Below are positions 1-42,563 of a DNA stretch of 42,563 nucleotides, piece after piece. Under the pieces are notes generated by a model. It was not told where the DNA came from. It saw only the letters and a program-made list of their open reading frames with translations, and searched no databases. How positions within the stretch are numbered: the stretch's first letter is position 1; each line of letters begins with the position of its first letter. A program made the position numbers and the translations under genes. This stretch comes from Bacteroidota bacterium (lineage in GTDB: Bacteria > Bacteroidota > Bacteroidia > Chitinophagales > Saprospiraceae). The DNA lies in contig JAHEAR010000006.1 of the NCBI GenBank assembly GCA_024642665.1, positions 107,559 through 150,121 on the forward strand. The letters are read 5' to 3'.

Positions 1-1
1 T

Positions 2-28
2 ACAGATGAAGGACTGCGCCTTCACTGT
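2..28. other. Inverted repeat at the left edge of the window
   Basis: ACAG-TGAAGG at 2-12 (with one bulged A at 6) pairs with CCTTCA-CTGT at 19-28 around a 6-base loop. It lies 18 bases past the stop codon of the minus-strand gene at 47-361, so it could be that operon's terminator stem. A T-run on the minus strand would fall outside the window and cannot be checked. Confidence 0.4.
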
Positions 29-46
29 GGGTCTTAGGTCTATAAC

Positions 47-361
47 CTAAAGCCCCTCCCAATCCGGATCCTTCTTTTCAGAACCGTATTTTTTCCGTGT
101 AATAATCTTTTCCTTCTGTCGATCAATGATCAGCTTGGCGATACCTCTTGCGGCAGGCATATCCGGAGAACGCAAAGCACGTTGGATTTTATATTCTTCC
201 ACATCCAGTCGGTACAGTGAACTCAGTAAGAGATCAATATCACCTTTGAGCATTTCCTCGACACGCGTGGTGAACATATCCAGCAAAGCGGGTTCGTCCA
301 GGATAGACTCGCTTTCTGGTAAAAGGTTGTCAAATAATTCGGATGAATGCTCTTCGCCCAT
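47..361 (-). CDS. Small conserved-looking hypothetical protein (104 aa)
   Basis: I do not recognise this protein. It is 104 residues, highly charged, with no signal peptide or membrane segment, so it is probably cytoplasmic. The N-terminal third is acidic (MGEEHSSELFDNLLPESES), the middle looks helical (FTTRVEEMLKGDIDLLLSSLYRLDVEE), and the C-terminal part is basic (IDRQKEKIITRKKYGSEKK). The segment ALRSPDMPAARGIAKLIIDRQ suggests a helix-turn-helix-like or protein-binding helical bundle, but that is only an impression. It starts 9 bases after the stop codon of the GH3-family gene on the same strand, so the two are almost certainly co-transcribed. The tight spacing and sensible composition make it a real gene; its role is unknown. 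Confidence 0.7.
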   Translation of the reverse strand: MGEEHSSELFDNLLPESESILDEPALLDMFTTRVEEMLKGDIDLLLSSLYRLDVEEYKIQRALRSPDMPAARGIAKLIIDRQKEKIITRKKYGSEKKDPDWEGL

Positions 362-370
362 AAGTTGTGA

Positions 371-1918
371 TCAGGCAGTTTTATTATGGCTCATACGATA
401 ATCGATCATCGAGAGAATATCTTCCACATAGATGCGCTCATTGCAAAGTCTGGGGATCTTGGCCTGACTGCCGGTTTTGCCTTTTTTGTGTAGCCACTTT
501 CTGAAGGTGCCTTTTGGCAGGACGGTGAGTTTTAATGGATTTAAGGCCATACTCAAAAAGCGTTTGGCTTCATAATCGCTGTTGAGTTGCTGGAGATGAT
601 CATCAAGCTTTTCTGCAAAGGCACTGATGTCTCCGGGAGCGTGATCAAACTCGATCAACCAGTGGTGGCCACCTCGACCATTCAGGGTCATATGAATAGG
701 AGCTACTGTATAATCTGTGACCATAGCGCCAAACTCTTTTGAGGTGAGTTCTATCGCCCGATCGGTATTATCGACCATTACTTCTTCGCCGAAGGTGTTG
801 ATATACTGTTGTGTTCGTCCGGTGATACAAATGCGATATGGTTCCTTTGAGGTAAACACCACCGTATCACCAATCTTATAGCGCCACAACCCTCCATTGG
901 TGGTGATGACCATGGCATAAGGTGTGCCGATTTCTACCTCCTGTAGTGAGATGGCTTCAGGGTTTGGTGAGTGCCATTGACCTTCCGGGATAAACTCATA
1001 AAAGATTCCGGTATCGGGGAAAATCAGGAGGCCTTCCTTTCGATCATTTGTATCCTGGGAGGCGAAATAGCCTTCAGAGGCATTATAAATTTCGTGATAG
1101 GCAAAATCATTCTTTGGAAACATCTCTTTAAACTGTTCCTGGTAGGGACCGAAGCCTACGCCCCCGTGCATATAGATGGATGCGTTGGGCCAGACTTCCT
1201 CCATATTTTGGGCACCGGTCATCTCAAGAATCCTTCGAAATAATACAAGGGTCCAGGTGGGGACACCGGCTATCACACCAACATTCTTTCGGCTGCAATT
1301 GCGAGCCATGATTTCTATTTTTTTATCCCATTCCGGAATCAGCGAAGTCGCATAGTCCGGCGTGAAAAAAGGACGTCCAATCCAGGGTAGATGGTGGTAC
1401 ATGATCGCCGAAACATCACCGTACCGTATATCGGGGTGCGTGGTTTTTGAAATACTTCCGGTCATCACCAGATTCTGATCGGCAAAGGCGCGAACTTCAG
1501 GATTACGATGGTAAAGCAAGGCGAGGGTGTACCATCCTGATCGGGCATGGGTGTGATTGAGGTGTTCGGTAGACACCGGAATAAACTTACTCTTATCGGC
1601 GGTGGTGCCGGAGGACTTGGCAAACCAAGTGACCAGTCCGGGCCAAAGGATATTAGTTTCACCGGCCATCATGCGTTTGATCTGGCCATTGATATCATCA
1701 TAGCACCGTATTGGTACCTGACGGGTAAAATCTTTGTAATTTTTGATGGAAGGGAAGCCAAACTCCTTTCCTACTTCTGTTCGTTTGGCTTTATAGACCA
1801 AAGACCGAAGCAGTTTATCCTGCAGGACATGAATCCGCTTTTCCCTATACTGCAATCGGGCGTACAGATAGGAAAGGTAATATGATACAGACGAGTTAAA
1901 CAGGCTTCTAGGTCTCAT
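371..1918 (-). CDS. GH3-type acyl-adenylating / amido-synthetase family protein
   Basis: This 515-residue protein has the layout of the GH3 family, whose plant members adenylate carboxylic acids such as auxin or jasmonate and join them to amino acids. The ANL-fold signatures are visible in order: an SSGTT phosphate-binding loop at residues 102-106 followed by a lysine-rich stretch, YNASEGYF at 278-285, and the hinge-like WRYKIGDTVVF at 345-355. Length matches bacterial members (about 500 residues). There is no signal peptide, so it should be cytosolic. The bacterial substrate is not known to me and the acyl acceptor cannot be read from sequence. It is the first gene of a two-gene unit with the small protein at 47-361. 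The start is the ATG at 1918, which leaves about 110 noncoding bases upstream. Confidence 0.9.
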   Translation of the reverse strand: MRPRSLFNSSVSYYLSYLYARLQYREKRIHVLQDKLLRSLVYKAKRTEVGKEFGFPSIKNYKDFTRQVPIRCYDDINGQIKRMMAGETNILWPGLVTWFAKSSGTTADKSKFIPVSTEHLNHTHARSGWYTLALLYHRNPEVRAFADQNLVMTGSISKTTHPDIRYGDVSAIMYHHLPWIGRPFFTPDYATSLIPEWDKKIEIMARNCSRKNVGVIAGVPTWTLVLFRRILEMTGAQNMEEVWPNASIYMHGGVGFGPYQEQFKEMFPKNDFAYHEIYNASEGYFASQDTNDRKEGLLIFPDTGIFYEFIPEGQWHSPNPEAISLQEVEIGTPYAMVITTNGGLWRYKIGDTVVFTSKEPYRICITGRTQQYINTFGEEVMVDNTDRAIELTSKEFGAMVTDYTVAPIHMTLNGRGGHHWLIEFDHAPGDISAFAEKLDDHLQQLNSDYEAKRFLSMALNPLKLTVLPKGTFRKWLHKKGKTGSQAKIPRLCNERIYVEDILSMIDYRMSHNKTA

Positions 1919-2030
1919 ATTAGCTTTCGATTGGCTGCCATTATTGGAGCCAAAGGAGGATCATTGCTCTAAAATATCAAAAAACCATGAAGATGTATGG
2001 GTATGCGGGGATGTTCTTGTCGTTATATGT

Positions 2031-3527
2031 TTAGAGTGCGCGCATCATTATATCCCACAGCACTTCAAAAGGGATCATCTCCACTTCGATGTTTTCACCG
2101 GATCCGGCCAGAGTGATGGTCCCTAATTGTTCGCGCAGATCTTTGGTATAGCGCTCTGTTCGGATGGGATTAAAGTCTGCTTTGGTCATCTGAATGACCA
2201 TCTTGATCATGCAGTTGCTTCTGAACGAGTCGTCTTTTCGAAGATATCGATAGGCATATTGATTGAGTGAATCAATGCGGTCGATGATAAGATTGTATTC
2301 TTTTCTTTGCAGTAAAAAGGCGATATGCATCAGGTGTATGCTCACATTGATTCCTCTCTTGTCCTTACTAAAAACCGGCACTGTATTTAGAAACTTTCCA
2401 AGCTTAAATTCAGGAAGTTTGTCTCGAAGGTCATCTGGGTTTCCGGCCATACCTGATTCGACAACGAGATGAATGTAACCTAGTGTCGCAAAGAATACTT
2501 CTTTAAAATTATCACCTATGCCATCAAACCTTGGATGACTGATCATTTCTGAAATTAAATCTATTGCTTCTAAATAATTACCTGCATAGAGTTGACCTTT
2601 AAGAGTATAATGGGCTAACACGTACCAATTTAAAGTGCCTGAAACAAGTAAACCTAGTCTTTTCTTACCTAGTTTCACTGCATCTTCTGGACGTCCTGCC
2701 TGAATAAAAGCCCAAGCTCTTCTATTTGTAATACTTGCTAATGCAATTCCAGTTTTGAAGTCAGGTGCACTAAATTCTTCTAATGCTTTTTCTGATAATG
2801 AAAGAAGGCCATCAAAATCCCTTTGATATTCATAATTTGCGGCCAGCACTCGATACCGATTATAGTTGAAAAAATATGTTCTAATACCCTTTACCTTAGC
2901 TAGTTCCTCTGCATAGGCTTGAGCTTTTGCCTTAAACTCTTCACTAGGATTTGCCAAAGACTGTAATTGGGCACGTTGTAGCTCGTAGTAATAATTTTCA
3001 GCTTTAATTTCCCAATTATAAATGTCCATAAACTTCTTTTGAATATTCAAATACTTAGTTAATTTGTATTTATTTAATTCAGTTGAAGAATAATATCCTA
3101 CTAACTGATGGACTTGAGTAAGAACATTTTCAGTTGCATGATACTTGATTGATCTTGTAATTGACTTTTCAGCTAACTCAACAGCTAACTTACCAGATTT
3201 CCTTGCAATTAATATTCTAGATACAAGTGATTGCCGATATCCACTTAAGGCTTCATTTACTCTTGCGTCAGCTGTTTCTGTATTTATATTCTGCATAATT
3301 ATTACCCGAATATATAGCTCCCTCAATCGGGTTTTCAATCTTGAGAAGGCTGTAAGGTTTTTCTTTCCATAAATTTCAAGCATGCATTCATCATCGCTTA
3401 AAACTCTTTCTGAAAGAACTATTGAGGATAACCTTCTAATAGGACTTTTATCATTCTGAGAGATCAATGTTTCTATTACTTTTTTATGCCTAATATTCAA
3501 TTTGGCTAACTCGTAAAGTGTTTTCAT
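2031..3527 (-). CDS. All-helical TPR-like hypothetical protein (498 aa)
   Basis: No enzyme motif is visible. The protein seems almost entirely alpha-helical from about residue 100 on, with TPR-like spacing of aromatic and alanine residues (for example EYQRDFDGLLSLSEKALEEF, RAWAFIQAGRPEDAVKLGKK, LYAGNYLEAIDLISEMI). The first 95 residues form a distinct basic module (SPIRRLSSIVL, then IYGKKNLTAFSRLKTRLREL) that could bind nucleic acid or a partner. No signal peptide. Bases 2550-3527 are clearly richer in A+T than the last 500 bases of the gene and than the neighbours, which suggests acquired or fast-evolving DNA. Divergently placed, 213 bases away, is a gene for a small exported peptide (3741-3965). 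Regulator plus peptide is one reading; I cannot prove it. Confidence 0.8.
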   Translation of the reverse strand: MKTLYELAKLNIRHKKVIETLISQNDKSPIRRLSSIVLSERVLSDDECMLEIYGKKNLTAFSRLKTRLRELYIRVIIMQNINTETADARVNEALSGYRQSLVSRILIARKSGKLAVELAEKSITRSIKYHATENVLTQVHQLVGYYSSTELNKYKLTKYLNIQKKFMDIYNWEIKAENYYYELQRAQLQSLANPSEEFKAKAQAYAEELAKVKGIRTYFFNYNRYRVLAANYEYQRDFDGLLSLSEKALEEFSAPDFKTGIALASITNRRAWAFIQAGRPEDAVKLGKKRLGLLVSGTLNWYVLAHYTLKGQLYAGNYLEAIDLISEMISHPRFDGIGDNFKEVFFATLGYIHLVVESGMAGNPDDLRDKLPEFKLGKFLNTVPVFSKDKRGINVSIHLMHIAFLLQRKEYNLIIDRIDSLNQYAYRYLRKDDSFRSNCMIKMVIQMTKADFNPIRTERYTKDLREQLGTITLAGSGENIEVEMIPFEVLWDIMMRAL

Positions 3528-3740
3528 GATCTCATAGTATTAAGTAACTTACAATCAGTAAATTACAACAAATAAAATACTTTTTCTTTAAAAAATGGAT
3601 GTAAATTTTAACTGTCCGTGTGATTTGCTTTTGTCTGATTCTAGATGGAATTTTGAGAAGTACATTAGAAAGATTGAATGACTAATCTAACTGATTAACA
3701 AAATGCTTACCTACATCATTAACTCATAAAGAAAAAAAAT

Positions 3741-3965
3741 ATGAAAAATGCATTATCTGCCTCCGTTCTACTTCCTATTGTAGCTCTAATTATTTCGACA
3801 TTTCTATCAACCTTTTTTGAGCCTTCATTAAATAAAGCTCGCCCAAACACTGAAATCTTATTTATTAATAGAGAAAACTACCTATTACCAGCTTCTTGCA
3901 TGCCAGATACTTATTTAGCTGACAGATATGTTCAGCCAAAAAGTTTTGTTTCTAATATTAATTAA
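3741..3965 (+). CDS. Small peptide with N-terminal signal or membrane segment (74 aa)
   Basis: The reading frame starts MKNALSASVLLPIVALIIS, a short basic end followed by about 20 hydrophobic residues. That is typical of a signal peptide or a single membrane anchor and unlikely to arise by chance in such AT-rich DNA. The remaining 45 residues are polar, with one cysteine (PASCMPD), and end in VQPKSFVSNIN. No lipobox and no double-glycine leader are seen. The ATG follows an A-rich run (GAAAAAAAAT), as is usual for Bacteroidota starts. It is transcribed divergently from the helical-repeat gene at 2031-3527. Function is unknown; a secreted signalling or toxic peptide is possible, and a chance reading frame cannot be excluded. 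Confidence 0.5.
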   Translation: MKNALSASVLLPIVALIISTFLSTFFEPSLNKARPNTEILFINRENYLLPASCMPDTYLADRYVQPKSFVSNIN

Positions 3966-4206
3966 TATGATGAAAACCAAGCCAAAATCACTTGAATAAA
4001 TCCATATTTTATAACACTCCAAATTACTTTATTAGAAAATTCAGGGCAACACTTCATTAATGTTGATTAAATATTCACGATTAATTTCAAAAGAAGTATA
4101 ATATGGAGACGGATTTCATTTGATTTTTTCGAACAGCTTAATTCTTAGTTGCCTATTTATCAACATCTTAAATATAAGTTATTACACTTCACTGATACTT
4201 TCCACG

Positions 4207-4263
4207 TGTAAAGATGTCTTGTTTTTTTATTTCATTTAGTACGGAAGACCCCACATCTTTACA
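4207..4263. other. Perfect 11-base inverted repeat with 35-base loop
   Basis: TGTAAAGATGT at 4207-4217 is the exact reverse complement of ACATCTTTACA at 4253-4263. Inside the loop, AAGAC at 4245-4249 can alternatively pair with GTCTT at 4216-4220, so two exclusive structures are possible. It lies between the two small reading frames. It could be a structured leader, a small RNA or a protein site. Confidence 0.45.
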
Positions 4264-4325
4264 ATGTTAAAAGGGCTTATTACTTTTTCATAGTAATAAC
4301 ACATACAATTGATTGATTATCAGGC

Positions 4326-4532
4326 ATGAAAAGTCATGCTTGGCATTATTCTACCGACATTATTAACGTAAAATCCATATGGGTTTTGTTAAATGAAAGA
4401 GTTAGAATCCTCAGTAGATTTGTATTGTTAAAAATTCAAACTAAACAATATCAATTATCTAATATGGATGCTTTCCAAATTTTACTTTGTCTGTTAGGAA
4501 TTCTTGGTGGTGACGATTTTGATCCAGCCTAG
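4326..4532 (+). CDS. Possible small peptide ending in GILGGDDFDPA
   Basis: An open frame of 68 codons, or of 22 codons if translation begins at the internal ATG at 4464 (giving MDAFQILLCLLGILGGDDFDPA-like content: a hydrophobic stretch, a GG pair, then six mostly acidic residues). The short version resembles a hydrophobic leader with a double-glycine cleavage site before a tiny acidic peptide. Support is contextual: a hairpin at 4545-4569 and an intrinsic terminator at 4614-4671 follow on the same strand. The longer N-terminus (MKSHAWHYSTDIINVKS) looks non-genic, and its ATG lies within a hairpin. No homologue is recognised. Confidence is low. Confidence 0.3.
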   Translation: MKSHAWHYSTDIINVKSIWVLLNERVRILSRFVLLKIQTKQYQLSNMDAFQILLCLLGILGGDDFDPA

Positions 4533-4544
4533 TTGAAATAAATC

Positions 4545-4569
4545 AATGTTCACAAGTTTTGTGAATATT
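4545..4569 (+). other. Hairpin just after the small peptide frame
   Basis: AATGTTCACAA at 4545-4555 pairs with TTGTGAATATT at 4559-4569 (11 pairs including one G-U) around a 3-base loop, 12 bases after the stop at 4532. There is no clean T-run, so it may be an RNA-stabilising stem rather than a terminator. Confidence 0.4.
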
Positions 4570-4613
4570 TATATATAAAGAATCATTAGTTCTTTTTTGG
4601 GTGTTATGCAATG

Positions 4614-4671
4614 ACCACCTGCTTCTCTTTGCGAGGACGATCTTCTGGCAAACAGTAGGTGGTTTTTTTTT
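4614..4671 (+). terminator. Plus-strand intrinsic terminator with nested stem
   Basis: ACCACCT at 4614-4620 pairs with AGGTGGT at 4657-4663. Within it TTTGC (4628-4632) pairs with GCAAA (4648-4652). Nine T bases follow (4663-4671). The T-run is on the plus strand, so it ends transcription coming from the AT-rich stretch, not uvrA (minus strand). That plus-strand transcript has no large gene, which supports the small peptides or a small RNA. Confidence 0.7.
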
Positions 4672-4691
4672 GACTTTAGAGATTATCTTAA

Positions 4692-7553
4692 TTATAACTC
4701 CTGCTTTAGAAAAGCGCCTGTGTGGCTGGAGGGGTGGCCAGCAACAGATTCAGGAGTACCCGAACACACTATGGAACCACCCTCTTTTCCTCCGTTCAAT
4801 CCCACATCAATAATATAATCAGCGACTTTAATGACATCCATGTGATGCTCAATCACAATGGCTGTATTTCCCCTGTCTACCAGGCTCTGAATGACATGCA
4901 GCAAGTAGCGAATGTCCTCAAAATGAAGTCCCGTCGTAGGTTCGTCGAGGATATAAAGTGTCTGTCCTGTATCTTTTTTTGCTAATTCCTCCGCCAGCTT
5001 CACACGCTGTGCCTCTCCTCCTGATAAAGTGGTGGCCTGCTGCCCCAACGTAATATACCCAAGGCCCACCTCCTGTAAGGTTCTGAGCTTTCGATAGATC
5101 GCCGGTATGTTTTCAAAGAATTCAACGCCCTGCTCGACCGTCATCTCCAGCACATCATTGATCGACTTGGCCTTGTAATGTACCTCGAGCGTCTCGCGAT
5201 TGTACCGCTTACCCATACAAGTCTCACAATCTACCAGCACATCCGGCAGAAAATTCATCTCAATCACACGCCTTCCGGATCCATGACAAGTCTCACATCG
5301 TCCTCCTTTGACATTAAAAGAAAAACGTCCCGGTTTATAACCCCTTATTTTGGCTTCCGGCACATTTGCAAACAAACTCCTGATATCTGTAAATACACCT
5401 GTATACGTGGCAGGATTGGATCTGGGAGTCCGACCAATCGGAGACTGATCCACTTCAATCACTTTGTCTATATGCTCGATCCCCTTTATACTATCATACG
5501 GCAAAGGCCTTTCAAGACTATTGTGCATCGCCTGACGTAAAATAGGATATAAGGTTTCATTGATCAGTGATGATTTCCCACTACCGGAAACCCCAGTCAC
5601 ACAAATAAATGTGCCCAATGGGATTTCGACAGTGACATTTTTGAGGTTATGACCGGTAGCCCCCCTGAGCACAATCTTTTTTCCATTTCCCTTACGTCGT
5701 TCCTCCGGTACTTCTATTTTCCGCTCTCCGGTGAGATATTGTGCGGTCAATCCTTTCGTTTTTAATACTTCTTTCGGCGTTCCACTGGCTACCAGCTCCC
5801 CTCCATGCACACCGGCTCCGGGCCCCAGATCAATCAGATAATCTGCCGCCAGCATGATATCTTTATCGTGCTCCACAACCAATACAGAATTGCCGATCGC
5901 ACTTAATTCTCTGAGGGACTTGATCAATAACTGATTATCCCTCTGATGAAGACCGATCGAAGGCTCGTCCAGGATATAAGTAATTCCGGTAAGTTGCGAA
6001 CCAATCTGAGTGGCCAGCCTTGTTCGCTGAGTCTCTCCCCCTGACATGGTTCTCGAGGGGCGGTTAAGCTGCAGGTAATGCAATCCAACGGTCACCAGAA
6101 AACCCAGGCGATCCCGGATCTCCTTTATGACATCCCTGCCAATAGCCTTTTGTTTTTCTGTCAATCGGGATTCCAAACCGGTAAACCAGGTCAACAAATC
6201 ACCAAGATCAATATTCGCCAGCTGACCAATATGCTGCCCATCAATTTTAAAAAATCTGGATTCCTTTTTAATTCGATACCCTTCACACTCCGGGCATTCA
6301 GAAATCGTCATAAAGCTTTCAGCCCATTGTCTGAGCTTTTCACTGGTTGTTGTTTCATACCAGCGTTTAAGCATATTGACAATTCCTTCAGATCCCAAAT
6401 CAAAAATCAAGTCATGTGGAAGATAATCCGGTGCAGTGGTTGTTCCCGGTTTTCCCCCATGAAGGATAATCGCTAAAGCCTCCGGATCAATATCCTTAAC
6501 AGGTGTGGCGAACGTAAATTTATACTTCTTTGAAATCTGACGCAGCTGCTTGAAGGTATGGTTGTCCCGAACCTCACCAAATGGGACGATTCCGACCTCA
6601 TTAATTGAGCGGGTATCCTCCGGAATGACCTTATCCATATCCACCATGGTCACTTCACCCAAACCATTACAAGTCGGACAAGCCCCATATGGCGAATTGA
6701 AAGAAAAAGAATTGGGCGATGGTTCTTCATACGATATTCCCGAGACCGAACACATCAGGTGCCTTGAATACATTTTGGGGGTTTCCTCCCCTGCTTTTAA
6801 GACCATCAGCATGCCTTCGCCCATGCGCAACGCTGACGAAAGACTACTTGTGATTCGCGCAGTTTTTTCAGGCTGTTTGACCGTCAGCCGATCGACAATC
6901 AATTCAATATCATGTGTCTTATAACGGTCTGCCTGCATTTTCGGACTGAGGTCCAGAATTTCTCCATCGACGCGCACCTTTGTGTAGCCTTGTTTGCGCA
7001 GTTGATCAAACAATTCCCGATAGTGTCCTTTTCGCCCTCGGACTACCGGTGCAAGGATTAATATCTTCTCATTATCGAAATCAGTCAGTACATTTTCGTG
7101 GATCTGCTCCTCTGTATACTGGACCATCTTATCACCGGTGACGTAGGAATATGCTTCTCCGGCACGGGCATACAGCAGTCTTAGAAAGTCATAGATTTCT
7201 GTAATGGTTCCAACGGTAGATCTTGGATTCCAGCCGGATGTTTTTTGTTCAATGCTGATCACCGGGCTCAGCCCATCGATCTTTTCGACATCCGGTCTTT
7301 CGATGCCTCCAAGAAATTGTCTGGCATAGGCTGAGAATGTTTCCAGATAGCGTCGCTGTCCTTCTGCATAAATCGTATCGAAAGCTAAAGAAGATTTTCC
7401 GCTACCACTGATTCCTGTGATCACCACTAGTTTTTCACGGGGAATCTTCAGGTCGATGCCTTTGAGATTGTGCTCGCTGGCACCGATAATCTCTATCATA
7501 TCCTCCTGATCATCAGTATTTATGGGGGTGTTATTTTTCTCTGGCCTGGCCAT
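4692..7553 (-). CDS. uvrA: Excinuclease ABC subunit A (UvrA)
   Basis: UvrA is the damage-recognition ATPase of nucleotide excision repair and loads UvrB on damaged DNA. At 953 residues it is full length. Visible features: first Walker [10 protein letters not shown] at 47-55, a zinc site beginning [10 protein letters not shown] in the first half, the ABC signature [12 protein letters not shown], Walker [14 protein letters not shown], then the second half with Walker [11 protein letters not shown], the CETCHGSG and [10 protein letters not shown] zinc-finger pairs, [15 protein letters not shown] and [15 protein letters not shown]. The start at 7553 gives an 18-residue extension before [15 protein letters not shown]; a start at 7499 is possible, but the upstream promoter (7573-7603) fits the longer form. 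It stands alone and has no visible minus-strand terminator. Confidence 0.98.
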
Positions 7554-7572
7554 AAGCGGTTTAAAAAGTGTA

Positions 7573-7603
7573 CAAAGGTACGGAACAATAAAAAGGGGGC
7601 AAA
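7573..7603 (-). promoter_or_regulatory. Bacteroidota-type promoter of uvrA
   Basis: Read on the minus strand there is TTTG (7603-7600), 19 bases, then TACCTTTG (7580-7573), which matches the Bacteroidota -7 consensus TAnnTTTG exactly with the usual spacing to the -33 TTTG. It ends 20 bases before the uvrA ATG, implying a very short leader. Confidence 0.7.
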
Positions 7604-8212
7604 GGATGCTATTATATTTTCCCCATTCTCGCTGGCAGACAATTTCCCGTAGTTACGCTTATAGCTGTATGGAAGATGACCGGTATGATGATCAAAGAGG
7701 AGCGATTTGCCAAAGGCAAAAACAATAAAAGTCCTTACTTACCATAAGCTGAACCTTCGATCTATCGTCAGCGTGTACTGCTATACCTGCATTTACCGGC
7801 GTTGAACACTAACATTACCAGGTCGGCCACAATCAAATTGAGATCATATTCTCATTTTTATACGCACTCAGAAACCGGGGATTCTGAGTGATTTTATCAT
7901 TTCTTTATAGCAATTCACTATGTTTTATATCTGAAGAAGCTTTCATAGAAGGCACGTTATATGGATAGATTATTTTATCAAAAACCATTCATAAATAGCA
8001 GATTAACCTGGCTCTCCTGCAAGGTAAAACAGCATACACCCTGTGGGCAGGATAAGTTAATACGGGCTTTCTTGCTTTAATCCTTGCCAGGAATGAACAC
8101 CGGCATTCATATATGGCAGGAATGTTAATTTTATCATTCCTTTGAGCAGACTTTCTGTTTTGAAGAGAGCCAATCAGAAAGATCACCATTTACATTGAAT
8201 ATTTTCGATGCC
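7604..8212. other. Intergenic region between uvrA and the ABC exporter
   Basis: About 600 bases between divergent genes with no convincing gene; the open frames here have no protein-like composition. It contains the hairpin 7706-7720 (TTTGCC/GGCAAA), the strong hairpin at 7865-7890, a direct repeat GSCAGGAATG (8086-8095 and 8115-8124) and a stem AGGAATG/CATTCCT (8118-8141) in the exporter leader. Confidence 0.5.
7865..7890 (+). terminator. Hairpin followed by a T-rich tract
   Basis: CACTCAGAA (7865-7873) pairs perfectly with TTCTGAGTG (7882-7890) around ACCGGGGA, followed by ATTTTATCATTTCTTTA. This looks like a plus-strand terminator although no recognised plus-strand gene precedes it; it may end a small RNA or be a relic of a lost gene. 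Confidence 0.45.
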
Positions 8213-10036
8213 ATGAAGACCTATTTCAGACTATTATCCTATGCTAAACCAATTGAGAAATATGCTATTCCCTATATCTTATTTACTATTCTGGCAGTCT
8301 TCTTCAGCACGTTAAACATCGCCTTACTTGCTCCTTTACTCAACATTTTATTTGTTCAGCAAGAATCCGTTTCCCTCCCCCCTAAACCAGATCATTTTTT
8401 AGACCTGTTCAATGCCTTTAACTATTACTCCGTGATGGCCACCAATCAATACGGTACTTTCGTCACCTTGCAATTGGTTTGTCTCGTAATTGTAATCTCA
8501 GTTATTTTGGCAAATGCCTTCAGATATCTCGCGGAAAGAACGATGGAAAATCTTCGGATACACACCCTGACGAATCTAAGAAAAGCAGTATTTGACAATG
8601 TGATGAACCTGCATATTGAATATTTCAATTCTCAACGAAAAGGGCATATTATTTCAAAAATTGCCTCCGATGTTCAAGTGGTTCAATTTTCAGTGACGGG
8701 TACATTGCAAGTTATCTTTAAAGAGCCACTGACCTTAATCGCCTACCTTGTCATGCTATTTATTTTATCCTATAAGCTCACCCTGGTTTCGATGCTTATC
8801 ATTCCTGTATCAGCTTTTATCATTTCCAAAATTGTCAAACAACTTAGAAAACAGGCTGCTGCATCCCATGAATCCTATGGTACAATGATCAGTTATTTTG
8901 ATGAGGCTTTAAATGGAATAAGAATCATCAAAGCTTTTAACGCAAGTGATTTTATAAAACGCAGGCTGAATCAGGAAAACGCTCAATATTCCGGAATTCT
9001 ATCCGCCATGGCCAAAAGACAGCAACTTGCATCGCCGGTTTCTGAAACGCTTGGGATCATAATGGTGGCGGGTATTGTACTTTATGGTGGTTCTTTAGTT
9101 TTGTCGGGCGACAACGAATTGACCGGCGCTAATTTTATTGCTTATATCGCATTGATATCGCAAATCATGCGGCCAGCAAAAGCCATTTCAACTTCTTTTA
9201 CCAACATACATTCTGGCATTACAGCGGGTGAAAGAGTGCTATCGTTGATTGATGAAAAACCTGCGATTACAGACCATCCAGATGCGATTCCCATAACAGC
9301 TTTTCGCCATCAAATCCATTTTAGAAATGTATGTTTTCGATATAGTGATAAACTGGTGTTGAATGGTATTGATATAACGATTCCTAAAGGAAAATCTGTA
9401 GCGCTGGTGGGGCCATCGGGTGGTGGAAAATCGACCTTGATGGATTTGATCCCCAGATTTATTGAACCGACAACGGGCAGCATATGGATAGATGATCATC
9501 CAATTCAATCCCTGACGACGTCATCCTTACGATCATTAATGGGAATTGTAACACAGGAAACGATTCTATTCAATGACACCATTTTTAATAATATAGCTTT
9601 TGGAAAGCCAGATTGCACCCTGGAACAAGTAGAATTGGCAGCAAAAATCGCCAATGCGCATGAATTCATTTGTACTACTTCACATGGTTATCAAACCAAT
9701 ATTGGTGACAAGGGCGTTAAACTTTCAGGAGGTCAAAGGCAGCGTATTTGCATCGCTCGTGCAGTTCTCCATAATCCTCCAATTATGCTATTGGACGAAG
9801 CTACATCAGCATTGGACACTGAATCAGAACAATTGGTTCAACAGGCTCTTCTTAACTTAATGAAGCACAGGACATCATTAATAATTGCCCATCGTTTAAG
9901 TACGATTCAAAGTGCTGATTTAATTATTGTACTGGAGGAAGGTAGAATTGTTGAGCAGGGTACGCATACAGCCCTGATGTTACAGGATGGCTTATATAAA
10001 AGGCTGATTGAAATGCAATCATTTATTGTCACCTGA
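8213..10036 (+). CDS. MsbA-like ABC exporter (fused membrane and ATPase domains)
   Basis: A half-transporter of about 607 residues with an N-terminal six-helix membrane domain (roughly residues 15-320) and a C-terminal ATPase domain (about 345-600). ATPase motifs are complete: Walker A GPSGGGKST, signature LSGGQRQRICIARA, Walker B IMLLDEATSALD, and the switch histidine in IIAHRLSTI. The family includes MsbA lipid A flippases and peptide, lipid or glycan exporters; location among glycosyltransferases favours a lipid-linked glycan or lipid A. It acts as a homodimer in the inner membrane. I chose the ATG at 8213; an upstream TTG at 8195 would add six residues but is less likely. The leader carries a stem at 8118-8141. 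Confidence 0.92.
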   Translation: MKTYFRLLSYAKPIEKYAIPYILFTILAVFFSTLNIALLAPLLNILFVQQESVSLPPKPDHFLDLFNAFNYYSVMATNQYGTFVTLQLVCLVIVISVILANAFRYLAERTMENLRIHTLTNLRKAVFDNVMNLHIEYFNSQRKGHIISKIASDVQVVQFSVTGTLQVIFKEPLTLIAYLVMLFILSYKLTLVSMLIIPVSAFIISKIVKQLRKQAAASHESYGTMISYFDEALNGIRIIKAFNASDFIKRRLNQENAQYSGILSAMAKRQQLASPVSETLGIIMVAGIVLYGGSLVLSGDNELTGANFIAYIALISQIMRPAKAISTSFTNIHSGITAGERVLSLIDEKPAITDHPDAIPITAFRHQIHFRNVCFRYSDKLVLNGIDITIPKGKSVALVGPSGGGKSTLMDLIPRFIEPTTGSIWIDDHPIQSLTTSSLRSLMGIVTQETILFNDTIFNNIAFGKPDCTLEQVELAAKIANAHEFICTTSHGYQTNIGDKGVKLSGGQRQRICIARAVLHNPPIMLLDEATSALDTESEQLVQQALLNLMKHRTSLIIAHRLSTIQSADLIIVLEEGRIVEQGTHTALMLQDGLYKRLIEMQSFIVT

Positions 10037-10264
10037 TTAAAATAATGCACCGGGACAACAAGGTATAGGGAGCTATTATTAAGGCAGGCAACAGACTTGT
10101 TGTGAATCTGCGTTAAGGTCTAACCAATCCTGCACTTTTGTTCCCATCACAGGCTTGGCATGCTTTTCCATGATATTATGTTTTGAAATAAATAATTCTC
10201 TCATTTAGCTATATTTTACATCATATCGATATCGTATATTGCGGTCTTAGATCATCTTGAAAGA

Positions 10265-11077
10265 ATGACCTCAGGATTTACAACTGCCTTGCTCATCAGC
10301 ACTTATAATTGGCCACAGGCATTAAAGCTTGTTCTGGATAGTATATTGCATCAGACGATCCTCCCCGATGAAATCCTAATTGCGGATGACGGGTCAGATG
10401 AATTGACAAAACAACTTATCGATAGTTACCGCCAGAAACTGACGATCCCGATCAAGCATTTTTGGCACGAGCACCGCGGATTCAGAAAGACAATTATTGT
10501 TAACCGGGCCGTAGCCGGCACAGCTTGCGATTATATTATTGAAATAGACGGGGACATCATTTTGCACAAACGTTTTATTGAAGATCATATACATGTAGCT
10601 GAACCGGGCTATTACATCCGTGGAAGCAGATTGTCCATCCAGGAAAAAGCGAGTTCCCGGGCATTACATAGTGGCGTGCTGTCCTCCGTTTCACCTTTCT
10701 CACGAGGTGTAAGTAACCGGTTCAATGGTTTACGCATTCCTTTCCTTTCACATTTCCTTATTAAAAAAAGTTCTCGATCACGGAACTTCCGGGGTTGTAA
10801 TTGTGCTTTCTGGCGCACGGATTTCATTCATGTGAATGGATATAATAGTGAAATGCATGGATGGGGTCATGAAGACATTGAACTCGCTGCTCGTTTTATT
10901 AATGCCGGGATTCTTCAAAAAAAAGTTAAGCTTTTAGCCGTCTGCTATCATATCTATCATGAAACCCTGGACAAGAAGCACGAAACGACCAATTTTACTA
11001 TTTACACTGCAACATTGGTTCAGGGGATCCGACGATGTACCATGGGCTACAGTAATAATACCGAACAATTTAATTAG
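10265..11077 (+). CDS. Family 2 glycosyltransferase
   Basis: A 270-residue GT-A-fold glycosyltransferase. The N-terminus shows the GT2 pattern (ALLISTYNWPQALKLVLDSI, then PDEILIADDGS) that binds the nucleotide, and a DxD motif occurs in IIEIDGDIILH near residue 95. The C-terminal half carries the acceptor motif GWGHEDIELAARF, as in the galactosyltransferase-like C-terminal domain found with many GT2 enzymes. No membrane segment, so a cytosolic or membrane-associated enzyme adding a sugar to an envelope glycan. It lies between the ABC exporter and another glycosyltransferase on the same strand, with gaps of 228 and 90 bases; the gaps mean that one transcript is likely but not certain. The donor sugar cannot be told. 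Confidence 0.92.
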   Translation: MTSGFTTALLISTYNWPQALKLVLDSILHQTILPDEILIADDGSDELTKQLIDSYRQKLTIPIKHFWHEHRGFRKTIIVNRAVAGTACDYIIEIDGDIILHKRFIEDHIHVAEPGYYIRGSRLSIQEKASSRALHSGVLSSVSPFSRGVSNRFNGLRIPFLSHFLIKKSSRSRNFRGCNCAFWRTDFIHVNGYNSEMHGWGHEDIELAARFINAGILQKKVKLLAVCYHIYHETLDKKHETTNFTIYTATLVQGIRRCTMGYSNNTEQFN

Positions 11078-11167
11078 CGTTTATATTATTAATTTGCAAG
11101 CATCACCCCTGATATAGGTTTCGGTTTTTGCAAAACCACCCATGCTGTAAAAATTGAATCACTTCTG

Positions 11168-12352
11168 ATGCGCATTCTGTATTTCTTTAGATTAAATCCA
11201 GCCACCAAGAGCAGCGGGAGTCAATGGAAAGCCTATACGCTGTTACAATATTTCAAAGACAGGAAAATAAAAGTCGATTTTATAAGCGATTATACCTGGG
11301 GGCAATGGGACGACAAAGCTATAACCCATTTTAAGCAAAAGGAGCTCGCCGAAAATCTTTGGTTTATTAAAAAGAAGCCCGAAAAAAAGAACTTGCTAGT
11401 TTACTTATTTAGTTATAAAATACCCCATTTTATTTACAAAATAACACATCCCTATGGGAGACATTCGTTTCCAAATCATGCTACTCTTCGGGTCAGACGT
11501 CAGTTTTTCAATATTTTAAAAAAAAGGCCATACGACTATATCATTATAAGTTATGCGTATTGGGCCCACTTGCTCAAAGACAACCCACATATCGGAAACG
11601 CAAAAACTATTATCGATACGCACGACATGCTTTCAGCACAGCATCAGCATGACAAACGTATACACATCGGCCATGCTTTAGCGGATGAACTAAAGAGACT
11701 GGATATGTTTGATCAGGTTTGGGCCATATCCTATGAGGAAGCATATTTCTTCAGTCAATTCTTAAAAAATAAAGTAAAGTATATCCCCTTAATGATAGAG
11801 AAACCACATGAAAATGAAATTCCGGCAGCACAAAGGAGATATGATGTGACTTATGTAGCTACAGACAACCCGCATAATCGAACGGCTTCAAAATGGTTTT
11901 TTGACCATGTATACCCCTTATTACCCCTTTCCATAAAAATCCGGATAGTGGGTAGTATAGGATCCTGTATTCCTGAAAATCTACCCAATGTTACCTGTGT
12001 GGATTATGTAGAAGATCTGCATCTTGTTTATAAACAAACTAAGATTGCTATATGTCCAATGCTAACAGGTACAGGTATCAAAGTGAAAATAGTGGAAGCA
12101 CTGGCCTATGGCATTCCTGTGGTATGCAATGAACGCGGCCTCGATGGACTTCCGGCCAAATCGAACAATGGATGTCTGGTGACAAATAATGCGGCCACAT
12201 TTGCCAATTATATGGAACAGCTGTTAGAGGATGAGCCACTCTATCACCAATTAAGTAATGAAGGAATAATGCTTGTCCGTGAAAATTTTACTAAGGAAAA
12301 CATGTATTTGAAATTAGATGAAGCTTTTTCATACCATACGAATCAGGCATAA
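11168..12352 (+). CDS. Group 1 (GT-B) glycosyltransferase
   Basis: A 394-residue GT-B enzyme. The N-terminal domain begins MRILYFFRLNPATKSSGSQ, with a typical early glycine/serine loop; the C-terminal domain contains the donor-binding stretch MLTGTGIKVKIVEALAYG followed by IPVVCNERGLDGL. The usual E-x7-E motif of GT4 is replaced by K-x3-E spacing as in Glyco_trans_1_4-type proteins. No signal peptide or membrane helix, so probably peripheral on the inner membrane. It probably adds a sugar to the same glycan as its neighbour. Upstream, TTTG-N18-TAGGTTTC (about 11091-11120) loosely resembles a Bacteroidota promoter. It converges on the minus-strand operon ending at 12373, with only 20 bases between and no terminator visible. 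Confidence 0.88.
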   Translation: MRILYFFRLNPATKSSGSQWKAYTLLQYFKDRKIKVDFISDYTWGQWDDKAITHFKQKELAENLWFIKKKPEKKNLLVYLFSYKIPHFIYKITHPYGRHSFPNHATLRVRRQFFNILKKRPYDYIIISYAYWAHLLKDNPHIGNAKTIIDTHDMLSAQHQHDKRIHIGHALADELKRLDMFDQVWAISYEEAYFFSQFLKNKVKYIPLMIEKPHENEIPAAQRRYDVTYVATDNPHNRTASKWFFDHVYPLLPLSIKIRIVGSIGSCIPENLPNVTCVDYVEDLHLVYKQTKIAICPMLTGTGIKVKIVEALAYGIPVVCNERGLDGLPAKSNNGCLVTNNAATFANYMEQLLEDEPLYHQLSNEGIMLVRENFTKENMYLKLDEAFSYHTNQA

Positions 12353-12372
12353 TCGATTCATGGGGCGTGAGG

Positions 12373-13221
12373 CTATTTTTTAAAAAGACGATATAAAACT
12401 GAATTACGCTCATCTTTATCCATGGCAAGATCAAGATTCCAGTTACTCTGCATGATAATCCCCATATAATTAATCTTTAGCCGCTCTATATCAAAGTTGG
12501 CTTTCTCCATTTCAAACTGTTCCTTGTAATGGTATACTTTAAAAAACCCTTCCACCGGCAAAATATCAATCAACCTTGTTTTCAATAAATACTCACCATA
12601 GATAGCAGCTTCATGCGGGAGAGAAGACAACTCCATTTTCTTATAGAAATTTTCAAAGTTAAGTCCCTGCTCCTCCAGATATACGTCCATAAAATGACGC
12701 CAGACTTTTGCGGACCATAAATGTGGATTTGGTCCATAATCCCAGTTTTTTCCTTTCGTACCGAATTGCATACGAATTGATTTCAGGGCATTGATATGGA
12801 AAATTGAAGCCGAATCCTTCCCTATCAATTCCAATGTATCCAAAAATGATTTATGCTCATGCATCACGGTGTAGGGTGTGTGATCATCATACAAAAAATC
12901 AGTATAGCCAAAAGGGCGAATAAATACAGCATCAGAATCCACGCACAAGTAACTCTCACAAACTTCAAGCCTGTAAAAATGAGGCTTAACAATGGCTTGC
13001 AAGCGCCAACCATCTTTCATTTTAGTTCTTACAATATCACTATCACGTATAAGCGTAAATGTGCCGGACAGATTCTTCTTAAAAAATTTAAAATCAGAAT
13101 CGTTCACAGAAATATAGACCGGTATTTGATCTACATTAAATAGCTCAATAGAATGCAAGAGGTTTTGCACTCGCCTGAAATCGGGTTTGTACGTTTTAAT
13201 AAATAAAACCAATTTATTCAT
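12373..13221 (-). CDS. DUF6492-like glycosyltransferase family protein
   Basis: The start is taken at the ATG at 13221 (MNKLVLFIKTYKPDFRRV), giving 282 residues; the open frame extends 27 codons upstream but only through the end of the preceding gene. The opening beta-strand, the stretch GWRLQAIVKPHFYRL and the DxD motif in SYLCVDSDAVFIRPF match GT-A-like proteins annotated as DUF6492, thought to be glycosyltransferases. The C-terminal part has SSLPHEAAIYGEYLL. It overlaps the upstream GT4 gene by 8 bases, so translation is probably coupled. Likely a cytosolic enzyme of the same glycan pathway; substrate is unknown. Confidence 0.82.
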   Translation of the reverse strand: MNKLVLFIKTYKPDFRRVQNLLHSIELFNVDQIPVYISVNDSDFKFFKKNLSGTFTLIRDSDIVRTKMKDGWRLQAIVKPHFYRLEVCESYLCVDSDAVFIRPFGYTDFLYDDHTPYTVMHEHKSFLDTLELIGKDSASIFHINALKSIRMQFGTKGKNWDYGPNPHLWSAKVWRHFMDVYLEEQGLNFENFYKKMELSSLPHEAAIYGEYLLKTRLIDILPVEGFFKVYHYKEQFEMEKANFDIERLKINYMGIIMQSNWNLDLAMDKDERNSVLYRLFKK

Positions 13222-14323
13222 TTTCTTCTCTCTTTTGTTTTCCCGGAAGAAAAAACTTGTCCAGTCTTTTTCGATAGGATGAAATGCCAAATTCCTCAGC
13301 AATCATGTCATGTAATTCAGTTTTGTCAATCAATTGAAACTCGTTAATAATGTTATTGAACGTTGTTAATATTTTCCCATCTTGAAAAGGGGGCAAGACA
13401 TGCACTCCGGGAAATTTACGATTAGCTAATTCAGGAATGATTCCAACCGGTGAAGCAATGACAGGAACGCCGGCAGCCAGCGCTTCAATAGTCACCATCC
13501 CAAAGCTTTCATATAACGATGGAAACAGGACAATATCAGCCTCCCCATAGGCTTCAGCATTAATGTTTTCAAGCTGTAAACCAATTTTGATCCTTGTATT
13601 TTTGAAACCCACAAACAACTCTGTATTGTACTGGTTGTTGCATGCTATCAAAAAGCGCCATTCCGACTCCTGCTCAATTATTTTTGCAAGACGGCATATG
13701 GCATCAAGGCCTTTCCCCGGCTCCAGGCGACCAACGTATAATACTGTTCTGAATGATTTGCTTGTCTTCGGTAATGGAAAGAAGAAATTAGTATCGACTC
13801 TGTTACTCACAATAAAAATATTGTCCCCCCTCATTTTGTATATCTTTATTAAATCCTGCTTCACCTGGTCGGTTACCGTTATAATATGTCTGGCTATTGT
13901 AAGTCCACGTAATTGTAATTTTGCCATGCGGCTAAGTTTATTGCGCGGTCTACCATAGGCTATTTCCATGGCATGATAACAACCCTGACAAACTACGATA
14001 TCAACCGGATAAAAGGGTGTGGATTCTCCGTTAGATATAACAATTTGACTTCTTCGCTTCCTGGCCCATAAATATAAAGAAGCAATTCTTGCCAAATAAA
14101 TGGACTTTCGTTTTTTGAAATGGCTATATCCGGCCATTCTATTGTAAAGTTGTCCAACTATAGTTTGCATCAATACATGCTCATCAATAATTTCTGTACG
14201 AATTCCACGGCTTATTAGATATTCTTCGAGATACTGCACCATACGCTCTGCCCCTCCGGCATTAGACTTGCCATTAAAAAATACAAGCAAAGCTTTTTTA
14301 TGTTTTACCTTATTCAAAATCAT
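13214..14323 (-). CDS. Family 4 glycosyltransferase
   Basis: A 369-residue GT-B glycosyltransferase. The N-terminus has the glycine-rich acceptor loop NGKSNAGGAERMVQYLEEYL, and the C-terminal domain has VLYVGRLEPGKGLDAICRLA and the retaining GT4 catalytic motif E-x7-E in YESFGMVTIEALAAGVPVIAS. No signal peptide. It is the middle gene of a minus-strand operon: 27 bases after the SatD-like gene and overlapping the DUF6492-like gene by 8 bases. It probably extends a lipooligosaccharide, O-antigen or exopolysaccharide chain. The donor and linkage cannot be predicted. Confidence 0.93.
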   Translation of the reverse strand: MILNKVKHKKALLVFFNGKSNAGGAERMVQYLEEYLISRGIRTEIIDEHVLMQTIVGQLYNRMAGYSHFKKRKSIYLARIASLYLWARKRRSQIVISNGESTPFYPVDIVVCQGCYHAMEIAYGRPRNKLSRMAKLQLRGLTIARHIITVTDQVKQDLIKIYKMRGDNIFIVSNRVDTNFFFPLPKTSKSFRTVLYVGRLEPGKGLDAICRLAKIIEQESEWRFLIACNNQYNTELFVGFKNTRIKIGLQLENINAEAYGEADIVLFPSLYESFGMVTIEALAAGVPVIASPVGIIPELANRKFPGVHVLPPFQDGKILTTFNNIINEFQLIDKTELHDMIAEEFGISSYRKRLDKFFLPGKQKREENE

Positions 14324-14350
14324 ATTTTACGGAAATGAGTCTCCAAAAAT

Positions 14351-14986
14351 TCAGGATGTATACCTGCCAATTTCAATTTGTGATTTTATTTTTTCTCTAA
14401 TTTGAATTTCAAAATTTTTTAATTCACTCAAATGTGCCCTTTTCAACCCCTGACTAACGCCTGCCTGTTGTATCTCGAGGAGACTTGCAATTTCCAGTTG
14501 TGACTTTTTCGGATGTTGCAAAACTTCGCTTACCAATTGAGCCGTTTTGGGCTTCCAAAGATCCATGATTACCAGAGACATTTTCAAATACGTATTGATC
14601 TCCTCATCCCACTCCTTCCATGGACTCCGAAGGGAGAGGAATTGTTTCCGTGCCTTTAAGTTATCCAGGAGTTCATCCGAATATGTAAAGGCAGAACCAT
14701 TGGATTCGATGATTCGTACCGCAGAAAAGCTTTTTTCACCCAATCCTAATGCTAACCTTACATCCAGGGATTTATAGCTTCGGACAATAGCTTTGATCTT
14801 CATTGCCATCATAACAATCTCTTCAGGTTGCGTCAACTCGATCTGAAATCTATTTTCACGATAAAAATCCCAATATTGGGGCCTCCTGGTCACAGATTCA
14901 AATAAAGCTTCGAGATCTGCTAACCCCTGGCCCGCAACTTTCAATTTCCCGGTGCTAATTATTATACCTGAAATCACTCCTATCAT
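14351..14986 (-). CDS. SatD-like regulatory protein with C-terminal HTH
   Basis: A 211-residue protein resembling the SatD family of Bacteroidota and Firmicutes. Seen: N-terminal MIGVISGIIISTGKL, a middle stretch LDVRLALGLGEKSFSAVRI followed by ESNGSAFTYSDELLDNLK, and a C-terminal helix-turn-helix-like segment SQLEIASLLEIQQAGVSQGL. From memory, family members usually read G-D-I near the start; here the aspartate is replaced (SGIII), which may affect a nucleotide or metal site. It heads the glycosyltransferase operon (27 bases before the GT4 gene), so it may control glycan synthesis. The upstream 15000-15065 stretch is extremely AT-rich; TATATTTA near 14990 resembles a -7 element. Exact function unknown. 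Confidence 0.7.
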   Translation of the reverse strand: MIGVISGIIISTGKLKVAGQGLADLEALFESVTRRPQYWDFYRENRFQIELTQPEEIVMMAMKIKAIVRSYKSLDVRLALGLGEKSFSAVRIIESNGSAFTYSDELLDNLKARKQFLSLRSPWKEWDEEINTYLKMSLVIMDLWKPKTAQLVSEVLQHPKKSQLEIASLLEIQQAGVSQGLKRAHLSELKNFEIQIREKIKSQIEIGRYTS

Positions 14987-15097
14987 GGAATAAATATAAT
15001 TATTTTGTATTATATATACATTAATTATCTTTTTAAGATATATAATTAATATATACTATATACAAAGCGCAGAAATCATTTTTTCATCATCTGAATT

Positions 15098-15119
15098 AAT
15101 ACGAACAATCGTTCGTATT
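15098..15119. promoter_or_regulatory. Palindromic operator in front of paaE (probable TetR site)
   Basis: AATACGAAC at 15098-15106 is the exact reverse complement of GTTCGTATT at 15111-15119, with the spacer AATC. It ends 15 bases before the paaE ATG and overlaps the promoter spacer. The TetR-family gene two positions downstream in the same locus is the obvious candidate to bind it, with a (phenylacetyl-)CoA thioester as inducer by analogy with PaaR; that link is inference. Confidence 0.7.
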
Positions 15120-15122
15120 TCT

Positions 15123-15130
15123 TATTTTTG
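15123..15130 (+). promoter_or_regulatory. -7 element of the paaE promoter
   Basis: TATTTTTG fits the Bacteroidota -7 consensus TAnnTTTG exactly and ends only 4 bases before the paaE ATG, so the transcript would be leaderless or nearly so. The -33 region falls on the palindrome at 15098-15119, where a bound repressor would block RNA polymerase. No clear TTTG is present at -33. Confidence 0.5.
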
Positions 15131-15134
15131 CCCC

Positions 15135-16214
15135 ATGAGTCGTTATTATCCCCTACGCGTAGCGCGCGTTCAACAAGAAACTTCTGATTGTGTATCCGTC
15201 TGGCTGGATGTGCCGGAGAATCTGAAAGAACAATTTGCCTTTACCTCCGGTCAATATCTGAACTGCCGTGCTATCATTGATGGGGAGGAAGTAAGAAGGT
15301 CCTATTCGATATGCACAGTACCGTCATCTCAATATTTAGCAGTGGCGGCTAAGCGAGTTCCGGGCGGAAAAATGTCTACCTATCTCAATAAGGAGTTGAA
15401 AGCAGGTGATTCATTTGAAGTTATGCCCCCGGAAGGGAAATTTACCATACCTAAGGATACTCCCGATGATGCTACACTTTTATTCTTTGCTGCCGGCAGT
15501 GGCATTACCCCGGTTATATCTCTGATTCAACATTATCTCGAAACAACCCGTGAAGGCCAAATTCTCTTGTTTTATACCAATAGAACCAGTGACTCCATCA
15601 TCTTCCGAGATCAACTCGAAGCACTTAAAAATGAGTACATGATGCGGTTTACCCTGTATCATGTATTGACCAGAGAAGTCACCGGCACAGAACTATTTTC
15701 CGGGCGTATCAATGCAGAGAAGTGTGCTGTGTTTGCAAAACACTTTTTCGCTCCGAATGAAATAAACACTTGTTTTATCTGTGGTCCCGAACTCCACATC
15801 CAGGAAATTACAAATGCATTGAAAGGACTGGGTATGCGTGACGAGCAATTGAAGTTTGAATTGTTTGGCACCACAAATTCACATGTTCGCCCAGTGGAAG
15901 AAGAAAAAGTTGTTCTCGAAGGGGAAGATAAAATGTCAAGAGTGACGGTCCGAATTGATGGCCATGAAGCTGATTTACAAATCAACTATTTGGGAAATAA
16001 TGTGCTTGATACGGCGATTAATGCCGGAATGGATATTCCGTATTCCTGTAAAGGTGGTGTATGCAGTACGTGCAAGGCACAGGTGGTGGAAGGCGAAGTC
16101 TATATGGATGTGCACTACGGATTGGAACCGGATGAGATTGATGCCGGCGTTGTACTGACATGTCAGTCGCATCCGAGGTCGGAGCGATTGATTCTGGATT
16201 ACGATATTCTTTGA
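15135..16214 (+). CDS. paaE: Phenylacetyl-CoA epoxidase reductase subunit PaaE
   Basis: A 359-residue flavin/iron-sulfur reductase that passes electrons from NAD(P)H to the di-iron oxygenase PaaA. The N-terminal two thirds is a ferredoxin-NADP reductase-type module: flavin-binding RRSYSICTVPSS, nucleotide-binding LLFFAAGSGITPVISLI, and CFICGPELHIQEI. The C-terminal 90 residues form a plant-type 2Fe-2S ferredoxin domain with the cysteine pattern C-x4-C-x2-C in YSCKGGVCSTCKA (about 304-312) and the fourth cysteine in LTCQSHP near 342. Domain order FNR then ferredoxin is that of PaaE. It is separated from tetR-paaA-paaB by 245 bases of repeat DNA but shares the likely TetR control. Start ATG follows the operator and -7 element. 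Confidence 0.93.
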   Translation: MSRYYPLRVARVQQETSDCVSVWLDVPENLKEQFAFTSGQYLNCRAIIDGEEVRRSYSICTVPSSQYLAVAAKRVPGGKMSTYLNKELKAGDSFEVMPPEGKFTIPKDTPDDATLLFFAAGSGITPVISLIQHYLETTREGQILLFYTNRTSDSIIFRDQLEALKNEYMMRFTLYHVLTREVTGTELFSGRINAEKCAVFAKHFFAPNEINTCFICGPELHIQEITNALKGLGMRDEQLKFELFGTTNSHVRPVEEEKVVLEGEDKMSRVTVRIDGHEADLQINYLGNNVLDTAINAGMDIPYSCKGGVCSTCKAQVVEGEVYMDVHYGLEPDEIDAGVVLTCQSHPRSERLILDYDIL

Positions 16215-16222
16215 CAAGCGCA

Positions 16223-16320
16223 GGGCGCAGGGCATGGGGAGCAGGGCATAGGGCGTAGAGCGTAGAGCGTAGAGCGAATTATTAATTACGAATTACGAAA
16301 ATAGGGAGGTGAGTGGTAAA
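16223..16320 (+). repeat. Composite 7-base tandem array after paaE
   Basis: Fourteen consecutive 7-base units, beginning 8 bases after the paaE stop. Units 1-8 follow GRGCRTA (gggcgca, gggcata, gggcgta, gagcgta twice, gagcgaa and variants, one being gggagca), then, without loss of phase, TTATTAA, TTACGAA twice, AATAGGG, AGGTGAG and TGGTAAA. The change of unit sequence within a constant 7-base register is directly visible. Confidence 0.85.
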
Positions 16321-16365
16321 TAGCAGCAAAATAATCTTTATAACCTTTTAACCAAAGAGACATAA

Positions 16366-16381
16366 TCCCGATCCATCGGGA
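16366..16381. other. Short palindrome between paaE and tetR
   Basis: TCCCGAT (16366-16372) and ATCGGGA (16375-16381) are exact reverse complements separated by two bases. It sits in the repeat-filled gap before tetR. It may be a protein site or a relic of a repeat element; no T-run follows, so it is not a terminator. Confidence 0.4.
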
Positions 16382-16394
16382 GCGAGACATAAGA

Positions 16395-16443
16395 TTTAAC
16401 CTTCAACTTTAAACCTTACGCCCTTAACATTATACCCTTAAGC
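16395..16443 (+). repeat. Pyrimidine-rich degenerate 7-base array before tetR
   Basis: Seven units in exact 7-base register: tttaacc, ttcaact, ttaaacc, ttacgcc, cttaaca, ttatacc, cttaagc. The consensus is YTTAACC. It ends 16 bases before the tetR ATG. A related word series occurs near 40139-40236. Confidence 0.65.
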
Positions 16444-16459
16444 ACTTCATATACAAAAA

Positions 16460-17035
16460 ATGTCCACCGCCAACACACGGAAAGAAGAAATTCAAATAGC
16501 TGCAGCAAAACTTTTTGGGGAAAAAGGATTTGCGGCTTCTTCCGTTCGTGATATAGCTAAATCCGTCGGACTTGGGGCTGCCAGCCTGTACAACCACATG
16601 GGCTCAAAAGATGAACTACTGACATCTATCTGTTTTCGATGTGCCAACAATTTTCTGGCGGGTATGGCGAAAATCGAATCCGAGCATACAGATCCTGTTG
16701 ATAAAATCAAAGAACTCATTCGATTGCAGATTCATATCGCATTGTATGACGAGAGTTCCCTGACCGTTTTTAACGATGAGTGGCGGCATCTGCACGAACC
16801 ATTTCTCTCAAAATTTCTTGCCTTGCGGAGGAACTACGAAACTTCTTATCTTCAAATTATCAAGGAAGGGATCGAACAAAAAAAGCTACGGAACCATGAT
16901 AGTTATATTATTTATCAAACAATTCTCTCTTCCCTTCGTTGGTTACATAGGCCCCACGGTAAAAAAATAAGGATGTCCGAGGACAAAATGACAGAACAAA
17001 TTTCTTCTTTATTGATTAAAGGTATTATAGCATGA
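16460..17035 (+). CDS. TetR-family repressor of the paa locus
   Basis: A 191-residue TetR-family regulator. The N-terminal helix-turn-helix is textbook: [20 protein letters not shown] followed by [20 protein letters not shown] (about residues 14-55). The remaining helical part would hold the ligand pocket. Its stop overlaps the paaA start by 4 bases (ATGA), so it is translationally coupled to paaA-paaB. By position it most likely senses an aromatic acyl-CoA and represses paaE and perhaps its own operon via the palindrome at 15098-15119; no second copy of that palindrome is visible before tetR itself. The proposed ligand and target are inference from the locus, in the manner of PaaR. Confidence 0.9.
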
Positions 17036-17985
17036 ATGTAATAGATCTAGAAACCCGTTTTCAGGAAAAAATCGATAGCGATATCCGAATCGAACCACGC
17101 GATTGGATGCCTGATAATTACAGACATACATTGATTCGTCAAATCGGACAGCATGCCCACTCTGAAATCGTTGGTATGTTACCGGAGGGAAATTGGATCA
17201 CCAGAGCTCCCTCCCTAAAGCGCAAGGTCGCCCTTCTGGCAAAAGTTCAGGATGAAGCCGGTCATGGCCTCTACCTCTACAGTGCTGCTGAAACGCTGGG
17301 TGGTGACCGTGATCATATGTTTGAAGAACTGCACTCCGGCAAAGCGAAATACAGCAGTATATTTAATTACCCAACGCTCACATGGGCAGATATGGGTGCC
17401 ATTGGCTGGTTAGTTGATGGCGCAGCCATTCAAAATCAAATTCCTTTGTGTCGTTGTTCGTATGGCCCATATGCCCGTGCTATGATCAGAGTATGTAAAG
17501 AGGAAAGTTTCCACCAGCGACAAGGATTTGAGATCATGACTGTTTTATGCGCCGGCACACCGATTCAAAAAGCGATGGCACAGGATGCACTCAATCGATT
17601 CTGGTGGCCGAGTTTGATGATGTTTGGGCCTCCGGATGCAGAATCCACGCATACGGCACAATCTAAAAAATGGGGCATTAAACGCTTTACAAATGATGAA
17701 TTGCGTCAGCGCTTTGTGGACATGATTGCTCCTCAAGCGGATCATTTGGGCATAACCATTCCGGATCCGGATCTTAAATGGAATGAGGAAACCAAACAAT
17801 ACGATTTCGGCGAAATCGATTGGACTGAATTCTGGCAGGTTGTCAAAGGACACGGGCCTTGCAATAAAGATCGAATCGCAGCCAGAACGAAAGCTTGGGA
17901 AGAAGGTGCCTGGGTCAGAGAAGCTGCACTCGCTTATGCAGAAAAGCAACAAATCCATTCAACTACAAAATCTAAAGCCGTATGA
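17032..17985 (+). CDS. paaA: Phenylacetyl-CoA epoxidase catalytic subunit PaaA
   Basis: The di-iron monooxygenase subunit that epoxidises the ring of phenylacetyl-CoA (317 residues, the usual size). The carboxylate-bridged di-iron ligands appear as two E-x2-H motifs, in [17 protein letters not shown] (about 70-86) and in [15 protein letters not shown] (about 153-167). The segment [13 protein letters not shown] is typical of the family. It works in a complex with PaaB, PaaC and PaaE. The gene overlaps tetR by 4 bases and paaB by 4 bases. PaaC, its structural partner, is not present in this window, so activity would depend on a copy elsewhere. Confidence 0.96.
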
Positions 17986-18263
17986 AATCCTGGCCTTTAT
18001 ATGAAGTATTTATAAGATCAAAAGCAGGGCTGCATCACAAGCATGCCGGAAGTCTTCATGCTGCCGATGCCGAAATGGCAATTGAAAATGCGAGAGATGT
18101 GTATTGCAGACGTAATGAGGGCGTGAGTATATGGGTGGTATTGTCCTCCGATATCACAGCTTCCAATCCGGAAAACAGTGAAGAGTTGTTTGATCCTGCA
18201 GAAGATAAAATCTACCGGCATCCCACATTTTATCATGTGCCTGAAGGCGTAAAACATCTTTAA
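17982..18263 (+). CDS. paaB: Phenylacetyl-CoA epoxidase subunit PaaB
   Basis: A 93-residue protein with the size and sequence pattern of Paa[21 protein letters not shown] at the start, then [33 protein letters not shown] and the C-terminal [16 protein letters not shown]. PaaB is a small bridging subunit of the epoxidase complex and carries no catalytic residues. The ATG overlaps the paaA stop by 4 bases. The next gene on the strand, an M15 peptidase 10 bases downstream, is not a Paa protein, so the usual paaC-paaD continuation is broken right here. Confidence 0.95.
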
Positions 18264-18272
18264 ACACAGCGG

Positions 18273-19115
18273 ATGCCTATAATCAGAATTCACACTATCT
18301 TCTTTGCTTTCTCATTTGCACTATTGGGACTTGCTTGTCAACAAGCGCAATCGAAGGAGTCTATTCCTGTTGAGGTTGGCGCTCCAGCAGTAGATTCCAT
18401 TCCGGTGGTGGTCATTGAACCGGAAATGCCGGAACAAGTGGAATTAAAAATCCCTTTAGACATCAGTTATATCATGGGAAGATTTAATCCTAAGGTGCAT
18501 CCGGATTTTATTGAGATAGATTCCTTACATGCCGATCGTCCGGACTTGTATTTGCGTAAGGATACTTACCGTGCATTTATCAAAATGTACGAACATGCGA
18601 TGGCAGATGGCATTCGTCTGCAGATTCGTTCTGCCACAAGAAATTTTAATGTTCAGAAATCCATTTGGGAAGCGAAGTGGACAGGTGAAAGAATGATTGA
18701 AGGTGGCGAGGACCTTTCCAAAACGACTCCCGATCCAAAAGAAAGAGCGCTTAAAATATTGCGCTATAGTTCGATGCCGGGTACAAGCCGACATCACTGG
18801 GGCACCGACATTGATCTCAATAGTTTTGAAAATTCATGGTTTACGGAAGGCGAAGGTCTCGATATCTACAACTGGCTGACGGAACATGCTGCTGACTATG
18901 GTTTTTGTCAACCGTATAGTGCAGGAAGGCCCTATGGTTATTTCGAAGAACGATGGCATTGGTCTTACACGCCGGTTTCTGCCAAGCTCACTGAATACGC
19001 CAAAGAAAATCTGAAAAACGAAATGATCGATGGCTTTCTCGGGAGTGAGTCAGCGCCAATGATTGATGTGGTCAAGCGATATGTTCTGGGAATTAACGCA
19101 GCTTGCAATAATTAG
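18273..19115 (+). CDS. M15 family D-alanyl-D-alanine carboxypeptidase lipoprotein
   Basis: A 280-residue VanY-like peptidase that trims D-Ala from peptidoglycan peptides. The zinc-site signatures are present: SRHHWGTDIDL (about 173-183, the S-x-H-x2-G-x2-x-D pattern) and ERWHWSY (about 226-232), supplying the second metal histidine. The N-terminus is a lipoprotein signal ending LLGLAC, with cysteine 22 as the likely lipidated residue, so it should sit in the periplasm on a membrane. A Pro/Val/Glu-rich linker (about 30-58) follows. It lies 10 bases after paaB and is probably co-transcribed with it, a functionally odd pairing. A GAGTGAG array starts at the first base after its stop. Confidence 0.88.
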   Translation: MPIIRIHTIFFAFSFALLGLACQQAQSKESIPVEVGAPAVDSIPVVVIEPEMPEQVELKIPLDISYIMGRFNPKVHPDFIEIDSLHADRPDLYLRKDTYRAFIKMYEHAMADGIRLQIRSATRNFNVQKSIWEAKWTGERMIEGGEDLSKTTPDPKERALKILRYSSMPGTSRHHWGTDIDLNSFENSWFTEGEGLDIYNWLTEHAADYGFCQPYSAGRPYGYFEERWHWSYTPVSAKLTEYAKENLKNEMIDGFLGSESAPMIDVVKRYVLGINAACNN

Positions 19116-19213
19116 AGGTGAGGAGTGAGTGGTGAGGAGAGAGAAGTGAGGAGTGAGGAGTGAGAGTTGAGGAGTGAGGAGTGAGTGGTGAGGAGTGAGT
19201 GGTGAGGAGTTGA
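19116..19213 (+). repeat. GAGTGAG 7-base tandem array (14 units)
   Basis: Begins at the first base after the M15 stop codon. Fourteen units in perfect 7-base register, among them gagtgag (6 copies), tggtgag (3 copies), aggtgag, aagtgag, gagagag and agttgag. Six complementary TCACTCA-type units follow at 19275-19316, so the transcript could fold the two arrays on each other. Confidence 0.9.
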
Positions 19214-19274
19214 AATCCTCTGACTAAATCATACATAATTAAATCAAAAAGCACTTCATCAATAAATCACCAAA

Positions 19275-19316
19275 TCACTCATCACCCACCACCAATCATT
19301 CATCACTCATCACTCA
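19275..19316 (+). repeat. TCACTCA 7-base tandem array (6 units), inverted relative to the GAGTGAG array
   Basis: Units in register: tcactca, tcaccca, ccaccaa, tcattca, tcactca, tcactca. TCACTCA is the reverse complement of TGAGTGA, the same heptamer as at 19116-19213 in the other orientation. It ends 7 bases before the ATG of the thioredoxin-fold gene and therefore forms its leader. Confidence 0.85.
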
Positions 19317-19323
19317 ATAAATT

Positions 19324-19881
19324 ATGTCCTACGTAGAATCCAACATGTTACCGCTCGGAAGTGAAGCTCCTCCTTTTGTTCTACCGAATACAGTATCCGG
19401 GGAAACAATCCGACTGGTGGATATCGCCGGAGAGAAAGCAACTGTAGTCATGTTCCTGTGTAATCACTGTCCGTATGTGATTCATGTCAATCAGGAAATC
19501 GTTCGAGTAGCCAATGATTATCAAAATAAAGGTGTTGCCTTCGTTGCGATCAGTTCTAATGATGTTGCAAATTATCCTCAGGACGGTCCGGATGAAATGA
19601 AGATTCATGCGGAAAAAGAAAACTATCCTTTTCCTTATCTCTATGATGAAAGTCAGAATGTGGCACTTTCCTATGACGCGGCATGTACCCCTGACTTTTA
19701 TGTGTTTGACAAAGACCTCAGGCTGACTTATCGCGGCAGGCTTGATGACTCCAGACCCAAAAGTGGAACACCCCTCACTGGGAAAGATCTGAGGGAAGCT
19801 ATTGATGCTATGCTTAAGGGAGAAGCTGTTTCTGACAAACAATATCCGAGCGGGGGATGTAATATCAAGTGGAAGAAGTGA
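19324..19881 (+). CDS. Thioredoxin-fold AhpC/TSA-like protein
   Basis: A 185-residue thioredoxin-superfamily protein of the type carrying the C-N-H-C-P-Y motif. VVMFLCNHCPYVIHVNQEIV (about residues 40-60) gives a CxxC-type active site where the usual tryptophan-glycine is replaced, followed by GVAFVAISSNDVANYPQDGP and the cis-proline region ACTPDFYVFDKDLRLTYRGR. There is no signal peptide, so a cytosolic redox role (peroxiredoxin-like or disulfide reductase) is likely. A third cysteine lies near the end in SGGCNIKWK. It is enclosed by 7-base arrays: six TCACTCA units just before the start codon and GTGGTGA-like units from the first base after the stop. Confidence 0.87.
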   Translation: MSYVESNMLPLGSEAPPFVLPNTVSGETIRLVDIAGEKATVVMFLCNHCPYVIHVNQEIVRVANDYQNKGVAFVAISSNDVANYPQDGPDEMKIHAEKENYPFPYLYDESQNVALSYDAACTPDFYVFDKDLRLTYRGRLDDSRPKSGTPLTGKDLREAIDAMLKGEAVSDKQYPSGGCNIKWKK

Positions 19882-19902
19882 GTGGTGAGTGGTGGTGAGT
19901 GA
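19882..19902 (+). repeat. Short GTGGTGA-type heptamer run
   Basis: Three 7-base units (gtggtga, gtggtgg, tgagtga) beginning at the first base after the stop codon of the thioredoxin-fold gene, related to the GAGTGAG array at 19116-19213. Confidence 0.6.
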
Positions 19903-19937
19903 ATTAAGAAAAATAAAAATCCCAAAGTAGATTAAGC

Positions 19938-19979
19938 AAATTCAGCCAGGGTTTTTTTCAATAAGTTTTGACTGAATTT
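19938..19979. other. Inverted repeat between convergent genes
   Basis: AAATTCAG (19938-19945) and CTGAATTT (19972-19979) are exact reverse complements with a 26-base loop containing seven T. It lies between the thioredoxin-fold gene and lpxD, which converge. It might slow transcription from either side, but no flanking T-run makes it a proper terminator. Confidence 0.3.
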
Positions 19980-20012
19980 CCCAATGACCTGTACTTGTAA
20001 TAATTCAAAAAA

Positions 20013-20930
20013 TCATTTACCGGAGATGAGATTTTTAATGGCTACAAGCTCTTTGTATTTTGATTTTGCTTCTTCTGCCGGTGAACCAAAATAAGATTTG
20101 CCACCTTCGAGATTATGCATGACGCCACTTTGTGCTAATATAGTAGTACGATCTCCTATCGTAAGGTTTTGTGTGAGACCTGCTTGTCCATAAATCACAC
20201 ACCAATCCCCAACAATCGTTTTTCCTGCGATACCAGCCTGTGCAGCAATCAAACAATTCTTTCCGATCACCACCCCATGCCCTATCATCACCTGACAATC
20301 GATTTTTGTTCCGGCGCCAATAATTGTATCTCCACTTACGCCTTGAGCGATTGTGGTACCACTGCCAATCCAGACATCATCTTCAATGATCACGCGACCA
20401 CAACCGGTCCACGCTTCATATCCTTCAGGCCATTTCTTGAAATAAAATGCCTGCGTCCCAATGATAGCACCTGAATGAATAACGACTCTATCCCCTATCG
20501 TGGTAAACGGTCGGATGATCGCTCCTGATTGAATGTGACTTTCTTTGCCAATCGTTACATACGGACCAATAATGGCTCCGTCCTCGATGATTGCAGATGA
20601 ATCTATCTTATGTTCATTTTTTGCGCCGCCGTAAATGGGCGTGAACAATCTAAATCGTTGGACGATGTCTTCATAAGCTTTGAACGGTGTATCTACCACC
20701 ATCAGAACTTTTCCTTCCGGGCATTCCATCGCCGCAGGTACTATAATCGCTGAAGCTGCAGAATCCAGGGAAGCCTTAAAATATTTCGGATGATCCACAA
20801 AAGTGATATCGCCCTGCCTTACTTTGTGTATCTCATTGATTCCTGACACTAGCAAATCGGTGTTGCCGATCAACTTTGCTCCGATCCACTGAGCCACATC
20901 TTTTATTGAAAGCGATTGCTTAAAATCCAT
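20013..20930 (-). CDS. lpxD: UDP-3-O-acylglucosamine N-acyltransferase (LpxD)
   Basis: LpxD adds the second acyl chain, carried by acyl-ACP, to UDP-3-O-acylglucosamine in lipid A synthesis. The start is taken at the ATG at 20930 ([17 protein letters not shown]; 305 residues); the frame also extends to a TTG at 20960. The N-terminal domain has the uridine-binding-type [20 protein letters not shown]. From about residue 105 the left-handed beta-helix hexapeptide repeats run on ([20 protein letters not shown] and many more). The catalytic histidine is in [10 protein letters not shown] (about residue 218). A C-terminal helix ([16 protein letters not shown]) completes the fold. It stands alone between repeat arrays. 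Bacteroidota can have more than one LpxD-like gene, so paralogy is possible. Confidence 0.93.
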
Positions 20931-20993
20931 ATTCTGATAATTTGGTCTAAATTTAGGCAAACGATGGGAAAGCGCAGGGTTACGCTAAGCGGA

Positions 20994-21147
20994 AGGCATG
21001 GAGCGTAGGGCGAAGGGCGAAGAGCAAAGGGCGAAGAGCGAAGAGCGAAGGGCGAAGAGCAAAGGGCGAAGAGCGAAGGGCGAAGAGCGAAGAGCGAAGA
21101 GCAAAGGGCGAAGGGCAAAGAGCAAGGAGCAAGGAGCAAAGGGCAGT
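20994..21147 (+). repeat. GRGCRAA 7-base tandem array (22 units)
   Basis: The longest array in the window: 22 units in unbroken 7-base register, mainly gggcgaa (7 copies), gagcgaa (6 copies) and gagcaaa (4 copies), plus gagcaag, gggcaaa, gagcgta, aggcatg and gggcagt. The two base positions that vary (2 and 5) are all A/G. Unlike the others it lies between two divergent genes, lpxD and the aminotransferase, in the shared promoter region. Confidence 0.92.
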
Positions 21148-21260
21148 AAAGATCATGTCTGCGAGGGGTCAGTGAAAAATCTCATGACTTTTCGTGAAAG
21201 ACCTGAGCCGAGGAACTATAGAAGAATAATAAATTGATACTCATTGATAAAAGATAAAAA

Positions 21261-22382
21261 ATGACAACATTATCCAGAAGAGCATGGCTCCACCGAAGTG
21301 CTTTAGCGGCAGCTGCTTTACCCCTTAGCAGATGGTATCAACCGGGACAGGAATCAATGGTATCTCAAACCGAAGATGAGACAGATTTTATTCGACTCAA
21401 CTTTAATGAGAATTCATATGGGCCCAGTGATGCTGCACGTACTGCCATACTGGCAAGCCTTTCGGAGGCTAACCGATATCCCTGGGCTATCCATCAAAAA
21501 CTTATTACGCAAATTGCTGAACGGGAAAACGTATCTCCGGACAATGTGATGATCACTGCCGGATCTTCAGAGATTTTAGGATTAGTGGGATTGGCGTATG
21601 GCATCGAGGGAGGTGAAGTACTGGGATGTCATCCAACTTTTGATTTTACGATGCGCTATGCAGAAGGTTTAGGCTGCACATGGTCTCGCACCCCGCTGAC
21701 AGAAGATTATCATTACAACCTTGCTGCCTTAGCCGCAGCGGCAGGACCCAAAACCCGGTTGACCTTTGTTTGCAATCCAAACAACCCTACGGGCATTGAA
21801 ACATCCTATACGGAATTGCATGCTTTTTGTTTGGATCAATCAAACAGACATCCGATATTCATCGATGAAGCCTATATCGAATTTAGTTCGAAGGGCCGAA
21901 GAAACAGTATGGTGGATTTAGCCGTAAGGAAACCGGATGTCGTTGTCTCCAGAACTTTTTCAAAAATTCATGGACTGGCGGGACTAAGAGTCGGTTACGG
22001 ATTGGCGCATCCTGCTACGATCGCATTATTGAAAAACTACCATACCGGAAGGGGTATGACTATTGCCAATACCAGTGCAGCAGCTGCTTCCGCCTGCCTT
22101 AATGATCCTTCCTTTGAAGACTTCTGTCTTGAAAAAATGATTCAGGGTCGAGAAATGGTTTGCCAGGCCTTTGATGGTTGGGGTGTAGAATATATGCCTT
22201 CGGCTGCTAGTTTTGTCTTTTTCAAAAATGACAAATTCAATATGCTTCCCATTGACGCTTTAAAGAAGGAGAAAATCCTTGTGCGCGACTATGATTACTT
22301 CCCCGGATGGACCAGAGTAAGTATCGGAACAGTTGATCAAATGAAATCTTTTATTGCTGCAGCAGGGAAGTATATTGGGTGA
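21261..22382 (+). CDS. Tat-exported HisC-like PLP-dependent aminotransferase
   Basis: A 373-residue class I/II aminotransferase of the histidinol-phosphate aminotransferase type. Seen: substrate/cofactor loop TAGSSEILGLVGLAYG, the stretch TFVCNPNNPTGIETS, the aspartate in HPIFIDEAYIEF, and the PLP lysine in RTFSKIHGLAGLRVGYGLA (Lys about 235). What is unusual is the N-terminus: SRRAWLHRSALAAAALPLSR, a twin-arginine signal followed by a hydrophobic stretch, implying export in folded form with its cofactor. No his gene is nearby, so it is not the housekeeping HisC. The periplasmic substrate is unknown; an amino acid or amino-sugar precursor is possible. GGAGTGA units and a hairpin pair follow its stop. 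Confidence 0.88.
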   Translation: MTTLSRRAWLHRSALAAAALPLSRWYQPGQESMVSQTEDETDFIRLNFNENSYGPSDAARTAILASLSEANRYPWAIHQKLITQIAERENVSPDNVMITAGSSEILGLVGLAYGIEGGEVLGCHPTFDFTMRYAEGLGCTWSRTPLTEDYHYNLAALAAAAGPKTRLTFVCNPNNPTGIETSYTELHAFCLDQSNRHPIFIDEAYIEFSSKGRRNSMVDLAVRKPDVVVSRTFSKIHGLAGLRVGYGLAHPATIALLKNYHTGRGMTIANTSAAAASACLNDPSFEDFCLEKMIQGREMVCQAFDGWGVEYMPSAASFVFFKNDKFNMLPIDALKKEKILVRDYDYFPGWTRVSIGTVDQMKSFIAAAGKYIG

Positions 22383-22383
22383 T

Positions 22384-22397
22384 GGAGTGAGGAGTGA
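22384..22397 (+). repeat. Two GGAGTGA heptamers after the aminotransferase stop
   Basis: ggagtga twice in succession, starting one base after the stop codon at 22382. Same heptamer as at 19116-19213. Confidence 0.55.
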
Positions 22398-22420
22398 GTG
22401 ATTTACTCCTTATTGGCTTA

Positions 22421-22460
22421 GGGGTGAACCCCAACGCTAAAAAATACGCCCCGATGGGGC
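22421..22460. terminator. Double hairpin between aminotransferase and polA
   Basis: GGGG-TGAA-CCCC (22421-22432) is followed by GCCCC-GAT-GGGGC (22448-22460). The second stem is flanked by AAAAAA before and TTTATTCATTT after, so it can act as a terminator in both directions for the two convergent genes. Between the two stems lies AACGCTAAAAAATAC. Confidence 0.65.
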
Positions 22461-22464
22461 TTTA

Positions 22465-22499
22465 TTCATTTCGTTTTTCACTTTTCTCTTTTCACTTCC
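22465..22499 (-). repeat. AAAAGTG-type 7-base array after the polA stop
   Basis: On the minus strand, starting at the first base after the polA stop codon, five units in 7-base register: ggaagtg, aaaagag, aaaagtg, aaaaacg, aaatgaa. It is the only array in the window following a minus-strand gene, and it is again on that gene's coding strand. Confidence 0.6.
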
Positions 22500-25313
22500 C
22501 TAGTGTGCTTCAAGCCAGTTCTCCCCTATACCCATGCCTACTTCAATGGGTACAGGCAAATCAGGTAAAGCGTGTTTCATTTTATCCTCTACCAGGGCTT
22601 TCAATTCTTCCTGCTCGGATTTGTGCACATCGAAGACCAATTCATCATGCACCTGAAGAAGCATTTTTGACTTAAGTTTTCGGTTCAACATTTCTTTATA
22701 AATATGAATCATCGCCAGTTTGATCATGTCGGCAGCGGAGCCTTGAATGGGCGAATTAATAGCGTTGCGTTCAGCGGCTGCGCGTACCGTATGATTTTTT
22801 GAATTGATATCTCTCAGATACCGGCGGCGCTTCAGGATCGTCTCAATGTATCCGTGTTTTTGAGCAAAAGCTACTGTGTCAGACATATAGTTTTTGATCC
22901 CGGGAAACTTCTCAAAATAATTATCAATGATTTCTTTGGACTCCCCTCTTGCGATGCCCAGTGTTTGTGAAAGTCCAAAAGCAGACTGTCCATAGGCCAA
23001 ACCAAAATTGACGGCTTTCGCCCGGCGACGCATTTCAGAAGTTACGTCAGCTAAAGGCACACCAAAAACTTTTGAAGCCGTTGTGGAGTGTATATCCTCC
23101 CCATTCTTAAAGGCTTCCAACATGCCTGGATCAAGGGTGATGGCAGCAATAATTCTCAACTCGATTTGAGAGTAATCCGCAGAAAGAATCAGAAAATTAT
23201 CATCCCGCGGAATAAATGCTTTACGTATTTCTCTTCCCCGATCAGTTCGAATCGGAATATTCTGAAGGTTTGGATTATTGGAAGCTAATCGTCCGGTAGC
23301 AGCAATCGTCTGTCCAAAGGTTGTATGAATCCTTCCGGTTCGCGGATTGATCAATTCCGGAAGGGCATCTATATAGGTGGATTTCAGTTTGGTCAATTCC
23401 CGATAGTTCAAAATATGATCAATGATTTCATTGTCATCTTTTAACAGGGCGAGCACATCTTCACTGGTTTTATACTGCCCTGTCTTGGTCATTCCGCCTT
23501 TGTATGGAATCTTTAAATGTTCGAACAGAATATCTCCCATTTGTTTTGGGGAATCGAGGTTAAACTCAACCCCACTGATTTGATAAATCTTATCCCGCAT
23601 TTCGTAAAGTTCGGTACCAAGTTCCTCAGAGTAATTATTTAAAAACGGTACATCCAAGCCGACACCTTCAAACTCCATCGCTGTCAGTACGTGAATCAAA
23701 GGGAACTCAACATCCTTCAGTAGTGACTCCCCATGAACTTCCTTGACAAACTTATCCGTCACCGGTTTTAATTGCAATGTGATGTCCGCATCTTCGGCGG
23801 CGTACTCTGTGATTTGGTCGACGGCAACATCCTGCATCGACAATTGATTCTTACCCTTTTTTCCGATAAGCTCTTCAATAGAAACCGGGGTATACCCCAG
23901 GTAAGTCTCTGCCATCACATCCATTTTGTGGCGAACATGAGTATCGCCAATAAAGTGTGCCACCATCGTATCATAAATCGGGTCAGCGACGATCACATCA
24001 TACAATCTGAGCAACTTTATATCAAACTTGATATTGTGGCCAATTTTCATGGCCTTCGTGTTAGTGAAAACTTTTTCAAATGATTTGACGAGTGCTTTTG
24101 CTTTGTCAAATTCAGGCGGACATGGCACATAATAGGCTTCTCCCGGTGTGATGGAAAATGACAAGCCCACAATTTCCATATCGACTTCAAGTCCTGTGGT
24201 CTCTGTATCAAAAGCAAACTCTTTGGCAGCCAGTAATTTTTCAATTAGTCCCTTTTGCTCTTCAGGCGTCACCACCGATAAGTATGTGTGTGTGGTATTG
24301 TGAATATTCTTCCCACTCACCGGTGCAGGCACATTATCAGAAGCAGCACTTCCCTGAGAAAAAAGATCTCCCTGAACAGAACCCTTCCTTGCCGGAGGTG
24401 CTGCAGAGGCTCCGGGTGCATTGACGTCAAATCCATCGCCTATAATTCTTTTACCCAGTGCTCTGAATTCTAGTTCAGAGAAAATAGCTGAAAGTTTTTC
24501 TACATCTATCGGATCCAATACCAGCTTATCCGGATCGAAAGGTACAGGGACATCGAGAATAATCGTTGCCAGTTTTTTGGAATCGAATGCTTCCTGTTTA
24601 CTTGCCTCTAACTTTGTTAATGTAGCACCTTTTATTTTATCAAGATTTTCATAGACATTTTCGATACTATCAAATTCGTGAATGAGTTTTGAGGCGCCTT
24701 TTTCTCCAATTCCTTTAACCCCCGGTATATTATCCGCTGTATCTCCCATCAATCCAAGAATATCGATGACTTGTTCGGGACGATGTATATTATAATTTTC
24801 ACACACTTCTTTCGGGCCCCATATCTCCGGCCCATTTCCTTGTTTAGCCGGTTTATACATGAAGATATGATCAGACACCAACTGACCAAAATCTTTATCC
24901 GGGGTCACCATATACACATCATATCCTTCTTTCTCGGCTCGTTTGGCTAAGGTGCCAATCACATCATCTGCTTCATATCCCGGGGCTTCCAAAATGGGAA
25001 TTCCATATGCGTCAATAATATCCCTGATATACGGTTCAGAAAGTTTAATATCCTCCGGTGTTTCCTGTCTGTTGGCTTTATAATATGGAAATTCCTGCAC
25101 CCGGATATTGGGTGATTTATGATCAAAGCAAACGGCTATGTGGGATGGTTTTCTGTTATTTAGTACTTCTTCCAGGGCCGTGACAAAACCAAACATGGCA
25201 TTGGTATTAAGTCCTTTGCTGTTGATTCTTGGATTGCGTAAAAAGGCGTAATAAGCTCTGAAGATGAGCGCATAAGCATCAAGCAGGTATAAAACAGGGC
25301 GTTCCATGATCAT
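22500..25313 (-). CDS. polA: DNA polymerase I
   Basis: Full-length 937-residue Pol I, used in Okazaki fragment maturation and repair synthesis. Three domains: the N-terminal 5'-3' exonuclease (about 1-290; LLDAYALIFRAYYAFLRNPR, YEADDVIGTLAKRAE, LMGDTADNIPGVKGIGEKGA), the 3'-5' proofreading exonuclease with an intact D-x-E (AFDTETTGLE near residue 367), and the family A polymerase with motif A SADYSQIELRIIA (about 710), motif B RRRAKAVNFGLAYGQS and motif C LLQVHDELVFDV (about 886). All catalytic signatures are intact. The start could be the ATG at 25313 or at 25307. A -7-like TACCTTTA (25345-25338) lies 25 bases upstream. It converges on the aminotransferase. Confidence 0.98.
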   Translation of the reverse strand: MIMERPVLYLLDAYALIFRAYYAFLRNPRINSKGLNTNAMFGFVTALEEVLNNRKPSHIAVCFDHKSPNIRVQEFPYYKANRQETPEDIKLSEPYIRDIIDAYGIPILEAPGYEADDVIGTLAKRAEKEGYDVYMVTPDKDFGQLVSDHIFMYKPAKQGNGPEIWGPKEVCENYNIHRPEQVIDILGLMGDTADNIPGVKGIGEKGASKLIHEFDSIENVYENLDKIKGATLTKLEASKQEAFDSKKLATIILDVPVPFDPDKLVLDPIDVEKLSAIFSELEFRALGKRIIGDGFDVNAPGASAAPPARKGSVQGDLFSQGSAASDNVPAPVSGKNIHNTTHTYLSVVTPEEQKGLIEKLLAAKEFAFDTETTGLEVDMEIVGLSFSITPGEAYYVPCPPEFDKAKALVKSFEKVFTNTKAMKIGHNIKFDIKLLRLYDVIVADPIYDTMVAHFIGDTHVRHKMDVMAETYLGYTPVSIEELIGKKGKNQLSMQDVAVDQITEYAAEDADITLQLKPVTDKFVKEVHGESLLKDVEFPLIHVLTAMEFEGVGLDVPFLNNYSEELGTELYEMRDKIYQISGVEFNLDSPKQMGDILFEHLKIPYKGGMTKTGQYKTSEDVLALLKDDNEIIDHILNYRELTKLKSTYIDALPELINPRTGRIHTTFGQTIAATGRLASNNPNLQNIPIRTDRGREIRKAFIPRDDNFLILSADYSQIELRIIAAITLDPGMLEAFKNGEDIHSTTASKVFGVPLADVTSEMRRRAKAVNFGLAYGQSAFGLSQTLGIARGESKEIIDNYFEKFPGIKNYMSDTVAFAQKHGYIETILKRRRYLRDINSKNHTVRAAAERNAINSPIQGSAADMIKLAMIHIYKEMLNRKLKSKMLLQVHDELVFDVHKSEQEELKALVEDKMKHALPDLPVPIEVGMGIGENWLEAH

Positions 25314-25463
25314 TTAGTTGAAAGTGGTTATTACCCCTAAAGGTAAAAATCGAAAGGCGATTGCGGGTGGAATAGCCTTTATTCATCAAAAAATTGACTC
25401 AGACTCGACCAACAGGGGGTTTTGACCATTTATGATCAAATTACGACCATCCAGAAACTGCCA

Positions 25464-25495
25464 TTTGTTGAGACCCTATTGTCTGCTTATCTTTA
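25464..25495 (+). promoter_or_regulatory. Promoter of the LytTR two-component operon
   Basis: TTTG (25464-25467), 20 bases, then TATCTTTA (25488-25495), which matches the Bacteroidota -7 consensus TAnnTTTG in all but the last base. It ends 39 bases before the GTG start of the response regulator. Confidence 0.5.
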
Positions 25496-25534
25496 GAACG
25501 TATCGATAGTTGAAAAACCAAATAAATCTCATCT

Positions 25535-26278
25535 GTGCTTAAGGCCATTCTCATCGACGACGAGCCCGAATGCTTGCTGACACTTGCTCATGATCTGGGC
25601 ACGTACTGTCCCGGCATAGAAATTGTCGCACAATGTACGAGTGGCAAGGAAGCTATCAAACTGATTCACACCCATAATCCGGATGTCCTTTTTCTTGATA
25701 TTGATATGCCGTACATCAATGGTTTTGACCTGCTTGAAATGGTTCCAGATGTAGATTTTGAAGTCATCTTCACGACGGCTTATGACAAGTATGCCATTCA
25801 GGCTTTTAAAATTAGTGCTGTCGACTATTTGTTAAAACCAATTGATCCCGAACCACTGGTGGCCGCTGTTGAAAAAGTCCGCATCCTTCGAGAAAAAGGA
25901 AACACGTCCCAACAAATCAGTTTTCTGATTCAACAAATCAAGGATCTTGAAAACAATACGGTGCGGAAAATAGCCCTCCCTACTTTTGACGGATTGGAAT
26001 TTATTCATATGGATGATATTCTGTACTGCCAGTCTGATGGTGCGTATAGCCATGTATTCTTTACCGATGGCAGTAAAATGTATATATCAAAAACACTTCG
26101 CTATCTGGAGGATGCCTTGTGCAACTTTCACTTCTTTCGTGTGCACAATTCCTATATTGTCAATCTGAACCACGTCAAGCAATATTCAAAAACTGATGGC
26201 GGTCTGATCATCCTCAGCGATGGTAAAAAAGTGCGTGTCTCAAGATCACGAAAAGATGAACTCCTCAACTTGTTTTGA
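25535..26278 (+). CDS. LytTR-family response regulator
   Basis: A 247-residue response regulator. The receiver domain (1-120) has the acidic pocket IDDEP (residues 7-11), the phospho-acceptor aspartate 55 in VLFLDIDMP, a threonine in VIFTTAYDKYA and the conserved lysine in VDYLLKPIDP. The C-terminal domain (about 140-247) is the DNA-binding LytTR type, with GLEFIHMDDILYCQSDGAYS and HFFRVHNSYIVNLNHVKQYS. The start codon is GTG. Its last 4 bases overlap the start of the sensor kinase, so the two are co-translated; the regulator comes first, as in many Bacteroidota LytTR pairs. Its targets are not evident from the neighbouring genes. Confidence 0.95.
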   Translation: MLKAILIDDEPECLLTLAHDLGTYCPGIEIVAQCTSGKEAIKLIHTHNPDVLFLDIDMPYINGFDLLEMVPDVDFEVIFTTAYDKYAIQAFKISAVDYLLKPIDPEPLVAAVEKVRILREKGNTSQQISFLIQQIKDLENNTVRKIALPTFDGLEFIHMDDILYCQSDGAYSHVFFTDGSKMYISKTLRYLEDALCNFHFFRVHNSYIVNLNHVKQYSKTDGGLIILSDGKKVRVSRSRKDELLNLF

Positions 26279-29200
26279 AACGCACGTATGCCATATCTCT
26301 TTTATGCCTGATTCAACTTGCATTTGGCATTACAAAGGTCAGTAGTCAGCAGTTTCAAAGTTTGAACAAGGAATTTCCGATGGGTCTGGCTGAGGAAATT
26401 TTTGAAGACAAGGATGGCTTTATATGGATTGGCACGGTGAATGGACTTGTCTTATTCGATGGGTACAGTACCCGATCATTCAGACATAATCCAAATGATT
26501 CATCTTCCTTAGCTGCCAATAATATCAATGCTATTTCACAGGACCCATCGGATAGAATCTGGGTGGGATTAAGCAGATTTGGGTTTAGTATACTCGATCA
26601 AAACCAACGGTCATTTATCCATCCTTGTATTACTGACGAGAAGGGAAATTGTATGCAAGGTGTGAGTGTAAATGCAATCACGCAAGCCAGCGACTCATCC
26701 ATGTGGGTCGGGAGCACGCTTGGATTATTTCTTTATTCTTCCTCCGATCATCCCCAACAGTTGTCTGCTTTTCAATATGATTCTGTTCTTGACAACAGCC
26801 TGAGCAGCAATTACATACTCGACGTGTTAGTTGATAGCAAAACTCGTCTTTGGGTGGGCACCACCAAAGGGATCAATTTATTTGACCCAGCAACAGGCAC
26901 ATTCATTAATTATCGAACAAATACTAGTTTTCCTTCGCGACAGACATTGGATATTGCAGAGGATGCAAATGGGAAAATATGGCTTACGACCAGATTTATT
27001 AAAGAGAGTTTTTTGATTTATGATGAGGTGACGCAAAATTTTATTCCTGTCCTACAGGATCGCGAACCCTATTCCGGAGAATATAAATTTACGTTTGATC
27101 AGAACAATGATATATGGATCGCTGCGCGTGGGGTTGGTGCCTATCATTATGACTTGAACACTGGAAAACAACTATTTTTTGATCCGGCTAGTTTCAAAGA
27201 TCATGGCTATCGAAATATAAATGGCCTAAATACCATCACGGATCGATACGGGAATGTTTGGATCACCGGAAATAATGTCCTCAAGTACCCAGCCTCCGGA
27301 AAGACATTTTCAAGTATTAGTTCTGATGAAAACATAGTAATCAGTCTATATGCCAATTCGCAATTCATATGGTATTCTGATCAGGAGCTTAAACGCTTTG
27401 ACAAATCAACCAGACAGACTACTAATCAATTCGCATCCTCCCGCCCCATAAACATCAGAGCATCTTCGCCGGAAAAATCGAAGTTAAATATGGCTTACTG
27501 TATCCGCGATTATGATGAAGAGCATATTATTGTCTCCACCACGCGTAATATTTATAAATGGAATACTAAAACAAATGAATATCACGAATATCCAACGAAT
27601 ATAGGGGGACCTATCAGAGAATTTGTTGTCACCCCGGATAAGCAACATCTGTGGCTTTGTGGAAATCAGGGGTCTCCGATCCTGTTTGACTTTGCAGATG
27701 GATCCTATATCCGTCCTGAATATGCTTCATCTATTGATAATGTGCGATGTGTAGCCCAGGAGATGAACGGGGACCTATGGTTTGGATCAGGTACTTCGGG
27801 TTTGTTCTATATGAGTGCAACAACACATGAAATACAAAACTTTGCGCCGGACCATTCTGATCAGGCAAGGCGACTGATTGACTATGCCATTAATGATATT
27901 GCCATAACCGAGGATTATGTTTGGGTAGCAACCAATTTAGGACTTCAAAAGATAAATAAATCAACCTTTGAAATAATCCCCATTGGAACGCATAATGAGT
28001 TTATTGAAAACAGTTTCATGAGCGTACTGGAGGACAATCATGGTGTATTATGGTTTGGAACGCAACAAGGGTTATTTAGTTTTAATCCCATCGATCAGGT
28101 ATTGAGGTCATTTAACCCTGAGGATGGTTTAATCAATACAGTCTATTCGGCCGGTTCATGTTATAAAGATTCAACAGGCAATCTATACTTTGGAGGAGGC
28201 AATGGCGTAGATTATTTTAACCCTGAAGAAATAGGCATTAATCCTACAGCGCCGGATATTTATATTAGTAAAATATTGGTCAATAACGATGCTTTGGAAC
28301 TAAGTTCAATATCCTCCACATCTCTGGACCTTAAGCATCATGAGAATTTTTTAGAGATCGAGTTACTGGCGCTTCACTATACTTCGCCGAAGTCTAATAC
28401 CTATGCTTACCGTATTATGGAATTGGACACAACGTGGCGCTATCTTGGCAAACAACGCACGATAACCCTTGCCAATATGCGACCCGGCAACTATACGCTG
28501 CAAGCCCGGGCTGCCAATGGCGATAATGTATGGTGTGAAGGCAAAACTTTATTGCACATTCATATTGCCCCTCCGTTTTGGGCGACCTGGTGGTTTGTTG
28601 TTCTTGTAATAATCTTTATCTCTGCCATCCTGTTTACAGCGTTTAAATACCATATCCATCAGATCAAAACCCGTGAACGGATCAAATCTGAATTCAACAA
28701 ACGCCTTACCGAACTTGAATCAAAAGCTTTGCGATCGCAGATGAATCCGCACTTCCTTTTCAATAGTTTAAATTCTATGAAATCGTTGATATCTCAGGGT
28801 AATACTGAAAAAGCAACACAATACATTACACGCTTCGCACAACTCATCAGACAGATACTTGCTAACTCAGAAAAGCCATTTGTAAGGCTTCAGGAGGAAC
28901 TGGAGGCCTTGCGACTTTACCTGGAAATTGAAAAGCTCAGGTTTCAAAACTTTACGTTTGAGATCCTTGTAAATGACGATGTCAATGCAGATTTTATTGA
29001 AGTACCACCTCTCATCTTACAACCGTATGTTGAAAATGCCATATGGCATGGGTTGATGCATTTGTCATCGAGTGATCGAAAACTGACCGTGATAGTGGCC
29101 CAAGAAAAACAATTCCTTCATCTGACTATTGAAGATAACGGTATTGGTCGCGAGCAAGCGCAACAAATCAAATCGCTGGGAAATGCCCGCAAAGGGGGTA

Positions 29201-29343
29201 TGGGTATGCGACTGACAGAAGACAGACTCAATCTGCTGAAATCCATCTATGGTCAGGATGTAAAAATCACCATTACGGATTTAATGGAAAATGGCAAATC
29301 TTCCGGCACCCGTGTAGAAGTCCAGATCCCTTGTGTGGACTGA
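26275..29343 (+). CDS. Sensor histidine kinase with beta-propeller sensor (LytS/YehU type)
   Basis: A 1022-residue membrane sensor kinase. It starts with a signal peptide (MKRTYAISLLCLIQLAFG) from a TTG codon overlapping the regulator stop. Periplasmic part: repeated two-component propeller blades (DKDGFIWIGTVNGLVLFDG, DSKTRLWVGTTKGINLFDP, DNHGVLWFGTQQGLFSFNP and others, about 30-680), then a Y_Y_Y domain (NTYAYRIMELDTTWRYLGK, about 690-755). One membrane helix follows (WWFVVLVIIFISAILFTAF, about 770-790). The cytoplasmic kinase has the phospho-acceptor histidine in RSQMNPHFLFNSLNS (about 826), an N-box ENAIWHG and a G-box EDNGIGREQA. No receiver or HTH domain is fused, so it is not a SusR-like hybrid. 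The ligand is unknown; sugar or polymer sensing is usual for such propellers. Confidence 0.95.
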   Translation: MKRTYAISLLCLIQLAFGITKVSSQQFQSLNKEFPMGLAEEIFEDKDGFIWIGTVNGLVLFDGYSTRSFRHNPNDSSSLAANNINAISQDPSDRIWVGLSRFGFSILDQNQRSFIHPCITDEKGNCMQGVSVNAITQASDSSMWVGSTLGLFLYSSSDHPQQLSAFQYDSVLDNSLSSNYILDVLVDSKTRLWVGTTKGINLFDPATGTFINYRTNTSFPSRQTLDIAEDANGKIWLTTRFIKESFLIYDEVTQNFIPVLQDREPYSGEYKFTFDQNNDIWIAARGVGAYHYDLNTGKQLFFDPASFKDHGYRNINGLNTITDRYGNVWITGNNVLKYPASGKTFSSISSDENIVISLYANSQFIWYSDQELKRFDKSTRQTTNQFASSRPINIRASSPEKSKLNMAYCIRDYDEEHIIVSTTRNIYKWNTKTNEYHEYPTNIGGPIREFVVTPDKQHLWLCGNQGSPILFDFADGSYIRPEYASSIDNVRCVAQEMNGDLWFGSGTSGLFYMSATTHEIQNFAPDHSDQARRLIDYAINDIAITEDYVWVATNLGLQKINKSTFEIIPIGTHNEFIENSFMSVLEDNHGVLWFGTQQGLFSFNPIDQVLRSFNPEDGLINTVYSAGSCYKDSTGNLYFGGGNGVDYFNPEEIGINPTAPDIYISKILVNNDALELSSISSTSLDLKHHENFLEIELLALHYTSPKSNTYAYRIMELDTTWRYLGKQRTITLANMRPGNYTLQARAANGDNVWCEGKTLLHIHIAPPFWATWWFVVLVIIFISAILFTAFKYHIHQIKTRERIKSEFNKRLTELESKALRSQMNPHFLFNSLNSMKSLISQGNTEKATQYITRFAQLIRQILANSEKPFVRLQEELEALRLYLEIEKLRFQNFTFEILVNDDVNADFIEVPPLILQPYVENAIWHGLMHLSSSDRKLTVIVAQEKQFLHLTIEDNGIGREQAQQIKSLGNARKGGMGMRLTEDRLNLLKSIYGQDVKITITDLMENGKSSGTRVEVQIPCVD

Positions 29344-29345
29344 CG

Positions 29346-29443
29346 GGGCATGGAGCAAGGGGCATGGAGCATGGGGCATGGAGCATGGGGCATGGAGCAT
29401 GGGGCGTGGAGCATGTAGCATGTAGCATGAGGTTCTGAGCATT
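29346..29443 (+). repeat. GRGCATG 7-base tandem array (14 units)
   Basis: Starts two bases after the kinase stop codon. Units alternate gggcatg and gagcatg in strict 7-base register (8 of 14 are one or the other), with gagcaag, gggcgtg, tagcatg (twice), aggttct and gagcatt. The alternation gives a 14-base super-period in the first ten units. Confidence 0.9.
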
Positions 29444-29748
29444 AAGTTTTTTCGACGCGCGATTTTTCGAGGCGTGACGCGCGAATCTCACCTCTCACCT
29501 CTCACTCCTCACTCCTCACTTATCAACCTTGCATCTTCCCATTTTGCGAGGTCATTCATGTGGCTTAAAAAGCGATCTACAAACTCCATTTTACCAACTA
29601 TTGCGTATACCTGTCAATGGCTAATCGGGGATTGTTACTGCTCGTAATTATGGCTTTATTTGTTTTATCACAAGACATTCTATTTAATCCGTTTATTCAG
29701 AAGTGTTCCGTCGTAAAAAGATTATGTCATTTTAAATAATAAAATCCG
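29444..29748. other. Intergenic stretch after the kinase, with five AGTGAGG-type heptamers
   Basis: About 300 bases before the first small lipoprotein gene. It contains a CG-rich stretch with near-repeats of gacgcgcga (29452-29484), then five heptamers at 29486-29520 (tctcacc twice, tctcact, cctcact twice; reverse complement AGTGAGG), that is, the GAGTGAG family in inverted orientation. The rest (29521-29748) is AT-rich with a weak TTTG-N18-TATTTAAT near 29659-29692. No gene seen. Confidence 0.6.
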
Positions 29749-30072
29749 ATGAAAATATTCAATTTACTTTTTATCCTCTTTGCTGGCCTTAGCATCGCAT
29801 CCTGTGGAAGTTCAGGTAATTCAGGTTGTAGTGATATAGAAATGGACCAAAAAGAAACAGCAATGACAACTGCTTTAAGCCTTCTTTATGATGCCCAGAT
29901 AGCCTATTCCACCGATGACTCACCTGCTAATTGTACGGCTGTAATAAATGCGTGGGATGACTACCTTAAAAAACTGAGATCATTTATTGATTGCCTGGAA
30001 GGACCTGCCAAAGATACATGGGAATCAAACTATGCTATACAGGTTCAAATGCGAAATGACTTTTCCTGTTAA
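29749..30072 (+). CDS. Small lipoprotein of unknown function (107 aa)
   Basis: The N-terminus MKIFNLLFILFAGLSIASC is a clear lipoprotein signal with lipobox I-A-S-C (Cys 19). The mature part starts CGSSGNSGCSD and has five more cysteines or so in total with the chain end (NCTAV, DCLEG, FSC), enough for disulfides in the periplasm. The rest looks helical (TAMTTALSLLYDAQIAY, AVINAWDDYLKKLRSFIDCL). I do not recognise the family. It is followed after 19 bases by a second lipoprotein gene and both end at the terminator 30707-30740, so they form one unit. Confidence 0.75.
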   Translation: MKIFNLLFILFAGLSIASCGSSGNSGCSDIEMDQKETAMTTALSLLYDAQIAYSTDDSPANCTAVINAWDDYLKKLRSFIDCLEGPAKDTWESNYAIQVQMRNDFSC

Positions 30073-30091
30073 TCATTTATAAAACTTGATT

Positions 30092-30646
30092 ATGATGCGC
30101 TATTCCATATTATTCATATTGAGTTGTTCTTTTATTTTTCTGGCATGTCCCAAGCATGAGGACTATCGGAACTCCTCTATCCGATTTAACCTGACTGGAC
30201 CAAAATGCTGCATTGAAACTATCGAAATGCAAGAAGGTAGTACCACCCGTCCACTTGATGCAACTGCTGTCCTTGTCGCCGAAACGGAAACTACCCCGGA
30301 AATAGCTTTTCTTACGTTTTATGATCAAGTAAACAAGCGTGAAGTATCTTTTACAATTCCTACCAGTAACGCGGACGTTTATTTGTTAACCCATGACTCT
30401 GATTATTTCATGGGTATACTGCTTGACGATTTAGCCATTTACTCCGGGGTAAAAAATACTATTTATGGCGTTTCAATTCATATTAAAAAATTCAAACCAA
30501 GATATGTAAGTATTGGGTTTGGCACCGTGGAAGAATTTGAAGTAAGTTTTCAAGGCATTATGTCCAATTCTTATTATGACGACGATGGCAAGGAGGTCAT
30601 TGATCAGTATGATGTAAACGGTGAATTTAATTTTTATACCAAGTAA
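30092..30646 (+). CDS. Lipoprotein of unknown function, about 184 aa
   Basis: Starting from the ATG at 30092 or 30095 (MRYSILFILSCSFIFLACP), the protein has a lipobox F-L-A-C and would be lipidated and periplasmic or outer-membrane bound. The mature part looks beta-rich: NSSIRFNLTGPKCCIETIEM, VSFTIPTSNADVYLLTHD, PRYVSIGFGTVEEFEVSFQG, and it ends in an acidic patch (YYDDDGKEVIDQYDV). A CC pair occurs early. The frame includes an upstream TTG at 30086, judged unlikely as a start. Not recognised; it may be partner of the preceding small lipoprotein, with which it is probably co-transcribed. Confidence 0.75.
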   Translation: MMRYSILFILSCSFIFLACPKHEDYRNSSIRFNLTGPKCCIETIEMQEGSTTRPLDATAVLVAETETTPEIAFLTFYDQVNKREVSFTIPTSNADVYLLTHDSDYFMGILLDDLAIYSGVKNTIYGVSIHIKKFKPRYVSIGFGTVEEFEVSFQGIMSNSYYDDDGKEVIDQYDVNGEFNFYTK

Positions 30647-30706
30647 GGGCAAACCTAATGCGATCTGATTCCCCATAAACCAACAAAAGTCCCAATCAAC
30701 ATAAAG

Positions 30707-30740
30707 GGTAATTGCTCCGAGGAGTGATTACCTTTTTTTT
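30707..30740 (+). terminator. Strong intrinsic terminator of the lipoprotein pair
   Basis: GGTAATTGCTCC (30707-30718) and GGAGTGATTACC (30721-30732) pair over their full length with two G-U pairs, followed by eight T (30733-30740). Confidence 0.9.
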
Positions 30741-30920
30741 ATGGTGTAATTATTAATTCTGCGTTTTCTATTACCAACAATCACTCTCTTGAGGGATAAA
30801 AGCTTCGACGTGCAAGAGATTTTGGTTGTAATAGTATCTGTCATGGATTACCCCATCCACAAGGAATAAAAGTATATTTCGTTCAAATCTTCAGGATAAT
30901 TGCACAATCAGATATAAATT

Positions 30921-30948
30921 TTTCGTCATATCTACCTTTTTGACGAAA
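30921..30948. promoter_or_regulatory. Inverted repeat in front of the GT-C/TPR gene
   Basis: TTTCGTCA (30921-30928) and TGACGAAA (30941-30948) are exact reverse complements around TATCTACCTTTT, which itself contains a -7-like TACCTTTT. The site is 22 bases before the GTG start. It could be an operator over the promoter or a leader hairpin. Confidence 0.45.
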
Positions 30949-30970
30949 TTTGAGTGCTTAAACACTATCT

Positions 30971-32926
30971 GTGGCAAAAGAAAAAACAGTTTCCAGGAAA
31001 AAAAGAGCACCAAATTCCATTTTTGGCATTCCTGTCAAGCGATTAGGACCTATCCTGGCCATGCTGGGAACACTGCTGTACTTGCAGACCACCTCCTTTG
31101 ATTATACGCAGGATGACGCTATTGTGATCAATGAGAATATGTTCACCACGGAGGGCTTCAAGGGCCTCCCGGGTTTATTCAAGTACGACACGTTTTATGG
31201 GTATTTTAAAGATCATTCCAAAACACGCCTGGTCAGCGGAGGCCGATACCGACCGCTCACACCGGCTATGTTTGCCATCGAGTATGCTATCGCCGGTGAT
31301 AATCCATGGCTAAGCCATTTCATCAGTGCCGCATGTTATGGTTTGCTGTGCTGGATCCTGTTTGGGTTTTTACTCGCCTTTCTTACGCCCCGACTTTCAT
31401 CAGAATCTGCTTTACAGGTCGCTTTATTTTCCACCCTCATTTTTGCCCTTCACCCAATTCACACAGAAGCCGTAGCCAATATCAAAGGACGTGATGAAAT
31501 CGTAGCCGCCATGGGTGCGATCGGCGGACTTTGGTTGATGCTAAGGAGCATGAACCATCCCAAGGCTTTTCTAATGCGCATCATGGCAGCCCTGGTTTTC
31601 TTTCTTGGTCTGCTTGCCAAAGAAAATATTATCACCATGCTTGCCGTAGCTCCACTCACACTGGCATGGGTACAAAAAGGCAAAAAAATAAATTGGATTG
31701 GCGGACTATGGCCGATTATCACAGCTTCCATTTTATTCTTACTGATCAGAGCTTCCGTCACCGGATTGAGTGCCGGGGAAACCCCAAAGGAGTTGATGAA
31801 CAATCCGTTTATCAAAGTTGTCAATGATACCTATATCCCATTCTCCACAGGAGAGAAGACAGCAACGATTGTATATACGATGGGCAAGTATGTCCAACTG
31901 CTACTTGTGCCCTATCCACTGACGCATGATTACTATCCACGCCATATTGAAATTCAAAACTGGGGCAAACCATTAGTGATTATTTCGTTCCTGTTTTGGC
32001 TGGGGCTTTTGTATGCCGTGATCAGCGGTTGGAAGAAAAGAACCTGGTGGGCCTACGGCATCCTGTTTTATGTCTGCACGATGTCTATCACGTCCAACAT
32101 TGTTTTTCCAATCGGAACAAATATGTCGGAGCGATTTGCTTTCCTTCCATCCATTGGTTTTGCATTGATTCTTGGTTATGCGATCTCCCTTGGTTTCAAC
32201 TCTTCGTATCGCAAATACATTAAAGCTGCCGGTATTGCTTTATTGGTGGTATTCGGCGTTTGGACGATTGTCAGAAGTACGGTATGGAAAGATAATCACA
32301 CCTTGTTTTCAAGCGATATCAAAACCTCCAAACGAAGTGCGAAACTACTCAATGCCATGGGTGGAGATTTAGTAACCCTTTCGGAACGGGAAAAAGATCC
32401 GGAGGCTAAAAAAGCTATGCTGACAGAAGCCCAATCCTACCTGAATCGCGCAATTGAGATTCACCCCAACTATAAACTAAGTTATTTGTTATTGGGAAAC
32501 AGCTATTTTCATCAGGGCAACTATGAGCAGGCGATTGTTTATTTCAGGCATGTGCTGAAACTGGATCCCAATTATAATGAAGGAAAGCGCAACCTGGGGA
32601 TTGCCCTTCGCGATCAGGGAAAGTTTATGGGGGAGAAAAATAACAATCTTACAGCGGCAATCACGTTATTACAAGAGGCTGTTCAATATCTGCCTGATGA
32701 TTACGAAACGTACCAACTATTAGGTGTCGCATTTGGCCAAAAAGGAGATTCTCAAAAGGCCATTGAATATTTCCGAAAGGAAATTAAGCTGGCTCCACAA
32801 AATGCCACAGCTCACTTCAATCTGGGAATTGCGTTGCAACATATTGGGGACATAGAAGGAGCGCAGGCAAGCTTCGAAAATGCTAAAGCACTGGACCCCA
32901 ACCTGCCCCAGTTTCAAAACCGGTAG
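30971..32926 (+). CDS. TMTC-like GT-C glycosyltransferase with C-terminal TPRs
   Basis: A 651-residue membrane protein. The N-terminal about 430 residues hold some ten hydrophobic helices; the first loop has FDYTQDDAIVINENMF, with the acidic pair expected of a GT-C catalytic loop, and there is FALHPIHTEAVANIKGRDEI, which strongly resembles the HP-x-HTEAVA-x2-x-GR signature of TMTC O-mannosyltransferases. The C-terminal 200 residues carry about four TPR units (AIEIHPNYKLSYLLLGNSYF, AIVYFRHVLKLDPNYNEGKR, AIEYFRKEIKLAPQNATAHF). It probably transfers a sugar from a lipid-linked donor to periplasmic proteins. The start is GTG. It is followed after 10 bases by the NagZ-fusion gene, so an operon is likely. 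Acceptor proteins are unknown. Confidence 0.85.
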   Translation: MAKEKTVSRKKRAPNSIFGIPVKRLGPILAMLGTLLYLQTTSFDYTQDDAIVINENMFTTEGFKGLPGLFKYDTFYGYFKDHSKTRLVSGGRYRPLTPAMFAIEYAIAGDNPWLSHFISAACYGLLCWILFGFLLAFLTPRLSSESALQVALFSTLIFALHPIHTEAVANIKGRDEIVAAMGAIGGLWLMLRSMNHPKAFLMRIMAALVFFLGLLAKENIITMLAVAPLTLAWVQKGKKINWIGGLWPIITASILFLLIRASVTGLSAGETPKELMNNPFIKVVNDTYIPFSTGEKTATIVYTMGKYVQLLLVPYPLTHDYYPRHIEIQNWGKPLVIISFLFWLGLLYAVISGWKKRTWWAYGILFYVCTMSITSNIVFPIGTNMSERFAFLPSIGFALILGYAISLGFNSSYRKYIKAAGIALLVVFGVWTIVRSTVWKDNHTLFSSDIKTSKRSAKLLNAMGGDLVTLSEREKDPEAKKAMLTEAQSYLNRAIEIHPNYKLSYLLLGNSYFHQGNYEQAIVYFRHVLKLDPNYNEGKRNLGIALRDQGKFMGEKNNNLTAAITLLQEAVQYLPDDYETYQLLGVAFGQKGDSQKAIEYFRKEIKLAPQNATAHFNLGIALQHIGDIEGAQASFENAKALDPNLPQFQNR

Positions 32927-32936
32927 TATCTGACTT

Positions 32937-35891
32937 ATGCAAAGAAATGGCAGACATATTATTATAACAAGCATTTGCATGCTCTTTGTGCTGCAAGGGT
33001 ATGGTCAGCAGACTAAATCATCAATGTGGGTAGATTCTGTCTTTGAATCCATGTCTTTCGAAGAGAAAATCGGTCAGCTGTTTATCATACGCGCTCACTC
33101 AGACCTGGGTGATGATCATGTAAAATCCGTTCTAAGTCAAATCAAAAAATATCATGTGGGCGGGCTTTGTTTTTTTCAGGGTACGCCGGATAAGCAAGCT
33201 GCGCTTACTGCTGAATACCAATCCAAAAGTGATATCCCATTGCTGGTGACCACCGATGCGGAATGGGGCATAGGCATGCGCTTTAAAGATGCTGGTTTGT
33301 CTTTTCCTCGGCAATTAATGCTGGGTGCTATTCAGGACAACAGAGATATTGAAATCATGGGGTATGCGATTGGCAAACAACTTCAAGCGCTTGGTGTGCA
33401 TGTTAATTTCGCTCCGGTTGCTGATATCAACATCAACCCGCTTAATCCCGTCATTGGTCCCAGATCTTTTGGGGAGGATCGGGAGAATGTCGCAGCCAAA
33501 TCGATTGCTTACATGAAAGGCATGCAAGCTGCCGGCATAAGTACTTCAGGAAAACACTTTCCGGGTCATGGGGATACAGACACAGATTCTCATTACGATC
33601 TGCCGGTCTTAAATTATTCTATGGATCGACTTCGTTCTACTGAATTATATCCATTTCAAAAACTAATCGATGCCGGCTTGGAAGGCATGATGGTGGCTCA
33701 CCTGCATGTGCCCGCGATAGATTCCACACCAAATATTTCCACGACACTAAGTCCTAAAGCGATAAATGAGTTGCTTAAAACTGAAATGGGTTTTAAGGGT
33801 CTCGTCTACACAGATGGTTTAGAGATGCATGGGGTCACCAAACATTTCAAATCGGATGAAGTAGCCGTGATGGCCATGGAAGCAGGTAATGATCTGTTAT
33901 TACTGCCGGAAGATATTGATTTAGCTTTTTCAGGATTGAAAGCTGCTTTTAAAAATAAAAAACTAGATATCAATCTGCTGAATACGACGGTTAAAAAAAT
34001 TCTTGCCGCCAAATACAAACTTGGTCTGGACTCTTTGGTAAAGCCTGATCCTGTCTATGCCAAAGAAATGGCATTCGATCCTTATGCTATCGGCATCAAA
34101 CATAAGCTCATCGAAGAAGCCATCACTGTTGCACAAAATAAACGAGCGTTGATTCCTATGGTCAACCTCATTGATCCCAAATTCGCAACGCTGGCCATAG
34201 GAAGCAAAACCAAAACACCTTTTCAGGACAGACTGGACCATTATGTAGACGCAGATCATTACAATACCAATCACCGTCTTGATGGCATAGATGAAAAAAC
34301 CCTGTTAAAGGATTTAAAAAAATATGATCGGGTGATTATTTCTCTTCATGATTTAAATACCAGTGTTGCGAAAAATTTTGGGCTGACAAACGAAGAGCTG
34401 AGTTTAATACAATTGATCAATCGTCAGAATGAAGTGATTCTGGTCGTCTTTGGCAGTCCGTACAGTCTTAAGTTTTTTGAAAACATTGATCATGTCATCA
34501 TGGCGTATGAAGACATGCCTGAGATTGAGGACATCACTGCGCAAGGGCTTGTCGGCGTGTTTGGTTTTAGTGGAAAATTACCAATTTCGGCAAGTAATAT
34601 TTACCCATTACACCATGGATTCTCTACGCCTTCACTCAAGCGGTTAGGATATAGTGTTCCTGAGCGGGTAGGTATGAGCTCAGACAGCCTCGACCTGATT
34701 GAAGACATTGCCAACTATATGATGAAAACTAAAGCTGCACCGGGATGTGAGGTTTTGATAGCAAGGGACGGTCGCATTATTTATGAGCGTGCTTTTGGTA
34801 AACATACCTATGATGGTAATGATACCGTTCGCGTAACAGATTTATATGATTTAGCTTCCGTCACAAAAGTGGCTGCTACGACGCTGACCGTCATGCGGCT
34901 TGATGAAGAAAATATTCTTTCCACCGATTACACGCTGGGTCACTATCTGCCGTGGCTCGTGGGCAGCAATAAAGAAGACATGGTACTCGAGAAAGTGATG
35001 GCGCACCATGCGGGTCTGCAATCATGGATTCCATTCTATGAAAGCACCGGGAAGATGGAAGATAATATGTGGATAGAATCCGAACCGGATCTCTATTGTT
35101 ATAGTCCTTCGTCTGATTTTTGTCTGGGTGTCGCTCAGGATATGTTTATGGATGATCGCTATCTGGATACGATACGAAAACAAATTATTGAAAGTGGCCT
35201 CAATGCGGATGGACGATATGTATATAGTGACCTGGGGTTTATCATGCTGGCTGAAATCATCAAGCGCGAAACAGGTGTTGCATTGGATGACTATGTAGAT
35301 AGTGTTTTTTATACCCCACTTGGATTAAAGCGAATAGGTTTTAATCCATTGCGCCATTTCAGTCCTGAGGAAATCGCACCGACGGAAGTGGACAACTATT
35401 TCAGGTGCCAGGAAATTCAGGGGTACGTACATGATATGTCATCGGCTATGTTGGGCGGCGTGAGTGGGCATGCTGGACTTTTTTCTGATGCCGAAGATCT
35501 GGCGGTGCTGTTTCAAATGCTTATGAATGGTGGCCAGTATGGTGGTAAACAATATATTGACAGCACTATTCTAAAGACCTATACAACACGCTATAAAAAA
35601 TCTACGCGTCGTGGAATTGGTTTTGATTTAAAAGAGCTGGATAGTTCGGGATCATTGCTGACCTCTTCGTTTGCTTCCGCGGGTACATATGGTCACACTG
35701 GATTTACCGGCATTTGTGTATGGAATGATCCTGAAACCAGATTGACCTATATCTTTCTGTCCAACCGGACCTATCCCACCATGAAAAACACCAAATTATT
35801 TACAGAAAAGATCAGGCAACAAATACATACCCGGGCTTATAAAGCCATCCAGGGCTATTACCATTACACTTCTGAGTTGGTACCCGGATGA
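32937..35891 (+). CDS. Fusion of GH3 beta-N-acetylhexosaminidase (NagZ-like) and serine hydrolase (beta-lactamase fold)
   Basis: A 984-residue exported two-domain protein. A signal peptide (IIITSICMLFVLQGYGQ) is followed by the glycoside hydrolase family 3 domain (about 30-360) with the NagZ His-Asp loop KHFPGHGDTDTDSH (about 205-218) and the nucleophile aspartate in YTDGLEMHG (about 293). A linker domain (about 390-560) resembles the GH3 C-terminal alpha/beta domain. The C-terminal part (about 575-970) is a class C beta-lactamase/D-Ala peptidase fold, with SxxK at S641-V-T-K644, YSD at 763-765 and HTG at 920-922. This fusion is known in Bacteroidota. It suggests combined cleavage of GlcNAc-MurNAc and of peptide bonds in peptidoglycan fragments in the periplasm. 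It overlaps the next gene by 4 bases. Confidence 0.93.
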   Translation: MQRNGRHIIITSICMLFVLQGYGQQTKSSMWVDSVFESMSFEEKIGQLFIIRAHSDLGDDHVKSVLSQIKKYHVGGLCFFQGTPDKQAALTAEYQSKSDIPLLVTTDAEWGIGMRFKDAGLSFPRQLMLGAIQDNRDIEIMGYAIGKQLQALGVHVNFAPVADININPLNPVIGPRSFGEDRENVAAKSIAYMKGMQAAGISTSGKHFPGHGDTDTDSHYDLPVLNYSMDRLRSTELYPFQKLIDAGLEGMMVAHLHVPAIDSTPNISTTLSPKAINELLKTEMGFKGLVYTDGLEMHGVTKHFKSDEVAVMAMEAGNDLLLLPEDIDLAFSGLKAAFKNKKLDINLLNTTVKKILAAKYKLGLDSLVKPDPVYAKEMAFDPYAIGIKHKLIEEAITVAQNKRALIPMVNLIDPKFATLAIGSKTKTPFQDRLDHYVDADHYNTNHRLDGIDEKTLLKDLKKYDRVIISLHDLNTSVAKNFGLTNEELSLIQLINRQNEVILVVFGSPYSLKFFENIDHVIMAYEDMPEIEDITAQGLVGVFGFSGKLPISASNIYPLHHGFSTPSLKRLGYSVPERVGMSSDSLDLIEDIANYMMKTKAAPGCEVLIARDGRIIYERAFGKHTYDGNDTVRVTDLYDLASVTKVAATTLTVMRLDEENILSTDYTLGHYLPWLVGSNKEDMVLEKVMAHHAGLQSWIPFYESTGKMEDNMWIESEPDLYCYSPSSDFCLGVAQDMFMDDRYLDTIRKQIIESGLNADGRYVYSDLGFIMLAEIIKRETGVALDDYVDSVFYTPLGLKRIGFNPLRHFSPEEIAPTEVDNYFRCQEIQGYVHDMSSAMLGGVSGHAGLFSDAEDLAVLFQMLMNGGQYGGKQYIDSTILKTYTTRYKKSTRRGIGFDLKELDSSGSLLTSSFASAGTYGHTGFTGICVWNDPETRLTYIFLSNRTYPTMKNTKLFTEKIRQQIHTRAYKAIQGYYHYTSELVPG

Positions 35892-37111
35892 GAATTTCCT
35901 ACACCATCCTAATCGCCTGGCGATACATTCTTGGCAAGAAAAGTTTTCAGGCCATTAATATCATCACCGGTATTTCCATGATCGGCATTGCGATCGGTGC
36001 TGCGGCATTACTTCTTATTCTTTCGGTGTTTAATGGCTTTGAAGATCTGCTCAAGGGACTATATAATTCAATCTATACAGATCTGAAAGTATATCCCAGA
36101 GAAGGAAAATACTTCAGCCCGAGTGAAGCTGACCTGGCCACCATTAAAAGCTGGCCGGAGATCGCTGATCTAAGTCTTACGTTGGAAGAAACAGCATTGA
36201 TCGAATACCAGGGAAGTCAGGACATCTGCACCTTAAAAGGGGTTGACGAAGCATTCAGGAAGGTAGCGGATATTGATAGCGTCACGTTGGATGGTGAATT
36301 CATACTCCAAAATGGAGAGGCTGAACTGGCCATTCTTGGTGCGGGCTTAGCTTCAAGACTTAATGTCAATCATCGCAATCCTTATGAATCCTTATCCGTT
36401 TATTTACCAAACAGGAATCAGCGTGGACCTTTAGATAAGGCTTTCAAAGTAAAATATGCCTACCCTACCGGACGATTTTCGATCAAACAGGATTATGACT
36501 ATCAATATGTGTTTGTATCCCTTGATTTTATTCGCGATTTGCTGGATAGTCCGGATGCTTCTTCCGGGATAGAAATCAAACTGGAACGAGGTGCAGATGC
36601 AAAACAAATAAAGGAAAAGCTTTTGGGTTTATTTACAACACCCGTTTATGTAAAAAACAAGGATGAGCAGAATGCAGCATTTTTTAAATTGATGAATATT
36701 GAAAAATGGATTTCATTTGCTGTGGTATCGCTGACCCTCATTATTGTATCCTTTAATCTTGTCAGTGCTCTTTGGATGATTGTTTTGGACAAACGAAAGG
36801 ATATTTCGATTCTTCAATCAATGGGATCCTCTCCAGCGGATGTGCGGAAAATATTTATGCGTTCCGGTTGGATGATCAGTTTTCTGGGCTTAGTAATTGG
36901 TATTGGTTTCGCGGTTGGGTTTTATGTATTGCAAAAGCAATTTGGCATTGTACCCATTCCGGAAGGATTTGTGGTGGACTCCTATCCTATTGAATTGCGT
37001 TGGGTAGATATCCTAATCGTGGGTGCCACTGTTTTTATTATCGGTAGTCTGGCCGCCTATTTACCGGCCCGAAAAGCTTCGCGAATAGCTGCTTATATTC
37101 GAAAGGAGTAA
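35888..37111 (+). CDS. LolC/LolE-type ABC transporter permease (FtsX family)
   Basis: A 407-residue inner-membrane permease. One hydrophobic helix near the N-terminus (ITGISMIGIAIGAAALLLIL, about 25-50) is followed by a large periplasmic MacB-like domain (about 50-270), then three helices (VVSLTLIIVSFNLVSALWMI; GWMISFLGLVIGIGFAVGFY; ILIVGATVFIIGSLAAYLPA) with the FtsX motif DKRKDISILQSMGSS between. The family moves lipoproteins from the inner membrane to LolA, or helps with related envelope work. No ATPase (LolD) gene is adjacent, so the partner must be encoded elsewhere. Its ATG overlaps the stop of the NagZ-fusion gene (ATGA), making it the last gene of the 30971-37111 unit. Confidence 0.92.
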   Translation: MRISYTILIAWRYILGKKSFQAINIITGISMIGIAIGAAALLLILSVFNGFEDLLKGLYNSIYTDLKVYPREGKYFSPSEADLATIKSWPEIADLSLTLEETALIEYQGSQDICTLKGVDEAFRKVADIDSVTLDGEFILQNGEAELAILGAGLASRLNVNHRNPYESLSVYLPNRNQRGPLDKAFKVKYAYPTGRFSIKQDYDYQYVFVSLDFIRDLLDSPDASSGIEIKLERGADAKQIKEKLLGLFTTPVYVKNKDEQNAAFFKLMNIEKWISFAVVSLTLIIVSFNLVSALWMIVLDKRKDISILQSMGSSPADVRKIFMRSGWMISFLGLVIGIGFAVGFYVLQKQFGIVPIPEGFVVDSYPIELRWVDILIVGATVFIIGSLAAYLPARKASRIAAYIRKE

Positions 37112-37216
37112 GAAGATTCTTTGTGTTATTCACTGCTAAGTGCAATTAAACAGGTAATAAGATCTAATTAGTAAGTTTACATTAATTATCAGCTTTACTA
37201 ACTAGAAAATCAGGTA

Positions 37217-37948
37217 ATGAATATCGGTCGATTCCTTTTTCTTTTTATTGCACTCATTTTCACAACATCTTCAAAAGCACAAGAGGCTCAGAATGGATTT
37301 GGGATTATTGTCGGAGCGAATTACAGTGATGTCAACTATGGTAGTGAGTTTTTAGACCAATACCTTCCTCTTGGGGACTATGAAAGTTTTTCGAGCAGTG
37401 GTGAGGGTTTCTATGCATATGATGTGGGCTTACAATACAGTCGGGTGATTTCCAATAAATTCTCAACCTCTCTGGGTCTTATATACTCCGTACTGAATTA
37501 TAAAATTGATGGAGAAGTTTCAAACCTCAAACCTGAGGTAATGCGACCACCAAGTTCATTAATTCCGGTAAGCGTCGATGGTGTTGTCAAATATTCATTT
37601 ATGAATTTTCAGCTTGGGCTGAATTACTCTTTTAATCAAACGGCCAGCAATGGACTTTTTATAACTGCTACGCTCAATAGTATGTTACCCTTGAATACCA
37701 ATTGGTATTTGAATGTCATCAACGAAGATCAAAGTGAGCAGACAGACAAAGACATTACAGGCATGGAGCAGCCGGATTATAAGACGCTCTGGTTTATAGG
37801 ATTGGGCATCGGGTACCATATCCGTCTGGGAGAAAACCTTAGCTTGACGCCTGCAGCAAGCATGAAATACGGACTCAATCCTTTAGTCGAGGGCACTCTT
37901 GAGCCTACAGTAATTAATCTTGAAGTGACTATTACCCGATGGTTCTAA
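37217..37948 (+). CDS. Outer-membrane beta-barrel protein (PorT-like)
   Basis: A 243-residue exported protein. The signal peptide is MNIGRFLFLFIALIFTTSSKAQ, ending in the usual Bacteroidota S-K-A-Q. The rest has alternating hydrophobic/polar beta-strands (FGIIVGANYSDVNYG, YDVGLQYSRVISNKFSTSLG, YSFMNFQLGLNYSF, WFIGLGIGYHIRLGENLSLT) and ends in VTITRWF, a terminal aromatic typical of outer-membrane barrels. The family matches the small PorT/OMP_b-brl_2-type barrels of this phylum; function is unspecified. A -7-like TAAGTTTA lies near 37171. It precedes the T9SS-sorted protease on the same strand, about 150 bases apart, separated by an inverted repeat. Confidence 0.85.
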   Translation: MNIGRFLFLFIALIFTTSSKAQEAQNGFGIIVGANYSDVNYGSEFLDQYLPLGDYESFSSSGEGFYAYDVGLQYSRVISNKFSTSLGLIYSVLNYKIDGEVSNLKPEVMRPPSSLIPVSVDGVVKYSFMNFQLGLNYSFNQTASNGLFITATLNSMLPLNTNWYLNVINEDQSEQTDKDITGMEQPDYKTLWFIGLGIGYHIRLGENLSLTPAASMKYGLNPLVEGTLEPTVINLEVTITRWF

Positions 37949-37997
37949 TGGAACATTTCACGCTGTCATCTTCTGTCCTTTAGGCAATAATTAACAA

Positions 37998-38018
37998 TGT
38001 CCTGGCATGCCAAGGACA
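37998..38018. other. Near-perfect palindrome before the protease gene
   Basis: TGTCC-T-GGCATGCC-AA-GGACA: the central 8 bases are a perfect palindrome and the flanks TGTCC/GGACA also pair, with a one-base asymmetry. It lies about 80 bases before the ATG at 38099. It could be an operator or leader hairpin; no T-run. Confidence 0.4.
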
Positions 38019-38098
38019 ATTTCAATTCTGCATTTCCCGGTCTGAATTGTATTTTCACGCCGCATTCTTGCAGTCATCCACCAGCAGACAATATCTAT

Positions 38099-39868
38099 AT
38101 GCCTAAGTATTTTCTTCTTCTCCTCTCCCTGATGATTATCCACTCTTCCTTTGGGCAAACTGATGCCCACTGGCAATCAAAAATATCACCATCGCTATGG
38201 GAGAATTCAATCCGAGGTAAAGCGCTTTCCTTCCTTGTTGTATTAGAGCAACAATCAGATCTCTCAGATGCGCAATGGCTCCGAACAAAAAAAGACAAAG
38301 CAGAATTTGTTTTTCAATCACTTACACAAACCGCATCAGAAACGCAACGTAACATCAGCCGTGTACTCGATGAGAACAATATATCCTACCGACCACTCTA
38401 TATCATCAATGCGATACGTGTACACGGCAACAAAGATTTGATTCAGTCACTGGCGCAACGTTCAGAAGTGGCACAAATCTTAAATGATGAAAATATAATC
38501 AGTGAAGAACCTATTGAAACTGCAGCGGATGGCATGTCTGATAGAAGCGTTATCGAATGGGGCATAGAAATGATCCATGCGGATGATGTCTGGGCAATGG
38601 GTTTCCGAGGACAAGGTGTGACCGTCGGTGGAGAAGATACCGGCTATGATTGGACACATCCTGCGCTCATCCAACAATACCGTGGGTATGATGCTGTCTC
38701 AGATACAGCAGATCATAATTACAACTGGCATGATGCAATTCATGATTATAATCCTGCTAATGCAGACTCAAATAATCTCTGTGGAATCGATCTGCTTGAG
38801 CCTTGTGATGACTTTGGCCATGGCACGCATACCATGGGAACGATGATTGGATTGGATGGAGACAATGAGATCGGTGTCGCACCCGAAGCTGATTGGTGCG
38901 GATGCCGAAATATGGAACGCGGATGGGGAACATTGTTTTCCTACATCGAATGTTTCGAGTGGTTTTTAGCACCTACAGATTTGAATAATGAAAACCCGGA
39001 TCCATCGCGCGCTCCTCATGTCATCAATAATTCATGGACGTGCCCACTTGCAGAAGGATGCGATAGTTCCAACTTTGAGATTATGAATATGGTGGTCAAT
39101 AATCTCCGTGCTTCCGGAATTGTGGTGGTGGTTTCCGCCGGTAATGATGGACCGGGATGTAGTACTATTTCCAAACCGGCATCCATGTTTGAAGGTAGCT
39201 TTACAGTAGGTGCTACAGCGAGCAATGATACCATTGCAGGATTCAGTAGTAGAGGACATGTTACGGCGGATAGTAGTTTTCGGATCAAGCCTAATATCTG
39301 TGCACCCGGTGTTAGTGTTCGTTCGGCAAGACCGGGTGGTGCTTATGGCAACTCTTCCGGCACTAGTATGGCGGGACCGCATGTGGCGGGTGTTGTGGCA
39401 TTAATGATTTCTGCCAATCCGGAGCTTGCCGGTCAGGTGGAGGTGATCGAAGATATCATTGAACACACAGCGATACCAAAAACTACTGATCAGGAATGTG
39501 GTGGCTTGCCGGGATTTTTCATTCCAAACAATACGTATGGCTATGGAAGGATTGATGCACTCGCTGCTGTTGAAGCTGCCCTTGCCTTAATTGAAACAAG
39601 TACCGAAGAAGAATCTTTATCAACACTAGTCAAGGTATATCCAAATCCATTTTCCAATGAGTTGCTCATCGGATTAAATCAAGTCCGCGGAGAGGTGCAG
39701 TTCGAATTATATGATATGCAAGGGCGTGTTATGCATAAAGAAAAAATGAGTGGCGATTTTCAATCCTTACACCATATAAATATGTCAGATCAAATGCCGG
39801 GAATTTATTTTTACAGGATTTGTAATGAAGGAACTGTTCAGGCAGGCAAGTTGGCAAAAAAAGGTTGA
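38099..39868 (+). CDS. Subtilisin-like (S8) serine protease with T9SS sorting domain
   Basis: The true start is taken as the ATG at 38099 (MPKYFLLLLSLMIIHSSFGQ, a signal peptide), giving 589 residues; the frame runs 34 codons further upstream but that part is not signal-like. Residues 20-140 look like an inhibitor-I9-type propeptide. The catalytic triad is complete: Asp in VGGEDTGYDWTHP (about 179), His in FGHGTHTMGT (about 240) and Ser in SSGTSMAGPHVAG (about 422). The last 80 residues are a type IX secretion sorting domain (VKVYPNPFSNELLIGL, FELYDMQGRVMHKEKM, MPGIYFYRI). It should be secreted or surface-anchored, feeding on protein. An array of GGAGGCA heptamers begins directly after its stop. 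Confidence 0.95.
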   Translation: MPKYFLLLLSLMIIHSSFGQTDAHWQSKISPSLWENSIRGKALSFLVVLEQQSDLSDAQWLRTKKDKAEFVFQSLTQTASETQRNISRVLDENNISYRPLYIINAIRVHGNKDLIQSLAQRSEVAQILNDENIISEEPIETAADGMSDRSVIEWGIEMIHADDVWAMGFRGQGVTVGGEDTGYDWTHPALIQQYRGYDAVSDTADHNYNWHDAIHDYNPANADSNNLCGIDLLEPCDDFGHGTHTMGTMIGLDGDNEIGVAPEADWCGCRNMERGWGTLFSYIECFEWFLAPTDLNNENPDPSRAPHVINNSWTCPLAEGCDSSNFEIMNMVVNNLRASGIVVVVSAGNDGPGCSTISKPASMFEGSFTVGATASNDTIAGFSSRGHVTADSSFRIKPNICAPGVSVRSARPGGAYGNSSGTSMAGPHVAGVVALMISANPELAGQVEVIEDIIEHTAIPKTTDQECGGLPGFFIPNNTYGYGRIDALAAVEAALALIETSTEEESLSTLVKVYPNPFSNELLIGLNQVRGEVQFELYDMQGRVMHKEKMSGDFQSLHHINMSDQMPGIYFYRICNEGTVQAGKLAKKG

Positions 39869-39931
39869 GAAGGCAGGAGGCAGGAGGCAGGAGGCAGGAG
39901 GCAGGAGGCAGGAGGCAGGAGGCAGGAGGCA
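39869..39931 (+). repeat. GGAGGCA 7-base tandem array (9 units)
   Basis: Starts at the first base after the protease stop codon: gaaggca once, then ggaggca eight times with no mismatch. It is the most perfect array of the window, suggesting recent expansion. Its 63 bases translate in all frames to the same 7-residue repeat types. Confidence 0.95.
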
Positions 39932-40297
39932 AAATAAAAAATTACGATTTAGACATGGTAGGTGTGCAATGGTAATTTCCATTCTGCGCCTTTGCGTGAA
40001 ATTATTTCTATTGACTTAATTGAAATTTCTCCAGTCGCACGCGCAGAAAAATCATTGCTCTCGCTCTTATATACCTTATCGGAAACGAGACGCAAAACCT
40101 GAGAAGCGAATTTTTATCTTAAGAAAACAAGACACGTTAAACGCTAAACTCTCAACCTTCAACCAAAAGAGACGCGAGACTTTTCTATCCCTTATAAACA
40201 TATAAACATATAAGCCCTTTAACCACCTAACCTTTTAACTAAAATCCATTCCCTGGCCTTTAGTCTTACAACAAAGCTAAGGCCTTAAAATAAAAAA
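39932..40297. repeat. Gene-free stretch with degenerate 7-base words
   Basis: About 370 bases between convergent genes without any gene. From 40139 the sequence falls into degenerate 7-base units (aaacgct, aaactct, caacctt, caaccaa, aagagac, gcgagac, then later cctttaa, ccaccta, acctttt). The words AACCTT and AGAGAC also occur before tetR (16338-16443). At 40195-40212 ATAAACAT is repeated. The segment 39980-40010 contains a GCGCCTT-TGCGTGA pair, again 7-base words. Confidence 0.55.
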
Positions 40298-40339
40298 TCC
40301 CCAATCCCTGCTCTAATTTGTAAAAGCAGGAATTGGGGA
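40298..40339. terminator. Bidirectional intrinsic terminator
   Basis: TCCCCAATCCCTGCT (40298-40312) pairs with AGCAGGAATTGGGGA (40325-40339) in 14 of 15 positions around a 12-base loop, with A-runs on both plus-strand flanks (TAAAAAA and GAAAAAAA). On the minus strand the stem is followed by TTTTTTA, so it ends the gene at 40371-40868 transcribed leftward. Confidence 0.85.
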
Positions 40340-40370
40340 GAAAAAAATTCTATTGTAACTACCTTATTGG

Positions 40371-40868
40371 CTATTTACAAGGATTATCATCCCGGTTATA
40401 GCAATCGCGGATAGCAATATACTTGCCATCGCGCTTCTCGAATAAAGTCATGTATTTACCTTTTCGAACGACATTTCCGTCTTTGTCCACTGTAGTGGAT
40501 GTACCTGTTTCGGTGGCGTAGTTGCCTGCAGCCCAGACTCCGGTCACCTCAAAAGAGATCGTGTAGCCCATGGTATCCTCTTCGAAACCTTTCATCACAC
40601 TTGCTTTGATCGCTTCTTTTCCTACGTCTGTTGGTGCATTGTAGGTAAGACTCTGCGCATCATCGGCATAGTAAGCGACAACGCCGTCGGCATCTTTAGC
40701 GTTTTCAGCTACAGCAAAAGCAGCTTCCATAGCTGCGATTTCTGCCTTGACGGCATCCATGTCAATTTGTTCTGCGTGATGTTCTTCCATTTCTTCATGC
40801 TCCTCGCAGGAAGGGAGAAATAATAAAATTGGTGCCAATAGCACCATAAAAAGTAATGTGCGTTTCAT
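40371..40868 (-). CDS. SnoaL/DUF4440-like lipoprotein
   Basis: A 165-residue protein with a lipoprotein signal ending LLFLPSC (Cys 21), then a short, very acidic histidine-rich linker (EEHEEMEEHHAEQ). The remaining 120 residues match the nuclear-transport-factor-2-like fold of SnoaL/DUF4440 proteins: helix AEIAAMEAAFAVAENAKDAD, then GVVAYYADDAQSLTYNAP, ending with the strands KGKYMTLFEKRDGKYIAIRD. Members are small-molecule-binding or ketosteroid-isomerase-like proteins, often with no known substrate. It should be anchored in the periplasm or outer membrane. The linker might bind metal. The gene ends in the terminator 40298-40339 and lies 115 bases downstream of the flippase gene on the same strand. 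Confidence 0.85.
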   Translation of the reverse strand: MKRTLLFMVLLAPILLFLPSCEEHEEMEEHHAEQIDMDAVKAEIAAMEAAFAVAENAKDADGVVAYYADDAQSLTYNAPTDVGKEAIKASVMKGFEEDTMGYTISFEVTGVWAAGNYATETGTSTTVDKDGNVVRKGKYMTLFEKRDGKYIAIRDCYNRDDNPCK

Positions 40869-40983
40869 GATCTTTAATTAGTTGGTTTAACTAACAAGAT
40901 ACAAATAAGAAATGATCATATATGTTTTATTTTTTTTGTTGCCCCTCAGGACGAAAAGCATATGACCAAATCTATGACCCAAC

Positions 40984-42471
40984 TTAGTTGGTTCTTCCCA
41001 ACACCTGCCTAATCAAGGGCCTTTCAAGCCTATATGCCAAAAGCAGAAAGGCAGCTACAAATACTGAATTACATAGAAGTATAAGCACAAATTGATTCCC
41101 AATCCAGCCTCGCATCCATTCCATCAATAAATAAATCAAAATGGCCAAGACAATCCATCCGATCATCCGGCCAACTTTATAAGGAATCGGAAAATACTTT
41201 TGTCCCTGAAAATAGGAAGCAACACACATGAATAAATAACAAGCCAATGCTGTCCATGCAGACCCGATGACCTCCATGCGTTGGATCAACAAAATATTTC
41301 CCACCACTGTAATGACAACTCCTCCTATAGCTATCCAGGCACCCCAACGCGTTTTGTCGGCCAGTTTATACCAAGCCGAAAGATTATAGTATATACCTAA
41401 TAAAAGATATGAAAGGAGAAGAATCGGAACAACATATAATCCTGCCCGGAAATTGCTCCCCAGAATTAATTGAAAGACATCCATATAGGCGAGGATAAAC
41501 AACATCATGGTAGCTCCCACCAAAGTAAAGGCAAGAGCAACATCCGCATACACCTGCCGCGAATCATCCCGGTCTTTATGTGCAAAGAAAAATGGCTCGG
41601 CTGCATAGTTAAAAGCCACTGTGAAAAGATTTAACAATAGCGCCAGCGATGCAGCTGCTGCGAAGACTCCACCATCAGAAAGATTGGTCGTCACATCATT
41701 TGGAAGAATATATTTTTGAAACGTAATGTAAGAGGACTGGTTGATGACACCGGCAAATCCAACAATCACTAATGGCCATGAATAACTCAACATACGTTTG
41801 AAGAATGTAAAATCCCATTCCAGTGACTGACCTTTGATAAAAGGCAACAAGCCTAAAAAAGTAAACAAACTGGCCAGCATATTACCCAGAAACACATAGA
41901 ACAACTGATCGTTTGGTCGATAGAACTGCTCCCAAAAACCTCCTCCTTCAGAAAGGTGGGGAAGTATCTCAATAAAAAACAAAACAAAAACTATGTTGAG
42001 AACAATGGATCCCATCTTAAGTGCAAGAAAAACCCAGGGCCTGTTTTGCTGCCTCAAACTCGCAAAAGGAACGGAAGAAAGTACATCAAAGAATAGTACA
42101 CCACCCAGCAACATAAGGTGTGTCGTCATTCCCTCATAATGCATCCAATCGGCCACATCCCCCCGGAATATCCAAAGCGCCACCACGAATAACGAAGCAA
42201 GCAATAACAAAAAGGACATCGACATGGTCGTCACTTTTGCTCTGTCCTCTTTTGCATAGCGAAAATAAGTGGTCTCCATCCTAAAGGTGAGAATCACTAA
42301 GACAATCGCAACATAGAAATACATATCTCTGTAGATGCCGTATTTGCTAAGCTGATCATTAAAGACATAGGTGAGGTAGGATGTAAAAAGGACATAGTGC
42401 AATATCCTGCTCAGGATATAACTAAATCCGTAAATGGCGGTTTCGCCGGCTAATTTTCGAATCAGGGTCAT
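40984..42471 (-). CDS. Oligosaccharide flippase / polysaccharide biosynthesis membrane protein
   Basis: A 495-residue integral inner-membrane protein with about 12-14 hydrophobic helices along its length (GFSYILSRILHYVLFTSYL, MSFLLLLASLFVVALWIF, LALKMGSIVLNIVFVLFFIE, VYADVALAFTLVGATMMLFI, VVPILLLSYLLLGIYYNLSA and others). It belongs to the MATE-like Wzx/PST family, which flips lipid-linked oligosaccharides across the inner membrane; the N-terminal pattern ETAIYGFSYILSR is typical of Bacteroidota members. It probably works with envelope glycan genes, of which there are several elsewhere in the window. The ATG at 42471 is 92 bases from the right window edge; no complete gene is visible beyond it. 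Confidence 0.9.
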   Translation of the reverse strand: MTLIRKLAGETAIYGFSYILSRILHYVLFTSYLTYVFNDQLSKYGIYRDMYFYVAIVLVILTFRMETTYFRYAKEDRAKVTTMSMSFLLLLASLFVVALWIFRGDVADWMHYEGMTTHLMLLGGVLFFDVLSSVPFASLRQQNRPWVFLALKMGSIVLNIVFVLFFIEILPHLSEGGGFWEQFYRPNDQLFYVFLGNMLASLFTFLGLLPFIKGQSLEWDFTFFKRMLSYSWPLVIVGFAGVINQSSYITFQKYILPNDVTTNLSDGGVFAAAASLALLLNLFTVAFNYAAEPFFFAHKDRDDSRQVYADVALAFTLVGATMMLFILAYMDVFQLILGSNFRAGLYVVPILLLSYLLLGIYYNLSAWYKLADKTRWGAWIAIGGVVITVVGNILLIQRMEVIGSAWTALACYLFMCVASYFQGQKYFPIPYKVGRMIGWIVLAILIYLLMEWMRGWIGNQFVLILLCNSVFVAAFLLLAYRLERPLIRQVLGRTN

Positions 42472-42563
42472 AGTCTCGGTGTGAAATTAGTAATATCTCA
42501 GATTTGGAAGCCATTAAGCAAAGAAGGGAGCACAAACTATCCTTCAGAAACGACCCACCCTTT

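Follow-up and report, generated by a model that had tools for sequence, protein, structure and literature searches.

The 42,563-nucleotide stretch of DNA analysed here (the window), from a Saprospiraceae member of the Bacteroidota, encodes a TPR-type receptor candidate of 498 residues (2031..3527, minus strand) and, divergently, a 22-residue signal-precursor candidate, MDAFQILLCLLGILGGDDFDPA (4464..4532 with the stop included, plus strand). We lean towards the view that the two form a peptide-signalling cassette of peptide signal and TPR receptor, which would work like Rgg/SHP while matching no named family. The plus-strand gene would give a 22-residue precursor whose hydrophobic N-terminal part directs export or processing and whose acidic C-terminal tail, approximately DDFDPA (4512..4529, plus strand), would be the mature signal, a proposal that builds on the family's shared C-terminal motif. 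The minus-strand gene would encode a cytoplasmic receptor in which an HTH-like domain at the N-terminus is followed by a TPR superhelix, the groove of which would bind the imported tail and so switch DNA binding. This binding would probably take place at the shared AT-rich intergenic region (3528..4463, G+C 0.28), the putative site of regulation, and the receptor would therefore control its own peptide gene. We infer export, processing, re-import, binding, DNA binding and target genes; the computations themselves yield gene pairing, signatures of selection and translation, a common precursor layout, lineage-specific C-termini, a TPR fold class and divergence of the cassette. For the family as a whole, we see about an even chance of a native Bacteroidota peptide-pheromone system with its own receptor family, exchangeable pherotype-like cassettes, several paralogous channels per genome, and precursors whose format changes (hydrophobic, repeat or double-glycine) while the acidic C-terminal signal stays of one kind. 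If this holds, signalling in a large environmental phylum follows a code that is readable from sequence: many of the receptors have a candidate signal beside them, and since such a peptide can be made synthetically and supplied to cultures, the idea is open to direct testing.

The 498-residue frame has a GH3-domain gene (371-1918, minus strand) on one side and uvrA (4692-7553, minus strand) on the other, both assigned with Pfam. The original prediction had described the segment as AT-rich, and its G+C content is indeed 0.32 over 2250-4573 vs 0.46-0.47 in the two flanking genes. The 22-residue frame is nested in a 68-residue frame and starts 936 bp from the receptor start. Beyond its stop lies a conserved 3' element with a small hairpin, AAAGAATCATTAGTTCTTT (4577..4595, plus strand), which is predicted to fold and is conserved in a congeneric genome (G001; the window's genome is G000), followed by a terminator-like hairpin and nine T (4614..4671, plus strand). 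The latter agrees with the plus-strand terminator that had been proposed: it is evident in the sequence, is predicted to fold, and is conserved in G001 (99% identity over 102 bp) and in L031, another locus of the family (87%). It is unlisted by a simple terminator scan, which considers loops of 3-8 only.

The 498-residue protein belongs to an unnamed Bacteroidota family of helical-repeat proteins, many of them slightly above 500 residues; it reaches no curated cut-off. Pfam TPR_12 matches the window's protein with an E-value of 0.0036, the best TPR model among the 90 members reaches 2.1e-4, and the profile built from the family hits a consensus TPR chain (3.4e-8) and chains of kinesin light chain. 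The model of the full protein, built from a two-row alignment, is poor (mean pLDDT 58.7), with a more confident helical repeat at residues ~110-290. Its matches to kinesin light chain, LGN, RapH, NprR-NprX, PlcR-PapR and phage Rap are tied at Z ~12-15, a level which the tool itself warns is common for helical repeats, and RNPP receptors are not set apart from other TPR proteins. Residues 1-110 modelled alone have a mean pLDDT of 71.7, and the 15 structures nearest to them are DNA-binding or HTH-domain chains, at Z-scores of only 3.9-5.4; the HTH-like candidate is the N-terminal helical module at residues 1-84 (3276..3527, minus strand). Foldseek returned nothing at E < 0.001 for the full model or for residues 1-110, and none of the 90 members matches an HTH family of Pfam. 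An HTH plus TPR architecture is plausible on these models. The TPR-like protein of the original prediction is upheld by the open frame and by the N-terminal helical module and helical-repeat body of the model, which places it, at low confidence, in the helical-repeat TPR fold class.

Matches to this protein occur in 38 of the 60 genomes of the nearest set, the window's own included, at 1-12 per genome with fragments counted. A profile search that scored up to three candidates per genome, run on a phylum-wide sample of 395 genomes, found matches in 36, the weakest solely over short TPR-like stretches; within one distant family, the figure is 15 of 23. The working set was 130 rows of at least 400 residues, which represent 128 distinct genes.

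The original prediction had named as the partner a 74-residue ORF with a signal-like N-terminus (3741..3965, plus strand). Two close orthologues of the receptor decide between this and the 22-residue frame: L002, from G001 of the same genus (56% identity, flanked by uvrA and GH3), and L031, from a Saprospiraceae MAG (58%, with GH3 on one side and the contig end at the 3' element on the other). The 22-residue frame is kept in both, as MEAIDLLLCLLGIIGGDDFDN and MEAIQIVLCLLGIIGDDFEGL, and its differences by codon position in the three comparisons are (6, 1, 10), (6, 2, 13) and (6, 1, 15) over 20-21 codons. Its dN/dS is 0.16 between the window and L002, with synonymous sites saturated in the other two comparisons. 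Judged by this codon pattern, the frame is under purifying selection and is the conserved partner of the TPR-like ORF. Such selection is non-uniform across the family, with a dN/dS of 0.49 and differences of (4, 6, 5) for L017 vs L040 and a dN/dS of 0.45 for one family pair. No counterpart of the 74-residue ORF was seen in L002, its local match to a 67-residue ORF in L031 extends no further than residue 19 (a score reached in 9 of 1000 segment shuffles), and among the divergent ORFs of the 130 rows no further one is near either. With no counterpart seen in L002 and only 19 residues matched in L031, the 74-residue ORF was rejected as the partner. The idea that a TPR protein and a small peptide gene go together thus stands, with its main partner wrongly named, and the very short hydrophobic frame that had been listed second is the part conserved between species.

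Within the family, short ORFs of a common layout face receptors of 20-30% identity. Their N-terminus is hydrophobic and frequently has LG or FG around residues 8-15; a linker that varies comes next, and the C-terminus carries an acidic motif such as DLDEF, DLDGI or IDRxED. Examples are MDLITEILILLGLINEDLDGI (L018), MELLLWLLGIIAEDGDF (L025), MAILIALLLSLGIISSPEDATPEVIATYEVITLDLDEF (L010) and, in one family, M(E/D)L...FG...IDRxED. A rule written after the peptides had been seen asks for an ORF of 15-95 residues within 900 bp, with a hydrophobic 9-mer close to its start and a net acidic charge over its last eight residues. It selects a divergent ORF in 40 of the 122 distinct members that have 600 bp or more of upstream sequence, compared with 9/122 on the other strand, 3/112 and 6/112 downstream, and 5.7/124 expected from dinucleotide shuffles. 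The remaining 82 of 122 have no ORF by this post hoc rule, and the window and L031 are also outside the 40, their peptides starting 936 and 1407 bp away. Selection on the N-terminus alone gave 76 divergent ORFs, of which 54% had an acidic tail, vs 20% of 46, 12% of 26, 19% of 32 and 17% of 1043 in four controls. An N-terminal PSSM trained on 17 peptides (score of at least 10) was positive at 15/40 training and 6/54 held-out loci; the corresponding controls were 0 and 0 on the other strand, 1/34 and 0/51 downstream on the same strand, 0 and 0 downstream on the opposite strand, and 7/800 and 8/1080 in shuffles. An earlier first rule gave 25/94 and 6/18 divergently, 5 and 1 on the other strand, 1 and 4 of 85 and 0 and 0 of 17 downstream, and 3.4 and 0.5 expected from shuffles, and a looser rule over 1500 bp matched 57/130 rows. 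By eye, 49/130 rows were accepted, with precursors of 17-90 residues and a gene spacing of median 303 bp (range 113-1407); eight were dropped for appearance (L004, L023, L044, L049, L055, L059, L080 and L109, of which L059 returns below as a double-glycine case), and the ORF of L117 was re-chosen by hand.

The pairing of the family with short peptide genes therefore holds well beyond the window, far above controls. As for whether homologues keep adjacent, conserved frames, on which the original prediction had staked its claim, the result favours the 22-residue frame and goes against the 74-residue one, and most homologues are without a peptide by the rule. Over 48 loci, receptor similarity correlates more strongly with C-terminal peptide similarity (Mantel r 0.43, 0/2000 permutations as high) than with N-terminal peptide similarity (r 0.23, 1/2000 permutations). 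The correlation with the C-terminus fits joint inheritance of receptor and signal, and shared ancestry alone would also be able to produce it.

A usual Sec signal has basic residues before its hydrophobic stretch; the window's precursor has none ahead of its own. Upstream of 41 rule matches, A is found at -13 in 80%, at -12 in 66%, at -6 in 56% and at -3 in 49%, compared with 22-40% at the same positions in divergent non-acidic, other-strand and downstream ORFs; the window's 22-residue ORF has A only at -3. In Flavobacterium johnsoniae, A at -3, -6, -12 and -13 favours initiation, according to the ribosome profiling and reporter results in the excerpted text of PMC6847099. With these Bacteroidota-type start contexts, the rule-positive peptide ORFs look translated.

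Several features make the peptides look like processed precursors. Nine peptides of one family, a comparison that leaves out the more distant L119, average 52% pairwise identity over residues 1-13 and 82% over the final six, with 8-10% in the stretch between. Peptide genes occur as tandem pairs at L107 and L135, and a small divergent ORF at L095, starting 447 bp from the TPR start, repeats IVDPTGGN seven times, the units differing by synonymous codons. At L059 and L072 (G016) and L008 (G014), a leader ending in KGG, without a hydrophobic N-terminus, is followed by the tails TSDTSSTTSILGVDMDVM, TNDANTTTSIVGIDIDAV and LVVTDVLAF; similar double-glycine precursors are found, both in G014, at L048 (downstream of the receptor) and L050 (958 bp upstream). 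The double-glycine pattern appears divergently in 5/130 rows, three of them accepted (L008, L059 and L072), and in 5/390 control stretches, one of them counted as real (L048, downstream), so that this putative class shows no enrichment and is proposed from the look of its sequences. C39 exporter domains are encoded in both double-glycine genomes, and likewise in 31/60 genomes searched; none was found in G000 or G001. Leader models applied to 10 peptides gave none above cut-off, L050 scoring 13.8 bits vs the class I lanthipeptide cut-off of 22.

The locus differs between the two congeneric genomes. UvrA is 91.7% and GH3 88.5% identical between G000 and G001, vs 56.3% for the TPR protein. By blastn and tblastn, both flanks match around a differing segment (2170..4573) that holds receptor, spacer and peptide: the match on the GH3 side reaches into the TPR gene at its 3' end and stops at 2169, and that on the uvrA side begins at 4574, just beyond the peptide stop. 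G001 also has an orphan C-terminal TPR piece (residues 454-498, 91% identity) beside GH3 (L032:1779-9113, G001:C124), and an ORF resembling type I restriction-modification genes (HSDR_N_2 and N6_Mtase) lies within the ~7 kb that separate it from the intact TPR gene. The divergent receptor and peptide between conserved flanks, together with the orphan piece, suggest that the cassette has been replaced, as pherotypes are; other histories could have given the same arrangement.

The 3' element (4574-4675) is 99% identical over 102 bp in G001, which is high beside the 79% of the whole uvrA-side match. Among 40 genomes searched it is full-length only in G000 and G001, with 20-26 bp matches in G021; it is also present at L031. 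Given these few genomes and the absence of any Rfam match at the gathering score, it was rejected as an RNA of its own and is read as a conserved stretch of flank with a terminator, immediately beyond the divergent cassette.

Bacillota and their phages are known to communicate by peptides through cytoplasmic TPR receptors. The original prediction held that no such system is well known in Bacteroidota, and in keeping with this, a search of open-licence PubMed Central literature gave no description of one. The closest likeness is to Rgg/SHP groups I and II of streptococci, which, according to PMC13361665, have divergent receptor and short peptide genes, a hydrophobic precursor, a D- or E-led C-terminal signal and a TPR-type receptor with a DNA-binding N-terminus. 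The divergent order with a short peptide is present in the window and its relatives, and the DNA-binding N-terminus is a prediction here. The Bacteroidota family differs in phylum and in having an outer membrane, in its wider gene spacing, in precursors that are often acidic at the start and have variable linkers (up to 90 residues in all), and in having no known exporter or target. No Rgg family model matches the 90 members (NCBIfam E up to 0.1, Pfam E up to 0.01). The simplest account would be a peptide signal and its TPR receptor that work like Rgg/SHP. By sequence, the family stands outside that group.

RRNPP systems in general (Rap, NprR, PlcR, PrgX and AimR) offer a broader comparison. 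As given in part of PMC10075063, a survey of complete Firmicutes and virus genomes, they have a TPR-fold receptor of 250-500 residues (TPR HMM E < 1e-5) beside a precursor of 10-100 residues, secreted via Sec, or PptAB for SHP, with the two genes direct neighbours that lie -50 to 191 bp apart in validated systems; intragenic signal repeats occur there too. The 498-residue receptor and 22-residue precursor, like the 17-90 residues in the 49 loci, are within these lengths, whereas the spacing, here and in the median of those loci, is outside that range. On TPRs the picture is mixed: the Pfam TPR matches are below the HMM threshold, and the family profile and the model both point to a TPR fold. 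C39-exported double-glycine peptides, as described in extracts of PMC6363468, resemble the five precursors with GG-ending leaders, whose two genomes both encode C39 domains, but the window's genome has no C39 domain and the GG of its peptide follows a hydrophobic stretch.

The same features can be read in other ways. The peptide could remain in the cell, as a micropeptide that binds the TPR protein or the membrane as an autoregulatory cofactor; N-termini that are often ME or MD without a basic residue, the short hydrophobic stretch and the lack of C39 exporters in the window's genome would suit this. We hold it to be a doubtful possibility, as the divergent linker and conserved C-terminus of the precursors, the tandem repeats of L095 and the five double-glycine leaders point to processing and export. 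Those leaders, with the sub-threshold lanthipeptide score of L050, would suit the precursor of a bacteriocin or RiPP, an antimicrobial or modified product that the TPR protein controls or gives protection against. This is unlikely: modification or transport genes do not recur among the 25 families listed for each of the sets of 57 upstream and 54 downstream neighbours, the tails are short and acidic, and the C-termini are conserved where a diversifying core would be expected.

It is very improbable that the short hydrophobic ORF and structured 3' region represent a type I-like peptide toxin controlled by the TPR protein or by RNA, given that conservation extends beyond the hydrophobic part to the C-terminus, that precursors reach 90 residues and include repeat and double-glycine forms, and that no antisense RNA was identified. 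Still more improbable is a housekeeping TPR family beside which the short ORFs lie by chance. The members without a peptide by rule and a clade of 21 with 1/19 testable members positive speak for it; enrichment over four controls, codon selection, start contexts and common tails beside such dissimilar receptors speak against it. Several findings count against the signalling cassette that we prefer: the 82/122 members without a peptide by the post hoc rule, the 936 bp spacing, one of four upstream adenines, no basic residues before the hydrophobic stretch, no conserved target gene, no C39 in the genome, a weak HTH match, and RNPP receptors that do not stand out.

The window's genome encodes one oligopeptide-binding protein (PF00496), which is compatible with peptide import but generic. 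Among viral contigs and phages there is no relative or match, and plasmids yielded one distant copy (L159, Hymenobacter sp. BRD128, 2869-4401), beside a tyrosine recombinase and with no convincing divergent peptide. Among the 25 families listed per set for 57 upstream and 54 downstream neighbours (the L033-L099 subset), the sole recurrent one is cytidylate kinase, downstream in 10/54. The clade of 21 rows is nearly without peptides (1/19 testable members by rule vs 39/103 elsewhere), and cytidylate kinase was found in 7/8 downstream neighbours tested from it; TPR proteins of this clade, upstream of cytidylate kinase (L067, L069, L075, L077, L078, L081 and L082), may have a different role. In some cases, two or three TPR paralogues lie close together on one contig (L033, L038, L039, L040 and L084), some with their own, differing peptides.
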